From positions 1,612,001-1,676,000 of the forward strand of contig NZ_CP128187.1 in NCBI RefSeq assembly GCF_035207705.1: 64,000 nucleotides of DNA, read 5' to 3'. Source of the DNA: Maribacter sp. BPC-D8 (GTDB lineage Bacteria; Bacteroidota; Bacteroidia; Flavobacteriales; Flavobacteriaceae). Below are positions 1 through 64,000 of the stretch, piece after piece (position 1 is the first letter of the stretch; the number at the start of each line of letters is the position of its first letter). The notes beneath the pieces were generated by a model. That model searched no databases. It was not told the origin of the DNA and worked only from the letters and a program-made list of their open reading frames with translations. Position numbers and translations under genes: made by a program.

Positions 1-482
1 CCGACTACCCTTCTATGATAGAATTGGTAAAAGAGAACATGAATGTTATCGTCTCAAAAACATTTTCAAAGGTATATGGTCTTGCTGGTTTACGTATTGG
101 ATACTTGGTAGCTAGACCAGATATAGCCACCAGATTAAAGAAAAACGTAATGGCGATGACCAATATTCTAGCCATTGAAGCAGCAAAAGAGGCTTTAAGA
201 GATGATGAATTTTACAAATTTAGTGTCGCTAAAAATGTAGAAGCAAAGAATATTATTTATAAGACGTTAACTGATTTAAACTTAGAACACCAAAAGTCGC
301 ATACCAACTTTGTTTTCTTTAAAACAGGACGACCCATTTCTGAAATGATTGTAGCCATGAAAAAAGAGAATGTTCTTATAGGTAGACCTTTCCCTCCTTT
401 TACCGATTGGGCACGTATTAGTACAGGAACAATCGAAGAAGTAAAGCAATTTGATAAAGCACTCAGAAAGGTAATGGGCTAA
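1..482 (+). CDS. PLP-dependent aminotransferase, HisC-like (C-terminal part)
   Basis: This is the 3' part of a fold-type I aminotransferase whose 5' end lies outside the window. The reading frame is open from base 3, so the ATG at 15 is internal. The segment SKTFSKVYGLAGLR carries the usual PLP-binding lysine (FSK) and the GLAGLRIGY stretch of the histidinol-phosphate aminotransferase subfamily. The end has the usual substrate-carboxylate arginine context (WARISTGT). About 158 residues remain of an expected 350-400. The histidine pathway is possible, but no other his gene is visible, so the substrate is open. The gene converges on yifB with only 4 bases between the stop codons. Confidence 0.8.
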   Translation, partial: DYPSMIELVKENMNVIVSKTFSKVYGLAGLRIGYLVARPDIATRLKKNVMAMTNILAIEAAKEALRDDEFYKFSVAKNVEAKNIIYKTLTDLNLEHQKSHTNFVFFKTGRPISEMIVAMKKENVLIGRPFPPFTDWARISTGTIEEVKQFDKALRKVMG

Positions 483-486
483 CTAA

Positions 487-2022
487 TTACCCTAACCAAC
501 CTTCTCTATCTAAACTCCTATATTGAATGGCCTCTGAAATATGGTCGCCATTCAATTTCTGCTCTCCAGCTAAATCAGCAATAGTTCTTGCTACCTTAAG
601 TATTCTATCATAAGCCCTAGCGGAAAGATTTAATCGCTCCATCGCATTTTTCAATAATGCCTTAGACTTATCATCTAATTTGCAATGAGTACGAATTTGT
701 TTTGTATTCATTTGAGCATTGTAATGCACATTTTCTAACCCCTCGAATCTTACTGTTTGTAATTCTCTTCCTGCAGTAACACGTTTTCTAATTTCAACAC
801 TCCCCTCTCCTTTTCTTTCTTCGGATAGTTTTTCAAACGGAACTGGAGTAACCTCAATATGAATATCGATACGATCCAAAAGCGGACCAGATATTTTACT
901 TAAATACCGTTGCATTTCAGCAGGTGATGAAGTTACGGGAGCATCTGGATCATTGAAATACCCACCCGGACTAGGATTCATACTAGCCACTAACATAAAA
1001 CTACTTGGGTAAGTTACCGTAAAACGCGCACGAGAAATTGTTACCTCTCTATCTTCTAAAGGCTGACGCATAACCTCCAACACACCACGTTTAAATTCAG
1101 GTAATTCATCTAAGAATAACACGCCGTTATGAGAAAGAGAAATTTCTCCTGGTTGTGGATATGAACCTCCACCAACTAAAGCGACGTCAGATATTGTGTG
1201 ATGAGGACTTCTAAATGGTCTCTGGCTCATTAACCCCATATTCTTTATTTTACCAACTACACTATGTATTTTAGTGGTTTCTAAAGCTTCATGCAAAGTC
1301 ATTGGTGGCAAAATAGAAGGTAACCGCTTTGCTAACATGGTTTTACCAGCACCTGGTGGACCAATCAAAATTATATTATGTCCGCCTGCTGCGGCTATTT
1401 CCATACAACGTTTAATACTTTCTTGTCCCTTAACATCAGAAAAATCAAATTCTGGGAAATCTAAATTCTTATAAAACTCTTCTCTAGTATCTATAATAGT
1501 TTGCTCAAGCGGAGTGCCTTGATCAAAGAACTCTAATACTTGTTTAATATTATCAATGCCGTATACTTTCAAATCTCCAACAATAGCAGCTTCTTTGGCA
1601 TTTGCCGTTGGCAAAATGAATCCGACAAATCCTTCTTGCTGTGCTTTTATAGCTATAGGCAATGCTCCTGTTATTGGTTGTAAACTACCATCTAAAGACA
1701 GTTCGCCCATGATGATATACTTCTCAATATTTTCAGATTTAATTTGACTAGATGCGGCCAAAATTCCGATAGCCAAGGTAAGATCATACGCAGAACCTTC
1801 TTTTCGAAGATCTGCAGGTGCCATATTTATAGTGATTTTTTTACCGGGAATTTTATAACCGTTATTCTGTAATGCAGCAGCTATTCTATAATTACTTTCT
1901 TTAATAGCATTATCGGGCAACCCTACTAAATGATAACCAATTCCCTTGTCGATATTTACTTCCACAATTATTGTTGTGGCCTCAACACCAAATACTGCAC
2001 TCCCATAAACTTTTGTAAGCAT
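487..2022 (-). CDS. YifB/ComM family Mg-chelatase-like AAA+ ATPase
   Basis: A 511-residue protein with the full YifB layout. The N-terminal Lon-protease-like ChlI domain (about 1-170) has the GLPDNAIKES motif. A Mg-chelatase AAA+ core follows, with Walker A GPPGAGKT near 221-228 (Lys227) and Walker B LFLDELPEF. The C-terminal Mg-chelatase helical domain ends at RSLDREGW. ComM relatives are hexameric helicases that promote branch migration during natural transformation; the role in this organism is inferred. The length is normal for the family. The gene lies 2 bases downstream of the acylase gene on the same strand, so they are probably co-transcribed. Confidence 0.93.
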   Translation of the reverse strand: MLTKVYGSAVFGVEATTIIVEVNIDKGIGYHLVGLPDNAIKESNYRIAAALQNNGYKIPGKKITINMAPADLRKEGSAYDLTLAIGILAASSQIKSENIEKYIIMGELSLDGSLQPITGALPIAIKAQQEGFVGFILPTANAKEAAIVGDLKVYGIDNIKQVLEFFDQGTPLEQTIIDTREEFYKNLDFPEFDFSDVKGQESIKRCMEIAAAGGHNIILIGPPGAGKTMLAKRLPSILPPMTLHEALETTKIHSVVGKIKNMGLMSQRPFRSPHHTISDVALVGGGSYPQPGEISLSHNGVLFLDELPEFKRGVLEVMRQPLEDREVTISRARFTVTYPSSFMLVASMNPSPGGYFNDPDAPVTSSPAEMQRYLSKISGPLLDRIDIHIEVTPVPFEKLSEERKGEGSVEIRKRVTAGRELQTVRFEGLENVHYNAQMNTKQIRTHCKLDDKSKALLKNAMERLNLSARAYDRILKVARTIADLAGEQKLNGDHISEAIQYRSLDREGWLG

Positions 2023-2024
2023 TT

Positions 2025-4418
2025 TTAATCCTTTGGCTTAAATGTAAGGATTTCTTTACTCATTTTAATTTCAGCCTCATTCATCATCATTTTACGAAAC
2101 TCTCCGTTAACATACATTTCTGCCTGATCTTTGTAGTGTTTACTAAACGGATTACCAGATTGCCCAGTTGGTAAAATGCTGATACTATTCTCTACATCAG
2201 AGAAATCTATAAGTCTTCTAGTAGAAGGGCCCGAGGTCGTTTTATAAAAACCCGTAGCATCATAAGAAAATGCCAGATTATTGATTACTTCTCTTGTACC
2301 ATTCACAGGATAAGGGCCTACATTAAAGAAAGAACGCAAGGCTGCTATTTGACCAATAGGGTGTGGATGTTCAATACTATGCACTCTCTCCCATTGCCAA
2401 TAATCCATATTATCACCAAAATCTTTTTCTAAAGAAAATACTGCCTCCATAAAAGACATATTTACTATATCAGCCATGGTTTCTTGAACATCGGCTGTAT
2501 TTACATTATCTAACCAAACAGACTCTTCATCTTTGGATAATGGAGCTATTAATCTTTTTGTAAAGTGAGTATCTAAAAATTGATTAAACAACTCCGTTTC
2601 CAATTCATCTTCAAAAGTATTCTCTAAAAAGTAATACACCCATCTATTGTAAATAGTAGCCTCTATTGATGAAAGCTCATAGTCACCTTTCCACATTTTT
2701 AAACTGTCAATAGCTTTTAATCCGTTTTCACTTAATAATGAAACATCTAAATATTTAGATAAATTGGTGACAATTTCTGGATCCACAGCTGAAATAACGT
2801 CTGTTATCATTTCACTTGCAGCATCTAAATCCCAATCATTCTTAGGTTCTAATAACTGCACTATTCGTTTCCCTCTGTTTTCAGGTAAATAGTAACCTGG
2901 ATACAACATACCTGCTATAGAATCTGGTTGATTATTAGCGGAATATACGTAGTTGCTTGGCGGATTTATTGCCTGCGGATTCTCATTAAAATCAATAAAC
3001 TCTTTTTCTACCGGAAGTCCCTCACCTACTTCAAATACCAACTTTGTATTTATCGAATCAGGAATTTTATAAAGCTGGGCAGTGGCAAACCATGCTACAT
3101 TGCCTTCATCATCTCCGTACATAATATTTAAACCTGGTGCATGAATTTTTGGTAAAGCAGTCTTAAACTCCGTAAGGTTATTAGAATGACTTAAACCAAA
3201 TAAAGCATCTATAACTTTATTATCCATTTGAGTATATAACCACGATATGGCAATTGGTCGTTCACCTTGCACCTGATCTGCAATTCCGTTTAAAATTGGT
3301 CCGTGGTTCGATTTTTTATATGAAAACTCAACTTCAGACGAATCTTTTACTTTAAAACTCTTTGTAATGATTTCATAATCTATATACCCATTTTCAGATA
3401 AGTATTGATTCTCATTTTCAGGGTTGTTCTGCTCGTAATAGAAATCAACATCATCATTTTCGAACATGGTAATACCGTACGCTACTTTTCTATTATGCCC
3501 TAAAAGTGGAAATGGTATACCAGCAATATGGTAGCCGTACTTTGAATACGTCGGTGTTTCTATATGAGCTTCATACCAAACAGATGGCTGAGAAAAACCA
3601 ATGTGAGGATCATTAGCTAAAATAACCTTACCGTTCTTTGTTTTTTTAGGTGCAATCACCCAACTATTACTACCTTCAAATAAAGGGATATCTAACGCAC
3701 CCAATGCTTTGTTAACAGCTGCAGTTAGGTTATTTTGAATAGTATCTGACTGCAATGGATTATAATTCTTTATCCACTCCGTTTCTGCACTTGAGCCAAC
3801 ATGTAAATCATTCAAGTATTCAGTGCCTAGCTTGTTATTTATAGTAGTCAAAAGGGGATCTGTCTTGTGTGCCATTGCAAAACTAAAAGCCATATAGCCG
3901 ATAGTATTATAGATATCTTCTAAAACAAATTCTTTCTTTTCTATTCCTGTAAGATAAAATTCAACAGGTGTTGGTCCTTCGTTTATAAATTGATTAATAC
4001 CATCTAAATATGCCTTTGATAGTATTACTCCGGCATCACTTAAATCCGCATTAGTGGCGGACTCTTTAGAGGCATCTGCAATACCAAGTGATAAAAAGAA
4101 TTTATCTGTACCAATTAAATCGGCACCAAAAACTTCAGACAAACCACCACTTGCAATTCTTCGCAACAGCTCCATTTGCCACAAACGATCTTGTGCATGA
4201 ACATAGCCTAAAGTTCTAAAGGCATCTTTTTCATTTTCACCGTAAATATGGGGAATACCGTATTCATCGTAGTACACGGTGACCTCTTTTTGAAGGTCTA
4301 CTAATTCTTTTTCACCAGAATAATCTGGTTTTAAAGTGTATGCAAATACTCCGACAACAATGATCAGAAGGGTAACAACAATCAACAGGAGTACTCCTAT
4401 TTTTTTTAATGCTTTCAT
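2025..4418 (-). CDS. Penicillin acylase family protein (Ntn hydrolase)
   Basis: A 797-residue protein beginning with an N-terminal hydrophobic anchor or signal segment (about residues 5-27). It belongs to the penicillin/cephalosporin/AHL acylase family, whose precursor cleaves itself into alpha and beta chains. The new N-terminal nucleophile should be Ser250, in the motif EGSNSWVIAP, which matches the family's G/S-N-x-W processing site. The DPH motif about 20 residues later is also typical. Family members hydrolyse amide bonds of beta-lactams or acyl-homoserine lactones; the substrate here cannot be told from sequence. It likely acts in the periplasm. It sits in line with yifB. Confidence 0.9.
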   Translation of the reverse strand: MKALKKIGVLLLIVVTLLIIVVGVFAYTLKPDYSGEKELVDLQKEVTVYYDEYGIPHIYGENEKDAFRTLGYVHAQDRLWQMELLRRIASGGLSEVFGADLIGTDKFFLSLGIADASKESATNADLSDAGVILSKAYLDGINQFINEGPTPVEFYLTGIEKKEFVLEDIYNTIGYMAFSFAMAHKTDPLLTTINNKLGTEYLNDLHVGSSAETEWIKNYNPLQSDTIQNNLTAAVNKALGALDIPLFEGSNSWVIAPKKTKNGKVILANDPHIGFSQPSVWYEAHIETPTYSKYGYHIAGIPFPLLGHNRKVAYGITMFENDDVDFYYEQNNPENENQYLSENGYIDYEIITKSFKVKDSSEVEFSYKKSNHGPILNGIADQVQGERPIAISWLYTQMDNKVIDALFGLSHSNNLTEFKTALPKIHAPGLNIMYGDDEGNVAWFATAQLYKIPDSINTKLVFEVGEGLPVEKEFIDFNENPQAINPPSNYVYSANNQPDSIAGMLYPGYYLPENRGKRIVQLLEPKNDWDLDAASEMITDVISAVDPEIVTNLSKYLDVSLLSENGLKAIDSLKMWKGDYELSSIEATIYNRWVYYFLENTFEDELETELFNQFLDTHFTKRLIAPLSKDEESVWLDNVNTADVQETMADIVNMSFMEAVFSLEKDFGDNMDYWQWERVHSIEHPHPIGQIAALRSFFNVGPYPVNGTREVINNLAFSYDATGFYKTTSGPSTRRLIDFSDVENSISILPTGQSGNPFSKHYKDQAEMYVNGEFRKMMMNEAEIKMSKEILTFKPKD

Positions 4419-4526
4419 AGTTTAGTTTGGGGGAAACGTTCCCAAGTTAAAACTATTTTTTTCAATAAACGCTTCGTAGCTCTGCTTATTATTGACAAGT
4501 AGTTAACATCCTACAAAAGCAATACT

Positions 4527-6491
4527 TTAGTTATTATTTTTCAAACCTTCTAACAACCAGTTTTTATAGGTTGGTACATCTGAATTTTGAATAGACGTAT
4601 TTAGCACTTTCAAATCTGGAGAAAGCAATACGTAAAATGGTTGAGAAATAGATTTAAAGTTTACATCTTGAAAGGTTCCCCATTTTTGGGCAATGTTCGA
4701 AATTTCTTTAACCCGACCGCTATCATACTGAAAATTAAATTGTTCAGCTTCCGGCAGTTCTTCTCTATCATCGGTATATAAAGAAATAAGCACGTAGTTA
4801 TCCTTTATGATCGGGAAGACTTCGGCATCGCTCCAAACATTCTCTTCCATCTTTCTACAGTTGACACATGCCCAACCCGTAAAATCTAATAGAATAGGTT
4901 TATTCACCTCTTTCGCATACGCAAGACCTTCATCAAAATCTTTAAAGCAATCGATACCTAGTGGGCAATCGCTTTCTTGTTCAAAAACGCTATAAAACTC
5001 TGGTGGCGGAAAGCCACTTAATAATTTTAGGTTCGTAACTTTCGTTACTCCTAATATCATATAAATAGTAAAGGCGGCACTAATAAAGGCAGCAACTTTT
5101 CTACCAATAGATAATTTTTTAATAGGACCATCATGCGGAAATTTATATAATCCGAACAAGTACAATGTCATTGCTATTCCTAAAACAATCCAAATACCTA
5201 AGAATACTTCTCTTTTCAGAATACCCCAATGGCCTACTAAATCTGCATTCGACAAGAATTTTAATGCTAAACCAATTTCTAAGAAACCCAACACTACTTT
5301 AACTGTAGTCATCCATCCGCCAGATTTCGGAAGTGAATTTAACCATGCTGGGAATAATGCAAACAAAGCAAAAGGTAATGCCAATGCAACACCGAAACCA
5401 GTCATACCAGCGGTAAGATTCGTAGCTACTTCACCTTCTGCCAAAGTAGTTCCTCCAAGTAATCCGCCTAAAATAGGACCTGTACATGAGAAAGAGACAA
5501 TTGCCAATGTAACTGCCATAAAAAAGATACCTAAAACACCACCAACCTTCGACGATGCATCATCCATTTTATTTGCCCATGAGTTTGGTAAGGTCAATTC
5601 ATAATATCCGAAAAACGAAAAGGCGAAGAATATGAATATCACAAAGAATAACAAATTCAACCATACATTTGTAGCAATGGAATTCAGAATTTGAGAATCT
5701 ACTGAGTCGAATAAATGAAACGGTAAGCTCAATAAAAAATAAATTAAAATAATAAAGAAGCCATAAAGCAATGCATTTACGATCCCTTTCGATTTATTCT
5801 GAGAATGCTTGGTAAAGAATGATACCGTTAGCGGAATCATTGGAAACACACAGGGTGTCAATAAAGCTATTAATCCGCCAAGAAAACCTAATCCGAAAAT
5901 CACCCAAATATTAGTAGTCTCTGCAATATTATCTTGACCCTGAGTTAGCAGTTCTCTATTCTTTAAATCTAATCGTAATTCTTGCCCTAAAGCCAAACTT
6001 CTATCATCAACAGTCGCTACAACTGCTTCAGCCGCAGAACCATCTAAGGTAAAGATGAACTTCTTATCCATAGGGATACAAACCTCTTCACATACTTGAA
6101 AAAATAAGTCAACATCGATTTGATTTATTGCTGGATCTACTATTTTAATACGCTGTGTAAAGGTCGCATCATCTTTAAAATAGGTTTCTTCAACCTCAAA
6201 AATCTCACTGTATTCTTTTATAGTTTCACTCTCTTCTGTACCATCAATAAGTTCATATATAGTGCCATTACCGTTATAGGTAAACTCGCTTGGCAAAGAA
6301 CCAAATTCAGACGTAAATTGAGAATACATATGCCAACCATCTAATATTTTGGCTTGCATTACCAGCTCATATTCCGATTCTGATATTTTATTAATCTTCT
6401 GTTCCCAAACTACAGGCTCATCTTCTGTTTGTGCAAAAACACCCAATGGCAACACAACAATAAATAGTAATAATGCAAAAAATCTAATCAT
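4527..6491 (-). CDS. DsbD-like thiol:disulfide interchange protein
   Basis: A 654-residue envelope protein with a signal peptide (residues 1-20). A periplasmic DsbD-alpha-like domain (about 22-150) has CEEVCIP. A CcdA-type membrane domain with about eight helices follows (about 190-490), with paired cysteines in LTPCVFPM and FSCTGP. The C-terminal thioredoxin domain has the CxxC motif WACVNC. The protein passes electrons from cytosolic thioredoxin to periplasmic thiols. The length and domain order match the flavobacterial family. Its ATG overlaps the tilS stop by four bases (ATGA), indicating translational coupling. Confidence 0.92.
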   Translation of the reverse strand: MIRFFALLLFIVVLPLGVFAQTEDEPVVWEQKINKISESEYELVMQAKILDGWHMYSQFTSEFGSLPSEFTYNGNGTIYELIDGTEESETIKEYSEIFEVEETYFKDDATFTQRIKIVDPAINQIDVDLFFQVCEEVCIPMDKKFIFTLDGSAAEAVVATVDDRSLALGQELRLDLKNRELLTQGQDNIAETTNIWVIFGLGFLGGLIALLTPCVFPMIPLTVSFFTKHSQNKSKGIVNALLYGFFIILIYFLLSLPFHLFDSVDSQILNSIATNVWLNLLFFVIFIFFAFSFFGYYELTLPNSWANKMDDASSKVGGVLGIFFMAVTLAIVSFSCTGPILGGLLGGTTLAEGEVATNLTAGMTGFGVALALPFALFALFPAWLNSLPKSGGWMTTVKVVLGFLEIGLALKFLSNADLVGHWGILKREVFLGIWIVLGIAMTLYLFGLYKFPHDGPIKKLSIGRKVAAFISAAFTIYMILGVTKVTNLKLLSGFPPPEFYSVFEQESDCPLGIDCFKDFDEGLAYAKEVNKPILLDFTGWACVNCRKMEENVWSDAEVFPIIKDNYVLISLYTDDREELPEAEQFNFQYDSGRVKEISNIAQKWGTFQDVNFKSISQPFYVLLSPDLKVLNTSIQNSDVPTYKNWLLEGLKNNN

Positions 6492-7798
6492 GTAAATTCT
6501 ATTTTTAAAATATCTTGAGCGGTATCGTCAACTCTAAAACGATGGTCTGCACGCATACCAATAACCCAAACAATTTGCCCTTCTGAGCATAACAACCAAG
6601 TTTCTTCCTTAGACAAAACATCTACTTTTTCGTCTTTAAAATACTTTGACAATTTCTTTTTCCGGTTTAAACCTATCGGATAAAAATAGTCGCCAGTTTT
6701 CCATTTTCTTACTGTCAATGGATACTTTAATGCATTCTTTTGAACGAATATTGCTGTATCTGTATTATCATAACGTTCGGGTACTACCGAAAATTTTAAG
6801 TTTAACGGAAGGTTCAAAGGTACTTCTTCTTCCGTAATCAGATACTCCTGAGCATCCGATTTGCTTTCTACGTTTGAAGTTAAAATCAATACATCTCGAT
6901 TCTTAACCAAAACATGTGAACTCGAAGCTAATTGCTTACCAGAAAGTCCGTCTAACAATGCTTCAAGATTATCCATTTCTTTAAATCCGTAAGCACTAAA
7001 CAATCCATGTAGATAGGTAGAAAGCGGATGTAACTCTTTTAATTTTGCGATTTCAATTTCAAACTTACCATCATTATCAACAAAGAGTTCTTCTTTTAAT
7101 TTCTTAAGGTAAGCTGAAGCAATAGTTTCGGTCTGCTGTAAATAGCTTAGTGTATTCTTGAAATTATCTGAAAAAGTAGGATGCAATTCTTTCAACTTCG
7201 GAATAATCTCTAATCGTATTTTATTACGTAAGTATTTCGCATCGGCATTACTCGCATCTTCACGCCATTCCATTTTTTGAACCTCTGCAAAAGATTCCAG
7301 TTCTTGCCTAGTAAAAGGAAACAAAGGTCTTCGTATATCATTTATTTTAGCAGGTATACCCGTTAAGCCATCGATACCTGTACCTCGAGATAAATTGATT
7401 ATAAACGTTTCTAAATTATCGTTTGCATGATGAGCTGTTAGTAGATAAGTACCTTTATTTTCTTTTAGTAATTGCTCGAACCAAGCATAACGAAGTTCTC
7501 GAGCAGCCATTTGCACAGAAACCTTATGCTGATTTACATAGCCAAGAGTATCGAAATTTGTTATAACAACCTCTTTCTCTATCTTTTTGGCATAATCACG
7601 CACAAAAGCTTCATCGCCATCACTAGCTGTGCCACGCAACCTAAAATTACAATGTGCTAAAGAAAATTTCAAATTTGCTTGATGGCAAAGCTCCACAAGC
7701 ACAGTACTATCTAGACCACCACTACATGCAATGATGAAGTGAGCATCTAACAATTCTGGAAAAGAATCTTCAATATGTTTTTTGAATGCTTTTAACAC
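6488..7798 (-). CDS. tilS: tRNA(Ile)-lysidine synthase TilS
   Basis: A 436-residue cytosolic PP-loop enzyme. It converts C34 of the CAU-anticodon tRNA-Ile to lysidine, using ATP and lysine, and so changes decoding from AUG to AUA. The ATP-binding motif CSGGLDSTVL (about 25-34) is intact. The LTAHHANDNLETFIINLSRG block and the C-terminal TilS domain (VRKWKTGDYFYP, KKLSKYFKD) are also present. It is the first gene of a two-gene unit with the overlapping dsbD-like gene, a common flavobacterial pairing. Confidence 0.95.
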   Translation of the reverse strand: MLKAFKKHIEDSFPELLDAHFIIACSGGLDSTVLVELCHQANLKFSLAHCNFRLRGTASDGDEAFVRDYAKKIEKEVVITNFDTLGYVNQHKVSVQMAARELRYAWFEQLLKENKGTYLLTAHHANDNLETFIINLSRGTGIDGLTGIPAKINDIRRPLFPFTRQELESFAEVQKMEWREDASNADAKYLRNKIRLEIIPKLKELHPTFSDNFKNTLSYLQQTETIASAYLKKLKEELFVDNDGKFEIEIAKLKELHPLSTYLHGLFSAYGFKEMDNLEALLDGLSGKQLASSSHVLVKNRDVLILTSNVESKSDAQEYLITEEEVPLNLPLNLKFSVVPERYDNTDTAIFVQKNALKYPLTVRKWKTGDYFYPIGLNRKKKLSKYFKDEKVDVLSKEETWLLCSEGQIVWVIGMRADHRFRVDDTAQDILKIEFT

Positions 7799-7873
7799 GC
7801 AATAAAGGTAAGGAAGTCCCCTAGTTTAATAGAGAAGCCTAAGATTTATTTAACTTATAACTAATTTAAATAT

Positions 7874-8410
7874 TTAAGAAATAGACTTTATAAAAGAAGC
7901 TACTTTAGCTGCATGAATTTCAGCCAACTCGGCATTAGTAATTCCTTTGACTTCGTCAAAGTTATCATTATAATGAGGTAATGAGAATGATTCAACCACG
8001 GTACCTTGAAATCTAGCAATCATTTTTTCTGCCACTTCTAAAGCACCAATAGCACCACGACCACCACCTGAAGTAGCCATCAATAAAATCTTCTTATCCG
8101 CAAGAAATTTAGAATCTATTCGAGACAACCAGTCCATCGTATTCTTAAAATATGCAGACGGGTAACTATTATGTTCATTTACTGAGATAATTAATCCTTT
8201 AGAATTGGCTATTTCGTTATTGAATTCCACCAAAGAATTCGAGAATCCGTTTTCCTTTTCTGCATCTTGACTATACATCGGAAATGGATATTTAGAAAGA
8301 TCTCTCAACCTCACTTCTTCCCCTTTTATTAGGGTAGCAGTATGCTTAACCAATTTATAATTAATGGATACTGAAGAATTGCTACCTGCAAATGCTAAAA
8401 CATAACTCAT
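7874..8410 (-). CDS. NADPH-dependent FMN reductase family protein
   Basis: A 178-residue flavodoxin-fold oxidoreductase. The N-terminus LAFAGSNSSVSINYKL is the phosphate-binding loop for FMN. The stretch NEHNSYPSAYFKNTMDWLSR is the dimer/flavin motif of the NADPH-dependent FMN reductase family (chromate and azo reductase relatives). ATSGGGRGA is the second flavin loop. It probably reduces quinones, azo compounds or free flavin with NAD(P)H in the cytosol; the physiological substrate is unknown. It is divergent from the acyltransferase gene. Confidence 0.88.
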   Translation of the reverse strand: MSYVLAFAGSNSSVSINYKLVKHTATLIKGEEVRLRDLSKYPFPMYSQDAEKENGFSNSLVEFNNEIANSKGLIISVNEHNSYPSAYFKNTMDWLSRIDSKFLADKKILLMATSGGGRGAIGALEVAEKMIARFQGTVVESFSLPHYNDNFDEVKGITNAELAEIHAAKVASFIKSIS

Positions 8411-8538
8411 AGACCTATTTTATTGTATGATTGCGAATTTAATTCAAATCCGATGAACGTTAAGATATTTTATCTAATTTTGCCGCTTCAAACATCCAAA
8501 CATACTGTTTTATAAGTATATAGGATATAATTGTGATA

Positions 8539-9723
8539 ATGAGCAACTCTAAGTCAAGATTGTTTTTTTTAGACGCCATTAGGGCATGGGCTATCTTAAT
8601 GATGCTACAGGGTCATTTTATTGATGGTCTGCTTGATAATGCTTTCAGAGACAACTCTAATATGCTGTTCAGTACTTGGAAGTATTTTAGAGGAATTACC
8701 GCTCCGGTATTCTTTACCGTATCAGGATTCATTTTTACATTCTTATTAATTAGATCCAAGCAAACTGGTTGGGCTAACCCACGAGTTAAAAAGGGTATTA
8801 AACGCGGATTTGAATTATTGGTCATCGCCTACCTTTTACGAATGAACATTTTCGGTTTGTTCAAAGGTGAAATATATGATTCGTTCTACCTAGTAGATGT
8901 ACTGCATTGTATAGGATTATCGATATTATTCATTATTGGTTTCTACATTTTAACCTTTGCTAAGCAAAAATGGATTTTCCCAACAATACTAATGTCTACT
9001 ACGCTACTGCTGTTCATTTTCGAACCTATGTATAAAGCATCTAGTTTTGAATTTTTACCGCAGGTATTTGCAAATTATTTAACCAAGGCAAATGGCTCAG
9101 TTTTCACCATTATACCATGGTTGGGCTACGCCACTATTGGTAGTTTTATGTCCGTACTATTTTCTAAGCACCAGGAAAGCAAAAATTTATACAATTTCAT
9201 AGTACCGACTTACATCGCTACAGGATTGATTTTGATATTTCTTTCTTCAGATTTTTTCCTTTCAGTTTATGATATTACAGGTATACAATTGTTTCAAGCT
9301 ATTAATGACAACAATTATCTATTCATTCGTTTAGGTGATGTTCTAATCGTTTTCTCCATATTCATTTTATTAAGAAAAGTCTTAATGAATGCAACATGGT
9401 TAAGAATAGGTCAAAGCACTTTATCTATCTATATTATTCATTTCATCATCTTATATGGCAGTTTTACCGGTGTAGGTCTATATCGATTCTTTCATCATTC
9501 AATGAATCCGTACTTGGTTGTACCTGGTGCGATTCTATTTATGATAGCGAGCACCTATTTAGCTTTAAAATATGAAGACCATAAAGCGGAATTAAAAGTA
9601 AACGTACGTGCAATTTTATCTTCTACAAGAATCTACTTAGAGCAATTTGCAATAATCGCTTTTGAAGTTTTAAGAACAGCCACAGAAAAAGTATTACGTG
9701 TGCTAGGCTTAATTAAAAACTAA
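8539..9723 (+). CDS. DUF1624/HGSNAT-like membrane acyltransferase
   Basis: An integral membrane protein of 394 residues with about ten hydrophobic helices. The N-terminus FLDAIRAWAILMMLQGHFID matches the heparan-alpha-glucosaminide N-acetyltransferase catalytic (DUF1624) family: acidic residue, Arg, then His in the first helix. Relatives move acetyl groups from cytosolic acetyl-CoA across the membrane to a sugar or polymer; the acceptor is unknown here. The frame is also open from a GTG at 8533, but the ATG at 8539 is the better start. A shared terminator separates it from lpdA. Confidence 0.8.
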   Translation: MSNSKSRLFFLDAIRAWAILMMLQGHFIDGLLDNAFRDNSNMLFSTWKYFRGITAPVFFTVSGFIFTFLLIRSKQTGWANPRVKKGIKRGFELLVIAYLLRMNIFGLFKGEIYDSFYLVDVLHCIGLSILFIIGFYILTFAKQKWIFPTILMSTTLLLFIFEPMYKASSFEFLPQVFANYLTKANGSVFTIIPWLGYATIGSFMSVLFSKHQESKNLYNFIVPTYIATGLILIFLSSDFFLSVYDITGIQLFQAINDNNYLFIRLGDVLIVFSIFILLRKVLMNATWLRIGQSTLSIYIIHFIILYGSFTGVGLYRFFHHSMNPYLVVPGAILFMIASTYLALKYEDHKAELKVNVRAILSSTRIYLEQFAIIAFEVLRTATEKVLRVLGLIKN

Positions 9724-9744
9724 GTTCACGTTTTAATACAAAAC

Positions 9745-9775
9745 AAAAAAGGCAGCCAATTGGCTGCCTTTTTAA
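9745..9775. terminator. Bidirectional rho-independent terminator
   Basis: A perfect stem (GGCAGCC / GGCTGCC around AATT) is flanked by an A tract on the left and a T tract on the right. It therefore works in both directions between the convergent acyltransferase and lpdA genes. Confidence 0.9.
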
Positions 9776-9796
9776 ATATCAAAAATTTTAATCTAG

Positions 9797-11203
9797 TTAA
9801 ACATGCAAAGCACGGTTATCTGTAGCCGCTAATGCTGCCTCTTTAACCGCTTCTGCGTATGTTGGGTGAGCGTGGCTCATTCTAGAAATATCTTCTGCAG
9901 ACGCTCTAAACTCCATCGCAGTTACCGCTTCGGCAATTAAATCGGCACAACGCGCACCAACCATATGTACACCTAAAACTTCATCTGTCTTTTTATCTGC
10001 AAGAATCTTTACAAATCCGTCAGTATCCATACTTGCTCTAGCACGACCTAATGCACGCATTGGAAATTGACCAACCTTATATTCTACACCCGCTTCTTTC
10101 AATTCCTCTTCTGTTTTACCAACAGCAGCAACCTCTGGCCATGTATATACTACACCAGGTATTAAGTTATAATCGATATGTGGTTTTTGACCCGCTAATA
10201 TCTCAGCAACCAAAGTACCTTCTTCTTCAGCTTTGTGAGCCAACATAGCACCTTTGATTACATCACCGATAGCGTAAATGTTATCGGCACTTGTTTTCAA
10301 ATGCTCATCAACAATCACTTTACCTCTATCATCAAGCTTTACACCTGCAGCATCAGCATTTAGTCCGTCAGTATATGGTTTTCTACCTACAGCAACTAAA
10401 CAATAATCACCTTCAAAAACAACTTCTTCACCTTTTTTGTTATCAGCCTTAACGATTACCTGATCGCCTTTTCTTTCAACAGACTTTACTTTGTGCGATA
10501 AGGCAAATTTTACTTTTTGCTTTTTCATCACCTTGGTCAACTCTTTAGAAAGCGCAGCATCCATACCAGGAATAATACGATCCATAAACTCAACTACAGT
10601 AACATCTGCACCTAGTCTTTTATATACCTGCCCTAATTCTAAACCAATTACACCACCACCAATAACAATCATATGTTTTGGTATCTCTTTAAGCTCTAAA
10701 GTCTCGGTAGAAGTAATAATACGTTCTTTATCTAATTTAATAAATGGTAAAGTCGACGGTTTAGAACCTGTAGCGATGATTACATTTTTCGCTTCAATTT
10801 CTTCTGTTTTACCATCATTCTTTTTAATGTTTACATGCGTGGCATCTTTAAAACTACCAACGCCTTCGTAAACAGTAATTTTATTCTTGTCCATCAAGAA
10901 CTCAATTCCCTTGGTAGTCTGATCAACAACACCTTGCTTACGAGCAATCATTTTTTCTAAATTCACTTTAATCTCACCAGGAATTTCAATTCCATGCTCT
11001 TCAAAATGCTTAACAGCATCTTCATAATGATGAGAAGAATCTAACATCGCCTTAGAAGGAATACATCCAACATTTAAACATGTTCCACCTAACGTGGAAT
11101 ATTTTTCAATTATTGCTGTTTTCATTCCTAATTGAGCACAACGTATTGCTGCTACGTATCCTCCAGGTCCTGAGCCTATAATGGCTACATCATATTGATC
11201 CAT
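9797..11203 (-). CDS. lpdA: Dihydrolipoyl dehydrogenase
   Basis: A 468-residue E3 flavoprotein of the 2-oxo-acid dehydrogenase complexes. It reoxidises the lipoyl group and reduces NAD+. The FAD-binding GSGPGGYVAA starts at residue 10. The redox disulfide lies in GGTCLNVGCIPSK. The NAD-binding motif GGGVIGLELG, the second FAD motif (YAIGDV) and the C-terminal catalytic His-Glu motif (HAHPTYAEAVKE) are all intact. No E1 or E2 genes adjoin it. The length is standard. Confidence 0.97.
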   Translation of the reverse strand: MDQYDVAIIGSGPGGYVAAIRCAQLGMKTAIIEKYSTLGGTCLNVGCIPSKAMLDSSHHYEDAVKHFEEHGIEIPGEIKVNLEKMIARKQGVVDQTTKGIEFLMDKNKITVYEGVGSFKDATHVNIKKNDGKTEEIEAKNVIIATGSKPSTLPFIKLDKERIITSTETLELKEIPKHMIVIGGGVIGLELGQVYKRLGADVTVVEFMDRIIPGMDAALSKELTKVMKKQKVKFALSHKVKSVERKGDQVIVKADNKKGEEVVFEGDYCLVAVGRKPYTDGLNADAAGVKLDDRGKVIVDEHLKTSADNIYAIGDVIKGAMLAHKAEEEGTLVAEILAGQKPHIDYNLIPGVVYTWPEVAAVGKTEEELKEAGVEYKVGQFPMRALGRARASMDTDGFVKILADKKTDEVLGVHMVGARCADLIAEAVTAMEFRASAEDISRMSHAHPTYAEAVKEAALAATDNRALHV

Positions 11204-11251
11204 AAAATATTTGTTTTCTAATGTCCTACAAAATTAATACTATTTTTAGTT

Positions 11252-11710
11252 TTAAAGGGGTATAGCCGTAGAATGCTTTACCTCTTTTATGGTAAAAGAA
11301 CTTTGGGTACTACCAATATGATTCATGGTGGTTAATTTATTGACCATAAAATTTCGGTATGCATCCATATCTCGAACGTGAATTTTCAACAAGTAATCAT
11401 AATCTCCACTTAAATGGTGGCACTCTACCACCTCTTGTAAACGCATAACTTGAGCTTCAAATTGTGCTATATTATCCTTTACATGTTGCACAAGTTTAAC
11501 ATGGCAAAACACCGTAAAATTCCTATCTACAATGGCCTTATCGACTAACGCTACGTAACTTCTAATGGCACCAACTCTTTCTAATCGTTTAATACGTTCA
11601 TAAATCGCCGTTGTTGAAAGTCCTAATTTTAAAGCATATTCCTTAGTTGTCTTCTTACTATCTGCCTGTAAAAGCTCCAAAAGACTGTTATCGGTTTGAT
11701 CTAGCTTCAT
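11252..11710 (-). CDS. Lrp/AsnC family transcriptional regulator
   Basis: A 152-residue regulator with an N-terminal winged helix-turn-helix (about 1-60: YALKLGLSTTAIYERIKRLE). A C-terminal RAM/AsnC ligand-binding domain follows (about 68-145: VVECHHLSGDYDYLLKI). Such proteins bind amino acids and form dimers or octamers. It is divergently transcribed from the Cys/Met lyase and NhaC transporter genes, so control of sulfur amino-acid catabolism or uptake is the natural inference. AT-rich repeats in the shared intergenic region are candidate binding sites. Confidence 0.92.
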   Translation of the reverse strand: MKLDQTDNSLLELLQADSKKTTKEYALKLGLSTTAIYERIKRLERVGAIRSYVALVDKAIVDRNFTVFCHVKLVQHVKDNIAQFEAQVMRLQEVVECHHLSGDYDYLLKIHVRDMDAYRNFMVNKLTTMNHIGSTQSSFTIKEVKHSTAIPL

Positions 11711-11720
11711 AGTGATTGAA

Positions 11721-11773
11721 ATTCTAATTAATCCATCTAATTTAATTAAATATAGATTAAAATTCTAATTAAT
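11721..11773. promoter_or_regulatory. Candidate Lrp operator: repeated ATTCTAATTAAT
   Basis: The 12-mer ATTCTAATTAAT occurs twice, at 11721-11732 and 11762-11773. The copies are 41 bp apart, close to four helical turns, within an extremely AT-rich stretch. It lies between the divergent lrp-like and lyase genes. Same-face repeats in AT-rich DNA are typical of Lrp-family sites. The assignment is inference. Confidence 0.4.
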
Positions 11774-11860
11774 TATAAATAATAGTTTTAAAATCTAATA
11801 AAACAACTTCATATTGACAATTTTACACTCAAACGTTATTTTTACTAAAAACAACAACCC

Positions 11861-13081
11861 ATGAGCCAAAAGAACAGCAATGACTTACAAGACCTACAAT
11901 ACTTCGGAGAATATGGCGGAGTAAATCCTTCTATATCCGATTCTTCAACCTATACCTTTATATCGGCAAAAACCATGTTCGATACCTTTGAAGGTAATAC
12001 CGAGGGTTGTTATTTGTACAGCAGACACTCCTCCCCTTCAAATTTATATTTAGGTGAGGCATTAGCAGCATTAGAAGGTACCGAGAGTGCAAATGTAACC
12101 GCTAGTGGTATGGGAGCTATTACGGCTGTTATTTTACAATTATGTAATGCCGGGGACCATATTATTAGTAGTAGAACTATTTATGGAGGTACCTATGCGT
12201 TCATGAAAAACTTCTTAATAAAATTCGGAATTAAAACTACCTTTTTAGACATTACAGATCTTGATGCAGTAGCCGCAGCTATTACACCAAACACTAAAAT
12301 GATATATTGCGAAAGTGTTAGTAATCCGCTTTTAGAGGTTGCCGATATCTCTGCACTTTCACGTATTGCCAAGAAAAATGAATTACCATTAATAGTTGAT
12401 AATACTTTTTCTCCTTTAACTGTTTCACCTGCAAAACTAGGAGCGGACATCGTTATTCATAGTCTTACAAAATTCATTAACGGAACCAGCGACTGTGTTG
12501 CCGGTGTTGTTTGTGGTACTACAGAATTCTGTCTTAGTCTTAAAGATGTAAATAACGGTGCAGGTATGCTTTTAGGCAGCACTCTAGATAGCACACGTGC
12601 CGCTTCTATTCTAAAGAACATGCGCACGTTGCATATTCGTATGAAAAAGCATAGTGAAAATGCACAGTTCTTAGCAGAGAATTTTGAAAAAGACGGATTA
12701 CGTATTGTCTACCCAGGACTCCCTTCTCACCCAGGACATTTAATTATGGAAGATCAAATGAATCCGGAATACGGGTATGGCGGATTAGTAACTATGGATG
12801 TAGGTACTCTTGAGAATGCAAATGCATTGATGGAATTAATGCAAGAAAGAAAATTAGGTTATTTAGCAGTTAGCCTCGGATTTTACAAAACATTATTCAG
12901 CGCACCCGGAAGCTCCACATCTTCAGAAATTCCGTTAGAGGAACAAGAAGAAATGGGACTTGGAAATGGATTAATTCGATTTTCAATTGGCTTAGATGAT
13001 GATATTCAAAGAACCTATACCTTAATGAGAAAATGCCTTGAAGACCTTAATATACTGGATGTCAAAAGCATAAAAGCATAA
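11861..13081 (+). CDS. Cys/Met metabolism PLP enzyme, methionine gamma-lyase-like
   Basis: A 406-residue fold-type I PLP enzyme of the trans-sulfuration family. The PLP lysine is Lys204 in IHSLTKFINGTSD, and the YSRHSSPSN and SSRTIYGGTYAF blocks are typical. Overall form suggests methionine gamma-lyase, which gives methanethiol, ammonia and 2-oxobutyrate. However, the position that is the hallmark cysteine in well-studied MGLs (YGC) is glycine here (YGG), as in cystathionine synthases and lyases, so specificity is uncertain. It is divergent from an Lrp regulator and followed by an NhaC-type transporter. Confidence 0.85.
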   Translation: MSQKNSNDLQDLQYFGEYGGVNPSISDSSTYTFISAKTMFDTFEGNTEGCYLYSRHSSPSNLYLGEALAALEGTESANVTASGMGAITAVILQLCNAGDHIISSRTIYGGTYAFMKNFLIKFGIKTTFLDITDLDAVAAAITPNTKMIYCESVSNPLLEVADISALSRIAKKNELPLIVDNTFSPLTVSPAKLGADIVIHSLTKFINGTSDCVAGVVCGTTEFCLSLKDVNNGAGMLLGSTLDSTRAASILKNMRTLHIRMKKHSENAQFLAENFEKDGLRIVYPGLPSHPGHLIMEDQMNPEYGYGGLVTMDVGTLENANALMELMQERKLGYLAVSLGFYKTLFSAPGSSTSSEIPLEEQEEMGLGNGLIRFSIGLDDDIQRTYTLMRKCLEDLNILDVKSIKA

Positions 13082-13156
13082 TCTTTCAATTCTAGAATGG
13101 GTTTGCACAACCGTGACAGAAATCGTAATATTACGTAGAAACCAAACTATCTTTTA

Positions 13157-14635
13157 ATGTTAGACCAAAATACCAATGAACATAGGGAAAACGAGCATAT
13201 CGTTGACAATAAAGAATTAAGCATATTTGCAGCTTTAATTCCCGTTATAGTCCTAGTTGCTATGTTAGCATACAATGTTTATGTATTTGGTGATGACGCC
13301 TTAAGTGGCTCAAATCAGTTCATACTTTTAATGGGCGGTGCAGTTGCGGCTGTAGTTGGGTTTGCCAACAAGGTTTCTTATAAGCAAATGATAGCCGAAG
13401 TAGAAGAGAACATTCGATCTACCACAGGTGCATTGCTAATATTACTAATGGTTGGTGCACTGGCAGGTACATGGCTTGTAAGTGGTATTATACCTGCAAT
13501 GATATATTACGGACTGCAAATTCTTAATCCCACTATATTTCTAGCAGCTTGTGTAATTATTTGCGCTGTGATTTCTGTTGCCACAGGTAGTAGCTGGACA
13601 ACCTCTGCAACCGTAGGTATTGCTCTAATAGGTATTGGTGAAGCATTAGGAATTTCATTAGGGATGACCGCTGGTGCCGTATTATCTGGCGCATATTTTG
13701 GTGACAAACTTTCTCCACTAAGTGATACTACAAATTTAGCACCTGCTATGGCGGGTGGCGAATTGTTCTCACATATTAAGTATATGATGTGGACAACTGT
13801 ACCTACCATTTCAGTTACGCTAATCGTATTTTTAATCATCGGTTTTAGTTTAGAGACCAACGGAGAAGCAGATGTAGATGCTATTTTAGCATCTATCGAC
13901 TCCTCTTTCGATATTAATGGTTGGTTATTTTTGGTGCCTGTAGCGGTTATATTTTTAATCGTTAAAAAGACTCCACCTTTAGCTGCCTTATTAATAGGAA
14001 CCTTATTAGCTGCTCTTTTTGCGCTAATTTTTCAACCAAGTATTGTTGCTGGCATCACTGGAGCATCAGAATTAACTTTTCAGTCTGGTTATCAAGGTAT
14101 TTTAAAAGCCATAACAGTTAGCACAGATGTACCTACCGATAACAAAGCATTAAGCGATTTATTCTCTTCGAAAGGAATGACAGGTATGTTAGGTACCATT
14201 TGGTTAATTATATGTGCCATGTTTTTCGGAGGCGTTATGGACGGTATTGGCGCATTATCAAGAATTACAAAATCGCTTCTTAAAATGGCTAAATCTACAT
14301 TTGGTCTATTCTTTAGTACAGGTATAAGCTGTATCGTTTTAAACGGAACGGCTTCTGATCAATACTTGGCGATTGTAGTACCAGGAAAAATGTTCTCAAA
14401 AGCATTTAAAGACAGAGGTCTAGCTCCTGAAAACTTAAGTAGAACCTTAGAAGATACCGGTACGGTAACATCAGTACTAATACCATACAACACTTGTGGA
14501 GCTTACCATAGTGGCGTATTAGGGGTTGGTGTAGCAGAATACTTTGTATATGCCATCTTCAATTGGTTAAGCCCGATTATGACTTTCATCTTCGCCGGCT
14601 TCAATATTAAGATTAAAAAATTAGCTGCTAAATAA
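13157..14635 (+). CDS. NhaC-family Na+/H+ antiporter-like transporter
   Basis: A 492-residue membrane protein with about 11-12 helices. It matches the NhaC family (GSSWTTSATVGIALIGIGEALG, GAYFGDKLSPLSDTTNLAP, and C-terminal LNGTASDQYLAIVVPGKMF). Family members exchange Na+ and H+, but some relatives transport amino acids, including methionine. It follows the Cys/Met lyase by 75 bp and is probably in the same Lrp-controlled unit. A methionine transport role is therefore an alternative to pH/sodium homeostasis. Confidence 0.9.
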   Translation: MLDQNTNEHRENEHIVDNKELSIFAALIPVIVLVAMLAYNVYVFGDDALSGSNQFILLMGGAVAAVVGFANKVSYKQMIAEVEENIRSTTGALLILLMVGALAGTWLVSGIIPAMIYYGLQILNPTIFLAACVIICAVISVATGSSWTTSATVGIALIGIGEALGISLGMTAGAVLSGAYFGDKLSPLSDTTNLAPAMAGGELFSHIKYMMWTTVPTISVTLIVFLIIGFSLETNGEADVDAILASIDSSFDINGWLFLVPVAVIFLIVKKTPPLAALLIGTLLAALFALIFQPSIVAGITGASELTFQSGYQGILKAITVSTDVPTDNKALSDLFSSKGMTGMLGTIWLIICAMFFGGVMDGIGALSRITKSLLKMAKSTFGLFFSTGISCIVLNGTASDQYLAIVVPGKMFSKAFKDRGLAPENLSRTLEDTGTVTSVLIPYNTCGAYHSGVLGVGVAEYFVYAIFNWLSPIMTFIFAGFNIKIKKLAAK

Positions 14636-14693
14636 TTTAAAAATTCCACTCTAACTCATTAGCACTTCAGATAATATATTTCTGTCAATCCGT

Positions 14694-14715
14694 TAATTTT
14701 TAGAGCTAAAAATTA
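14694..14715. repeat. Perfect 10-bp-arm palindrome upstream of peroxiredoxin gene
   Basis: The arms TAATTTTTAG and CTAAAAATTA are separated by AG. It lies 59 bp after the nhaC-like stop and about 145 bp before the peroxiredoxin start. It could be a weak terminator-like hairpin or a regulator site. There is no T tract beyond the stem. Confidence 0.45.
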
Positions 14716-14859
14716 CGTTATTCTTACCTAAATACATCATTACCATTAGCTATTCAAAATAGTTATTGTTGCATTGAAAATTCTAATTTAGAAAGTCTTC
14801 CAAACGCACGATCAAGCCTTAATTTTGCTTTATAATTAATTATAAAACGAAGACTTATT

Positions 14860-15504
14860 ATGGCATATGTAGGAAAGAAATTCCCAAATCTTAGTGTTAA
14901 CGCAATGAACGATATGGGCGACACTTTTAAACTTAACGTATTAGAAGAAGCTCAAAAAAATAATAAAAAAGTGGTTCTTTTCTGGTATCCAAAAGATTTT
15001 ACTTTTGTTTGCCCTACAGAATTACATGCTTTTCAAGCTGCTATTGGTGAATTCGAAAAAAGAAACACAATTGTAATCGGTGCTTCATGTGATACTCCAG
15101 AAGTACATTTTGCATGGTTAAGTACTGCAAAAGATAATGGTGGCATTGAAGGTGTTACATACCCAATATTAGCAGATAGTAACCGTAACTTATCTAGTGT
15201 TTTAGGCATTTTAGATATTCAAAATGAAGTGTACGATGAAGAAACAGGTACAGTTCAAGTAGAGGGTGACAATGTTACTTACCGAGCTACTTATATTATT
15301 GATGAAGAAGGTGTTGTACAACACGAAAGCATCAACAATATGCCGTTAGGTAGAAACGTTGGCGAGTATTTACGTTTAGTAGATGCTTTAACGCATGTAC
15401 AAGAAAAAGGTGAGGTATGTCCAGCAAACTGGGAAGAAGGTAAAGATGCAATGTCTGCAAATAGAGACGGTGTTGCTAGCTACCTTTCTACACACTCAAA
15501 CTAA
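14860..15504 (+). CDS. 2-Cys peroxiredoxin (AhpC/Prx family)
   Basis: A 214-residue thiol peroxidase. The peroxidatic cysteine is Cys51 in FTFVCPTEL, and the resolving cysteine is Cys187 in GEVCPANW. The arrangement is that of typical decameric 2-Cys Prx. It reduces H2O2, alkyl peroxides or peroxynitrite with electrons from thioredoxin. It heads a cluster of redox genes (thioredoxin, DUF6952 protein, Tpx). A strong hairpin directly follows, so the downstream genes may be read through only partly. Confidence 0.95.
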   Translation: MAYVGKKFPNLSVNAMNDMGDTFKLNVLEEAQKNNKKVVLFWYPKDFTFVCPTELHAFQAAIGEFEKRNTIVIGASCDTPEVHFAWLSTAKDNGGIEGVTYPILADSNRNLSSVLGILDIQNEVYDEETGTVQVEGDNVTYRATYIIDEEGVVQHESINNMPLGRNVGEYLRLVDALTHVQEKGEVCPANWEEGKDAMSANRDGVASYLSTHSN

Positions 15505-15516
15505 GTAAAAACAGCT

Positions 15517-15550
15517 ATGAACATGAAGTCATTGACTTCATGTTCATTTT
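15517..15550 (+). terminator. Rho-independent terminator after peroxiredoxin
   Basis: Arms of 15 bp (ATGAACATGAAGTCA and its complement) are separated by one T and followed by TTTTATT. The perfect long stem right after the stop supports termination or partial attenuation before the thioredoxin gene. Confidence 0.85.
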
Positions 15551-15574
15551 ATTAATCTTTAAATAACTTTAATT

Positions 15575-15889
15575 ATGTTATTAGAATTAGAACAAGATAA
15601 TTTACAGGAAATCATAGATAATAATCCAAATGTTGTAGTTCAATATTCTGCAACATGGTGTGGTAACTGTAGAATCATGAAGCCAAAATTCAAAAAAGAG
15701 GCTTCACAAAATGAGGATATTACATTTGTTTTGGCAGATGCAGAGAAATTCCCTGAATCTAGAAAGCTAGCAGACGTAAGCAACTTACCAACCTTCGCTT
15801 CTTTCGAAAAAGGGAAAATTAAAAATCAGGTTCAAACTAATAAGTACGACCTATTAAAAGATTTGATCAGTGAGATTACCCATAATTAA
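15575..15889 (+). CDS. Thioredoxin family protein
   Basis: A 104-residue single thioredoxin domain without a signal peptide. The active site is WCGNC (Cys29, Cys32) rather than WCGPC. The cis-proline is in SNLPTFASF. It is a plausible cytosolic electron donor for the adjacent peroxiredoxins. Its 3' end overlaps the start of the DUF6952 gene by 20 bp, which suggests coupled translation. Confidence 0.92.
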   Translation: MLLELEQDNLQEIIDNNPNVVVQYSATWCGNCRIMKPKFKKEASQNEDITFVLADAEKFPESRKLADVSNLPTFASFEKGKIKNQVQTNKYDLLKDLISEITHN

Positions 15890-16127
15890 ATTACTGACAG
15901 AGTTCATTGAAGAAAAAGATAGCGATTTCGTTCTAGAGACCATCGAGACTTTAGAAGCATTAACAGAGCTACCTTCATTAAAAGATGAAGAGCTTGATGT
16001 CATCGGCGAACTTATTTCTAATATGTACGGCGCTATAGAGGTTGCGAATAGCATTGAGCAAGGCACCCCAAAGAAAGATGCTATGAATCAATTTATGCAG
16101 CGAGTTTTAGGCTCCATAGACAAATAA
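15870..16127 (+). CDS. DUF6952 family small protein
   Basis: An 85-residue, mostly helical, acidic protein (LEALTELPSLKDEELDVIGELISNMYGA). It has a GTG start inside the thioredoxin gene. The conserved flavobacterial family seems to travel with thioredoxin and peroxiredoxin genes. No catalytic residues, cysteines or membrane segments are seen. The function is unknown; a partner of the preceding thioredoxin is only a guess from the 20-bp overlap. Confidence 0.8.
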   Translation: MRLPIIKLLTEFIEEKDSDFVLETIETLEALTELPSLKDEELDVIGELISNMYGAIEVANSIEQGTPKKDAMNQFMQRVLGSIDK

Positions 16128-16145
16128 TAGCTATTTAAAATATAC

Positions 16146-16178
16146 AAAGTCCTTTCAATTATGAAAGGACTTTTTTTT
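16146..16178 (+). terminator. Rho-independent terminator
   Basis: The stem AAAGTCCTTTCA / TGAAAGGACTTT has a 4-base loop and is followed by eight T residues (overlapping the stem end). It closes the thioredoxin-DUF6952 unit before tpx. Confidence 0.9.
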
Positions 16179-16248
16179 ATCATATTCCCGCTCATTTCAA
16201 CTTTATATTTTATAATTTCACACTCTCAATTATAAAAAGATAAAAGTT

Positions 16249-16752
16249 ATGGCTTCGGTTACACTAAAAGGAAACGAAATACACACATTAGGAACTTTAC
16301 CTGCAAACGGCGGAAAAGCTCCAGAATTTCAATTAACTAAGAATGACTTATCTACCGTAAAACTTTCAGATTATGAAGGTTCTAGAGTAGTATTAAATAT
16401 ATTCCCAAGTGTTGATACAGGCACTTGCGCACAGTCTGTACGCCAATTTAACAAAGAGGCTGCAGAGCTTGACAACACCATTGTTTTATGTATCTCTAAA
16501 GATTTACCATTTGCACAAGCAAGATTTTGTGGCGCAGAAGGGATTGAAAATGTTGAAATGCTTTCTGATTTTAAAGATGGTAATTTCGGAAAAGGTTATA
16601 ACGTAGCATTCTCAGACGGACCATTAGCTCCATTGCTTTCTAGAGCGGTTGTTGTTGTTGATGAAAAAGGTAATGTATTGTATACAGAGCAAGTAGCAGA
16701 AACTACAGAAGAGCCAAATTACAAAGCAGCTTTAGAGGCATTAATGAACTAA
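16249..16752 (+). CDS. tpx: Thiol peroxidase Tpx
   Basis: A 167-residue atypical 2-Cys peroxiredoxin. The peroxidatic Cys60 lies in DTGTCAQSVRQFN and the resolving Cys94 in ARFCGAEG, the spacing expected for Tpx. The C-terminus is standard (YKAALEALM). It reduces hydroperoxides, preferring lipid peroxides, with thioredoxin. The gene has its own upstream terminator-delimited region and is followed after 15 bp by the diacylglycerol kinase gene. Confidence 0.95.
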   Translation: MASVTLKGNEIHTLGTLPANGGKAPEFQLTKNDLSTVKLSDYEGSRVVLNIFPSVDTGTCAQSVRQFNKEAAELDNTIVLCISKDLPFAQARFCGAEGIENVEMLSDFKDGNFGKGYNVAFSDGPLAPLLSRAVVVVDEKGNVLYTEQVAETTEEPNYKAALEALMN

Positions 16753-16767
16753 AAACAAAGGACACTC

Positions 16768-17133
16768 ATGCCCAAAGAATCCTTTTTGGTAAATCGTATT
16801 AAAAGTGTTGGCTTCGCCCTTAAAGGCGCCTTCCTTTTAATACGAACCGAAGCTAGTATAAAAATTCAAGTGTTCATTGCTATCGTAATGACTGCCGCTG
16901 GCTTCTACTATGATATTTCGAGTACAGAATGGATACTTCAAATATTTGCAATTGCAATTGTTTTAGGAATTGAAGGTATGAATACCGCTGTTGAAAAAAT
17001 TGCAGATTATATTCAACCAGAATTTGATGTCAAAATCGGATTCATTAAAGATATTTCTGCAGGTGCTGTAATGCTAGTTTCAATAGCTTCTGCCATTGTC
17101 GGACTCATCATCTATCTACCCAAGATTCTATAG
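16768..17133 (+). CDS. Diacylglycerol kinase family protein (DgkA-type)
   Basis: A 121-residue membrane protein with three helices. It contains the prokaryotic DAGK signature EGMNTAVEKIAD with catalytic Glu and Asp. It phosphorylates diacylglycerol or undecaprenol at the inner membrane for lipid recycling. It starts 15 bp after tpx and is probably co-transcribed with it. Confidence 0.92.
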   Translation: MPKESFLVNRIKSVGFALKGAFLLIRTEASIKIQVFIAIVMTAAGFYYDISSTEWILQIFAIAIVLGIEGMNTAVEKIADYIQPEFDVKIGFIKDISAGAVMLVSIASAIVGLIIYLPKIL

Positions 17134-17197
17134 GTTAGTTCTTAGTTTCCACGTAGCTCATCGTAAATTTGTAATTTAGCATCAGAATTAAGTTTTA

Positions 17198-19585
17198 ATG
17201 GCAAAAAAGGCAACTAAATCAAAGCCAAAACCTACTAAAAAGCGCACACCGTTTAAATTATCCAAACAGAATAAAATCATTTTGGGTAGTTTATTGATGC
17301 TCTTCAGTATTGCATTGTTCTTTTCATTTATTTCATTTTACTTTAACTGGCAAGATGACCAAAGTCTATTGTCTGAATTTAAAGACCGTAATGAACTTGC
17401 AAAAAACTTACTGAATAAATTCGGAGCAAGCATTAGCCACTTTTTCATGTATAAGGGCTTTGGTGTAGCTTCACTAATTATTCCGTTTCTAATCTGTATT
17501 ACAGGTATTTACCTCTTTTTAGGTCTACCTTTAAAAGCATTGTTCAAAAAATGGATTTGGGGTCTATTATTCATTATTTGGATTTCTATTGCCCTAGGTT
17601 TCTTTGCAACCACTAGCCCACTCTTAGGCGGATTGGTAGGTTTCGAGATGAACGATTTCTTACAAGATTACGCTGGTAAAATTGGCGTATTACTTTTATT
17701 GGTATTCGGACTCATATTTATTGTAGTACGTTTATTTGAAGTTACTCCTGAAGGAATTTCTTCTTTCTTTAATTCTAGAAAAGAAGCTATTTCAACAGAA
17801 TTTAAAGCCAACCAAGAACGTAAGGCTACTAAAAAGAAAGAACAGAAAGAGCAAGATGATATTCTTACTACCTCGTTAGAAGAAGAGGGTCCTGTTATTT
17901 TAGACACCTATACGCACAAGGCAGAAATTCCTCTTTTAGAAAAAGAGAAAAAAGCTAACGATTTTGAAGTAACCGTACCAGAACCTGAGCCAGAAGAATC
18001 ATTGGCAATGGAGGTTGAGTCGGTTGTTGAAGAACCCGAAGAAATTGATGTTCTTGCAAACAAACTTGTAGATGATTTTGGGGAGTTCGACCCTACCCTA
18101 GAATTGGGCAACTACAAATTCCCAACACTTGATCTTTTAGATCCTCATGGAGCTACTGGTGGCATTACCATCAACCAAGAAGAATTAGAAGAAAACAAGA
18201 ACAAAATTGTTGAGACCCTAAAAAATTATAAAATCGGAATTGCCCAAATTAAGGCAACCATTGGTCCGACAGTAACATTATACGAAATAGTACCAGAAGC
18301 AGGTGTAAGAATATCGAAGATTAAAAATCTTGAAGATGATATAGCACTATCATTAGCGGCATTGGGTATTCGTATCATTGCCCCTATTCCTGGTAAAGGT
18401 ACCATTGGTATCGAAGTACCTAACAAAAATTCATCGATCGTATCAATGCGTTCAGTAATTGCCTCTAGCAAATTTCAAAAGGCAGAAATGGAATTACCAA
18501 TCGCATTCGGTAAGACTATTAGTAACGAAACCTTTGTAGTAGATTTAGCAAAAATGCCTCACCTATTAATGGCAGGTGCAACTGGTCAAGGTAAATCGGT
18601 AGGTTTAAATGCAGTACTTACTTCGTTATTATACAAAAAGCATCCGGCAGAAGTGAAATTTATTTTGGTCGATCCAAAAAAAGTTGAACTTACACTTTAC
18701 AATAAAATTGAACGTCATTTCTTAGCTAAGCTTCCTGATTCTGAAGAAGCTATTATCACAGACAACACAAAAGTAATTCACACCCTGAATTCACTTTGTA
18801 TTGAAATGGATAATAGATATGAATTGTTGAAATTAGCGATGGTTCGTAACCTTAAAGAATACAACACGAAGTTTAAGGCTAGAAAATTGAATCCGAATGA
18901 CGGACACAAATTCTTACCATACATTGTTTTAGTAATTGATGAGTTTGCCGATTTGATCATGACAGCCGGTAAAGAGGTAGAAACGCCCGTAGCAAGACTT
19001 GCACAACTAGCAAGAGCAATTGGTATACATTTGATCATCGCAACCCAGAGACCTTCTGTAAACGTTATTACAGGTATCATCAAAGCCAACTTCCCTGCGA
19101 GGTTAGCTTTTAGAGTAACTTCTAAAATTGATTCAAGAACTATATTAGATACCGCAGGTGCAGATCAATTAATTGGTAGAGGAGATATGTTGTTTACACA
19201 AGGTAATGATGTCACCCGTATTCAATGTGCATTTGTCGACACCCCAGAGGTAGCAAAAATTGTGGAATTCATTGGTAGTCAGCGTGCTTACCCAGACGCA
19301 CACGAATTACCTGAGTACGTCGGTGAAGATTCTGGCACGAGTCTTGATAATAACGTGTCTGACAGGGATGCAAAGTTTCGCGAAGCTGCTGAAGTTATCG
19401 TAATTGCTCAACAAGGTTCTGCTTCTTTAATTCAACGAAAATTGAAATTAGGGTATAATAGAGCTGGTAGAATTATTGATCAATTAGAAGCCGCAGGCAT
19501 TGTAGGTCCGTTTGAAGGTAGTAAAGCACGACAGGTTTATGTATCTGACATGGTTGCCCTTCAACAAATTTTGGATAATGAATAA
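17198..19585 (+). CDS. ftsK: DNA translocase FtsK/SpoIIIE
   Basis: A 795-residue septal DNA pump. Four N-terminal transmembrane helices lie at about 25-190. An acidic, variable linker follows (about 200-310, rich in Glu and Pro). The motor has Walker A GATGQGKS at 460-467 and Walker B LVIDEFADL. The C-terminal gamma winged-helix (about 725-790) has GSASLIQRKLKLGYNRAGR, which recognises polar KOPS-like sequences. It moves chromosome ends and aids XerCD dimer resolution at division. Confidence 0.96.
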   Translation: MAKKATKSKPKPTKKRTPFKLSKQNKIILGSLLMLFSIALFFSFISFYFNWQDDQSLLSEFKDRNELAKNLLNKFGASISHFFMYKGFGVASLIIPFLICITGIYLFLGLPLKALFKKWIWGLLFIIWISIALGFFATTSPLLGGLVGFEMNDFLQDYAGKIGVLLLLVFGLIFIVVRLFEVTPEGISSFFNSRKEAISTEFKANQERKATKKKEQKEQDDILTTSLEEEGPVILDTYTHKAEIPLLEKEKKANDFEVTVPEPEPEESLAMEVESVVEEPEEIDVLANKLVDDFGEFDPTLELGNYKFPTLDLLDPHGATGGITINQEELEENKNKIVETLKNYKIGIAQIKATIGPTVTLYEIVPEAGVRISKIKNLEDDIALSLAALGIRIIAPIPGKGTIGIEVPNKNSSIVSMRSVIASSKFQKAEMELPIAFGKTISNETFVVDLAKMPHLLMAGATGQGKSVGLNAVLTSLLYKKHPAEVKFILVDPKKVELTLYNKIERHFLAKLPDSEEAIITDNTKVIHTLNSLCIEMDNRYELLKLAMVRNLKEYNTKFKARKLNPNDGHKFLPYIVLVIDEFADLIMTAGKEVETPVARLAQLARAIGIHLIIATQRPSVNVITGIIKANFPARLAFRVTSKIDSRTILDTAGADQLIGRGDMLFTQGNDVTRIQCAFVDTPEVAKIVEFIGSQRAYPDAHELPEYVGEDSGTSLDNNVSDRDAKFREAAEVIVIAQQGSASLIQRKLKLGYNRAGRIIDQLEAAGIVGPFEGSKARQVYVSDMVALQQILDNE

Positions 19586-19595
19586 TATTAAAAAG

Positions 19596-20240
19596 ATGAA
19601 GAAAGTTATTATTGTATTGACGATTATGTTTACCGCAACCTTTGCTAACGCACAAGGTTCAGATAAAGCAAAAGCCCTACTTGATGAAGTTTATAATAAA
19701 GTACAGAGCTATGACAACATCTTTGTAGACTTCAAATTTGATTTAAAGAATACAGATGCAGGTATCAACCAAGAGACAAGAGGAGATGTTACCCTTGCTG
19801 GCGATAAATACATGTTCAATTACTTAGGTTCTCAGCAAATTTTTGACGGTAACAAAGTATACACTATCGTACCAGAAAATGAAGAAGTTACTATTGAAGA
19901 CAAGTCTGATGATGAAAACGCCATGACTCCTTCTAAAATGCTGACTTTCTACAAAGAAGGACACAACTACGCTTGGGATATTCTACAAAATATTCAAGGG
20001 AGAAAAATACAATACGTAAAATTGACCCCTATCGATTCTGACACCGAAATAAAGTCAAGATTATTAGGTATAGATATGGGCACAAAGCACATTTACAACT
20101 TAATTGAAACAGGTAAGAATGGTACAAAAACAACGATCACTGTTAATTCTTTTAAAACAGATCAAACTTTGTCCAAAACCTTATTTACTTTTGATGAAGC
20201 TAAATACAAGGATGAAGGTTATTTCATTCTAAGAAATTAG
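19596..20240 (+). CDS. Outer-membrane lipoprotein carrier LolA-like protein
   Basis: About 214 residues from MKKVIIVL, with a signal peptide ending at ANAQ. The rest is a LolA-type half-barrel (DFKFDLKNTDAG, LAGDKYMFNYLG, QIFDGNKVYTIVPENEEV). The protein shuttles lipoproteins through the periplasm. The frame is also open upstream from 19512, but that would be inside ftsK and would bury the signal peptide. Starts at 19578 or 19596 are the realistic choices. It sits between ftsK and an LptF/LptG permease, a normal flavobacterial envelope cluster. Confidence 0.88.
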   Translation: MKKVIIVLTIMFTATFANAQGSDKAKALLDEVYNKVQSYDNIFVDFKFDLKNTDAGINQETRGDVTLAGDKYMFNYLGSQQIFDGNKVYTIVPENEEVTIEDKSDDENAMTPSKMLTFYKEGHNYAWDILQNIQGRKIQYVKLTPIDSDTEIKSRLLGIDMGTKHIYNLIETGKNGTKTTITVNSFKTDQTLSKTLFTFDEAKYKDEGYFILRN

Positions 20241-20245
20241 AACTA

Positions 20246-21754
20246 TTGAGAATACTAGACCGATATATCCTATCAAGGTTCGTTTTTAATTTTGTCAGTT
20301 CGTTTGTAATATTGATGTTCATCTTCATATTCCAAACGATTTGGCTTTTTATTGATGATCTGGCGGGTAAAGGTTTAGATATTGTCATTATTGGTAAGTT
20401 CTTGTTTTATTTAATGCCAGATCTTACTGAAAAAGTACTGCCACTTACCGTACTTTTATCTTCCATTTTAACCTTTGGCTCTATTGCAGAAAATTATGAA
20501 TTCGCTGCAATGAAGGCATCAGGTATTTCTCTGCAACGTTCTATGTTGAGTTTAATCATATTCGTAACCATTTTAGGCGGAGTCACTTTTTTCTTTGCTA
20601 ATAACGTTATTCCCCTATCACAAAGAAAAATATACAACCTCCGTAGAAATATTGCTAAGGTAAAACCTGCAGCAGTTGTCTCTGAAGGCGTTTTCAGTGA
20701 TTTTGAAGGAATGAACATTAAGGTAGATGAAAAATATGGTGATAATGATCGTTTTCTTAAAAACGTAATCATTCATAGAAAGTCTGCAAACAACCTGAAC
20801 ACTACCGTCATCAAATCTAAATCGGGCGAATTAATAAGTAGCGAAGACTCAGACGTTATACAATTGGTATTAACAGATGGTCATTACTACGAAGACATCA
20901 CCTCGAAAAGTAATGATAGCAAAATGAAATTCCCTTTTGCTCAGGCAGATTTCGATACGTATACAATGAACATCGAAATTCCTGAAATTAATAATGATGA
21001 TTTAGAAGAAGAGCGCGATATCAGTACCGATAAAATGAAGAATATATCGCGACTTTCAAAAGATATCGATTCTTTACGTGGCGATAACTATCGTATTGTT
21101 CGTGCATTTTCTAAAAACATAGAAGGTAGAACAGGTATGTTTTCTCCTTTGGTTGCCAAAAACAATGATTCCACAAAAACGGATATGATCCGTAAAAAAG
21201 ATTCTGTTTTAAATGCGAAAGCAATTATCGCTATGAAAAATATAGCGCTGCAAGATTCTATAAATGATAATTTTCTTGTCCTTTTTCCAGATTGGCAACA
21301 GATTCAGATATTAAGTAGTGCAAAAAATGCCACAACTAGTATTTTAGGTACTGTAAGTGGTAAAAAAGAAGAAATGCAGAAGAGATATAAAATCTACAAT
21401 ATGCACATTCTTTCGCTTCATAATAAATATGCATTAGCGTTCTCGTGTATCATTCTTTTCTTTGTAGGTGCTCCATTAGGTGCTATTATTAGAAAAGGAG
21501 GACTAGGTTTACCTATGGTAATTGCCATAGTACTTTTCCTAATTTATTATTTTATAGGAGTTTTCGCAAGCAATTACGCCAAAGAAGGTAATATACACCC
21601 AATGTTAGGTGCCTGGCTAGCAACGTTGATTATGCTACCTTTAGGTTTTATATTAACCAAAAGAGCAACAGAAGATAAAGGATTGATGGATTTCGGATTT
21701 ATAGCCGATTTCTTCAAAAAAATATTTAAGAAAAAAGATAAAGCTGATTCTTAA
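20246..21754 (+). CDS. LptF/LptG family permease (YjgP/YjgQ)
   Basis: A 502-residue inner-membrane protein with a TTG start 6 bases after the lolA-like stop. Three N-terminal helices come first (FVFNFVSSFVILMFIFIFQT and the LTVLLSSILTFGSIAENYE block). A large periplasmic beta-jellyroll region with an insert spans about 120-395, and three C-terminal helices follow. It is part of the LptB2FG ABC extractor that drives lipopolysaccharide to the outer membrane. The periplasmic insert (about residues 245-370) is longer than in E. coli LptF, which is common in Bacteroidota. Confidence 0.9.
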   Translation: MRILDRYILSRFVFNFVSSFVILMFIFIFQTIWLFIDDLAGKGLDIVIIGKFLFYLMPDLTEKVLPLTVLLSSILTFGSIAENYEFAAMKASGISLQRSMLSLIIFVTILGGVTFFFANNVIPLSQRKIYNLRRNIAKVKPAAVVSEGVFSDFEGMNIKVDEKYGDNDRFLKNVIIHRKSANNLNTTVIKSKSGELISSEDSDVIQLVLTDGHYYEDITSKSNDSKMKFPFAQADFDTYTMNIEIPEINNDDLEEERDISTDKMKNISRLSKDIDSLRGDNYRIVRAFSKNIEGRTGMFSPLVAKNNDSTKTDMIRKKDSVLNAKAIIAMKNIALQDSINDNFLVLFPDWQQIQILSSAKNATTSILGTVSGKKEEMQKRYKIYNMHILSLHNKYALAFSCIILFFVGAPLGAIIRKGGLGLPMVIAIVLFLIYYFIGVFASNYAKEGNIHPMLGAWLATLIMLPLGFILTKRATEDKGLMDFGFIADFFKKIFKKKDKADS

Positions 21755-21756
21755 CC

Positions 21757-22893
21757 ATGACAGATCTTAGTACAATACAATTGAATAGTATAGAAGAAGC
21801 GATTGAAGATATTCGCGCCGGTAAAGTAATTATCGTTGTTGATGATGAAAATCGTGAAAATGAAGGAGATTTTTTAGCAGCCGCTGAACTCGCTACAACA
21901 GAGACGGTCAATTTTATGGCAACTCACGGTAGAGGTCTTATTTGTGCCCCATTAACCGAAGGTCGTTGTAAAGACCTAGGCTTACATATGATGGTAAGTA
22001 CCAATACCGATCCTTTAGAAACGGCATTTACCGTATCTGTAGATTTAAGAGGAAAAGGAGTTACCACAGGTATTTCTGCCGGTGATAGGTCTAAAACGGT
22101 TATAGCATTAACCGAAAGTGATACTAAACCCCATGATTTAGCGAGACCAGGACATATATTTCCGTTAGTAGCTAAAGAAGGTGGCGTATTAAGAAGAACA
22201 GGGCACACCGAAGCTGCTATTGATTTTGCGCGATTAGCAGGATTACAACCTGCAGGAATCATTGTAGAGATCATGAATGAAGATGGTACCATGGCACGCT
22301 TACCTCAATTGGTAGATGTTGCTAAAAGATTCGATCTTAAAATTGTCTCTATTGAATCTCTTGTTGCCTATAGAATGGAGCATGATAGCTTAATCGACAA
22401 AGAAGTAGATTTTGATATTAACACTCGTTTTGGTGAATTTAGATTACGAGCTTATAAGCAAACTACAAACAACCATATTCATATTGCATTAACTAAAGGT
22501 TCTTGGTCTTCAGATGAAAAAATCTTAACCAGAATCAACTCTACCCTTATCAACAATGATATTTTAGGAACATTGACACATAACCCAGACGAAAAGTTAG
22601 AGGATATGTTCAATAAAATTAATGAAGAAGGTAAAGGAGCAATTGTTTTTATCAATCAAGATTCAGAATCTCTTAATTTACTTTCTAGGTTAAAAGAGTT
22701 GAAAGAATTGCAAAAACAAGGCGTTCATAAAGCACCTAAGATAGAAATGGATAATCGTGACTTCGGAATCGGAGCTCAAATTTTACATGATTTAGGTATT
22801 CACAAAATGAAACTAATGACCAACAGTACCCAAGCGAAACGCGTAGGTATTGTCGGATACGGATTAGAGATTTTAGAATATGTGAAGTATTAA
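21757..22893 (+). CDS. ribB: 3,4-dihydroxy-2-butanone 4-phosphate synthase RibB(A) with degenerate GTP cyclohydrolase II half
   Basis: A 378-residue riboflavin biosynthesis enzyme. The N-terminal half (about 1-205) has all DHBP synthase motifs: DDENRENEGDF, THGRGLICAPL, and HTEAAIDFARLAGL. It converts ribulose 5-phosphate to DHBP. The C-terminal half aligns in shape with GTP cyclohydrolase II but contains no cysteine at all. The C-x(n)-CxC zinc site and the usual GQEGRGIGL-type loop are missing. GTP cyclohydrolase activity is therefore unlikely and must come from another gene. It starts 2 bases after the lptF-like stop. Confidence 0.93.
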   Translation: MTDLSTIQLNSIEEAIEDIRAGKVIIVVDDENRENEGDFLAAAELATTETVNFMATHGRGLICAPLTEGRCKDLGLHMMVSTNTDPLETAFTVSVDLRGKGVTTGISAGDRSKTVIALTESDTKPHDLARPGHIFPLVAKEGGVLRRTGHTEAAIDFARLAGLQPAGIIVEIMNEDGTMARLPQLVDVAKRFDLKIVSIESLVAYRMEHDSLIDKEVDFDINTRFGEFRLRAYKQTTNNHIHIALTKGSWSSDEKILTRINSTLINNDILGTLTHNPDEKLEDMFNKINEEGKGAIVFINQDSESLNLLSRLKELKELQKQGVHKAPKIEMDNRDFGIGAQILHDLGIHKMKLMTNSTQAKRVGIVGYGLEILEYVKY

Positions 22894-22897
22894 TAGT

Positions 22898-24091
22898 TTA
22901 AACAAACTTTGACAATACATCTTTCATTTCAGCTGCACGTTCAGCAACCTGTTCTTCTGTCCAGCTTAGTTTTACAAGACATGAGATGGTTCTGCCTACC
23001 CACGCATCAGATTTTGAAAAATCAGATTTAGAATAGTCAGGTAACTGATTAACAACCTCTTGCGGCAACTTACCTAAAGATCTTTTATGGGTTAAATGCT
23101 CCCATTTTTTATAGTAATGCCAGTTATTATCAAACCAGTAAAAACAAGCATCTACACCAGCCTCACCTAAAGCTGTATGTGCTTTTTTTGCTATTTCTGT
23201 AGTTGGCAAAAAGAAAGAGATAAATGAATAATTCTCCACTCCCCCTTCTGGCACTTTTCTAAATGTAATATTAGAAAGCGGCGATAAGGCATTTCTTAAA
23301 ACGGTGTAATTTTTCTTTTGGATGGACAAGAAATAATCTAAGCGCTCAATTTGCGCACAGCCCACTGCTGCATGTAATTCTGAAATTCTAAAATTATACC
23401 CTAAAAACGGATGCGTTTCCGTTCCGCGATTGTTACCCACATGATCATGACCGTGATCGGAGTAATGATCTGCATTCATTTTATACTGTTCGTTGTTGGT
23501 TATAATTGCTCCGCCTTCGCCACAAGTTATCGTTTTCACGTAATCAAAAGAGAAACAACCTAAATCACCATAACTACCCAAAGGCTTACCGTCATAACTA
23601 CCACCTATAGCCTGGCAGGCATCTTCTAACAGCAATAAATGATGTTTATCACAAATAGCCTTCAATGCACCCAAATCTGCCATAGAGCCGCACATATGAA
23701 CTGGCATGACTACTTTAGTTTTATCGGTGATAGCATTTTCTACAGCTTCTGGACTTAAGGTTAAGGTATCATCAACATCAACAAGAATGGGTATTGCACC
23801 AATAGCCAAAATAGATTCAAAACTTGCTACAAATGTAAAAGTTGGCATTATCACCTCGTCACCTGCTCCAACACCTGCACTTGCAAGCGCAACTGTTAAT
23901 GCGGCTGTACCACTACTTACCAATTGTGCATATTTAGATTCCATTCGCTTCGATAAAGCTTCTTCAAGCTCTAATGCCTTCCAGTGGTTATTTCGCATTC
24001 CGTCAAAACCGTAACGCATTAATACCCCAGAATCTAGAACATCTTGAACTTGACTTTTCTCACTCTCTCCAAACAACTCAAAACCTGGCAT
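22898..24091 (-). CDS. DegT/DnrJ/EryC1/StrS family aminotransferase
   Basis: A 397-residue PLP enzyme. The active-site lysine is in the motif FDYVKTITCGEGG, and the substrate-loop blocks SSGTAALTVALASAG and EDACQAIGGSYDG are typical of sugar aminotransferases of this family. They make amino sugars for lipopolysaccharide or glycans from keto-sugar nucleotides. No sugar-nucleotide genes are nearby, so the product is unknown. It converges on ribB with only 4 bases between the stops. Confidence 0.88.
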   Translation of the reverse strand: MPGFELFGESEKSQVQDVLDSGVLMRYGFDGMRNNHWKALELEEALSKRMESKYAQLVSSGTAALTVALASAGVGAGDEVIMPTFTFVASFESILAIGAIPILVDVDDTLTLSPEAVENAITDKTKVVMPVHMCGSMADLGALKAICDKHHLLLLEDACQAIGGSYDGKPLGSYGDLGCFSFDYVKTITCGEGGAIITNNEQYKMNADHYSDHGHDHVGNNRGTETHPFLGYNFRISELHAAVGCAQIERLDYFLSIQKKNYTVLRNALSPLSNITFRKVPEGGVENYSFISFFLPTTEIAKKAHTALGEAGVDACFYWFDNNWHYYKKWEHLTHKRSLGKLPQEVVNQLPDYSKSDFSKSDAWVGRTISCLVKLSWTEEQVAERAAEMKDVLSKFV

Positions 24092-24258
24092 GCTATCTTA
24101 TTTTATATTGTAGTACAAATTTTGCTTAAATTATTGGTATAACCAACAACAAAACCTACAAATATCAACAAAGGATAAGCATTCCATTCTTCCGTAAAAA
24201 CGATGAAAGTTCAATCAAAATAGCAACAAAAGCTATTAAAGATCAACTACTCATAAAT

Positions 24259-26394
24259 CTACTTAAAACCCTGGTAACCAAAAGACTTCATTTGTTCAAA
24301 TGCATCAGTAACCGTTTTTACAGGTAATTTACAGGTGTTATTCTGACATACATAAATAAAGGTTTCGTTTTCATTAAAACGATCTTTAAAAAGAGAAATA
24401 TCACTCTCAACGATAGAGCCTACGGTGATCGAATTAACAATGTATGCGCTATTTAATTCTGATAACATACTTGTCGCATCTTTACCGACAACCACTATTT
24501 CATAAAAAGGATATACTTGTTGCAAAAGCAAAGACCCCCAAGCGCCATAGCTTACGGCATGACTTTCAAAATCATCTGTAATTAAAGACCCCATTACCGC
24601 TGCCTTTTTTAAATAATCGGTATTGTATTCTAAATGACCAATTCGTAAAAAATTCTGCGCCATAATAGCATTGGCAGAAGGCACCACCCCATCAGAAGTA
24701 TTAATTATACTCGGCACCAAATCACTAGAAACATTATAATAGAACAACTCAGAATTACTCTTATATTTTTCTGAACCTATATTCATTAACTCTTTTGACG
24801 TCTGTAGATACGAGACGTCTAAAGTAACTTCGTACAAGGCAAAGGCACTTTTGGCTAGAAAAGCATAATCTTCTAAGAACACCTCTTTCTGCTTACTATC
24901 TTTTGTATAAGAATGCACCAATTGTGCATCTTTATAATTATACTCCTTTAAATAGTTAAAAACCGACACTGCCTCGGTTAAATATTTTTCATCACCAAAA
25001 GCCTTGTACGCTTCTAAAAGTCCGTCAATTAGAAGAGCGTTCCACGATGTCAAAATCTTAAAATCTTTGGTAGGCTTTTCTCTTTTTTGTCGCGCTTGAT
25101 ATAAAGTCGATTTCCAATTCTCCTTTTTCTTATCAAAGGCTTCTTCACTTATTTCGAACGCCTTTAAAATTTCACCCTTAGAAGTGGTATTGTTCAATAC
25201 AAAATTACCGTCTTCCCAAACCTGACTATCGGCTATATTGAAGTACTTGGAGAATAATTCAAAGTCATCACCTAATAACGACTGCAGTTCTTCCTTCTTC
25301 CAAACATAATAGACACCTTCTTCCCCTTTGGTATCAGCATCCATAGCACTAAAATATCCACCTTCTTCATTTCGCATTTCAGACTTCAAAAATTTCAGCG
25401 TTTCTTCCACCTTAGTTTTGTACTCCTTATTTTCAGTCAACTTATAGGCTTTTGAAAGTAAATACACGAGTTGTGCGTTATCATACAGCATCTTTTCAAA
25501 ATGAGGTACTTTCCAAGTATTATCAGTGCTATATCTAAAAAATCCGCCATCTACATGATCATAGATTCCCCCATGTATCACCTTATCCAACGTATTAATA
25601 ACATGATTTTCAGCTTCGCTATTTTGTTGCAGCACGGCATAATCTAATAACATTGTCAAATTAGCAGGTAGTATAAATTTCTGTTGACCCAGATTACCAC
25701 CCCATTGTTTGTCCCAAACCGTAGCCCACTCCGTAATACCGTTCACAAACTTATCTGGTGTAATGGCATTCGCTAATTGTTTTGCTGGCTGCTCATAAAC
25801 TTCTTGTACACCATCTGCCAGCATGGTGGCATACTCCGTCATTTTCTCCGGATTCTTTTCATATTCAGAACTGAATTTGACTAGAATATTCTTCCATTCT
25901 TCTTTCTCAAAATATGTACCCAAAAATACCGGACTACCATTAGGCATAATAATAGCATTCATGGGCCACCCTCCTGTTCCGTTTACCAATTGCAGTGCGG
26001 TTTGGTAGACCATATCAAGATCCGGTCGTTCTTCGCGGTCTACCTTAATACTAACAAACTTATCGTTCATAAGCTTAGCTACTTCGGTATCTTCAAAAGA
26101 TTCCTCTTCCATAACATGACACCAGTGGCAGGTTGAATACCCCACACTTAAAACCACTAGCTTATTTTCTTCGGATGCTTTTTTAAAAACATCATCTGAC
26201 CAAGCTTTCCAATCTACAGGGTTATGTGCATGTTGTAATAAATACGGACTAGTTTCATGTATAAGATCATTGGTGAATTCGTGGTCATTATTGGCTCCTG
26301 TATCATCATCATTCTTATTTTGATTCTTGCACGAAACCAAAATGATAGTACAAACCAATACATAAAACAAGCTTTTAATCTTCATAATTCTCAA
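24259..26394 (-). CDS. DUF255/YyaL-type thioredoxin-domain lipoprotein
   Basis: About 708-711 residues; the start may be the ATG at 26385 (MKIKSLF). It has a lipoprotein signal with lipobox LVSC. The N-terminal thioredoxin-like DUF255 domain has the motif [16 protein letters not shown]. The rest is a six-hairpin-like (alpha/alpha) barrel resembling N-acylglucosamine epimerase folds ([25 protein letters not shown]). Relatives include human SPATA20. The function is not firmly known; a periplasmic redox or sugar-related role is only inference. Confidence 0.88.
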
Positions 26395-26727
26395 ATAATA
26401 GATTCAAAGATATATTTAATTTATCTATCACAAACTTCTAGAAATTCGCTCTCAATTAAGAAATATATTTCCTGCCATAATTGCGAAATAGACAGTAATT
26501 AAAAACAATATCGAGAAATACTTAAATCTAATGGATTAAAAATGATGTTATCATAAATATATCACCCATAAATTACCGTATCACTGGCATACACAATGTA
26601 TTTGCACCATAATTACTAGTGTTCGCTTCATTTGTCTTATTGCTCCTTCTTACCTACTTCTATATTTGTTGTGTTAAAATCTGTTAAAAAGGTTTACAAC
26701 AAATAACAACTTAAAACTTAATTAATT
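26395..26727. other. Intergenic region upstream of susC-like gene
   Basis: A 333-base AT-rich gap with no coding region that I can support. It holds a candidate flavobacterial promoter close to the susC-like gene. Nothing else stands out. Confidence 0.6.
26640..26668 (+). promoter_or_regulatory. Candidate Bacteroidota-type promoter for the susCD operon
   Basis: TTG at 26640-26642, then 18 bases, then TATATTTG at 26661-26668, which fits the TAnnTTTG -7 element of Bacteroidota sigma-A promoters. It lies 60 bases upstream of the susC start. Confidence 0.45.
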
Positions 26728-29724
26728 ATGACTAAACTCAAAATGACATTCATTGCATTGATTGCAATGTTAGGGCAATTTGCCTACTCACAAACATCGA
26801 CCGTAAGCGGTGTTGTTTCTGATGAAACCGGAGCCCCCCTTCCAGGAGCCTCAGTGGTGGTATCAGGTACGACAAACGGTTCTCAAACCGATTTTGATGG
26901 AAACTTTGCACTAGCTAATGTTCCTTCAGACGGAACTTTAACTATTAGCTACATCGGTTATCAAACACAAAAGGTGCAAGTAAATGGTCAATCATCGATC
27001 AATATAGCTATGGAAATAGATGCCCAGGCTTTAGACGAGGTTGTGGTAGTTGGTTATGGTGCTCAAAGTAGGGCTGCGGTAACCGGTGCAATATCCAGTG
27101 TTAAATCTGAAGATCTAAATGCAGTACCAGTTGCGAATGCTACCGAAGCATTACAAGGTAGAGCTGCAGGTATTTCTGTAGTAAATACAGGCGCACCAGG
27201 TTCCGAACCTTCTATTACGATTAGAGGTTTAGGTACTTTCGGTAACAACTCCCCTCTTTTCGTAGTTGACGGAGTAATAGTTGGCAACCTTTCCGGTATC
27301 AACCAAAATGATATTGAAACTATCAACGTACTTAAAGATGCTTCTACAACTGCAGTATATGGTGCACAAGGTTCTAACGGGGTTATTCTCGTTACTACTA
27401 AAAAAGGTAAAAGCGGTAAGACTCAATTATCGTTCAATGCCCATACTGGTTTTCAACAGAATACACAGCGATATGATGTGTTGAATACCGAACAATACCT
27501 GCAATATGCCAATGAGGCTTTTGGTATCGTACCAAACACACCATCATCTACATCTGGTGTAAACACGAACTGGCAAGATGAAATTTATACTTCGGGACTT
27601 ATTAGAAGCTACGATATGGCTGCTTCTGGTGGTAGTGATACTAGCAACTTTAGAATATCTGGTGGATATTTTGAAAGAGAAGGTATCATTATTGAAACAG
27701 GATTTCAGAGATATTCTTTTAGAGCTAATAGCGATTTTACATTCGGTAAATTGAAATTGGGACAAAACTTATCCGTGAACTTTAACAAACAGAACTCTGA
27801 TAGAGTAGAATTTGGTCAACGTTCTCTTTTAGAGCATGCTATTAAAGCAGCACCGTATTTATCTGTATATAACCCTAATAACCTAGGTGGTTTTCAAGGA
27901 CCTAACAGTGCCGGTGACGGACAAGATGCCGAAAACCCTGTTAGAATATTAAAGCATGGTGATGCCGTTAATAATACATTTGCATTAGTAGGTAACATTT
28001 TTGCTGAATACGCTATTGTAGATGGACTAACATTTAAATCGCAAGTAGGTCTAGATTATTATAAAGGTACTAGTAATAATTTTATACCATCTTATAACGA
28101 CGATAGCTTAGGTGGTACCCACCAACAAGCTTTTGCTGCAATTACCAAGAACACTTCTGCAGGTCAAACTATCATTTTTACCAATAGCTTAAACTATAAC
28201 AAAACTATAGCTGATGTTCATAATTTCGAAGCATTGTTATTAGCTGAAAAGTTCGAAAGTCAAGGTACCAGTTTAAACGCAAATAGTCGAAACACAGTAT
28301 CAGATAATATAAATGAACTATCTAATGAAGATTCAAGTTTACAAAGTACTTCATTCGAATATAACAGATTAGGTTTCTTAGGAAGGTTAAATTATAACTA
28401 TGATGACAAATATATCGCTGCGGTATCTTTAAGACGTGATGCTTCTTCTAAATTCGGTGCTAACAATCGTTGGGGATGGTTTTCTTCTTATGCTTTAGGT
28501 TGGAATATTGCTAAAGAAAATTTCTTGGTTGATTCTAACGTAAGCACCTTGAAATTAAGAGGTAGTTTAGGGTATTCTGGAAATGATAGAATCTCTAACT
28601 ATTTATATAGTGCAACATTGGTCAATGATTTCCTTTACCCGATCGCCGGTTCTAATGCCGTTGGTACTACAGCATTCGGCTTGGCAAATCCTGACTTAAA
28701 ATGGGAGGAAACAAGACAATTGAATGTTGGTCTTGATTTTGGGTTTGCAAACGATAAATTTACAGCTGCCCTTGAATACTACGAAAACCAAAGTGATGAT
28801 TTATTGATTAGGGTACCTACTTCTACCTCTTTAGGTATTAACGAAGGTAGCCAAGTTAGAAACGTAGGTGCGGTAGAAACTACAGGTTTTGAATTAAGCT
28901 TAGGCTACAATGATTTCGAAGGTGATTTTAAATGGTCCGCTAATTTAAACTTATCTACAAGTTCAAACGAAGCAATTTCTTTAGGTGGTGTTGATGAACT
29001 AAATGGAGGAACTTTTGAATCACAACAAATTACAAGAGTTGTTGAGGGAGAATCATTATTTCACTTTTTCGGATTAGTTACCGATGGTATCTATCAAAAC
29101 CAAGCTGAAGTAGACGCGGTGTTTACAGCGAATCCTGGTCAAACTACAGTACAACCTGGCGATATTAGATTTAAGGATTTAAACAATGATGGCGACATCA
29201 CTTCTGAAGATAGAGATATCATTGGTAATCCACTTCCAGACTTAACATATGGTCTAAACCTAAGTGCAGATTACAAAAACTGGGATTTCAACATGTTCTG
29301 GACAGGTATCTATGGTAGAGACCTTTACAATACCAATATTTATGATTTAGAAGGTATGCCTAGATTATTCAACGCTGGTGTTGCTGTATTGGATAGATGG
29401 ACTCCAACTAACCCTTCTACTACAATACCGAGAGCTGCTGGAGCTCCACAGAACATTCAATTATCTGATCGTTTTGTAGAAGATGGTTCTTTCTCTAGAC
29501 TTAAAAACTTAACTATTGGGTACACACTACCAAATGACGCTTTTGGCCAAGAATTATTTTCTAAGTTTAGAATATATGTAAGTGGTCAGAACTTGATTAC
29601 CATTACAGATTACTCTGGTTTAGATCCTGAAGTAGGTAGTGGTGATTTATTCGAATTTGGTATCGATAGAGGTGCCTACCCACAGCCTAAGACCTATTTA
29701 ATGGGGTTACAAGTATCATTTTAA
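26728..29724 (+). CDS. SusC/RagA family TonB-linked outer-membrane protein
   Basis: A 998-residue TonB-dependent importer. The order is a signal peptide (ending at AYSQ), a carboxypeptidase-regulatory-like beta-sandwich (about 25-100: GAPLPGASVVVSGT), the SusC signature LDEVVVVGYG, a plug domain (about 110-225: ITIRGLGTFGNNSPLFVVDG), and a 22-strand barrel ending at GLQVSF. It imports oligosaccharides with its SusD partner. The following GH10 and GH43 genes suggest xylan-derived oligomers. Confidence 0.95.
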   Translation: MTKLKMTFIALIAMLGQFAYSQTSTVSGVVSDETGAPLPGASVVVSGTTNGSQTDFDGNFALANVPSDGTLTISYIGYQTQKVQVNGQSSINIAMEIDAQALDEVVVVGYGAQSRAAVTGAISSVKSEDLNAVPVANATEALQGRAAGISVVNTGAPGSEPSITIRGLGTFGNNSPLFVVDGVIVGNLSGINQNDIETINVLKDASTTAVYGAQGSNGVILVTTKKGKSGKTQLSFNAHTGFQQNTQRYDVLNTEQYLQYANEAFGIVPNTPSSTSGVNTNWQDEIYTSGLIRSYDMAASGGSDTSNFRISGGYFEREGIIIETGFQRYSFRANSDFTFGKLKLGQNLSVNFNKQNSDRVEFGQRSLLEHAIKAAPYLSVYNPNNLGGFQGPNSAGDGQDAENPVRILKHGDAVNNTFALVGNIFAEYAIVDGLTFKSQVGLDYYKGTSNNFIPSYNDDSLGGTHQQAFAAITKNTSAGQTIIFTNSLNYNKTIADVHNFEALLLAEKFESQGTSLNANSRNTVSDNINELSNEDSSLQSTSFEYNRLGFLGRLNYNYDDKYIAAVSLRRDASSKFGANNRWGWFSSYALGWNIAKENFLVDSNVSTLKLRGSLGYSGNDRISNYLYSATLVNDFLYPIAGSNAVGTTAFGLANPDLKWEETRQLNVGLDFGFANDKFTAALEYYENQSDDLLIRVPTSTSLGINEGSQVRNVGAVETTGFELSLGYNDFEGDFKWSANLNLSTSSNEAISLGGVDELNGGTFESQQITRVVEGESLFHFFGLVTDGIYQNQAEVDAVFTANPGQTTVQPGDIRFKDLNNDGDITSEDRDIIGNPLPDLTYGLNLSADYKNWDFNMFWTGIYGRDLYNTNIYDLEGMPRLFNAGVAVLDRWTPTNPSTTIPRAAGAPQNIQLSDRFVEDGSFSRLKNLTIGYTLPNDAFGQELFSKFRIYVSGQNLITITDYSGLDPEVGSGDLFEFGIDRGAYPQPKTYLMGLQVSF

Positions 29725-29743
29725 TTGCTAAAAAAAAAGAAAT

Positions 29744-31228
29744 ATGAAAACAACAAAAATAATTTTTTCAATGTTTACGCTCTTCACCGCAATGGTGATT
29801 ATAAACGGGTGTAGTGAAAATGACCTGGAGCTAGTCAATCCTAACGGATTGTCTCCAGAGACATTTTTCAAGACCGAAGCTCAAGTGCAATCATCCGTAA
29901 ATGCGGTATATGCGAACTTGCAGACAAGAGGTCTGTACTCTAGACACATGTTCTTCTCTCAAGACAACATGTCTCATGAGAATGATGGGAACCCACAACT
30001 AGAGGCTGACAAAAGACAGTATTTAGACTTCTCTTTTGACTCAAGTCACGGACCAATAGCAGATTATTGGGAAAGCTGCTTTAGAGGTATCAACAAAGCA
30101 AATTTTGTAATAGGCAACGAAGAAGCTATTAATGCAATTGAAGAATCTTTGGTAAGCAATACCATTAAGCAAAAGTTTATTGGTGAAGCAAGATTCTTAC
30201 GTGCACTTTTTAACTTCTTATTGGTTACTAGATTTGGCGATATGCCTTTAATTACAGAAATACCTACAACTACCGAGGGTATTGCTAAATCTTCTGCTGA
30301 TGATGTTTATGCCTTAATTATTTCAGACCTACAGTCTGCGTCTACTACTTTACTTGATAAAAGTGAAGAAGCTAATGGCAGAGCTACCAAAGGAGCAGCA
30401 ATTGCTCTTTTAGGGAAGGTATATTTATTTAGAGGAGAACATACTTTAGCCTTGGCTGAATTTAATAAGCTTTCGGGTTACTCATTGGAACCGAACTTCT
30501 TTGACAACTTCACAGAAGAAACGGAACATGGTGTAGAGTCTATTTTTGAAATAGAGTACGATGATGCTTTAGGAACTGGTGCTCAATGGAATTCATCTGT
30601 GACTGGTGCAGGACCAAACGAAGCAACTTTTAGAGGACAAGAATATGGCTTTAATGATTGGTTCAACGTTTTTCCTTCAGATGATCTTTTAGATGAATAT
30701 GAAGCAGGAGATACTAGATATGCTGATACATTCTATTCTGTAGGTGACACCTTCGGTGGTGGCGTAGTTACAGCAGAAATGCTAACTGCAGGAGATGAAA
30801 GACGTGCTGGCTGGAAAAAATATCAGAACTACTACAAAGATGCCAATGAAGACCAAGAATCTGGTATCAACTTTAACTACTTACGTTATGCCGATGTTCT
30901 TTTAATGATGGCTGAATGTGAAAATGAAGTAGGTACACAAGATGATGCTGTAGACCTTATTAACGAAGTTCGCGAAAGAGCTAGTCTTACCGACCTACCA
31001 TACGGACTTTCTAAAGCTGCAGTTTTTGAAGCTATCGTTCATGAAAGAAAAGTTGAATTAGCTGGTGAGCAAGTTCGTTACAACGACATTCTAAGATGGA
31101 ACTTAGTATCTACCGAATTAGCGGGTACTAATTTTCAAGTTGGTAAAAACGAATTATGGCCAATACCGGATAGAGAAATAACATCTAATGAAAATGTAAC
31201 TGCTGCAGATCAGAATCCTGGTTTTTAA
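29744..31228 (+). CDS. SusD/RagB family surface glycan-binding lipoprotein
   Basis: A 494-residue lipoprotein (lipobox INGC). The TPR-rich SusD fold is shown by KQKFIGEARFLRALFNFLLV, RATKGAAIALLGKVYLF, and the C-terminal motif VHERKVELAGEQVRYNDILRW. It caps the SusC pore and captures glycans. It is 19 bp downstream of the susC-like gene and followed by a terminator. Confidence 0.95.
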   Translation: MKTTKIIFSMFTLFTAMVIINGCSENDLELVNPNGLSPETFFKTEAQVQSSVNAVYANLQTRGLYSRHMFFSQDNMSHENDGNPQLEADKRQYLDFSFDSSHGPIADYWESCFRGINKANFVIGNEEAINAIEESLVSNTIKQKFIGEARFLRALFNFLLVTRFGDMPLITEIPTTTEGIAKSSADDVYALIISDLQSASTTLLDKSEEANGRATKGAAIALLGKVYLFRGEHTLALAEFNKLSGYSLEPNFFDNFTEETEHGVESIFEIEYDDALGTGAQWNSSVTGAGPNEATFRGQEYGFNDWFNVFPSDDLLDEYEAGDTRYADTFYSVGDTFGGGVVTAEMLTAGDERRAGWKKYQNYYKDANEDQESGINFNYLRYADVLLMMAECENEVGTQDDAVDLINEVRERASLTDLPYGLSKAAVFEAIVHERKVELAGEQVRYNDILRWNLVSTELAGTNFQVGKNELWPIPDREITSNENVTAADQNPGF

Positions 31229-31264
31229 GATAATATTGTTAAGTTAGTTTAGTTGAATTCCATT

Positions 31265-31295
31265 AAGCAGCATGTGCAGTCATGCTGCTTTTTTA
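31265..31295 (+). terminator. Rho-independent terminator after susD
   Basis: The stem AAGCAGCATG / CATGCTGCTT has a 6-base loop and a following T tract. It separates susCD from the VCBS-repeat gene. Confidence 0.88.
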
Positions 31296-31340
31296 ATACT
31301 ATTATTTTATGTTACTTTTAAAATATATAAAACTTAAAAA

Positions 31341-34300
31341 ATGAAACTATCAATTGTGCTTAGACCATTAATCTGTTCTATAGGTTTATTGGCATTCATC
31401 AATTGTTCTAAAAAAATAGAACCGGTTGACAGCAAAATATTCTCAAGTTTAGCTGCTAGTAAAACCGGTATCGATTTCAGTAACATACTTACTGAAAATG
31501 ATTCTTTAAATTACTTCACCTATTCGTATTTATATATGGGTGGCGGTGTTGCTACTGGCGACATCAATAATGACGGACTTTTAGACCTTTTCTTCACAGG
31601 CAATCAAGTAGAGAACAAATTATACCTCAATAAAGGAAACCTTCAGTTTGAAGATATTTCTGAGAAATCTGGTGTTGCTGGTGATGATCGCTGGTATACT
31701 GGTGTAACCATGGCAGACGTAAATGGCGATGGGTATTTAGATATCTATTGCTCCGTTGGCGGCAAATTCACACCAAAAGAAAATCAATTATATATAAATA
31801 ATACCGACGGCACCTTTACTGAAAAAGCCAAAGAATATGGTGTAGCCGATACAGGCAACAGCGTACAGGCTACTTTTTTAGATTATGATAAAGATGGCGA
31901 TATAGATATGTATGTTGCCAACTACCCTCCTACCAACTTTACATCGCCTACGTTCTACTATTCCTTTAAAATGAAGAATCCAAAAGCTTCAGAGTCTGAT
32001 CACTTATATAGAAATGATGGAGACAAATTTATTGACGTAACTGAAGAAGCAGGACTCACAAATTTCGGACTCACCTTAAGTGCAACGGTTGGTGATATAA
32101 ATAATGACGGTTGGCCAGATCTATATGTATCCAATGATTTTAATTCTCCAGATTTCATGTACCTCAACAACCAAAACGGCACGTTCAAAGAGGTAGTAAA
32201 AGAAGCTACTGCACATACTGCATTTTATGGTATGGGTACTGATATTGCAGATATCAATAATGACGGAAACTTAGATATTTTTCAAGTTGATATGGATGCC
32301 AGAAGTAATCGAAGAAAAAAGGCAAACATGGCAAGCATGAATCCTAGTTTGTTTTGGGGTGTGGTAAATGCAGGTTTTCATTATCAATATATGCACAATT
32401 GCATGCAATTAAATTCAGGTATATACACTGATGGCATTCCGCACTTTTCTAATGTATCTAGAATAACAGGCACCTCATCGACCGACTGGAGCTGGGGACC
32501 TTTATTCGCTGACTTTGATAATGACGGCAACAAAGACCTATTTGTATCAAACGGAACTCGAAAAGAAATTAATAACAATGACTATTTCAAGAAATTAGAT
32601 GATATTAAAATTGAAAAAGACACACTTTTAGAACTCAGTAAAAGCATACCCTCTGAAAAAATTGAAAACTTCATTTTTAAGAACAATGGCAATTTAGATT
32701 TTGAAATGGCTAATGACATTTGGGGAATCGACTATAAAGGATTTTCTAACGGTGTTGTTTATGCTGATTTAGATAACGACGGAGATTTAGAAATTGTAAC
32801 TAATAATATCGATGACAAGGCTTCATTATTTGAGAATAAAAGTTCAGAAACTAATAATTATGTTTCAATCAAATTCACAGGTAAAAAAGGGAACACGTCT
32901 GGTTTGGGCAATAGAATTTATGTCACAACAGAAGGTGTAACCCAAGTACAAGAGCTAACCCTTTCTAGAGGCTTTCAATCATCTGTTGCTCCAGAATTAC
33001 ATTTTGGTGTAGGCAAACACACAAAAATTGATGAAATAAAAGTAGTATGGACAGATGGCACGGTTCAAAAATTAAATAATATAGATAGCAACCAACAATT
33101 AACCCTGTCTCCGTCAGATGCTCAAGAAAGCGAACAAGAACTGGTAGACGTAGCTAGAATATTTGAAACTGATACTACAGGAATGTTTCCTGTATTTAGA
33201 CATACAGAAAACTATTATGATGACTTTGCCACCCAAATACTACTACCCCACCAAATGTCGGCATTTGGTCCGGCTTTAGCTGTCGGCGATGTAAACGGTG
33301 ATGATTTAGAAGATTACTTTGTTGGTGGTTCTGTAGGTTATACCGGCAGTTTATTTTTACAAAATTCTAACGGATTTATTAAAACTGATGCTACTTTCTT
33401 AGATGACGATATATTAAGTGAAGATACTGGCGCTTTATTTTTTGACGCTGATGGCGACGGTGACAATGATTTGTATGTCGCTAGCGGCGGATATGAATTT
33501 ACCGAAAACAATGAAAAATTAAAAGATAGATTATACGTCAACAATGGCGCAGGGCAATTCAGTAAAGTATCTGATGAAAACATGCCAAATCTAACCATTA
33601 GCGGCGCTAAAGTTTATAATGCAGATTTTGATAAGGACGGTGATGATGACCTATTAGTTTTGGGCAGACAAGTACCCGGTAGCTACCCTAGCCCGACAGA
33701 TAGTTATATTCTAGAGAATATTAGCACTAACAATCAAGTGGCATTTCAAGTAAACGAAAAATTACAGCCAGCAGCTTTTAAAAACTTGGGCATGGCCACA
33801 AGTGCAGTTATTACAGACTATAATAATGATGGCTGGCAAGATATTATCGTTGTTGGTGAATGGATGCCGATTAGAGTATTTAAGAATAGCAAAACAGGCT
33901 TTAGCGAAGTCTCTGAAGAAATGGGCTTAACTGCCGATACCACTGGTTGGTGGTGGAGTATTGAACAAGGCGATTTTGATCAAGATGGTGATATGGACTA
34001 TGTAGTGGGTAATAATGGCCTCAATTATAAATACAAAGCTACCAATGACGAAACCTTCGATATTTTCGTAAACGATTTTGACAAGGATAATAAAGAAGAT
34101 ATTGTACTAAGCTATTATAATGACGGTAAACAATATCCACTGCGGGGTCGTGAATGTTCTTCTCAGCAAATACCGGCAATCAAACAAAAATTCCAGAATT
34201 ACGAGAGTTTTGCCGAAGCTACACTTGAAGATGTATACACAGAAAAATCTTTGGAATCTTCATTACACTACCAAGTGAAATCTTTTGCCAGTGTTTATTT

Positions 34301-34649
34301 AGAAAATAAAGACGGTAAATTCATAATTCATCAGCTACCAATAGAAGCTCAAATATCGAGCATCAATGAAATTATGGTAGACGATTACGATAAAGATGGT
34401 TTGCTTGATATTCTTATTGCTGGCAATCTATTAGTTTCTGAAGTAGAAACTCCAAGAAATGATGCCGGTTATGGACTACTATTAAAAGGTGATGGTACAG
34501 GAAACTTCAAAGGTATTACTGCCGACGAAAGTGGGCTATTTATACCTGGCGATGTAAAAGATGTTGAAATCATACATAACAGAAATAACCAACCTTATTT
34601 AATTGCGGCTAAAAACAACGACTACTTGCAGTTTGTAAGATGGAATTGA
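31341..34649 (+). CDS. VCBS/FG-GAP repeat lipoprotein with ASPIC/UnbV domain
   Basis: A 1102-residue lipoprotein (lipobox INCS). Many FG-GAP/VCBS repeats carry calcium-loop-like motifs (GDINNDGLLDLF, DVNGDGYLDIY, DYDKDGDIDMY, DFDNDGNKDLF), first at about 65-495 and again at about 635-1090. An ASPIC/UnbV (CRTAC1-like) domain lies between, at about 510-590 (FGVGKHTKIDEIKVVWTDG). It probably folds as two seven-blade propellers at the cell surface. Such proteins recur next to SusCD pairs. A glycan-binding or docking role is inferred, since no catalytic residues are recognised. Confidence 0.9.
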   Translation: MKLSIVLRPLICSIGLLAFINCSKKIEPVDSKIFSSLAASKTGIDFSNILTENDSLNYFTYSYLYMGGGVATGDINNDGLLDLFFTGNQVENKLYLNKGNLQFEDISEKSGVAGDDRWYTGVTMADVNGDGYLDIYCSVGGKFTPKENQLYINNTDGTFTEKAKEYGVADTGNSVQATFLDYDKDGDIDMYVANYPPTNFTSPTFYYSFKMKNPKASESDHLYRNDGDKFIDVTEEAGLTNFGLTLSATVGDINNDGWPDLYVSNDFNSPDFMYLNNQNGTFKEVVKEATAHTAFYGMGTDIADINNDGNLDIFQVDMDARSNRRKKANMASMNPSLFWGVVNAGFHYQYMHNCMQLNSGIYTDGIPHFSNVSRITGTSSTDWSWGPLFADFDNDGNKDLFVSNGTRKEINNNDYFKKLDDIKIEKDTLLELSKSIPSEKIENFIFKNNGNLDFEMANDIWGIDYKGFSNGVVYADLDNDGDLEIVTNNIDDKASLFENKSSETNNYVSIKFTGKKGNTSGLGNRIYVTTEGVTQVQELTLSRGFQSSVAPELHFGVGKHTKIDEIKVVWTDGTVQKLNNIDSNQQLTLSPSDAQESEQELVDVARIFETDTTGMFPVFRHTENYYDDFATQILLPHQMSAFGPALAVGDVNGDDLEDYFVGGSVGYTGSLFLQNSNGFIKTDATFLDDDILSEDTGALFFDADGDGDNDLYVASGGYEFTENNEKLKDRLYVNNGAGQFSKVSDENMPNLTISGAKVYNADFDKDGDDDLLVLGRQVPGSYPSPTDSYILENISTNNQVAFQVNEKLQPAAFKNLGMATSAVITDYNNDGWQDIIVVGEWMPIRVFKNSKTGFSEVSEEMGLTADTTGWWWSIEQGDFDQDGDMDYVVGNNGLNYKYKATNDETFDIFVNDFDKDNKEDIVLSYYNDGKQYPLRGRECSSQQIPAIKQKFQNYESFAEATLEDVYTEKSLESSLHYQVKSFASVYLENKDGKFIIHQLPIEAQISSINEIMVDDYDKDGLLDILIAGNLLVSEVETPRNDAGYGLLLKGDGTGNFKGITADESGLFIPGDVKDVEIIHNRNNQPYLIAAKNNDYLQFVRWN

Positions 34650-34882
34650 CGAAAAGGTTATAGTAATTAAACTCTTTAAAAATAAACACTTCTAATAGCC
34701 CTAAAAGGGAGCTAAAACTTTAAAAATAATCAAATTAAGAAATTACTATCACGCTAAAGACATCTAAAACAGATTGAAATAAAAATTGAAGTTGACACTT
34801 AATATCAGAATAGACCTATTTTTAAAGATAACATACTTTAAAATAGGTTGTAAAAAAAAAACGTGTAATCAATTAAAAAAAA

Positions 34883-37800
34883 ATGAGTAACAAAAAGCTA
34901 TTTATATGGGTGTTTGCTATTTACATAATGCTGGCCTTAAAGGTTAGTGCGCAAACAAGTAATGACACCTATAATTTTGTTACTATCGATGATGGCATAC
35001 CTAAGAGTGCCATCACCAAAATAATTCAAGATAAAGAAGGTCTTATTTGGATCGCCACTTATGGAGAAGGTTTGTTGAAATATAATGGTACAGATTTAAA
35101 AAAATATAAACATGATGACAATGACAACAGCTCAATAAATAACTCAATAGTCAATACCATATTTATTGACTCTAAAGATAATATTTGGGTAGGATCAAAC
35201 GAAGGCTTAAATAAATACGATAAAGAATTAGACCTATTTTCTAGTATTAGAATTTCTAGAAATGAACTAACAAATAAAGATTTAGCTGTTTTTTCTATTA
35301 GTGAAGATATTAATGGGTCTATATTCATAGGCACTCCGGCACACGGTCTTTTTAGGTTAAACGTAATTGATAATTCAATTGAAGAAATAAAAGATGAAGC
35401 TGGCTCTTCAGGCACTCAATCAGTAATAAACGCTATTGTTCCTTTAAAGAATGGTGACATGCTTATAGGCTCGACCTCTGGGCTATTCAAATATGACAAA
35501 GGCTATAATGTTCTAAAACCAAAAAAAATAAGTACCGAAAATGGTATTCTTTTAAATGACTATGCCATACAATCAATAACCATTGATGACAATGAAGACA
35601 TTTGGCTAGGCACCTTTACCAAGGGATTATTTAAAGTAAGTAACGAAATAGACGACCGCTATACCGCAGCGATTTTCGATTTTACCGACAAGCGTATTTT
35701 TGCAATAGAAGTATTACCCAATAATACAGTCATATGCGCTACGGAAAATGATGGGCTTTTTGTTCTAGATATGAACGGGAACCCGATTCATAATTACACC
35801 TATGACAAATCTGATCCAAAACGTATTCGTTCTAATTCTATTTGGTCAATTTTTGTGGACAATCAAGAACGCATATGGTTAGGTTATTATAATAAGGGTA
35901 TTAGTGTTTACGACAAGTATTATGACAAATTCTCAGAATTAGAAAGTCTTCCGTACAACAAAAACTCCTTACAATCTCCTTCTGTTACTGGTATTATACA
36001 AGGTAGTGACCATCAACTTTGGATAGGAATGGACGGTGGCGGTATTGATAAATACAATTTAGATACTAAAGAATTCACACATCTATCTGACAATTTTATT
36101 AGTAATTCTGAAAAACTAAAAAACTTAGACGTTCAAACTATTTTCTTAGACAAACAAGAGAACCTGTGGGCAGGCACGTGGAGTTCTGGTATTTTCTACT
36201 TACCCAAAGGTGGTAAATCTTTTAAAAACTTTTCTATAGAATCAACCAACCAGGCTCTAACCTCTAATAGCGTTATCAGTTTTTCTGAAGATTCTAAAGG
36301 CACAATTTGGATAGGCACCTACTTTGGTGGTTTACATTCATACAATCCAATCAAAAAAGAATTTCAACACCACTCTAGCGATACTTTTACCTCCCCTTTA
36401 GGTAAAGAAGGTCATGTTAGAACTGTATTAGTAGACCAGCAAGACAATATATGGATCGGCGGCCCTGAGGGATTGGTTAAAGCCTATTGGTCTGATGAAC
36501 AAAAACTAGAAACTAAAATTTTAAATAATTTAATTACTGAAAATTCTGCTGTTCAAGGCGCTATTAATGCCAGGTCGTTATATGAAGACAGCGCTAAAAA
36601 TATTTGGTTAGGTACTTACGGCAAAGGGTTATGTAAAATTAATTTAGAAGAAAATATAATTGATTGGTATAACGCAGATGACGGTCTGTTTTTGGAAAAT
36701 ATCTCATCTATCATTGAAGATAATAATCAGAATATTTGGGTAAGCGGTGAAACAGGACTTGCCATGTTAGACACCAAAACCAAGAAATTTTCAAATTATA
36801 ATAAAGAAGATGGTTTACTCGCAAACAACTTTAACTACAATGCCGTAACCAAAGATAAAAACGGAATTCTTTATTTTGGTAATTATGAAGGTATTGACTA
36901 CTTCAACCCGAATAACATATTACAGAATACGAACAAACCATTAGTATATTTTACTGATTTGAAGATATTCAACAAATCTGTAATCCCCTCAGAAAAAGGA
37001 GCTCCACTTCAAAAAACAATATCAGAGATCGATAATCTTACCCTAAAACCCAATCAGTTTGTATTTACACTTGAGTATGCTGAAGTTAATTTCACTAGGG
37101 CGAACAACAATGAATATGCCTACTACTTAGAAGGATTTGAAGATGATTGGAATTATGTTGGAAACTCAAGAAGTGCCACCTATACTAACCTATCTGCAGG
37201 AGATTACATTTTTCATGTAAAAGCATCTAACAACGATGGAGTTTGGACTGAGAATCCGCTCGCACTACCTATAACCATACTTGCACCTTGGTGGGCGACC
37301 AACTGGGCTATTTTCGTTTATATATTATTAATTGGATCTATTATTTATTTTATTAGCTGGTTCTCAAATAAAAGAATTGAAGAAAGAAGAATTATAAAAT
37401 TTGAAAGAGACCAAAGACAACAAGAAGAAATACTAAATGAAAAGAAAATCCAATTTTTCACCAATATCTCTCATGAATTTAGAACCCCACTTACGCTTAT
37501 TATCAACCCAATAATAGATATTATTGAAACAAATCAGTATAAACAAAGTAAAGGTTTAAAAGAAAAACATAGAATTATCCATAGAAATGCGCAACGTCTT
37601 AAAAACCTGATAGATGAGCTAATGGATTTTAGAAAATTACATTTAAACAAGTTAATCTTAAATGCATCTAACATAAATGCTTACAAATTTATTAGAGAAA
37701 TAGCAGAGCATTTTGAAGAGGAAGCATTCGAAAAAAACATTTTACTTTCTACAGAAACTGATGATAGAGAAACTAATTTTTGGGGTGACCCAGGCTTATT

Positions 37801-39049
37801 AGAAAAGGTAATATTTAATCTTTTGTCAAATGCCTTCAAAGCTACACCTGAAAATGGTGTAATTACTTTAGGTATATACTCCAGTCCAAACAAAATTATC
37901 TTCCCTTTAATTGACAAAGTTAAACCTCTAAGTGCTTTAGAAATAAGTATTGAGGATACTGGCTCAGGAATTAGCAAAGAAGATATTGAGCATATTTTCG
38001 AACGTTTTTATCGTGCTGCTGGCAGAAATCAACAGTATTATGGCGGTTCGGGCACAGGTATTGGGCTTGAGTTAGTACAGAGCTTTGTTGAATTGCATAA
38101 AGGTAAAGTTGAGGTAGAAAGCGAAGAAGGTGAAGGCACCAAGTTTAAACTCTACTTCCCAATGGGTAAAGAGCACTTGCAAACATCAGAACATCTTCCC
38201 ATTAAAGCGTATACACCTACAGAAGAGTTGAATGAATCTCCTTTAGAAATTACAGAAAAGGCATATGAAGATACAAATCAATTCAATTTAGAAAATAAGA
38301 AAACCATACTAATAGTCGAAGATAATATTGAACTTAGAAACTACCTTAAGAATAAACTTCGAGCAAATTATTTAGTAGTTGAAGCAGAAAATGGAAAAGC
38401 CGGACTGCAAATGGCTTTAAAAGGAATTCCAGATATTATCATTACCGATGTAATTATGCCAGAAATGGACGGTTTTGAATTCTGCAAGCACATTAAAGAA
38501 GACTTAAAGACTAGTCATATTCCTGTAATCATGCTTACTGCCAAAGCCATGAGTAGCGATAAAGTTAAAGGTATAGACTCTGGTGCAGATGCTTATTTAA
38601 ACAAGCCCTTTGAAATGAAAGTACTACGGTCGTATCTAAAACGACTAATAGAAAGTAGACAACAATTTTTAGAGAATAATATTAACGATAAAAATAAAAT
38701 TACACTTTTAGAGAATACCACCAATATTGACAAAACCTTTATGCAAAAGGTTTTAGACTATATAAATGAAAACATTGGTGAAGCTAATTTAAATGTAGAA
38801 CATTTAGCCGAAGACATGTCTTTAAGTAGAAGTCAACTGTATAGAAAAATCAAATCTATTACCGGTATGACCGCCAACGAACTAATTAGAAAAATACGTC
38901 TAGAACGCGCCAAACAAATGATTGAAAACGGTAGCGAATCTATTAGTGAAGTAGGTTTTAAGGTGGGTTTCTCTTCTGCATCTTATTTTAGTAAATGCTT
39001 TAAAAATGAATTTGGAATACTACCTACAGAGTTAAAGACCAATTCTTAA
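34883..39049 (+). CDS. Hybrid two-component system regulator (HTCS) with AraC output
   Basis: A 1388-residue one-piece sensor-regulator. A signal peptide is followed by a periplasmic two-component propeller sensor (repeats such as DKEGLIWIATYGEGL, residues about 30-690) and a Y_Y_Y domain (about 700-800). A transmembrane helix lies at about 810-830. The kinase has HisKA with phospho-acceptor His864 (SHEFRTPL) and HATPase (GSGTGIGLELV). The receiver domain has Asp1189 (IITDVIMPEMDG), and a C-terminal AraC helix-turn-helix ends the protein (about 1285-1385). It senses glycan breakdown products and activates the PUL. Confidence 0.96.
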   Translation: MSNKKLFIWVFAIYIMLALKVSAQTSNDTYNFVTIDDGIPKSAITKIIQDKEGLIWIATYGEGLLKYNGTDLKKYKHDDNDNSSINNSIVNTIFIDSKDNIWVGSNEGLNKYDKELDLFSSIRISRNELTNKDLAVFSISEDINGSIFIGTPAHGLFRLNVIDNSIEEIKDEAGSSGTQSVINAIVPLKNGDMLIGSTSGLFKYDKGYNVLKPKKISTENGILLNDYAIQSITIDDNEDIWLGTFTKGLFKVSNEIDDRYTAAIFDFTDKRIFAIEVLPNNTVICATENDGLFVLDMNGNPIHNYTYDKSDPKRIRSNSIWSIFVDNQERIWLGYYNKGISVYDKYYDKFSELESLPYNKNSLQSPSVTGIIQGSDHQLWIGMDGGGIDKYNLDTKEFTHLSDNFISNSEKLKNLDVQTIFLDKQENLWAGTWSSGIFYLPKGGKSFKNFSIESTNQALTSNSVISFSEDSKGTIWIGTYFGGLHSYNPIKKEFQHHSSDTFTSPLGKEGHVRTVLVDQQDNIWIGGPEGLVKAYWSDEQKLETKILNNLITENSAVQGAINARSLYEDSAKNIWLGTYGKGLCKINLEENIIDWYNADDGLFLENISSIIEDNNQNIWVSGETGLAMLDTKTKKFSNYNKEDGLLANNFNYNAVTKDKNGILYFGNYEGIDYFNPNNILQNTNKPLVYFTDLKIFNKSVIPSEKGAPLQKTISEIDNLTLKPNQFVFTLEYAEVNFTRANNNEYAYYLEGFEDDWNYVGNSRSATYTNLSAGDYIFHVKASNNDGVWTENPLALPITILAPWWATNWAIFVYILLIGSIIYFISWFSNKRIEERRIIKFERDQRQQEEILNEKKIQFFTNISHEFRTPLTLIINPIIDIIETNQYKQSKGLKEKHRIIHRNAQRLKNLIDELMDFRKLHLNKLILNASNINAYKFIREIAEHFEEEAFEKNILLSTETDDRETNFWGDPGLLEKVIFNLLSNAFKATPENGVITLGIYSSPNKIIFPLIDKVKPLSALEISIEDTGSGISKEDIEHIFERFYRAAGRNQQYYGGSGTGIGLELVQSFVELHKGKVEVESEEGEGTKFKLYFPMGKEHLQTSEHLPIKAYTPTEELNESPLEITEKAYEDTNQFNLENKKTILIVEDNIELRNYLKNKLRANYLVVEAENGKAGLQMALKGIPDIIITDVIMPEMDGFEFCKHIKEDLKTSHIPVIMLTAKAMSSDKVKGIDSGADAYLNKPFEMKVLRSYLKRLIESRQQFLENNINDKNKITLLENTTNIDKTFMQKVLDYINENIGEANLNVEHLAEDMSLSRSQLYRKIKSITGMTANELIRKIRLERAKQMIENGSESISEVGFKVGFSSASYFSKCFKNEFGILPTELKTNS

Positions 39050-39262
39050 CTCCGCCTAATTACCATATTCATTTACCTTCTTTCTAAACAATTCACTTTC
39101 TTCTAAATAGATTATTGATCATATCATTTTTTTCAGATAAACAAACTAGCAGTGCTTCAAAATTCTTAAGCATTGTTTCACTAGTTACAATCGTTTTTAA
39201 ATCTAGATTATAATTTTCACTCACATTACATACTAATAGTCAACATCATATCTAATAATAAG

Positions 39263-39420
39263 ATATTCCACATCAAAACAAATTTTATAAAAATAATCTT
39301 ATCTTTTTTAGCCATATGGTTATTCTGTCTTTCCTGTAAAGACAAGGCATAAAGTTTTTTATCCTACTTTGGAAGAAATAGAGACTAGCAAATTAGAATA
39401 TTCAGGTGATGATTACTGAT
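39263..39420 (+). pseudogene. Possible remnant of a lipoprotein gene start
   Basis: One frame reads a hydrophobic helix followed by LSCKDKA and a stop, which looks like a lipoprotein signal with lipobox. No start codon is preserved. A neighbouring frame continues as PTLEEIETSKLEYSGDDY before another stop, as expected if one frameshift split the gene. The gene of origin was not identified. Confidence 0.35.
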
Positions 39421-39459
39421 ATTGATATACGGTCATTTCAAAAAATACTATTAGATTCT

Positions 39460-39639
39460 TCATCCTTTTGAAAAAGTATGAACTCCATCTGCTGAAATTT
39501 CAACAACCTCACCATCACCACCTTCTTTATTGTTCATGATCGTGACAAAATAGCTATTATTAAAACATTTCGTTATTCTTTCTGGTTTCGTTATTCTTTC
39601 TGGTTTCGTTCTTACTTCAATGGTAAATTTAATTTCAGA
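39460..39639 (-). pseudogene. C-terminal remnant of an unidentified gene
   Basis: A 59-codon open stretch with no start codon near the upstream stop at 39640-39642. It reads as a protein C-terminus (FTIEVRTKPERIT ... GDGEVVEISADGVHTFSKG). An in-frame 18-bp duplication makes KPERIT appear twice. It precedes no gene and looks like the tail of a deleted beta-rich protein, perhaps a glycan-active enzyme. The family is not identified. Confidence 0.4.
39571..39606. repeat. 18-bp tandem duplication
   Basis: CGTTATTCTTTCTGGTTT occurs twice in direct succession (39571-39588 and 39589-39606) and is followed by CGTT again. It lies inside the gene remnant and keeps frame. Confidence 0.85.
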
Positions 39640-39692
39640 TTATGCAATACCACTACACCTATTAAAAGATTTACTACTAATAGCTTTTTGAC

Positions 39693-40730
39693 TTATAGAA
39701 TATAAGGGTCTAAAGTTTCAATGGTTCCGTCTGCTCGATACTTAATTTCAGCAACCTTTACAGAACGAAGATGTGTGACGCCTTTAGATAAACTTGAGTC
39801 ATGATAAAAAAGATACCATTTTCCGTCAACTTCACAAATAGAGTGATGTGATGTCCACCCCACAACAGGATTCAAAATTCGCCCACTATACGTAAAAGGG
39901 CCGTAAGGGTTATCGCCAATACCGTAGCAAATAAAATGTGTGTCGCCGGTTGAATATGAAAAATAATACTTGTCTTTATACTTATGTAACCAAGCGGCTT
40001 CAAAAAAACGACGGTCATTATCGCCTGCCAAAAGCAAATCACCGTTTTCGTCTATAATTTCTATAGCTTTTGGTTTTTCTTCAAACTCTAATAAATCATC
40101 TGTCATTTTTGCAACATAAGGGAGCAATGCCGCTTCATGTTCTTCTGGAATAAATGCAGTTGGACTATCTGGTTGGCTTGCATTATATTCTCCATCTCTC
40201 CATCGTTGTAATTGGCCGCCCCAAAGACCGCCAAAATACATGTAATAACTTCCGTCATCATCTTTGAATACAGCTGGATCAATAGAGAAACTACCTTTAA
40301 TAGCTTCTGGTTGTGCCTTAAAAGGACCTATAGGTGAGTTGCTTGTAGCTACTCCTATTCTAAAGATACCATCATGTGCTTTCGCGGGAAAGAATAAATA
40401 ATAAGTACCATCTTTTTCATTAGCATCTGGCGCCCACATTTGTTCTTTAGCCCAAGCTACATCATCAACATGTAATGCCACTCCATTATCTACTGCTTCG
40501 CTATCTATGGAATCCATAGAGATAACATGATAATCTTCCATTGCAAAATGGCTTCCTAGATCATCAAAAGCTTCACCAGCATCAACATCATGGGATGGAT
40601 AAATATAAATTTTTCCATTAAAAACATGAGCAGAAGGGTCTGCTGTGTAAATGTTTGAAATTAATGGCTGTGAAATAGCGTTCTTATTTAGTTCATCAAA
40701 ATTGATATTTTCGATACTTTCTTCAGGCAT
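39693..40730 (-). CDS. Glycoside hydrolase family 43 protein
   Basis: A 345-residue five-blade propeller enzyme without a signal peptide, so probably cytoplasmic. The expected GH43 acids are visible: the base Asp in YTADPSAHVF, the pKa-modulating Asp in FSIDPAVFKDDDG, and the acid Glu in HHSICEVDGKWYLFYHD. Relatives are beta-xylosidases and alpha-L-arabinofuranosidases acting on xylo- or arabinoxylo-oligosaccharides. It lies 20 bp downstream of a GPH symporter, so it likely processes what that transporter imports. Confidence 0.92.
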   Translation of the reverse strand: MPEESIENINFDELNKNAISQPLISNIYTADPSAHVFNGKIYIYPSHDVDAGEAFDDLGSHFAMEDYHVISMDSIDSEAVDNGVALHVDDVAWAKEQMWAPDANEKDGTYYLFFPAKAHDGIFRIGVATSNSPIGPFKAQPEAIKGSFSIDPAVFKDDDGSYYMYFGGLWGGQLQRWRDGEYNASQPDSPTAFIPEEHEAALLPYVAKMTDDLLEFEEKPKAIEIIDENGDLLLAGDNDRRFFEAAWLHKYKDKYYFSYSTGDTHFICYGIGDNPYGPFTYSGRILNPVVGWTSHHSICEVDGKWYLFYHDSSLSKGVTHLRSVKVAEIKYRADGTIETLDPYIL

Positions 40731-40750
40731 AATAGTATTTTTTGAAAAGA

Positions 40751-42187
40751 TTAACTTGCTCTTCGTTCTTTTAATTCAGCTTCAATTTGCACTTCCATTT
40801 TCTTATTGATTTCATAAAAGAAAAGTAAACCAACTCCTATTAAAAAAGGAATTGCCGGAAATACACTCACTAGCATTTTAGTACCTGTAATGGCACTTGC
40901 AGTTTGCTCTGGTAGACTTGCGTCATAGCCGTAATTAGATAAAATGGAAGCTAAAAGTGCGGACCCAATACTTAAACCTCCTTTTAAACCCACCATCATT
41001 GCAGAGAAAATAATAGCTGTTGCTCTACGGTTGGTTTTCCATTCAGAATAATCTGCAACATCTGCAATCATAGCCCATAGTAATGGAATGGTGATTCCAT
41101 AGAAAAAACCGTGTAAAATTTGTGATAGGAACATTAATTCTACTGAAGTTGAAGAGAAAAAATAAAATAGTAGTATAAATAATGTGGAAAGAAATAGAAA
41201 TAACATGAATACATCTCTTTTCCCATATTTATCAGCTAATTTTTTTGATAGACCAATACCAACAATCATAAAAATAATTCCACCAGCATTAAACAAACCA
41301 AACCCAGCAGATACTGGATCTTCACCAAAGAAGTTAATACCTATGCTTGACAGAAAATCTAAAAAAGGACTTATAAAACTTGTCAATCTATCTGCGTCTA
41401 CATAGTTTTTAAAATAATACACATAAGAACCACCTTTCATAGCTAGTGTTACAAAAACTAGTGTTGTAACGATCAAAATTATTACCCAAGGCTTATTCTT
41501 AAATAAATCTGATAGATCTTCTTTAATACTTGATTTTTGTTCTGGCTTAGGAACAATACGCTCACGTGTAGTAAAGAAAGTAATCAATAACATAATGGTT
41601 CCTATAATGGCAAGCCATGTCATGACTATTTCTATCCCAACCGCTTTATCTCCTCCTCCTGCAGATTCAATGATTGGTAACATAAATACCTGCACAAAGA
41701 ATTGTGCAAACATTACAGCAACGAAGCGATAGGCAGAAATACTATTTCGCTCTCCCATGTCACCCGTAATTACGCCGCTTAAAGCAGAATAAGGTAAGTT
41801 GTTTGCGGCATAAAGCAAAAGTAATAATGTATAGGTAACAACGGCATAAATGACTTTTCCTTTATACTCGAAATCTGGTGTACTAAAAGCTAAAAGAGCA
41901 ACAACACCCAAAGGTATCGCCGTCCATAAAATCCATGGTCTAAACTTTCCCCATTTAGAATTTGTTCTATCTGCAATAGCTCCAATAATAGGATTAAAAC
42001 CAAATGCAGCAACCAGGCCAACTGTTAGTATAATTGCTGAAGCATGATTTGCTTCAAGACCGTAGATATCAGTATAGAAAAAGGCTAAATAAGTGACTAA
42101 AGTTTGAAAGACCAAGTTGGCTGCCAAGTCACCTAAAGCGTATCCTACTTTTTCTTTTACTGAGAGTTTTTGAGAGTTTGAACTCAT
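40751..42187 (-). CDS. GPH-family (glycoside-pentoside-hexuronide) cation symporter
   Basis: A 478-residue major-facilitator protein with 12 predicted helices. The N-terminus KVGYALGDLAANLVFQTLVTYLAFFYTDIYGL is typical of the GPH/MelB-XynB family, as is NNLPYSALSGVITGD. It imports xylosides or other oligosaccharides with Na+ or H+ across the inner membrane. It lies between GH10 and GH43 on the same strand with gaps of 34 and 20 bp, so the three form an operon. Confidence 0.93.
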   Translation of the reverse strand: MSSNSQKLSVKEKVGYALGDLAANLVFQTLVTYLAFFYTDIYGLEANHASAIILTVGLVAAFGFNPIIGAIADRTNSKWGKFRPWILWTAIPLGVVALLAFSTPDFEYKGKVIYAVVTYTLLLLLYAANNLPYSALSGVITGDMGERNSISAYRFVAVMFAQFFVQVFMLPIIESAGGGDKAVGIEIVMTWLAIIGTIMLLITFFTTRERIVPKPEQKSSIKEDLSDLFKNKPWVIILIVTTLVFVTLAMKGGSYVYYFKNYVDADRLTSFISPFLDFLSSIGINFFGEDPVSAGFGLFNAGGIIFMIVGIGLSKKLADKYGKRDVFMLFLFLSTLFILLFYFFSSTSVELMFLSQILHGFFYGITIPLLWAMIADVADYSEWKTNRRATAIIFSAMMVGLKGGLSIGSALLASILSNYGYDASLPEQTASAITGTKMLVSVFPAIPFLIGVGLLFFYEINKKMEVQIEAELKERRAS

Positions 42188-42221
42188 AAGTTGGTATGTT
42201 ATTTACTGGTTAAGAAAAAGT

Positions 42222-43367
42222 TTAATTTTTTTCCTTTAAATCAATTACCGCTTGGTAAGCTTTCTTCGGAAGGTATTGTCTATCAAATAAAAGCGGATGA
42301 TTGGTACGACCATTAATAGGCCAACTATTCAACCAAGATTGCCCGTCTTGCACGCCCCAAAAAGTAACGCGGCTAATTTTATCTTTATGTTTCAAAAAGA
42401 GTTTAAAAATATCTTCGTAGCGCTCTGCTAATTTTATCTGAACTGAATCGGGCATACCATTAGGGTATGGATTCATAGTTGGATCACCTTCATACTGTTC
42501 GTAGCTCTGCTCAACGGCCGCACCATTCAAATCCCAAGGGTTTGGCAAGGCGGTAACATCCAATTCTGTAAACATCACTTTTACGCCAAGCTCTGAGTAC
42601 GCTATTATACTATTCTCAATGTCTTCAATTGAAGGTCCCAATAAACTCCAATGTGCTTGCATGCCAACCCCATCAATCTTTGCTCCACTTTCTTGTAACT
42701 TTTTGACTAATCGAACAACTCCTGCACGTTTTTCTGGCTTCCAAAGATTATAATCATTATATACAAGTTGTGCATCTGGATCTGCTTTTGCTGCTTCTTT
42801 AAATGCCAACTCCAAATAGCTATCACCCATTACATTATAAAAATTAGATTCACGCAAAGTTCCATCTTCATTCAGGGCTTCGTTTACAACATCCCATGTA
42901 TCAATCTTACCCTTGTACTGTTTTACAATGGTGCTAATGTGTTCTTTTAAAATTGTTGCCATTTCAGTACTATCTTTCACTTGATTCATCCACTCGGCCA
43001 ATTGGCTGTGCCAAACTAAGGCATGACCTACCACATGCATATTATTATCATTACCTAATGCAACATATTTATCTGCTGTATCGAAATAGAACGTATCTCG
43101 TTGTGGGTGAATATACATCCACTTCATTACATTTTCAGGAGTAATAGTATTGAATTGCTCTTTAAGTAGTTTTATGCCTAAAGTATCAGTACCATCAATA
43201 TGCCCATCGTTTACAGCTGCGCCTATATAAAAATCGTCTTTAAAAACCATTTGTAAAGAGACTTTTTCTTTCTTATTTTCTTGCTTTTTCTCGGGCTGGT
43301 CTTGACAGTTTATGAAGAGAAATGAAAGAAAAAGTAAACTGAATAATTCTAGTGATTTTTTTTGCAT
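42222..43367 (-). CDS. Endo-1,4-beta-xylanase, GH10
   Basis: A 381-residue lipoprotein (lipobox FINC) with a (beta/alpha)8 barrel. The acid/base Glu163 lies in WDVVNEALNED, and the nucleophile Glu268 lies in MFTELDVTALP. HALVWHSQ and DGVGMQAHW are further GH10 blocks. It cuts the xylan backbone at the cell surface or in the periplasm and is the best evidence that the locus targets xylan. It heads the GH10-GPH-GH43 operon. Confidence 0.95.
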   Translation of the reverse strand: MQKKSLELFSLLFLSFLFINCQDQPEKKQENKKEKVSLQMVFKDDFYIGAAVNDGHIDGTDTLGIKLLKEQFNTITPENVMKWMYIHPQRDTFYFDTADKYVALGNDNNMHVVGHALVWHSQLAEWMNQVKDSTEMATILKEHISTIVKQYKGKIDTWDVVNEALNEDGTLRESNFYNVMGDSYLELAFKEAAKADPDAQLVYNDYNLWKPEKRAGVVRLVKKLQESGAKIDGVGMQAHWSLLGPSIEDIENSIIAYSELGVKVMFTELDVTALPNPWDLNGAAVEQSYEQYEGDPTMNPYPNGMPDSVQIKLAERYEDIFKLFLKHKDKISRVTFWGVQDGQSWLNSWPINGRTNHPLLFDRQYLPKKAYQAVIDLKEKN

Positions 43368-43660
43368 AGGAAGCTTATAATTAATGATAAATTCAGAAAT
43401 AAATTAATACAAACATTTTTAATGATTTTATAGTTTAAAGATATTTTTATGGTGGTTAGCTTCGTAGTACTAATGATGCAATAAGTAGAAGAAATGACGC
43501 ATTTAAGAGCGTTATTGCTATTATAATTAGTTTCAAAGGGAAAAAATTAAATTTCTAATACCCTATTCAATTGAGGCTTTTTAAATTATAAATTTTTTCG
43601 AATTTTAATTATCCCAACATTCAGCAAACGACATCTAATTTAATTTTAGTTAAATACCAT

Positions 43661-44149
43661 TTATTTTACCCTAATCGTTTCGATGGTTACAAAATCAAAA
43701 AAAAAAAAAAAAACAAGAACGATATTCAACTGTTGAATAGAAACGAGCTTACCTCTATTTTTAGCTGTAGAAATTTCTGCTATATATGTGGGCGCCAAAA
43801 TTAAGGCCGCTCCGAATGCTAAACCGCCTAACATTCTAGCCAAGTATAGCATTTCATAAGAAATTGAATACGCCGATAGCAATGCTGATAGCAATGCTGA
43901 TAAGACATAGCTTATGGCTACATATAAAAGTATTTTTTTTCTTCCAAAAAAATCACTTAACCTACCAGCCAGCAACATGGAAAACATGGCTGCGAATGAA
44001 GGCGAGCTTACCACCCAACCCGATTGTAAAGCGTCTAAGTTATACTCTGGGTTAACATACGACATTACCCCTGATATAATACCTGCATCAAAGCCGAATA
44101 AAAATCCACCTAGTGATACTACAAAAGCTATAAATATCGATTTTTTCAT
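43661..44149 (-). pseudogene. Truncated sugar-porter MFS transporter
   Basis: The N-terminal four or so helices of a XylE-type sugar porter are intact (GFLFGFDAGIISG, GRLSDFFGRKKILL, APTYIAEIS, RGKLVSIQQLNIVL). The frame then runs into a 17-base poly-A tract (plus strand 43697-43713), giving a run of Phe and a short nonsense tail. About 300 expected residues are missing, and only 293 bp separate it from the GH10 start, so the rest was deleted. The sequence also has a 12-bp duplication (LSALLSALLSA). It is probably non-functional. It starts 5 bases downstream of the oxidoreductase stop. Confidence 0.85.
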
Positions 44150-44154
44150 ATGTT

Positions 44155-45138
44155 TTATTCGAATGGATATTTTAATCCTATAGAAGTCCTAATTTTATCG
44201 AGCAATCCAATTACATTTAAACTGTCACTCAATGCCCACAATTTGTTCTCTCTAGCATTTGACATCAAATGGTCTTGACACGATATAATCTCATGGGCAA
44301 ATCCTTTACCAATGGTCGGTTTTGAAAAATCAACTTTTTCACCTTCTTTAATGATGCTATACCCTTGTGCTTCGTGCCAAATTCTATCAATATGAATTTC
44401 TCCCTTAGTACCATAAATTCTAGCAATCATATCGCTTTCATGACAAAATCCGGTATAGAGCATTGCTTGTGCATGATCATAGTTAAATATCGCCGATGTT
44501 TGAATATCAGCACCAGTTTCATGAAACTGAGCAGATGCTTTAATATCATTAGGTATGCCTAAAAGCAGATATGCCAAAAACACAGGATACGGCCCCATAT
44601 CTAACAAGGCACCACCGGCCAAAGCCATATTCAAGTTGCGCCCATGTTCATCTTCCAAATTCTGAGGAAAAGAAAAATCAGCTTTAATATGGACAATATC
44701 GCCAATTACGCCTTGAGCTATTTTTTCTTTAATTTCTACTATAGAAGGGTTGAATCTAGTCCAAAACGCTTCCATCAGATATACCTTATTGGCTTTGGAA
44801 GCCTCAATCATCGATTTTACCTGTGCCGCATTTACAGCCAAAGGCTTTTCGCAGAGCACATGCTTACCATGGTTCATGGCAGCAATACTTAGTTCGGCAT
44901 GTGAATCGTGTGGGGTAGCAATGTAAACAATATCAACATCAGGATCTTTGAATAAGGCATCATACGAATCATAATTTTTTATGGCACCGTACTTTTTAGC
45001 GAACGCTTCTGATTTTTCTTTTGAGCGAGATGCAACGGCATATATAGTAGCTTGCTCCACTAGCGACAAGTCTTCACAAAATTGATGTGCAATATTACCC
45101 AAACCAACAATACCCCACTTAATATCTCTAGTCATCAT
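44155..45138 (-). CDS. Gfo/Idh/MocA family oxidoreductase
   Basis: A 327-residue NAD(P)-dependent dehydrogenase. The Rossmann motif GIVGLGNIA is at about 9-17 and the conserved EKPLAVN block is present. The nearest relatives in form (HSHAELSIAAMNHGKHVLCEKP, MEAFWTRFNP) are dimeric dihydrodiol dehydrogenases and NADP-dependent D-xylose dehydrogenases, which fits the xylan locus. The exact substrate is inferred. Its ATG overlaps the stop of a transketolase remnant, evidence of a former longer operon. Confidence 0.88.
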   Translation of the reverse strand: MMTRDIKWGIVGLGNIAHQFCEDLSLVEQATIYAVASRSKEKSEAFAKKYGAIKNYDSYDALFKDPDVDIVYIATPHDSHAELSIAAMNHGKHVLCEKPLAVNAAQVKSMIEASKANKVYLMEAFWTRFNPSIVEIKEKIAQGVIGDIVHIKADFSFPQNLEDEHGRNLNMALAGGALLDMGPYPVFLAYLLLGIPNDIKASAQFHETGADIQTSAIFNYDHAQAMLYTGFCHESDMIARIYGTKGEIHIDRIWHEAQGYSIIKEGEKVDFSKPTIGKGFAHEIISCQDHLMSNARENKLWALSDSLNVIGLLDKIRTSIGLKYPFE

Positions 45139-45281
45139 TTTCTATTTATTATAGTTTTAACGGCGGCTTCAATAGCTTCCGCATTTAGTCCGTATTTGTA
45201 AATTAATTCACTTGTAGTTCTGCTCTCACCTAAGCCTTCAAAATAATTATGTTCTTTAAACTTACCCCACATCTTTTTTTA
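45135..45281 (-). pseudogene. C-terminal remnant of a transketolase-type gene
   Basis: About 48 codons are open (HNYFEGLGESRTTSELIYKY, then GLNAEAIEAAVKTIINRK and a stop). This matches the C-terminal tail of transketolases. The upstream coding sequence is gone: a stop lies a few codons before. The TGA stop overlaps the ATGATG start of the oxidoreductase, so the two were once translationally coupled. Transketolase would have served pentose catabolism in this xylan locus. Confidence 0.65.
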
Positions 45282-45384
45282 GCGATAAACCTTAAGATGG
45301 ATTTGCCTAAATGATACTACCTGTTATATGGTATTTATTCTGCCAAAAAAAAATCGCATGAATAATAATTGCGCTCTCGAGTTC

Positions 45385-45507
45385 TTAAAAAACAACCAAA
45401 TTTTTTCCATCAGCTACATTAATCAAAGAAGCCTTTACCTGTAAACTGTCAACATCTAATTCGATATGAAACAAATTGTATGCAATTAACTTAAAGGGTA
45501 GACAAAT
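45385..45507 (-). pseudogene. C-terminal remnant of an unidentified gene
   Basis: An open stretch ends at a stop, reading LPFKLIAYNLFHIELDVD and then SLQVKASLINVADGKNLVVF. An in-frame stop lies just upstream. The alternating beta-strand pattern resembles the tails of metallophosphoesterase-type proteins, but this is a weak resemblance. It is probably the end of a deleted gene. Confidence 0.4.
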
Positions 45508-45520
45508 CTAATTGGCTAAT

Positions 45521-45571
45521 AAGAAATCGGGTAGTAAATATGAAGCAGATGATATTAAAAATGAAGCGAAT
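45521..45571 (+). repeat. Degenerate repeat, copy 1 (decayed coding fragment)
   Basis: It is about 85-90 percent alike, by eye, to 48304-48354 in the same orientation. It reads KKSGSKYEADDIKNEANGY before a stop, so both copies look like pieces of the same protein. The copies flank the DUF5916 gene. Confidence 0.6.
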
Positions 45572-45838
45572 GGATATTGAAAATACCTTGAAGCATTATA
45601 GAATACTAAGCAAAAAGATAAAAATGAGCGTTCAGATGATAGTGTAAAAACACAACATGAAATTCATGAATAAATTTAGTACAGCCTAGATATGACGGTC
45701 ATAATATGCAACAAAAAACTAAGAATCTAACTCACCGAATTTAATATCAATTCTTTAAAACTGTCAACCTACGTTGTATCGATTCACAATTATAATAAAT
45801 AAAGAGTTTAAGAGATTCCTTTAATTCTTCTTAGAAAT

Positions 45839-48124
45839 CTAAAAACGATAGTTATAAATTATCTTCATTACGGCTCCCTGTTGTATCGTAAAAAGCCTTC
45901 TATTCAGTGCCGTATTGTTTAGCCAATTATGGTTATACACACAATAAATATCGGTACCAGGTGTAATAATCCATCGAAAACGGGTATTAGACCCCAGAAT
46001 CTCACTTACATCATCAAATTGAATGTTTGACGAAAACGAAATATCAGGTGTAAAATCAAGCCCAAGATCTACCTGGAATAAATTTGTATCAAACCCACTA
46101 TTCTCAGCTGTTACTTTGCTATGTGTGTACCCACTGCTCAGATTAATACCAGGTATCGGTCGAACGGTCAAACCCAATACCAAGCTAGAAATATTTCCAG
46201 TCCAAAATCCCCCGGCTTCATAACCAATTGAGCCCGACACCTTACGAAAGGATGCAGAAGATGCCTCCAATTCGTAACCCCAATTCACATATTCTCCTGT
46301 AGGCACGACAACCGAACCGTCATTGAGTATGTCAAAATCTTTATCCAAAAATTCAAAACCTCTAGATACTTCAACACCTAATTTATCTCCAGATTCAAAC
46401 CTGATAGTTCCCAAGTTAAAGTTAAGATTTTCGGTAAGCAGTTTGTTTTGCAATGAAGACAGATATTCATAGGCAATACCCCATTCTATTTCTCTAATGA
46501 ATTTACTATTTTCAAACAGAGGGGCATATCCTATTCCTGGTTGTAACCTTTTAAAACCGTTACGTTGATTAAACCCGACCGCTGGATCATACTCATCTCC
46601 AAATTCCCTATACGAAACATTACCAAACCATGGTTTGTTAGGAAAATTAAGCCGAAATCCCCTAACTGATCTATCTGATATTGAAGTAGAATCATTAAAA
46701 GGAGAAACAGGGTTATGAGCTACAAAAAAGGCGGAAAGCTGCAGTCTTTTATTGCCTAAAAATTCTGAAGTACTTAAGTTTAAATCGGCACCCCATGTTT
46801 TCCTATCCTGAACTGGAATACCAAGTAATATATCGTCTTCGGTGCTTCTATGGGTATACAGTACGCCAATAGAACTCTCTTTCCAAAAATTTCGCCTATA
46901 CCTGCCTACCGTAAAACTTTCTGAATTCAGATTCTCTGCTTTACCTGTTTTTACATGGAGCAGTGCAATATTGTTCTTGCCAACATTGCCGATAATACGA
47001 CCTCCATAGTTAATAGGAATACGCATTCCATTAACAAGACCAATCCTACGGCTAAAATAAGGGTCAACACCACTAGAAGGGGCAAATTGTAAAATAGAAG
47101 ACCCTTCAAGAAAAAAATCTCTTTGTTCGGGAAAACGCAAAGGAAAACGAGTAAGATTTATTTGTCGATTGTCAACCTCGGCCTGTGCGAAATCAGTATT
47201 GTATGTAAAAGAGGCTTTTAATTGAGATGTTATATTATAATTAATATCAAATCCGAGATCGGCAGAAGTTGCACTAATAGACTCATCATTCTCCATATCA
47301 TATACTTTGGTAGACTGTGTAATGGCAAAGGGGATAATTTCTAAACCTAATCCCTGCGATGGATCTGTAAGACCCGTTAGAATACCTGCATTCTGAGGTC
47401 GAAACAATCCCTGATTACGACGATGACCTGTCCATAATAGCTCTTCGTTCTTACGACGTATACTCCTTTGAAAATTAATTCCCCAGACGTCCTTTTTAGA
47501 ATCGAAATTAATACTTCGAAAGGGGATTCTAACTTCTGCCGACCATCCAAAATCACCAATATGGGTCCATGCTTTCCAAATACCATCCCAGTCTTTGTTA
47601 AAAGTTCCACTCTGACCTGGAGAAATGAGGGCATCACCCCGCAATCCAAACGGATTGATTTCAAAAAAATAGGCGCTTCGCTTGTCCATAAATGTATCAA
47701 AAATCCATTTAAAGCTATCGTCTGTTTCAAGTGATGCGTCTCTTCTTTTTTGGAAAGCCTTTATACCTGATGGATTACTATCAAAACATATTACTGAGAT
47801 ATAAAGATTTTGGTTATCGAAGGTGATTCTTACTTCTGTTCGCTCTGTTGGCTCTCCTCCTTCTTTAGGTTCTTGCATAAGAAAATTACCACTGCCCGGT
47901 ATAGATAACCATAGCTCTTCATCTACAATACCATCTAAACGAAGCTCACCGCCATTGAGCGGATACGCAACTATTTCCTTTGAATCATTTTCATTATTGC
48001 TGTCTTGACCAAATCCTAAAATAGGAAGTATGCATATGGCTATTAGATAAATGGCACATTTCAGAGTATTAATAAAGCGATTCTCAAGTACATGTTTATT
48101 AATTATTTTCATTTTCAAAGACAA
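45839..48124 (-). CDS. DUF5916 family protein with N-terminal CBM9-like domain
   Basis: A 761-residue protein that is probably exported. The hydrophobic segment at about 18-38 ends near FGQD; the true start may be the second Met. The N-terminal CBM9-like sandwich (about 50-245) has LNGGELRLDGIVDEELW and NQNLYISVICFD. The C-terminal DUF5916 region (about 260-760) has alternating beta-strands ending in an aromatic residue (YNYRF), as in an outer-membrane barrel. Relatives are often linked to surface carbohydrate handling, but no activity is proven. It is flanked by two degenerate repeat copies. Confidence 0.85.
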   Translation of the reverse strand: MSLKMKIINKHVLENRFINTLKCAIYLIAICILPILGFGQDSNNENDSKEIVAYPLNGGELRLDGIVDEELWLSIPGSGNFLMQEPKEGGEPTERTEVRITFDNQNLYISVICFDSNPSGIKAFQKRRDASLETDDSFKWIFDTFMDKRSAYFFEINPFGLRGDALISPGQSGTFNKDWDGIWKAWTHIGDFGWSAEVRIPFRSINFDSKKDVWGINFQRSIRRKNEELLWTGHRRNQGLFRPQNAGILTGLTDPSQGLGLEIIPFAITQSTKVYDMENDESISATSADLGFDINYNITSQLKASFTYNTDFAQAEVDNRQINLTRFPLRFPEQRDFFLEGSSILQFAPSSGVDPYFSRRIGLVNGMRIPINYGGRIIGNVGKNNIALLHVKTGKAENLNSESFTVGRYRRNFWKESSIGVLYTHRSTEDDILLGIPVQDRKTWGADLNLSTSEFLGNKRLQLSAFFVAHNPVSPFNDSTSISDRSVRGFRLNFPNKPWFGNVSYREFGDEYDPAVGFNQRNGFKRLQPGIGYAPLFENSKFIREIEWGIAYEYLSSLQNKLLTENLNFNLGTIRFESGDKLGVEVSRGFEFLDKDFDILNDGSVVVPTGEYVNWGYELEASSASFRKVSGSIGYEAGGFWTGNISSLVLGLTVRPIPGINLSSGYTHSKVTAENSGFDTNLFQVDLGLDFTPDISFSSNIQFDDVSEILGSNTRFRWIITPGTDIYCVYNHNWLNNTALNRRLFTIQQGAVMKIIYNYRF

Positions 48125-48177
48125 ATTATACCACAGGGATATATTAATAATTTAAGAGTGTGATTGTGTAAAAAAAA

Positions 48178-48273
48178 AGCTATCAAAATTTTAGTACATC
48201 CCACTTTTTTTTCTGGGGCACAAGGCTTGAGACGCCTTCGTCTTTAGTTATCAAAAACACTAAAATGATAGCT
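48178..48273. repeat. Interrupted inverted repeat with inner hairpin
   Basis: The outer arms AGCTATCAAAATTTTAGT and ACTAAAATGATAGCT differ by a 3-base gap. An inner AGACG-CCTT-CGTCT hairpin lies between them. The shape suits a structured RNA or a small decayed mobile element. No coding content is present. Confidence 0.5.
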
Positions 48274-48303
48274 ATTTAATAGAGGTGAAAATAAATACCT
48301 TGT

Positions 48304-48354
48304 AAGCAATCGGGTGCTAAATATGAAGCAGATATTATAAAAATTGAAGCGGAA
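48304..48354 (+). repeat. Degenerate repeat, copy 2 (decayed coding fragment)
   Basis: It is the counterpart of 45521-45571 and reads KQSGAKYEADIIKIEAEQ before a stop. A 3-base deletion and a few substitutions separate the copies. Confidence 0.6.
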
Positions 48355-49100
48355 CAATAAAAATATCTAATGTAAAAAATGAAATGACCCTTATCTATAA
48401 AAAGAAATCGAATTAGACGGTCTGTAGATCGGCAGGGACTAATAGTATGTTTAAAAGATTAAGGTAACATCTCAAAGTATTTAATTGTTAATTGATAGAT
48501 TATTTTTTATTAATTCCAAATGGTCTCTGAGAACCAATTTGAGAGTTTTTAAATCCTCACCTATTTTTCGCTTTAGTAGTCGAGTATATATTTGAGTCGT
48601 AAAAACTTTATATCTCTTAGTTATTTAAAACCCTTTTCAAGAGGAACACCATTAGAAAATATAACTGTAAAAAGTATGTCTGGCTGAATGAAAAGCTATG
48701 TTCTTGTTAATCTCTAAAATAGCAGGCAATAGCTTACCATAATTTAAAGATTAATATTCTTTATACTTTTACAGCATAGCAAGTGCCTAACTCAATAAAG
48801 GAATCTAAATAGTTTGTTCATTTCTTCTCTATGGGTAAAATCTAATAATCCCCCTCTATTTCTCTACTTATATGGGCATTAGAAAGCTGTTTCACATCAC
48901 TATAATACAATCCCTTATAACAAGTAAAATAAAAACCCACAAAACTTAGGTATCAAAGAATGGCTAGATAAAAAACAGATTAATCAACCAAACATTTTTA
49001 GAGAACTATTTATGATATTAAACACTAATTTTACCAATTAGAATATACCAAACTGCAACCTTTTCGGTTATAGTAGAAATCTTAATGTAGGTAATACGAG

Positions 49101-50072
49101 ATGTTTAATAAAAAATACACACTTTTAGGCGAAACCATTCAGAAAGGCAAAGGTGCCCAGTTGAATTTAGATATCGCTAAACTACACACCAGAACCAAAA
49201 TTGAAGTTCCGGTAATTGTACAGCGCGGTAAAAAAGACGGTCCTACCCTATTGATTACAGGTGGTATTCACGGTAATGAAATTAACGGTGTAGAAATTGT
49301 TAGGCAAATCGTCTCTAAAAAATTCAACCGTCCAGAATGCGGTATGGTTATTTGTATTCCGGTGGTAAACATATTCGGCTTCTTGAACCAAGCACGTCAA
49401 TTTCCTGATGGTAGAGATTTAAACAGAGTTTTCCCTGGTAGCTTAAGAGGATCATTGGCAAGCCGTTTTGCGTACCACTTGGTAAAAGATATCGCTCCCG
49501 TTATAGATTACTGTATAGATTACCATACCGGTGGTGACAGCCGTTTTAACGCACCACAGATTAGAATTGATAGCGATGATGTTGACGGATTAGCGTTAGC
49601 GAAAGTTTTCGGCGCAGAATTCATTGTGAAATCTGCTGGAAGAGAAAAATCGTTTCGTGAAACTTTACATCAGCTTGATAAAAAAGTATTGTTATATGAA
49701 GGTGGAAAATCGCTTCATATCGATAGCGAAATAACCGATACAGGAATTGTTGGTGCACTGCGGATGATGCATCATTTAGGTATGCGAAATTTCGAAGAAG
49801 AATTAGGCGAATACGCATTAAAAGAAACGGTTCCGAAATTGGTTCATGCCTCTAAATGGGTTCGAGCAAAACATTCGGGCATGTTTCACCCAACAATCAA
49901 AATCGGACAAGCAGTAAAAAAGGGAGAAGAAATAGGAAGCATTTCTGGTCCGTTTGGGTATTTTGAGAAGAAAATAAAAGCCAAAGAAACCGGATATGTA
50001 ATTTGCATCAACGAATCACCAATTGTGAATCAAGGCGACGCGATTTTCCATATTGCTTATGACATTGAGTAG
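49101..50072 (+). CDS. Succinylglutamate desuccinylase/aspartoacylase family protein
   Basis: A 323-residue zinc deacylase of the M14-like AstE/AspA family. Zinc ligands are expected in GGIHGNEINGVEI (His and Glu) and in the later DYHTGGDSRFNAPQIR (His). ARQFPDGRDLNRVFPG is the substrate-binding block. A C-terminal beta-barrel-like domain follows (GKAVKKGEEIGSISGPFG-type). It removes acyl groups from amino-acid derivatives in the cytosol; the substrate is unknown. It stands alone between two long gaps. Confidence 0.88.
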   Translation: MFNKKYTLLGETIQKGKGAQLNLDIAKLHTRTKIEVPVIVQRGKKDGPTLLITGGIHGNEINGVEIVRQIVSKKFNRPECGMVICIPVVNIFGFLNQARQFPDGRDLNRVFPGSLRGSLASRFAYHLVKDIAPVIDYCIDYHTGGDSRFNAPQIRIDSDDVDGLALAKVFGAEFIVKSAGREKSFRETLHQLDKKVLLYEGGKSLHIDSEITDTGIVGALRMMHHLGMRNFEEELGEYALKETVPKLVHASKWVRAKHSGMFHPTIKIGQAVKKGEEIGSISGPFGYFEKKIKAKETGYVICINESPIVNQGDAIFHIAYDIE

Positions 50073-50466
50073 ACCTCAAATGCAATTCAATTCTTAATAA
50101 TCAAACGCTAAAAAGTTAAAGATCACCTGCAATTAAAATCAGCTATCTTACTGACTGAAGGATCATTAACCTTTCATCAGAAACCTAAGCTACCAAATCG
50201 AAAACCGAGGTAACTACAGATAAAACATCAATATTTCTTAGCTAAAAAAATATCATAATTCATCGATTTTTCAATGGAAACTCTTCTTTCTGAAAAAATC
50301 AATATTCAGCACCTTATTTGTCGAATTTTCAGCACTTTACAACAAAAATAAGGTGCTTTTAAACACACTAAATTGCTTAATTTAAAGTTAAAGATCCTCT
50401 CAAGTTGAAATCTTTTAAAACATTGATTACATTAGTGTTAAGCGTATTTTAAAACTCCGTTTTTAC
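50073..50466. other. Intergenic gap with one strong hairpin
   Basis: A gap of 394 bases with no ORF of note. The only clear structure is the inverted repeat at 50308-50360. Confidence 0.6.
50308..50360 (+). terminator. Long-loop terminator-like hairpin
   Basis: Perfect 12-bp arms AGCACCTTATTT and AAATAAGGTGCT are 26 bases apart. TTT follows the last T of the arm. It could end the deacylase transcript, or it could be a structured leader or regulatory element for the Fur-family gene 107 bp later. Confidence 0.5.
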
Positions 50467-50883
50467 ATGACTGAAGTAGAAAAAACATTAGATAACAAAA
50501 GTGTACGACCAACCGCAATGCGTATTCTTATCTATAAATTTATGGCTAGTAAAAATACAGCCGTTGCTTTGACCGATATTGAAAATGCTTTTGAAAAAGC
50601 AGAGCGAACTACACTGTACAGAACTTTAAAAACATTTGAAGAAAAAGGCATTGTTCATCAAATAGATGATGGCACCAATGTTTCAAAATTCGCATTGTGT
50701 CAGCCTGGTTGCAATTGCGAGATCGATCAAGATCTGCACTTACATTTTCATTGTAGCCATTGCGACAAAACCGTTTGCTTAACCGAACATAAAATTCCGC
50801 ATATAAATTTACCCGCTGGCTATATTGCCGAAGATGCCAATTTAGTCATTAAAGGTATCTGCGATTCGTGTAGCGATCATTAA
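50467..50883 (+). CDS. Fur family transcriptional regulator
   Basis: A 138-residue metalloregulator. The N-terminal winged helix (about 10-80) has the FEKAERTTLYRTLKTFEEKG recognition region. The C-terminal dimerisation domain is Cys/His rich: HLHFHCSHCDKTVC and ICDSC give the two CxxC structural-zinc pairs. The metal sensed (zinc, iron or other) cannot be read from sequence. It is 11 bp upstream of the frame of a soft-metal P-type ATPase, so it probably controls metal efflux. Confidence 0.92.
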   Translation: MTEVEKTLDNKSVRPTAMRILIYKFMASKNTAVALTDIENAFEKAERTTLYRTLKTFEEKGIVHQIDDGTNVSKFALCQPGCNCEIDQDLHLHFHCSHCDKTVCLTEHKIPHINLPAGYIAEDANLVIKGICDSCSDH

Positions 50884-50894
50884 ATGCACTTCTG

Positions 50895-52895
50895 TTGCAC
50901 GACATCTTTTCAGACCTTGCAGGTATTATGAAAGAGAAGAAAATAGATGCACAAGCATTTACAGCACCCCAAAGTTCATGCGGTCACTGCTGTGGGGACG
51001 AACATACGCACGAAGCACCACAACACACATCAAACTTTAAAATATACCTACCGGCAATTATCAGTTTTATCATGCTAGTAATTGGCATGATGGTAGACTA
51101 TTTTAATACCCTACCATTCTTTGAAGGCTACATACGTTTAGCTTGGTACATCGCGGCATACATTCCCGTTGGTTTACCTGTATTAAAAGAAGGATGGAAA
51201 AGCATCAAAAAAGGGAACTTCTTTACCGAATTCTTTTTAATGGGCGTTGCTACTATCGGGGCATTTGGTATTGGCGAATATCCAGAAGGTGTTGCAGTAA
51301 TGGTATTCTACGCAGTGGGCGAACTTTTTCAAAGTGCTGCGGTTCAGCGTGCTAAAGGTAGTATTAAAGCTTTACTTGATCTACAACCGGATCAAGCCTT
51401 GGTTTTCCGTGATCATCATTTTATTTCTGTTTCTCCAGAAGAGGTTAATGTGGGTGAAAAAATACAAGTCAGGGTTGGCGAGAAAGTCCCGCTAGACGGT
51501 ATATTACGCTCAGAAAAGGGATTATTTAACACCGCAGCCTTAACAGGAGAAAGCAAGCCCGATGCCCTTAAAAAAGGAGATGTCATATATGGCGGAAGCA
51601 TCAATTTAGACGGAGTTATTGAAATTGAAACTACCAAGGTTTTCAAGGACAGTTCTATTGCCCGTATTCTAGATATGGTACAAAATGCCACCGCTCGTAA
51701 ATCGAAGACAGAACTCTTTATTAGAAAATTCGCAAAGGTTTATACTCCAATTGTTACGTATCTAGCTATTGCGCTTACATTTTTACCTTACTTTTTTGTC
51801 GAGAATTACGTCTTTCAAGATTGGTTGTATCGTGCTTTAGTATTCCTTGTTATTTCTTGTCCGTGTGCATTAGTAATTTCTATTCCGTTAGGATATTTTG
51901 GCGGATTAGGAGCAGCTTCACGAAACGGAATACTGTTTAAAGGTGCATCTTTCTTAGACACCATGACCAAAGTAAATACAGTGGTTATGGACAAAACAGG
52001 CACTGTAACCAAAGGTGTTTTTAAGATTAAGGATCTCATTAAAGATCAGATCTTTACCGAGGCAGATTTCATGAAGTACTTGATCGCTATTGAAGAACAA
52101 TCTACACACCCTATTGCGAAGGCAATTTTAGAATATAAGATTGACGGAGGTAAGTTTAAAGCAACAGATGTCATCGAAATTGCCGGTAAAGGATTGAAAG
52201 GAACGGTTAACCAAAAATTGGTCTTGGTCGGTAATAAAGCGATGATGTCGGCGAACCAAATAGATGTACCAAAAGAAACTGATGCCATTGTAGCATCTAT
52301 CGTAATGATGGCGATAGACGGAAAATTCGCTGGTTATGTTACTATTGCCGATGAATTAAAAGAAGATGCTTTAGAAGCAATCAAAGAAATGCGCAAAGCG
52401 GGAATTGATAAAATTATTATGCTTTCGGGGGATAAAGATTCCATCACCCAACAAGTAGCACAACAATTAGGTATTGATTGGGCAAAAGGCGGATTACTAC
52501 CTGAAGAAAAACTGGAAGAAGTAGAAAAGCTTAAGAAGGACCCGAACACCAAGATTGCCTTTGTAGGTGACGGAATTAATGATGCTCCCGTTCTTGCCAT
52601 TAGTGATGTTGGTATCGCCATGGGCGGATTAGGTAGTGATGTCGCCATTGAAACTGCCGATGTTATCATACAAAATGATCAGCCTTCAAAGATTGCGACA
52701 GCCATTAAAATCGTGAATTCGACCCGTAAAATTGTATGGCAAAATATTGCTTTGGCATTCGGTGTAAAACTTATTGTTCTAGCCATGGGCGCTGGCGGTG
52801 TCGCAACTATGTGGGAAGCTGTTTTTGCCGATGTTGGTGTTGCGCTATTGGCAATTTTAAATGCGGTGCGATTGCAGAAAATGCAGTGGGATTAA
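50895..52895 (+). CDS. Heavy-metal-translocating P-type ATPase (ZntA/CadA-like)
   Basis: Up to 666 residues; an ATG at 50928 is an alternative start. It is a P1B ATPase of the Zn/Cd/Pb type. There are about eight helices, with the ion-site motif SCPCALVISIP. The phosphorylation motif VVMDKTGTVTKG has its Asp at residue 366 counted from the TTG at 50895. The HP motif (STHPIAKAI) and GDGINDAPVLA are also present. No full HMA domain precedes it. Instead a short metal-binding tail (CGHCCGDEHTHE) lies near the N-terminus. It exports soft divalent metals and pairs with the preceding Fur-family regulator. Confidence 0.95.
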   Translation: MHDIFSDLAGIMKEKKIDAQAFTAPQSSCGHCCGDEHTHEAPQHTSNFKIYLPAIISFIMLVIGMMVDYFNTLPFFEGYIRLAWYIAAYIPVGLPVLKEGWKSIKKGNFFTEFFLMGVATIGAFGIGEYPEGVAVMVFYAVGELFQSAAVQRAKGSIKALLDLQPDQALVFRDHHFISVSPEEVNVGEKIQVRVGEKVPLDGILRSEKGLFNTAALTGESKPDALKKGDVIYGGSINLDGVIEIETTKVFKDSSIARILDMVQNATARKSKTELFIRKFAKVYTPIVTYLAIALTFLPYFFVENYVFQDWLYRALVFLVISCPCALVISIPLGYFGGLGAASRNGILFKGASFLDTMTKVNTVVMDKTGTVTKGVFKIKDLIKDQIFTEADFMKYLIAIEEQSTHPIAKAILEYKIDGGKFKATDVIEIAGKGLKGTVNQKLVLVGNKAMMSANQIDVPKETDAIVASIVMMAIDGKFAGYVTIADELKEDALEAIKEMRKAGIDKIIMLSGDKDSITQQVAQQLGIDWAKGGLLPEEKLEEVEKLKKDPNTKIAFVGDGINDAPVLAISDVGIAMGGLGSDVAIETADVIIQNDQPSKIATAIKIVNSTRKIVWQNIALAFGVKLIVLAMGAGGVATMWEAVFADVGVALLAILNAVRLQKMQWD

Positions 52896-52899
52896 ATCT

Positions 52900-53281
52900 C
52901 ATTACGAACGTAGTGAAGTAATCTGTTGATTGGTAACCTAAAACTGAGTTGGTGTAGAAATTAGGGAGATTGCTTCGTCGCAAAAAAGCTCCTCGCAAAG
53001 ACGACTTAGATACAATTCGTCATTACGAACGTAGTGAAGTAATCTGTCTCCTATTAACCTAAAACTCGCTTGGTGTAGAAATTTGGTAGATTGCTTCGTC
53101 GCGAAAAAGCTCCTCGCAAAGACGAAACCTAATGTCATTTCGAGCGCAGTTGAGATCTTTTAAGTTAGCATCTCACAAGCTTCGCATTTCGACTGCGCTC
53201 AATGTGACATCTTGACCCCAAATTCAAATATTGCACAAATTCAACAGATTGCTTCGTCGCGAAAAAGCTCCTTGCAATTCG
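52900..53281. repeat. Dispersed intergenic repeat cluster (four elements)
   Basis: Two tandem units of about 104 bp (52900-53003 and 53021-53124) each start with CATTACGAACGTAGTGAAGT and end with GCTCCTCGCAAAGACG. An inverted-repeat element (53133-53210) follows, with GAGCGCAGT / ACTGCGCTC arms. A partial unit (53246-53281) reaches the stop of the PepSY gene. No ORF of note is present. It is related to the cluster at 55690-56170. Confidence 0.85.
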
Positions 53282-55477
53282 TTAGTAACAATCCGTTTTT
53301 AGCTGATTGCTTTTTTCAAAGGCTTCGAAAGTGATGTTTTGGTTTCCTTCTAGTATTTTTTCGATGACATCTAGAACATCATGTTGCATGGCTAATGATC
53401 CGCAAATCATAATGGCACCATTTTGATTTATTGTTTCCAAAACCAAATCTTTTTGTTCGAAAACAGCATCTTGAACATATTGCTTTTTTCCTTCTCTTGA
53501 GAATGAGGTGAATATTTTTAAATATTCACGATTTGAGGCTTCTTTTTGTAAAACAGAATTATAAATCGACACAGAGGCTTCTGATCGCCCTCCCCAGAAC
53601 ATCGAGATATTCTGAGTTGTATTTTCTGAAATCATTCCTAAGAACGGAGCTATGCCGGTGCCATTTGAGATGAAAATTGAATTTTTTGAATTTTCAGGAA
53701 AATGGAAATGTTCATTTCGGTCTATGGCAGCTTTTATAGTTTCACCAACTTTTAATCCGAAGAGAAAATTAGAACCTCTTCCTAATTTGTGTTTTTTAAT
53801 ACTTAATAAAATTTCATCTTCAATTCTAGCAATTGAATATTGACGAACCGTATCATCTGCATTCGGAAAAATAGCTAACAGATCTCCCGATGTAAATTCA
53901 ATTTTAGATTGTGGTTTTATTCTTACTAAAAAAGTATCATCACAATTCAATTCCGTTCGTTCCACCACCTCGAATTCTATTTTCTTATATTTCTTTTTCT
54001 TAACGAGTGGTCTTTCTACAGGAATCGTGAATACGACTTTAGTAGTGTATTGAATCATCCACAGTTCAAAAGAATCAAAATCGGACTTATTAATTTTAAA
54101 AAGTGGCAATTGTTGCTGAAAGTTTTCAGCTGCTGATAATTGATTATCTAGCTCAATAGCAAACTTACAGTAATCGGGATAATCTAAAGAACCAAAACCA
54201 ATAACTGAAAAGTCAATTTTATTTGGCTGCTGTATGGTCGAAAATAACGCAGGGAATTTACGGGCATTCGTTGGTGGCTCTCCTTCGCCATATGTTGATG
54301 TAAATACAATTATATTTTTTGCCTTCGCATATGTGGTATAGTTATTAAGCTCTGTTAAATAGACCTTCTTACCAGTTTGCAATAATCCGTTATAGAAACG
54401 TTGTGCAAAATCGAATGCAGTACCGCTCTCCGACCCTACTAAAATTATATACTCACATTCATCTTTATCTAATACCTGGGCAATTCGTTTTCCTTTCTTT
54501 CTACGTTTCAAGGTCATTACAAATCCTGAATACATAAAAAACAAAATAGATGCACTGGCAAGTAAAAGAATTATGGACCAAATGACATTGCCTTCACCCG
54601 TATGCAATACCAAACTTAAGCGCGAAGCCATTGTCACAAAAGGGTAATCGCCACTGCGCACTATGGCTCCGGTTTGCTGATTCACTTCCACTTCCCTATC
54701 CTGCAACAAAATTAAGTAATATTCATCTGGATCATCTGAAAAAGGAAATTCAACTTGTCGAACAGCCGCTAATGTAGTTTCCTTAAAAAAGGGCACTTCT
54801 TTTATATTGTTATAAGCCTTGGCATTTTCATTTACGGCAAGCTCTTGTTGTTCAACATGAGCATCTGGAAGCAGATTAAACTTTTCGGCAGATAAATACA
54901 CTCCGGTTACAGCAAGAATTACAATAGGAATAAAGAACCAGCGACTTAACACCACGTGGTATCGTAGTTCGAAATAATCTTTCTGGACTTTTGAGAATAA
55001 TTTCAAGAATCCGCCTTGGCGCTTAGCAAGCAAAACCAAGCCTGTAATAGCAATAATAGCTAAGAATAATGAAATAAGACCGACAAAGAATCGACCTATA
55101 CTTTTTAAAAATAATGATCGGTGTACATTTGTAGCGAAGGTATATATGTACGGACGCTCTTCCACTTCACCCAACTGCTCACCAGTTACGGGATTCACAT
55201 AGACATCTAAAGTTTCCATATCCATCGTTAGTACGGAAGCCTTTACGAAGCCTGATGATTCTACTTCTAAACCCAACACTTCGTCGTAGGTATTCTTTAA
55301 AGCATCGATGGTAGTAGCCAATGACACTTCTTCTAAATTTTCTACCGCATAACCCTCTGCTTGATGAGAAATGGGTTCAACCGCTAAAATGATTCCCGTT
55401 ACAGAAGCCACTATCAAGAATAGCGAAGAAACCAAGGCAAGCGTAAGATGGCTATAGCGCCAAATAGAAATTGTCAT
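53282..55477 (-). CDS. PepSY-flavodoxin-reductase fusion membrane protein
   Basis: Taken from the ATG at 55477 (MTISIWRYSHLTL), about 731 residues. The N-terminal PepSY-associated membrane part has about four helices. A flavodoxin domain follows (GSESGTAFDFAQRFYNGL, STYGEGEPP, GFGSLDYPDYCKFA). An FAD-binding RQYSIA and an NAD(P)-binding GTGIAPFLGMI complete a CPR-type reductase. It should pass NAD(P)H electrons across the inner membrane, suiting ferric or haem iron reduction. The frame continues upstream to 55564, but that stretch encodes repeat-derived sequence (MPRGLVPRLFILLR). Confidence 0.88.
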   Translation of the reverse strand: MTISIWRYSHLTLALVSSLFLIVASVTGIILAVEPISHQAEGYAVENLEEVSLATTIDALKNTYDEVLGLEVESSGFVKASVLTMDMETLDVYVNPVTGEQLGEVEERPYIYTFATNVHRSLFLKSIGRFFVGLISLFLAIIAITGLVLLAKRQGGFLKLFSKVQKDYFELRYHVVLSRWFFIPIVILAVTGVYLSAEKFNLLPDAHVEQQELAVNENAKAYNNIKEVPFFKETTLAAVRQVEFPFSDDPDEYYLILLQDREVEVNQQTGAIVRSGDYPFVTMASRLSLVLHTGEGNVIWSIILLLASASILFFMYSGFVMTLKRRKKGKRIAQVLDKDECEYIILVGSESGTAFDFAQRFYNGLLQTGKKVYLTELNNYTTYAKAKNIIVFTSTYGEGEPPTNARKFPALFSTIQQPNKIDFSVIGFGSLDYPDYCKFAIELDNQLSAAENFQQQLPLFKINKSDFDSFELWMIQYTTKVVFTIPVERPLVKKKKYKKIEFEVVERTELNCDDTFLVRIKPQSKIEFTSGDLLAIFPNADDTVRQYSIARIEDEILLSIKKHKLGRGSNFLFGLKVGETIKAAIDRNEHFHFPENSKNSIFISNGTGIAPFLGMISENTTQNISMFWGGRSEASVSIYNSVLQKEASNREYLKIFTSFSREGKKQYVQDAVFEQKDLVLETINQNGAIMICGSLAMQHDVLDVIEKILEGNQNITFEAFEKSNQLKTDCY

Positions 55478-55607
55478 ACGAAGTAAAATAAATAACCTTG
55501 GGACAAGCCCGCGAGGCATTGAATTGAAAACATAATTAATATTTCGACGCAAGCGTCGGAGCATTTAAATCTCGAATATCGAGTAGTTTTATAACCTTAT
55601 ATTATTT

Positions 55608-55646
55608 AAAAACTTCCAGAATGGCTGTACTAAGTCATTCTGGAAG
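55608..55646 (-). terminator. Rho-independent terminator on minus strand
   Basis: The arms CTTCCAGAATG and CATTCTGGAAG are separated by 12 bases and followed on the minus strand by a run of five T residues. It would stop transcripts coming from the DUF2271 side, so the PepSY gene probably has its own promoter. Confidence 0.7.
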
Positions 55647-55689
55647 CGTGATTGTAATTGTAAAAATAAACACACTAACTATTAAACTT

Positions 55690-56170
55690 CATTACGAACC
55701 CGCCTAATCGTCGGGCAGGTGCAATCGAGAACTCTTAAGTTAGCTTCTCGCACACCTGGCATTTCGACTGCGCTCAATGTGACACACTAACATGCTAACT
55801 CTATTCAACAGATTGCTTCGTCGCGAAAAGCTCCTCGCAAAGACGTTTTCAATTGTACCAAAATATCATTTCGAGCGCAGTCAAGAACTCTTAAGTTAGC
55901 ATCTAACACACTTGCATTTCGACTGCGCTCAATGTGACAGGCTAACATGCTATCCCTGTTTGACAGATTGCTTCGTTGCGAAAAGCTCCTCGCAATGACG
56001 TTATTCTGCTACATGGTAACCTAAAACTCAAATATTGCCACTTTTCAACAGATTGCTTCGTCGCGAAAAGCTCCTCGCAAAGACGTTATTATGCTTCATG
56101 GAAACCTAATACTCAAATATTGCCACTATTCAACAGATTGCTTCGTCGCGAAAAGCTCCTCGCAAAGACG
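55690..56170. repeat. Dispersed repeat cluster with an 85-bp tandem array
   Basis: The core AGATTGCTTCGTCGCG ... CTCCTCGCAAAGACG occurs at 55810-55845, 55965-56000, 56050-56085 and 56135-56170. The last three are spaced exactly 85 bp apart with conserved spacers. Interleaved inverted-repeat elements (55690-55783 and about 55865-55939) carry GACTGCGCTCAATGTGAC. These are dispersed intergenic palindromic-type repeats; the core can form a CGTC-GCGA / TCGC-GACG hairpin. Confidence 0.9.
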
Positions 56171-56182
56171 TTTTAATAATCT

Positions 56183-56668
56183 TTACTGAGGCAGCATACG
56201 TACGTAACGAATGAACCCTTTTCCTTCTACTTTAGTTGTTAAGTTTTCAGTCGTTAGCGGGAACTGAATATCATCTGCATAATACCCTTGATCCTCTACA
56301 GAAGTTTCAAAACGAAGGCTATACCCTTCATCTATTTTATCCGTAGGAATTTGCAAAACATTTAATGCACGTTCTCCGCCACTGATAGTTTCGCCAGAAA
56401 TAGCATCTATATTCGGGCGATTTTTTCCGTAGAATTTCCACCATTCTGTAATTTCACTGTACCACTCGCTGTCTTTACCTTGCACGTATATGGTCTCTAC
56501 ATATTCATTATCGGCATCAACAATAGATACGATCAAGTAGGCACCTTCGCCAGAATAATTTGTTAATTGAATAAGACACTTTACAGGCGTTTTATCTACC
56601 GGAGTAAATGCTGTCAACAAAGACCCGACCAATAGCACTGCCGGAATGTATTTTAAAAATCTTTTCAT
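56183..56668 (-). CDS. DUF2271 family protein
   Basis: A 161-residue exported protein (hydrophobic signal segment at about 7-22). The DUF2271 pattern is visible: YLIVSIVDADNEYVETIYVQGKDSEWYSEITEWW. The family has no proven activity but often travels with PepSY and flavin-linked genes in iron-uptake clusters. Here it lies between the PepSY reductase and the ankyrin and DUF6607 genes, on the same strand as all of them. Confidence 0.85.
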   Translation of the reverse strand: MKRFLKYIPAVLLVGSLLTAFTPVDKTPVKCLIQLTNYSGEGAYLIVSIVDADNEYVETIYVQGKDSEWYSEITEWWKFYGKNRPNIDAISGETISGGERALNVLQIPTDKIDEGYSLRFETSVEDQGYYADDIQFPLTTENLTTKVEGKGFIRYVRMLPQ

Positions 56669-56712
56669 CTATATATAAGTTTATAAATATGTATCGTTAT
56701 CAGTTAATTCGG

Positions 56713-58215
56713 TTATTGCTTTAAGAAATCTAACGATGTGTTCCCTTTCTGCAACACTTCGTTCTCACTTGCCAAATCGTATACCGTTTCTTCAAAATCT
56801 GTTGTACTCTTTGCGTCTGCACCTTTAGCTAACAAGAATTTAAGCAACTTATCATTCTCAGCCTTCATAGCTGCTAAATGCAATGCCGTTATACCCTCAT
56901 CGTTTTTAGCATTGATATCGATATTAAAATCGGATACCTTTTTCAATAACTCAAGGTCATTTTTCTTAGCAGCAACGTGGTATAAGGTGTTCCCTTTGCC
57001 TTGAACAGTATTAAACTTTAATCCTTTAGATTTCAACAAAGCCAACTTTGCATCAAAAGCAGCAGCATTTCTTTTACTGTATGAATCTGCCAAGTAAAAA
57101 GCCGCAGTATTTCCGGTAGCATCTTTTGCATTAATATCTGCACCTTTTTCTATTAGAAATGCTACAACATCTGCTTTATTATCATGAGCTGCAAGCATAA
57201 GTGCAGTTTCACCACTATTGTTGGCTACATTGACATTGGTTATATTTTTTGCTAATAATTGAACCATAGCAAGTTCGTTTCTAGCAGCAGCGTTTAAGAA
57301 CGGAGTGTTACCCTCTTCATCCGTTTGGTTGACATCTGCACCAGCGTTTAAAAAAAGCTCAAAAATAGCAGCATCTTTAGTACCAAAAGCCAAACGATGT
57401 AATGGCGTACTACCACTTTTCTCAACAATATTAGGTTCCAAACCTAGACCTTTTAAATAAGTATAGACCGGTAAGCCATTACTGAATCCGCGTCCGCCTT
57501 GCGATGCGAACATGAAAGCATTACCACCATTATTGTTTAATGATTTATAATCAACTCCCTTTTCAACCAACAGTTTTAGAAAATCGATATTTCCTTTTTT
57601 AGAAGCATAATTGAAAATTCCGTTACCGTCATTATCCTTACTATCTAGAGCAAGACCTTTACTTAAAAAGAAATCTAACTCCTTTTCGTTCTTTAAAGAA
57701 GCTGCAGCTAGCAATAATACGTTAGCCCCATGTTCATTTTTCTCTTCAGCTAAATTCACACCCTTCTTTTCGAAAGCGTTATAAACCGCAGGGTTTGTAA
57801 GTCCGGCATTTGCACCAAAAGCAAGTGGTGTAAAACGGTGACTATCTAGAGCCGTAACCGACGCACCGTTATCTAATAAATACTTTACTAATTCGGCATC
57901 GCCAGAATAACTTGCCCAATGTAAATAGATACGGCTATCATGAGTTTTTTTATCTACCCCATTACCATCTAGAGAAACTAAATACTTAATTACTTCGGTA
58001 TCTTGCTTAGTGGTAATTGCCAATGTTGTAGCATCAAAAGAGTTGCTATCAGATTCAGCCGGATCATTACCTTCTGCAATTTTTTCTTTTAAAGTAGCAA
58101 GATCAGGGTTCGTTTTCCAGAATATACGATCTAACAATTCGTTCTTCTCTTGCGCTATACTTGTAAAGCTTACAAATAATAGAGCGGTTAGGGCTATTTG
58201 TTTTACAATTTTCAT
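56713..58215 (-). CDS. Exported ankyrin-repeat protein
   Basis: About 500 residues from the ATG at 58215 (MKIVKQIAL), with a signal peptide ending at SIAQ. The rest is about 12-13 ankyrin repeats of some 33 residues (TALMLAAHDNKADVVAFLIEKGADIN, TALHLAAMKAENDKLLKFLLAKGAD). No enzyme domain is present. Such proteins act as protein-binding scaffolds in the periplasm. The frame is open to 58242, but that would overlap the DUF6607 gene end; the later start keeps the signal peptide. It fits a haem/iron module by context only. Confidence 0.88.
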   Translation of the reverse strand: MKIVKQIALTALLFVSFTSIAQEKNELLDRIFWKTNPDLATLKEKIAEGNDPAESDSNSFDATTLAITTKQDTEVIKYLVSLDGNGVDKKTHDSRIYLHWASYSGDAELVKYLLDNGASVTALDSHRFTPLAFGANAGLTNPAVYNAFEKKGVNLAEEKNEHGANVLLLAAASLKNEKELDFFLSKGLALDSKDNDGNGIFNYASKKGNIDFLKLLVEKGVDYKSLNNNGGNAFMFASQGGRGFSNGLPVYTYLKGLGLEPNIVEKSGSTPLHRLAFGTKDAAIFELFLNAGADVNQTDEEGNTPFLNAAARNELAMVQLLAKNITNVNVANNSGETALMLAAHDNKADVVAFLIEKGADINAKDATGNTAAFYLADSYSKRNAAAFDAKLALLKSKGLKFNTVQGKGNTLYHVAAKKNDLELLKKVSDFNIDINAKNDEGITALHLAAMKAENDKLLKFLLAKGADAKSTTDFEETVYDLASENEVLQKGNTSLDFLKQ

Positions 58216-58219
58216 GTTC

Positions 58220-59125
58220 TTATTTTTTAACAAATGATTCAATTACTTCTTCAATTTCACCTTCTTGATCATATTCTTCATCAAAAAGATATTTATACAA
58301 TACTTTATTATCTACTTTCTCTTCTAAAGACAAGTCTTTATTACGACCATAAACAGCATCCCACTTAGAACGTACAATGGTCCATTTCTCCGTATTTTCT
58401 TTCCACCAAGCAGCAGCTGCAGCACATCTGCTATCATCGACCTTAACATAGGTATTGTATCCTTTTTCTTGAGCTACAATAACATCTTCTTTACCGGTTT
58501 CACGAATTACCTTGGTATTGTCTTGATCATGCAACCAACCATAATCGGTAACCTCATGACGGTTGCCACGAACGGTTAAATTATAATCACTTCTTGTGGT
58601 GTACTCACGTCTTGGCAACGGTGCATCGGCAGTATTTTCCCAAAAACTCTTTCCGTCTACATGAACCCAAGTAGAAGACCCCTCATACCGCGGACTATCA
58701 TCTACCTGAAACACTTTCTGTGTCCACTGCCCTTTTACATTATTAGCAGGTAGCTTCTTAAATGTCCATGTATTATCGGCATTATAAGAATATAGGTCGG
58801 TGTTCTCGAACAACCAATCTTGTCTCCAATGCTTAACTATATGTGGAGCTGCCGGGCTACCAACTTGTAATAAATGTTGAATAGAAATTTTATCACCCTC
58901 ATCTACAATTAACTCTGCCCACTCTAAGCCTTTATCAACTTTCGTTTTAGATGGCTTGTAAAGCGAGTCTGTGCTATAATTAAAGGTTTCTGCGAATTTA
59001 AAAGTCACTTCATAACAACCACACATACTCTTTATAGCTTCGCGGTCTCTCTTCTTTTTATCTTTTTGTGAAAAGGCACTTATTGAAACAAGCAGTGCCA
59101 TGGCAATGGTAACAGGTGTTCTCAT
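58220..59125 (-). CDS. DUF6607 family protein
   Basis: A 301-residue exported protein (signal peptide ending at SAFSQ). The DUF6607 pattern is visible: SMCGCYEVTFKFAETF at about 33-48, GSSTWVHVDGKSFWENTADAPLPRREYT, and YGWLHDQDN. The paired cysteines in MCGCYEV are an obvious candidate functional site. The function is unknown. It is the first gene of the minus-strand unit and is divergent from the TonB receptor across a 116-bp region with a dyad. Confidence 0.85.
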   Translation of the reverse strand: MRTPVTIAMALLVSISAFSQKDKKKRDREAIKSMCGCYEVTFKFAETFNYSTDSLYKPSKTKVDKGLEWAELIVDEGDKISIQHLLQVGSPAAPHIVKHWRQDWLFENTDLYSYNADNTWTFKKLPANNVKGQWTQKVFQVDDSPRYEGSSTWVHVDGKSFWENTADAPLPRREYTTRSDYNLTVRGNRHEVTDYGWLHDQDNTKVIRETGKEDVIVAQEKGYNTYVKVDDSRCAAAAAWWKENTEKWTIVRSKWDAVYGRNKDLSLEEKVDNKVLYKYLFDEEYDQEGEIEEVIESFVKK

Positions 59126-59173
59126 GAGGTATTGATTTATTGTTTACTGGTTCGATGACAAAAATAACTATTT

Positions 59174-59190
59174 TTATTTATTCTAAATAA
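59174..59190. promoter_or_regulatory. Candidate iron-regulator operator (7-3-7 dyad)
   Basis: TTATTTA-TTC-TAAATAA is a perfect 7-3-7 inverted repeat in the region between the divergent DUF6607 and TonB receptor genes. The 10-mer TCTAAATAAG recurs at 59182-59191 and 59228-59237, so a second half-site lies next to the receptor start. The AT-rich dyad is the type bound by Fur-family proteins. Confidence 0.5.
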
Positions 59191-59200
59191 GAATTGTTTA

Positions 59201-59208
59201 TATATTTG
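59201..59208 (+). promoter_or_regulatory. Candidate -7 element for the TonB receptor gene
   Basis: TATATTTG fits TAnnTTTG. It lies 10 bases downstream of the dyad and 33 bases upstream of the receptor ATG. The dyad would cover the upstream promoter part. Confidence 0.4.
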
Positions 59209-59241
59209 CTTCATTATTCATAATTAGTCTAAATAAGCATA

Positions 59242-61356
59242 ATGCGATTTCAGCTTACCCCATTACTAATATTAATTGGTTTCCAAATCACCATTGCACA
59301 AAGTAATACTGAACGTTCTAACGACTCCATCTTATCGCAGCAATTAGATGAAGTAATAGTTACTGCCACTAGAACCGAACGCCAATTATCATCGTTACCC
59401 CTGCCCGTTACGTTAGTAGGTAAAAAGCAAATTATAAAATCGGGTACCGTACGCTTAAACGAAATACTTAATGAGCAAACAGGTATTATAACTGTAGCTG
59501 ATGAAAGCGGATTTCAAGGGGTACAAATACAAGGTATAGCATCAGACTATATTCTTATACTTATTGACGGTGTTCCGCTAGTGGGTAGAAGTGCCGGTAA
59601 TTTTGATTTAAGCCGACTTACTGTTGCTAATATCAAACAAATTGAAGTAGTCAAAGGTCCCGCGAGCAGTTTATACGGCTCTGAAGCCTTGGGCGGCGTG
59701 ATAAATATCATCACTGAGAAACCTAAAACAGAAGACCTAAACGGTAATGCATCCTATAGAATAGGAAGTTTTATGCAACAAGATATTAACCTAGATTTAA
59801 AGCAAGGATTTAAAAAGTTTCGCTACGGATTCTTTGCAAACCGATTTTCATCCAACGGATATGACCTAAATGAAGAAACAGAAGGGCAAACCGTAAATCC
59901 GTTCACGAACTATACTTTAAACGGAAGGGTGTATTATGATTTTAATGATAAACTATCCCTCTTCACATCTGGGCGGTTCTATGACCAAAATCAAGATGCA
60001 GGTTTCACGGTAGACAGTATACAATACCAGGGCGACACGAAAGAACGCGAATGGAACGCACATGCAAGACTAGATCATAAATGGACCCCAAATCTCACCA
60101 TGGCATATGAGCTATATTATACCAATTACGTTGCCACCGAATTATTAGCAGATCCCATTTCAACCGATGTGCTCAGTGATAGCGATTTTAATCAACAACT
60201 ATTTCGCCCAGAGGTACGCGGTAGCTATTCATTTTCAACTGCAGACGATAATAATACTGGGTTTGAAAATGGAACTTTAACCGCCGGATTAGGATTACAA
60301 GTAGATGAATTAGACAGAACCTACTTTGATGAGACGGTTAATTTCACCTCTGAATACGTATATGCGCAATACGATTTTAACCCTATTGAAAAACTAAATG
60401 TTATTGCCGGTGCCAGGTTTGACAATCACTCTGAATATAACAATCAATTCAGTCCGAAATTAGCATTGCGCTACCAGTTAAACGAGAACCTAGCTATTAA
60501 AGGATCAGTAGGCTACGGTTTTAAAGCACCAGATTTTAGGCAGCTGTATTTTGACTTCACCAATTCTGCCGTTGGCTATACCGTATTAGGTTATAATGTT
60601 GCTCTAGATAAATTGCAAGAATTAGAAACGCAAGACCAAATTCTTAGCGTGCTCGTTACCGATGAAGACCTTAGCAAACCTTTAGAAGCAGAAAGTTCTA
60701 TTGGCTACAATTTAGGTTTTAATCTAAAACACGGTCGCGGTAACACCGAAGTAAATTTCTTTAGAAATGATTTTAAAAATTTAATAGATACCCGCATAAT
60801 TGCCCGTAAGACCAACGGACAAAATGTGTTCAGCTATATGAATTTCGATGAAATATACACAACAGGTTTCGAAATCAACTCTGCCTATAAACTGACCAAC
60901 AACCTAAATATAAGTGCCGGATACCAATTGCTCTATGCTTTTGACAAACAGAAAAAACAAGATGTAGCAGATAACCAAGTATTTGTACGTGATGCAACAA
61001 ATGGGCAATCGGTCGTACTATCAAAATCTGACTATTTTGGGTTGGTCAATCGCTCTCGCCACAACGCTAATTTTAAGGTTTACTATGATTTACCTAAGGC
61101 AAACACCAATGTAAATATGCGTGTTCTGTACCGAAGTAAATATGCGCAATATGACACCAACGGCAACGGACTCATAGATAGTTTTGACTCCAGTTTCATT
61201 GATGGGTTCGTAACTGTAAATGCAGCGGTGAGCAAAACATTTTATCAAGATTTTACACTACAGGTAGGTGCCAATAACCTTTTGGACTATACCGATAACA
61301 ATATCCCGACAATGCCGGGAATTCAAGCATACGTAAAACTTAATTATCAATTCTAA
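59242..61356 (+). CDS. TonB-dependent receptor (haem/siderophore type)
   Basis: A 704-residue outer-membrane receptor. It has a signal peptide (ending near TIAQ), the TonB-box-like DEVIVTATRTERQ, and a plug domain (about 45-150: LIDGVPLVGRSAGNFDLSRL, GPASSLYGSEALGGVINI). A 22-strand barrel ends with aromatic YQF. It is not SusC-like, since there is no N-terminal carboxypeptidase-like domain. A HmuY-family gene follows at 37 bp, so haem or iron-porphyrin uptake is the likely role. Confidence 0.92.
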   Translation: MRFQLTPLLILIGFQITIAQSNTERSNDSILSQQLDEVIVTATRTERQLSSLPLPVTLVGKKQIIKSGTVRLNEILNEQTGIITVADESGFQGVQIQGIASDYILILIDGVPLVGRSAGNFDLSRLTVANIKQIEVVKGPASSLYGSEALGGVINIITEKPKTEDLNGNASYRIGSFMQQDINLDLKQGFKKFRYGFFANRFSSNGYDLNEETEGQTVNPFTNYTLNGRVYYDFNDKLSLFTSGRFYDQNQDAGFTVDSIQYQGDTKEREWNAHARLDHKWTPNLTMAYELYYTNYVATELLADPISTDVLSDSDFNQQLFRPEVRGSYSFSTADDNNTGFENGTLTAGLGLQVDELDRTYFDETVNFTSEYVYAQYDFNPIEKLNVIAGARFDNHSEYNNQFSPKLALRYQLNENLAIKGSVGYGFKAPDFRQLYFDFTNSAVGYTVLGYNVALDKLQELETQDQILSVLVTDEDLSKPLEAESSIGYNLGFNLKHGRGNTEVNFFRNDFKNLIDTRIIARKTNGQNVFSYMNFDEIYTTGFEINSAYKLTNNLNISAGYQLLYAFDKQKKQDVADNQVFVRDATNGQSVVLSKSDYFGLVNRSRHNANFKVYYDLPKANTNVNMRVLYRSKYAQYDTNGNGLIDSFDSSFIDGFVTVNAAVSKTFYQDFTLQVGANNLLDYTDNNIPTMPGIQAYVKLNYQF

Positions 61357-61393
61357 CCCACCTGACAACGCGCAGGTTTTAATCACATTTACC

Positions 61394-62020
61394 ATGACGA
61401 AGAACATTTTAGCAGTAGCATTTTTAGCGGTAGCATTCGCTTCTTGTAGCAACGATGATGACAGTACACCAGTAGAGCCAATACAAACCGAAACGGTAAG
61501 CAACCTATATGCTCCACAAACAGGAGGGCAAGGACAACCTGTTGGCGGAGCGTTTACAAAGTTTGATTTTGAAACCAGCTTAGAGACCACAAGCGACACT
61601 GATTGGGATGTTGCATTTAGGGGTAGTACTATTGCCATTAACGGTGGCGCTGTAACAGGTACCGAAGATGAGCCAGAAAGAAACGGAAATGTTGGTGTCG
61701 CCGAAGTAACAGGTACTTTGGCAAGTGTAACCACAGCAGACGATCTCACTTTTAACCAAGATGCAGATGCATCATTTGCCATAGCAACAGGTAGTGATAA
61801 CGGTTGGTACAACTACGCAGGCGACCCAACTCATTTAATTACGCCTATACCAGGTAAGGTGTTTGTATTTAGAACTACAGCTGGTAATTATGTCAAAGTA
61901 GAGATTATTAGCTACTATGAAAATGCCCCTACTGAACCAGATGCATTTACAGATGCTACACCATACTACACCTTCAACTATGTTTATAACCCTAACGAAG
62001 GGGAAACTTCTTTTGAGTAG
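61394..62020 (+). CDS. HmuY family haem-binding lipoprotein
   Basis: A 208-residue lipoprotein (lipobox FASC followed by an Asp-rich stretch). The HmuY-family pattern is clear: FTKFDFETS, SDTDWDVAFRGSTIAINGG, and later GWYNYAGDPTHLITPIPGKVFVFRTTAGNYVKVEIISYYEN. Family members such as P. gingivalis HmuY capture haem and hand it to a TonB receptor. It lies 37 bp after that receptor and is followed by a terminator. Confidence 0.92.
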   Translation: MTKNILAVAFLAVAFASCSNDDDSTPVEPIQTETVSNLYAPQTGGQGQPVGGAFTKFDFETSLETTSDTDWDVAFRGSTIAINGGAVTGTEDEPERNGNVGVAEVTGTLASVTTADDLTFNQDADASFAIATGSDNGWYNYAGDPTHLITPIPGKVFVFRTTAGNYVKVEIISYYENAPTEPDAFTDATPYYTFNYVYNPNEGETSFE

Positions 62021-62047
62021 TTTATTTTTTTGATTTAAGTTGTTTAT

Positions 62048-62080
62048 AAAAGCTCGTCTGTAAAAGACGGGCTTTTTTTT
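62048..62080 (+). terminator. Rho-independent terminator after HmuY
   Basis: The stem AAAGCTCGTCT / AGACGGGCTTT has the loop GTAA and one G-T pair. It is followed by an eight-base T tract. Confidence 0.9.
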
Positions 62081-62113
62081 GTTTTTATACTTTTAAAATA
62101 AACGGTAGCAAAC

Positions 62114-62135
62114 GTATATTAACCGGTTAATATAC
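62114..62135. repeat. 22-bp perfect palindrome
   Basis: The arms GTATATTAACC and GGTTAATATAC meet with no spacer. The symmetry extends by TAGCA / TGCTA, with a 3-base bulge on the left. It could bind a dimeric regulator or recombinase. Confidence 0.8.
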
Positions 62136-62154
62136 TGCTATGTTATTGTATTCA

Positions 62155-62167
62155 TTGGTATTACCAA
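62155..62167. repeat. 13-bp palindrome
   Basis: TTGGTA-T-TACCAA. It is one of three neighbouring palindromes. Confidence 0.6.
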
Positions 62168-62196
62168 GTTATTGACTACATTGTATCTAAAATAGA

Positions 62197-62220
62197 TATA
62201 AAGTAACTTGTTACTTTATA
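62197..62220. repeat. 24-bp near-perfect palindrome
   Basis: The arms TATAAAGTAAC and GTTACTTTATA are separated by TT. It lies 62 bp after the 22-bp palindrome and has a different sequence. Confidence 0.8.
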
Positions 62221-62453
62221 CAATTGTTACCAAAAATACTAAACAACTTTTTCAGAAACTTCAAAATTCTGCAAATGGAATTAACTATTCGAGATTAAAA
62301 GGGTTGAATTTGAATTTATTGAATACAAAGATTGCGTATGGACTTCCTACTCGAACGTAATCTGAACGAAGAAGGACTTTTGAGCAAGTTTACGCAGATG
62401 GACTTCACTCGCGCGGAATTAATAGGACGTAGTAATATATATTTCAAAGTTTT

Positions 62454-62633
62454 ATGTTTATACCCGTTTTCACCTTACTCACACTTACGATAATAGCATT
62501 AACTATATTTGTAATTAAAAAAAAAGATAGAAGAACTACAATCATTATTGGCAGTATATTTCTTGGAATCTTACTATTGATAGGTCTGTTTATTATGTTC
62601 GTTATAATTCAGTTCGGCAGAGGTTGGGGTTAA
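62454..62633 (+). CDS. Small two-helix membrane protein
   Basis: A 59-residue ORF (MFIPVFTLLTLTIIALTIFV ... FGRGWG). It has two hydrophobic helices (about 2-21 and 30-53) joined by a basic KKKDRR turn, a topology that fits an inner-membrane protein. There is no recognised family. It lies alone between imperfect hairpin regions, like a cassette. The pattern of hydrophobicity supports it as real, but its size leaves doubt. Confidence 0.5.
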   Translation: MFIPVFTLLTLTIIALTIFVIKKKDRRTTIIIGSIFLGILLLIGLFIMFVIIQFGRGWG

Positions 62634-62979
62634 ATACTTAATATTAGTGTTGAGAAAAGTACTTTTGGTAACAAAACCTAAACGTAATGCGGACTTGGGA
62701 CTAAAACGAAAGGTCTGTGTATATTTATAATGTCGCTAAATCTTATTGATTTAGCTTTGGATAAGAAAAATAAAACTAAACAATAAGCTTTAGCTTCGTG
62801 CGTAGACGGAAACGAAAAGTTTCCATGCCACCGCACTACGCTTAGCTAAAACGTTACCTGCAAGCTAAAAAAAGCCAGCCGCACAAATAGCACATTTGGT
62901 TTTTGCCGACACACGAGCCAAAACTTAAAAAACCAAAAGAGCTATTTTTTGCCAACCCAGATGAGATTAAAATTAAAAT
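62634..62979. other. Gap upstream of the terminal NTPase gene
   Basis: A gap of 346 bases with no ORF of note. It contains the attC-like hairpin at 62779-62855 and a GC-richer stretch (about 62865-62930) directly before the NTPase gene. Confidence 0.55.
62779..62855. other. attC-like imperfect hairpin (possible recombination site)
   Basis: Three paired blocks form a bulged stem: TTTAGCT / AGCTAAA, GCGTAG / CTACGC and GGAAAC / GTTTCC. The loop is GAAAA and an 11-base asymmetric bulge lies on the right. The stem is bounded by AAC at 62779 and GTT at 62853. The length of 77 bp and the shape resemble integron attC sites, although the RYYYAAC and GTTRRRY boxes are not exact. No integrase is in the window. 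Confidence 0.4.
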
Positions 62980-64000
62980 ATGAGTAAAGAAATAGTATCT
63001 GCAAGCGGAGAAAGAGCAGCAATGGGTGGTTATTTGCCTCAATTTGATGAGTTCGCTTGGTTTGTCTATTTGAATCTAATAAACAAAAAACTTGAATGGA
63101 TTCGAATAGCAGACCCCAAAGCTGAGAAACTAGATGACATTCAGTATTCAACTCATTCAGAAATTCATGCCTATCAAGTAAAATGGACTATTGCTGATGC
63201 GAATATTTCATTTGCAAACTTTACTGATTTACTACCATTAATCGCTTCTAGTTGGAAAAATTTAAAAGCAGTTAATCCTAGCAAAAAAATAATCCCTCAT
63301 TTAATCACTAACAAACCAACTTCCTCCAATGACAGCTTGAAGGATGACAACGCAAAAAAAATTGGTTCATTTGAAGACTTTATTTCTGAAGTTTGGGTGA
63401 AGATCAAATCGAATCAATCTTTTGATGACAAATGGAACCCAATCATTGCAGAACTCAAAAAAACTTCAGCTCTTACTGAATCCGAATTTGAAGAATTTAT
63501 CCATTACTTTGATTTTCAACCAGATTACAAACAGAAGCAATTTAATGTAAGAAATACTAAATACTCTAAAGAAGACGAAGACCTTCAACAGATTAGCAGA
63601 TTTATTATTGAAAAAGTTGCCAGTCCAGAAAGATCAGTTGAATTCAATCGTCAAGAAATTATTAAAGAATTAGGATGGTCTGACAGATTTAAAACCATAT
63701 TTAATCATGAATTAATAGTTGATAGACGAAGTTACCAGCCTATCCAATCAACAATTGACTTATTAAACGCAAAGTTAACTGAACATAAAAATGGATATCT
63801 ATTTTTACAGGGAGGCCCAGGTTCTGGTAAATCTACCTTATTAAACCAGTGGTCTAAAGGGTTAAGTCAACGAATTGTAAGATATTTTGCATTTGACTTT
63901 GTTAATCCCTCTTCAAATTTGAACTTTCATGAAAGAGGAAATGCTACCCATCTCTTTTTTGATTTGGTTTTCCAATTAAAAGAAGCGGGCATTTATAAAA
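62980..64000 (+). CDS. Putative nuclease-STAND-type NTPase, 5' part (candidate defence gene)
   Basis: The frame is open for 340 codons from ATG 62980 to the window edge. The N-terminus (about 1-100) has GGYLPQFDEFAWFVYL, then Asp52-Asp53 and HAYQVKW (Gln66-x-Lys68). This is an acidic and QxK arrangement like PD-(D/E)xK nucleases of the DUF4297/Cap4 or Avs kind. A helical linker follows. Walker A is FLQGGPGSGKSTLL (Lys284). The layout nuclease plus P-loop NTPase fits anti-phage STAND-type proteins. The C-terminal sensor and remaining motifs are outside the window, so the family is inferred. Confidence 0.65.
   Translation, partial: MSKEIVSASGERAAMGGYLPQFDEFAWFVYLNLINKKLEWIRIADPKAEKLDDIQYSTHSEIHAYQVKWTIADANISFANFTDLLPLIASSWKNLKAVNPSKKIIPHLITNKPTSSNDSLKDDNAKKIGSFEDFISEVWVKIKSNQSFDDKWNPIIAELKKTSALTESEFEEFIHYFDFQPDYKQKQFNVRNTKYSKEDEDLQQISRFIIEKVASPERSVEFNRQEIIKELGWSDRFKTIFNHELIVDRRSYQPIQSTIDLLNAKLTEHKNGYLFLQGGPGSGKSTLLNQWSKGLSQRIVRYFAFDFVNPSSNLNFHERGNATHLFFDLVFQLKEAGIYK

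Follow-up and report, generated by a model that had tools for sequence, protein, structure and literature searches.

A candidate AVAST-like immune receptor gene in a probable integron-type cassette of Maribacter sp. BPC-D8

Introduction

The receptors Avs1-4 are described as recognizing a phage protein (terminase, portal or one other) and as cutting DNA; phage terminase is bound by Avs3 and triggers EpiAvs1, and in SeAvs3 the ligand leads to a tetramer with an activated nuclease (PMC12799240, PMC12931631, PMC11291478). Nuclease-protease pairs are reported to have been acquired repeatedly by unrelated systems (PMC12799240). Bacteroidota are listed among the phyla with integrons (PMC8618304), and one review characterizes integron defence genes as streamlined to small size, giving larger multi-gene systems (CRISPR-Cas, BREX) as absent from integrons (PMC12409362).

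The stretch analyzed here (“the window”) comprises 64,000 nucleotides of Maribacter sp. BPC-D8 (contig NZ_CP128187.1, positions 1,612,001 to 1,676,000). At its right edge a preliminary description, made from the letters of the sequence, had noted an incomplete gene and proposed it as an anti-phage candidate. We consider it likely that this gene encodes a single-protein AVAST-like immune receptor, carried as an integron (attC)-type cassette.

Results

Domain architecture of the candidate receptor

The open reading frame begins at position 62980 on the forward strand and is open at the window edge, so that 340 residues are visible (62980..64000, +), as first described; past position 64000 it runs on to 2,024 codons, forming one intact reading frame in the source genome (G000:C1:1674980-1681054). 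From N- to C-terminus the protein comprises a nuclease, an NTPase of NACHT/STAND type, helical repeats and a terminal domain. The NTPase follows the nuclease in the same frame, the fusion that had been proposed, and the repeats and terminal domain lie downstream, at the end where sensor repeats had been thought possible. The AVAST-type order of N-terminal effector, STAND NTPase and C-terminal part is therefore present in one protein, and by analogy with Avs3 the C-terminal part would be the sensor.

Residues 1-235 (62980..63684, +) are predicted to take a Cap4-type PD-(D/E)xK nuclease fold, in agreement with the Cap4-like segment first suspected there, and contain D52, D53, Q66 and K68. The Walker A motif GGPGSGKS occupies residues 278-285 (63811..63834, +), and the IIDGLDH motif of the NTPase (residues 377-383) falls past the window edge; NPHP3_N and NACHT both score above the Pfam cut-off, inside residues 268-452. 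The gene's own N-terminus has no Pfam Cap4 match. PF14130 is matched by 4 of 62 family members (best 7.2e-4) and the unrelated Baculo_E25 by 5 of 62 at a similar level, so that Pfam alone is indecisive for the Cap4 assignment. Sequence searches of solved structures gave P-loop matches or weak ones only for the whole protein, and for the nuclease profile a weak match to 8zue (E 0.09) ranked below one to ZapA. In structural comparison, Avs3 (SeAvs3, PDB 8DGC) is the best solved match of the modelled nuclease domain and likewise of the modelled last third of a 78%-identical homologue from Psychroflexus, with 9% identity in the alignment of the C-terminal model; the structure alignments comprised the loci of the GTDB scan and the window sequence, L021 being left out.

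PADLOC returns Avs1b for the 2,024-residue protein (7e-42, residues 261-588 only) plus a weak mad8 match; its Avs3 models do not match the protein at E up to 1, and the Avs3 model PDLC02167 finds no match in the source genome. The best NCBIfam match is the Avs1b equivalog NF041810, at 110.9 bits over the NTPase region only and below its 1500-bit cut-off. The family, which the preliminary description did not recognize, is likewise called by the models of neither library. Pfam searches found no protease and no SAVED domain in the protein, and Rfam gave nothing reaching gathering scores on the gene and its flanks. A housekeeping ATPase, raised at the outset as the contrary outcome, was rejected on the Pfam, PADLOC, NCBIfam and solved-structure searches.

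Conservation and distribution of the family

D52, D53, Q66, K68 and the Walker A motif lie where first placed, and the nuclease and NTPase motifs are near-invariant in an alignment of 71 full-length relatives (focal reading frames above 1,850 and below 2,110 aa; L001, L005, L057, L062, L093, L094 and L096 excluded by name). D52 is present in 71 of 71, D53 in 70 (one gap), Q66 in 68 (two S, one gap) and K68 in 69 (one R, one gap); G278, G281, G283, K284, S285, D379, G380, L381 and D382 are each found in 71 of 71. Given that these relatives come from several phyla, the nuclease and NTPase motifs reflect more than chance.

In a search of 5.8 billion proteins, 7,979 candidates were scored and at least 156 of them are relatives; among 120 relatives listed, 106 measure 2,000-2,050 aa (counted by hand) and the remainder are shorter. 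Short forms with nuclease and NTPase and hardly any sensor also occur (L072 9962-12493, 843 aa; L075 777-3224, 815 aa), and these may be truncated. Scanning GTDB representatives yielded 485 pattern-matching stretches; with an E threshold of 1e-3, 270 of these carry a gene for a relative, and the best 80 of the 270 were used further. The tree rows include Bacteroidota, Pseudomonadota, Planctomycetota, Chloroflexota, Actinomycetota, Cyanobacteriota, Verrucomicrobiota and others. Presence is patchy: the gene occurs in one of 60 related genomes searched, namely the source genome, and in none of 35 congeners, and a draw from the phylum gave 4 positives in 395 genomes, counting the source and one genome (G314) matching over the NTPase region only. 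Matches appear in 43 of 72,556 plasmid records, many of them partial and some being Avs1b, with six covering at least 80% of the protein; the distant enterobacterial relative of L006 is found in 11 of 5,426 E. coli genomes. No relative was detected at 1e-10 in 50,697 phage records, and viral contigs hold three. Among the literature titles and abstract openings surveyed, none names the family; the AVAST data sets of Gao 2020 and 2022 may hold members.

The small partner gene of Avs3 is Avs3b. Around the present family no recurring partner gene was seen: among neighbours of at least 100 aa, the most frequent families occur at no more than 9 loci out of 85, and positions are scattered. The neighbour scan covered the 80 genome loci. 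The PADLOC defence-island comparison set nearest against farthest neighbours (137 and 110 proteins, complete reading frames of 120-900 aa). At two loci, AVAST receptors of different types adjoin each other: Avs3a lies divergently beside the family member in L023 (3517-9777), and Avs2 directly after it in L054 (16437-20564). In L031 (4513-9967), the family member directly follows an MBL gene and an Avs2-like protein whose head gives a weak match of protease type.

Relationship to the Avs types

Profiles of 71 family members, 117 Avs1b proteins, 8 Avs3a proteins and Avs2 were compared with hhalign. The family aligns with Avs3a at probability 99.8 (residues 56-2011 against 62-2056) and with Avs1b at probability 100 (residues 262-1617 against 213-1586; 1,262 columns), whereas Avs3a against Avs1b directly gives 22.7. 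Against Avs2, 119 NTPase columns of the family score 74.1, and Avs3a scores 92.0 against Avs2 over 434 columns at the C-termini; controls stayed at or below 0.3 for reversed profiles and 1.0 for mismatched segments. By segment, Avs3a is matched by the nuclease (96.8), NTPase (98.0), repeats (71.5) and last 595 residues (95.1), the last 345 alone giving 3.5; the values against Avs1b are 100 for the NTPase, 96.0 for residues 700-2024, 0.2 for the last 345 alone and 0.1 for the N-terminus. The NTPase is nearer Avs1b (E 1e-38) than Avs3a (E 3e-13), and the last ~400 residues show no Avs1b similarity by profile.

In the NTPase tree, drawn with a midpoint root, Avs3a and Avs1b each form one fully supported group on long branches, and the deepest forks of the family, together with L062 and L096, lack resolution. 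Reading this tree as pairing the family with Avs1b was rejected, as three groups and a midpoint root cannot show sisters. At the Chryseobacterium luquanense locus (L023), the Avs3a model matches the divergent neighbour and not the family's own gene. Given the profile kinship to both types, the NTPase tree and this result, the gene is filed neither as Avs3 nor as Avs1; judged from its profile, the family is an unnamed AVAST-like one between types 1 and 3. The hallmarks of Avs1 are absent at the locus: a nuclease fold replaces the trypsin-like head, and upstream lie an attC-like site and a 59-aa reading frame, with no MBL gene.

One Bacteroidia metagenome sequence (L062 8103-15058) places an MBL gene and a trypsin-like head on the STAND and sensor of the family. 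Its N-terminus is trypsin-like with a Pfam E of 0.0018, under the cut-off, and resembles the Avs1b head at 1.6e-8; the upstream MBL gene resembles Avs1a. Its STAND and C-terminal regions are 29-30% identical to the family over 239-1314 and 1447-2007, and its BLAST match to Avs1b stops at residue 683. Searching with this protein returned only itself and two partial matches (P0002 and P0242). This single sequence suggests that an effector head was exchanged on the same STAND-sensor body.

An array of attC-like sites

The region is bordered by a flank shared within the genus, consisting of a TonB-dependent receptor gene (59242-61356, +) and a putative lipoprotein gene (61394-62020, +). It was matched in 27 of 36 genus genomes, and 14 rows, the source included, cover nearly the whole query at 72-100%. 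The flank is matched in 26 genus genomes besides the source, and stretches from six of these congeners were compared: repeats common to these and to the Maribacter locus occupy the variable stretch after the two genes, and matches to the attC model occur in six of six. Colinearity with one congener (L149) ends at 62226-62228, and with the other five 140-200 nt earlier. This first junction (62226..62228, +) is possibly attI-like; a 10-nt run including its GTT can base-pair with the left end of the first of the attC-like sites, and in the flank test for complementary ends 10-nt runs were also found in L041 and L081, possibly by chance.

The first cassette contains a small membrane-like reading frame of 59 aa (62454..62633, +; identified by eye). 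Just upstream of the receptor gene lies attC-like site 1 (62670..62855, +; 186 bp, AAC...GTT), and the 6,519-bp cassette holding the gene starts at 62853 (62853..64000, +, within the window) and ends at L003 13375, where L003 coordinates plus 55999 give window positions. Site 2 is 3' of the gene (L003 13188-13375, +). Folded as bottom-strand DNA, site 1 gives z = -6.18; the bottom strand of site 2 gives z -3.1. Within the cassette, a leader hairpin followed by a T-run (62885..62947, +; arms 62885-62904 and 62928-62947) is found here and in nine relatives; pair changes were not above shuffles in the covariation analysis, and the hairpin may be a cassette-borne terminator or attenuator.

Models were built from repeats of 124-190 bp, of three types, which start with AAC (one ACA) and end with GTT. 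With an E threshold of 1e-3 they find 29 attC-like copies, weak or partial ones among them. Every copy lies on the forward strand (L003 6671-63345), and the other ~76 kb of the 133-kb search region contain none. The reading frames of at least 120 aa (longest first, non-overlapping) are likewise on that strand in 39 of 39 cases, over about 46 kb (L003 6600-53003). The genes of the array are mostly small. The flank had been called gene-poor and palindrome-rich: the palindromes are the attC-like repeats, and gene-poor holds for the last ~1 kb before the gene but not beyond the edge, where those ~46 kb are gene-dense. Spacing between attC ends has a median of 964 bp, against 6,519 bp for the receptor gene's cassette; three further spacings are longer than 4 kb and may contain sites that escaped detection, and L003 15849-31920 has one weak attC match only.

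In integron cassettes, the bases after the GTT of one site pair with the bases before the AAC of the next. Complementary runs of at least 8, core included, are found in 8 of 14 consecutive site pairs versus 7 of 385 non-consecutive ones; the remaining six consecutive pairs have runs of 0-6. The pair bounding the receptor gene has a run of 8, and the cassette has an attC-like site at each border with complementary junctions. The best score to the integron integrase model TIGR02249 in the source genome is 79.9 bits versus 265, PF00589 matches in four places there, three above the cut-off and none near the array, and with an E threshold of 1 no remnant of a congener's integrase was seen in the source region. 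The term CALIN denotes a cluster of attC sites that lacks an integrase, and with no integrase near it in this genome the array is therefore one. We regard it as probable, jointly with the immune-receptor reading, that the receptor gene is cassette 2 of a long integron-like array.

Related cassettes and recombinases in other genomes

Psychroflexus curvus (L010) and Marinifilum breve (L029) share with the Maribacter locus about 126 conserved bases before the start codon and about 130 beyond the stop; this conservation stops at the GTT and at the attC start. The 5' junction recurs in these two and in Flexithrix (L027) and a MAG (L017), homologues from other Bacteroidota families. An attC is present 3' of the gene in three homologues (L010, L029 and that of Cruoricaptor, L015), on both sides by eye in L010 and L015, and only after the gene, with none before, in L029; L027 and L017 have no clear attC downstream. 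L012 and L018 share the leader without the junction, and L011, L013, L016 and L020 have neither. The attC sequences differ between genomes with homologous cassettes, which simple cassette transfer does not explain.

A congener (G023) encodes a 375-aa recombinase (L145 15566-16693) between the shared flank and the repeats, and L010 a 388-aa recombinase, 37% identical to it, about 4 kb upstream. Both pass NF040815 (“tyrosine recombinase/integron integrase”) and fail TIGR02249, at 204-205 of 265 bits.

Discussion

The domain order, predicted folds and conserved motifs support, for this candidate gene, the anti-phage reading first put forward. The C-terminal helical repeats and terminal domain would bind a conserved protein of the phage, with the terminase large subunit as the most probable candidate; binding would let the NACHT/STAND ATPase oligomerize, as SeAvs3 does into a tetramer; and the oligomer would pair the N-terminal Cap4-type nuclease domains, which could then cut double-stranded DNA and stop infection, the infected cell likely being sacrificed. 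Terminase is our best guess for the ligand, with chances slightly better than even, because both terminase-sensing types are related to the family by fold or sequence.

The protein could instead be a true, highly divergent Avs3 (AVAST type 3) acting exactly like SeAvs3. Collinearity with Avs3a over almost its whole length and the best fold matches at both ends speak for this, but Avs3 sequence models give no match, the NTPase lies nearer Avs1b, and where both genes stand side by side (L023) the Avs3a model picks the neighbour; we judge it unlikely. Rather unlikely, too, is an Avs1-like receptor in which the protease/MBL effector was swapped for a fused nuclease and sensing is otherwise that of Avs1: Avs1b is the best match in both PADLOC and NCBIfam, 1,262 columns align, and L062 joins an Avs1-like head and upstream MBL gene to the family's STAND and sensor, yet the last ~400 residues are without Avs1b similarity and L062 is one metagenome sequence whose search returned itself and two partial matches. 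A nuclease-STAND protein sensing something besides phage packaging proteins (a plasmid, stress or host factor) would fit a putative ligand and a sensor that matches Avs3 at 9% identity; we think it improbable, since Avs1-4 are described as sensing terminase, portal or one other phage protein (PMC12799240, PMC12931631).

As to the setting, the repeats might be ordinary dispersed intergenic ones, the gene having arrived otherwise, by transposon or island recombination. In its favour, an integrase is absent from the vicinity of the array in the source genome, homologous cassettes have differing attC sequences, four close relatives (L011, L013, L016 and L020) lack the junction, and L012 and L018 share the leader but not the junction; against this stand the junction complementarity, repeats and genes on one strand, the conserved body ending at GTT in other genera, and the congener whose copy of the flank adjoins an integron-type recombinase, and we regard such an origin as very improbable. 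With the AVAST-like receptor carried as a cassette, position 2 in the array would favour expression, if a cassette promoter exists.

We give an even chance to two broader proposals taken together: that in Bacteroidota a complete giant immune receptor is carried and exchanged by integrons as one cassette of 6.5 kb, beyond the size expected of defence genes in integrons, and that the family is the surviving link between AVAST types 1 and 3, two types that trade effector heads on a shared STAND-sensor body. A receptor family as widespread as this one (270 of 485 pattern-matching GTDB stretches) is nameless in the PADLOC and NCBIfam libraries, and it would explicitly connect two AVAST types that show hardly any alignment when their own profiles are compared. 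The integron claim concerns a cassette whose 5' junction recurs across Bacteroidota families, against the small-size rule.

Compared with known systems, the Maribacter protein resembles Avs3 (SeAvs3, PDB 8DGC) in being one large protein of about 2,000 aa with an N-terminal Cap4-type nuclease, STAND NTPase, helical repeats and C-terminal fold, but differs in escaping Avs3 sequence models and in an NTPase nearer Avs1b. With Avs1b it shares a collinear NTPase and helical region (residues 262-1617); Avs1b, however, has a trypsin-like protease and a separate MBL nuclease where the Maribacter protein has a fused nuclease, and the last ~400 residues are unrelated by profile. Unlike the Cap4/DUF4297/LmuA/Hachiman nuclease group, the Maribacter nuclease is fused to a STAND sensor, with no Pfam SAVED domain. 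As in the integron defence cassettes of Darracq 2025 and Kieffer 2025, as relayed by the review (PMC12409362), a probable defence gene fills an attC-bounded cassette; the reported ones are small, whereas the Maribacter cassette spans 6.5 kb with 2,024 codons in Bacteroidota, and under that review's small-size rule a receptor of this length in a cassette is therefore unexpected.
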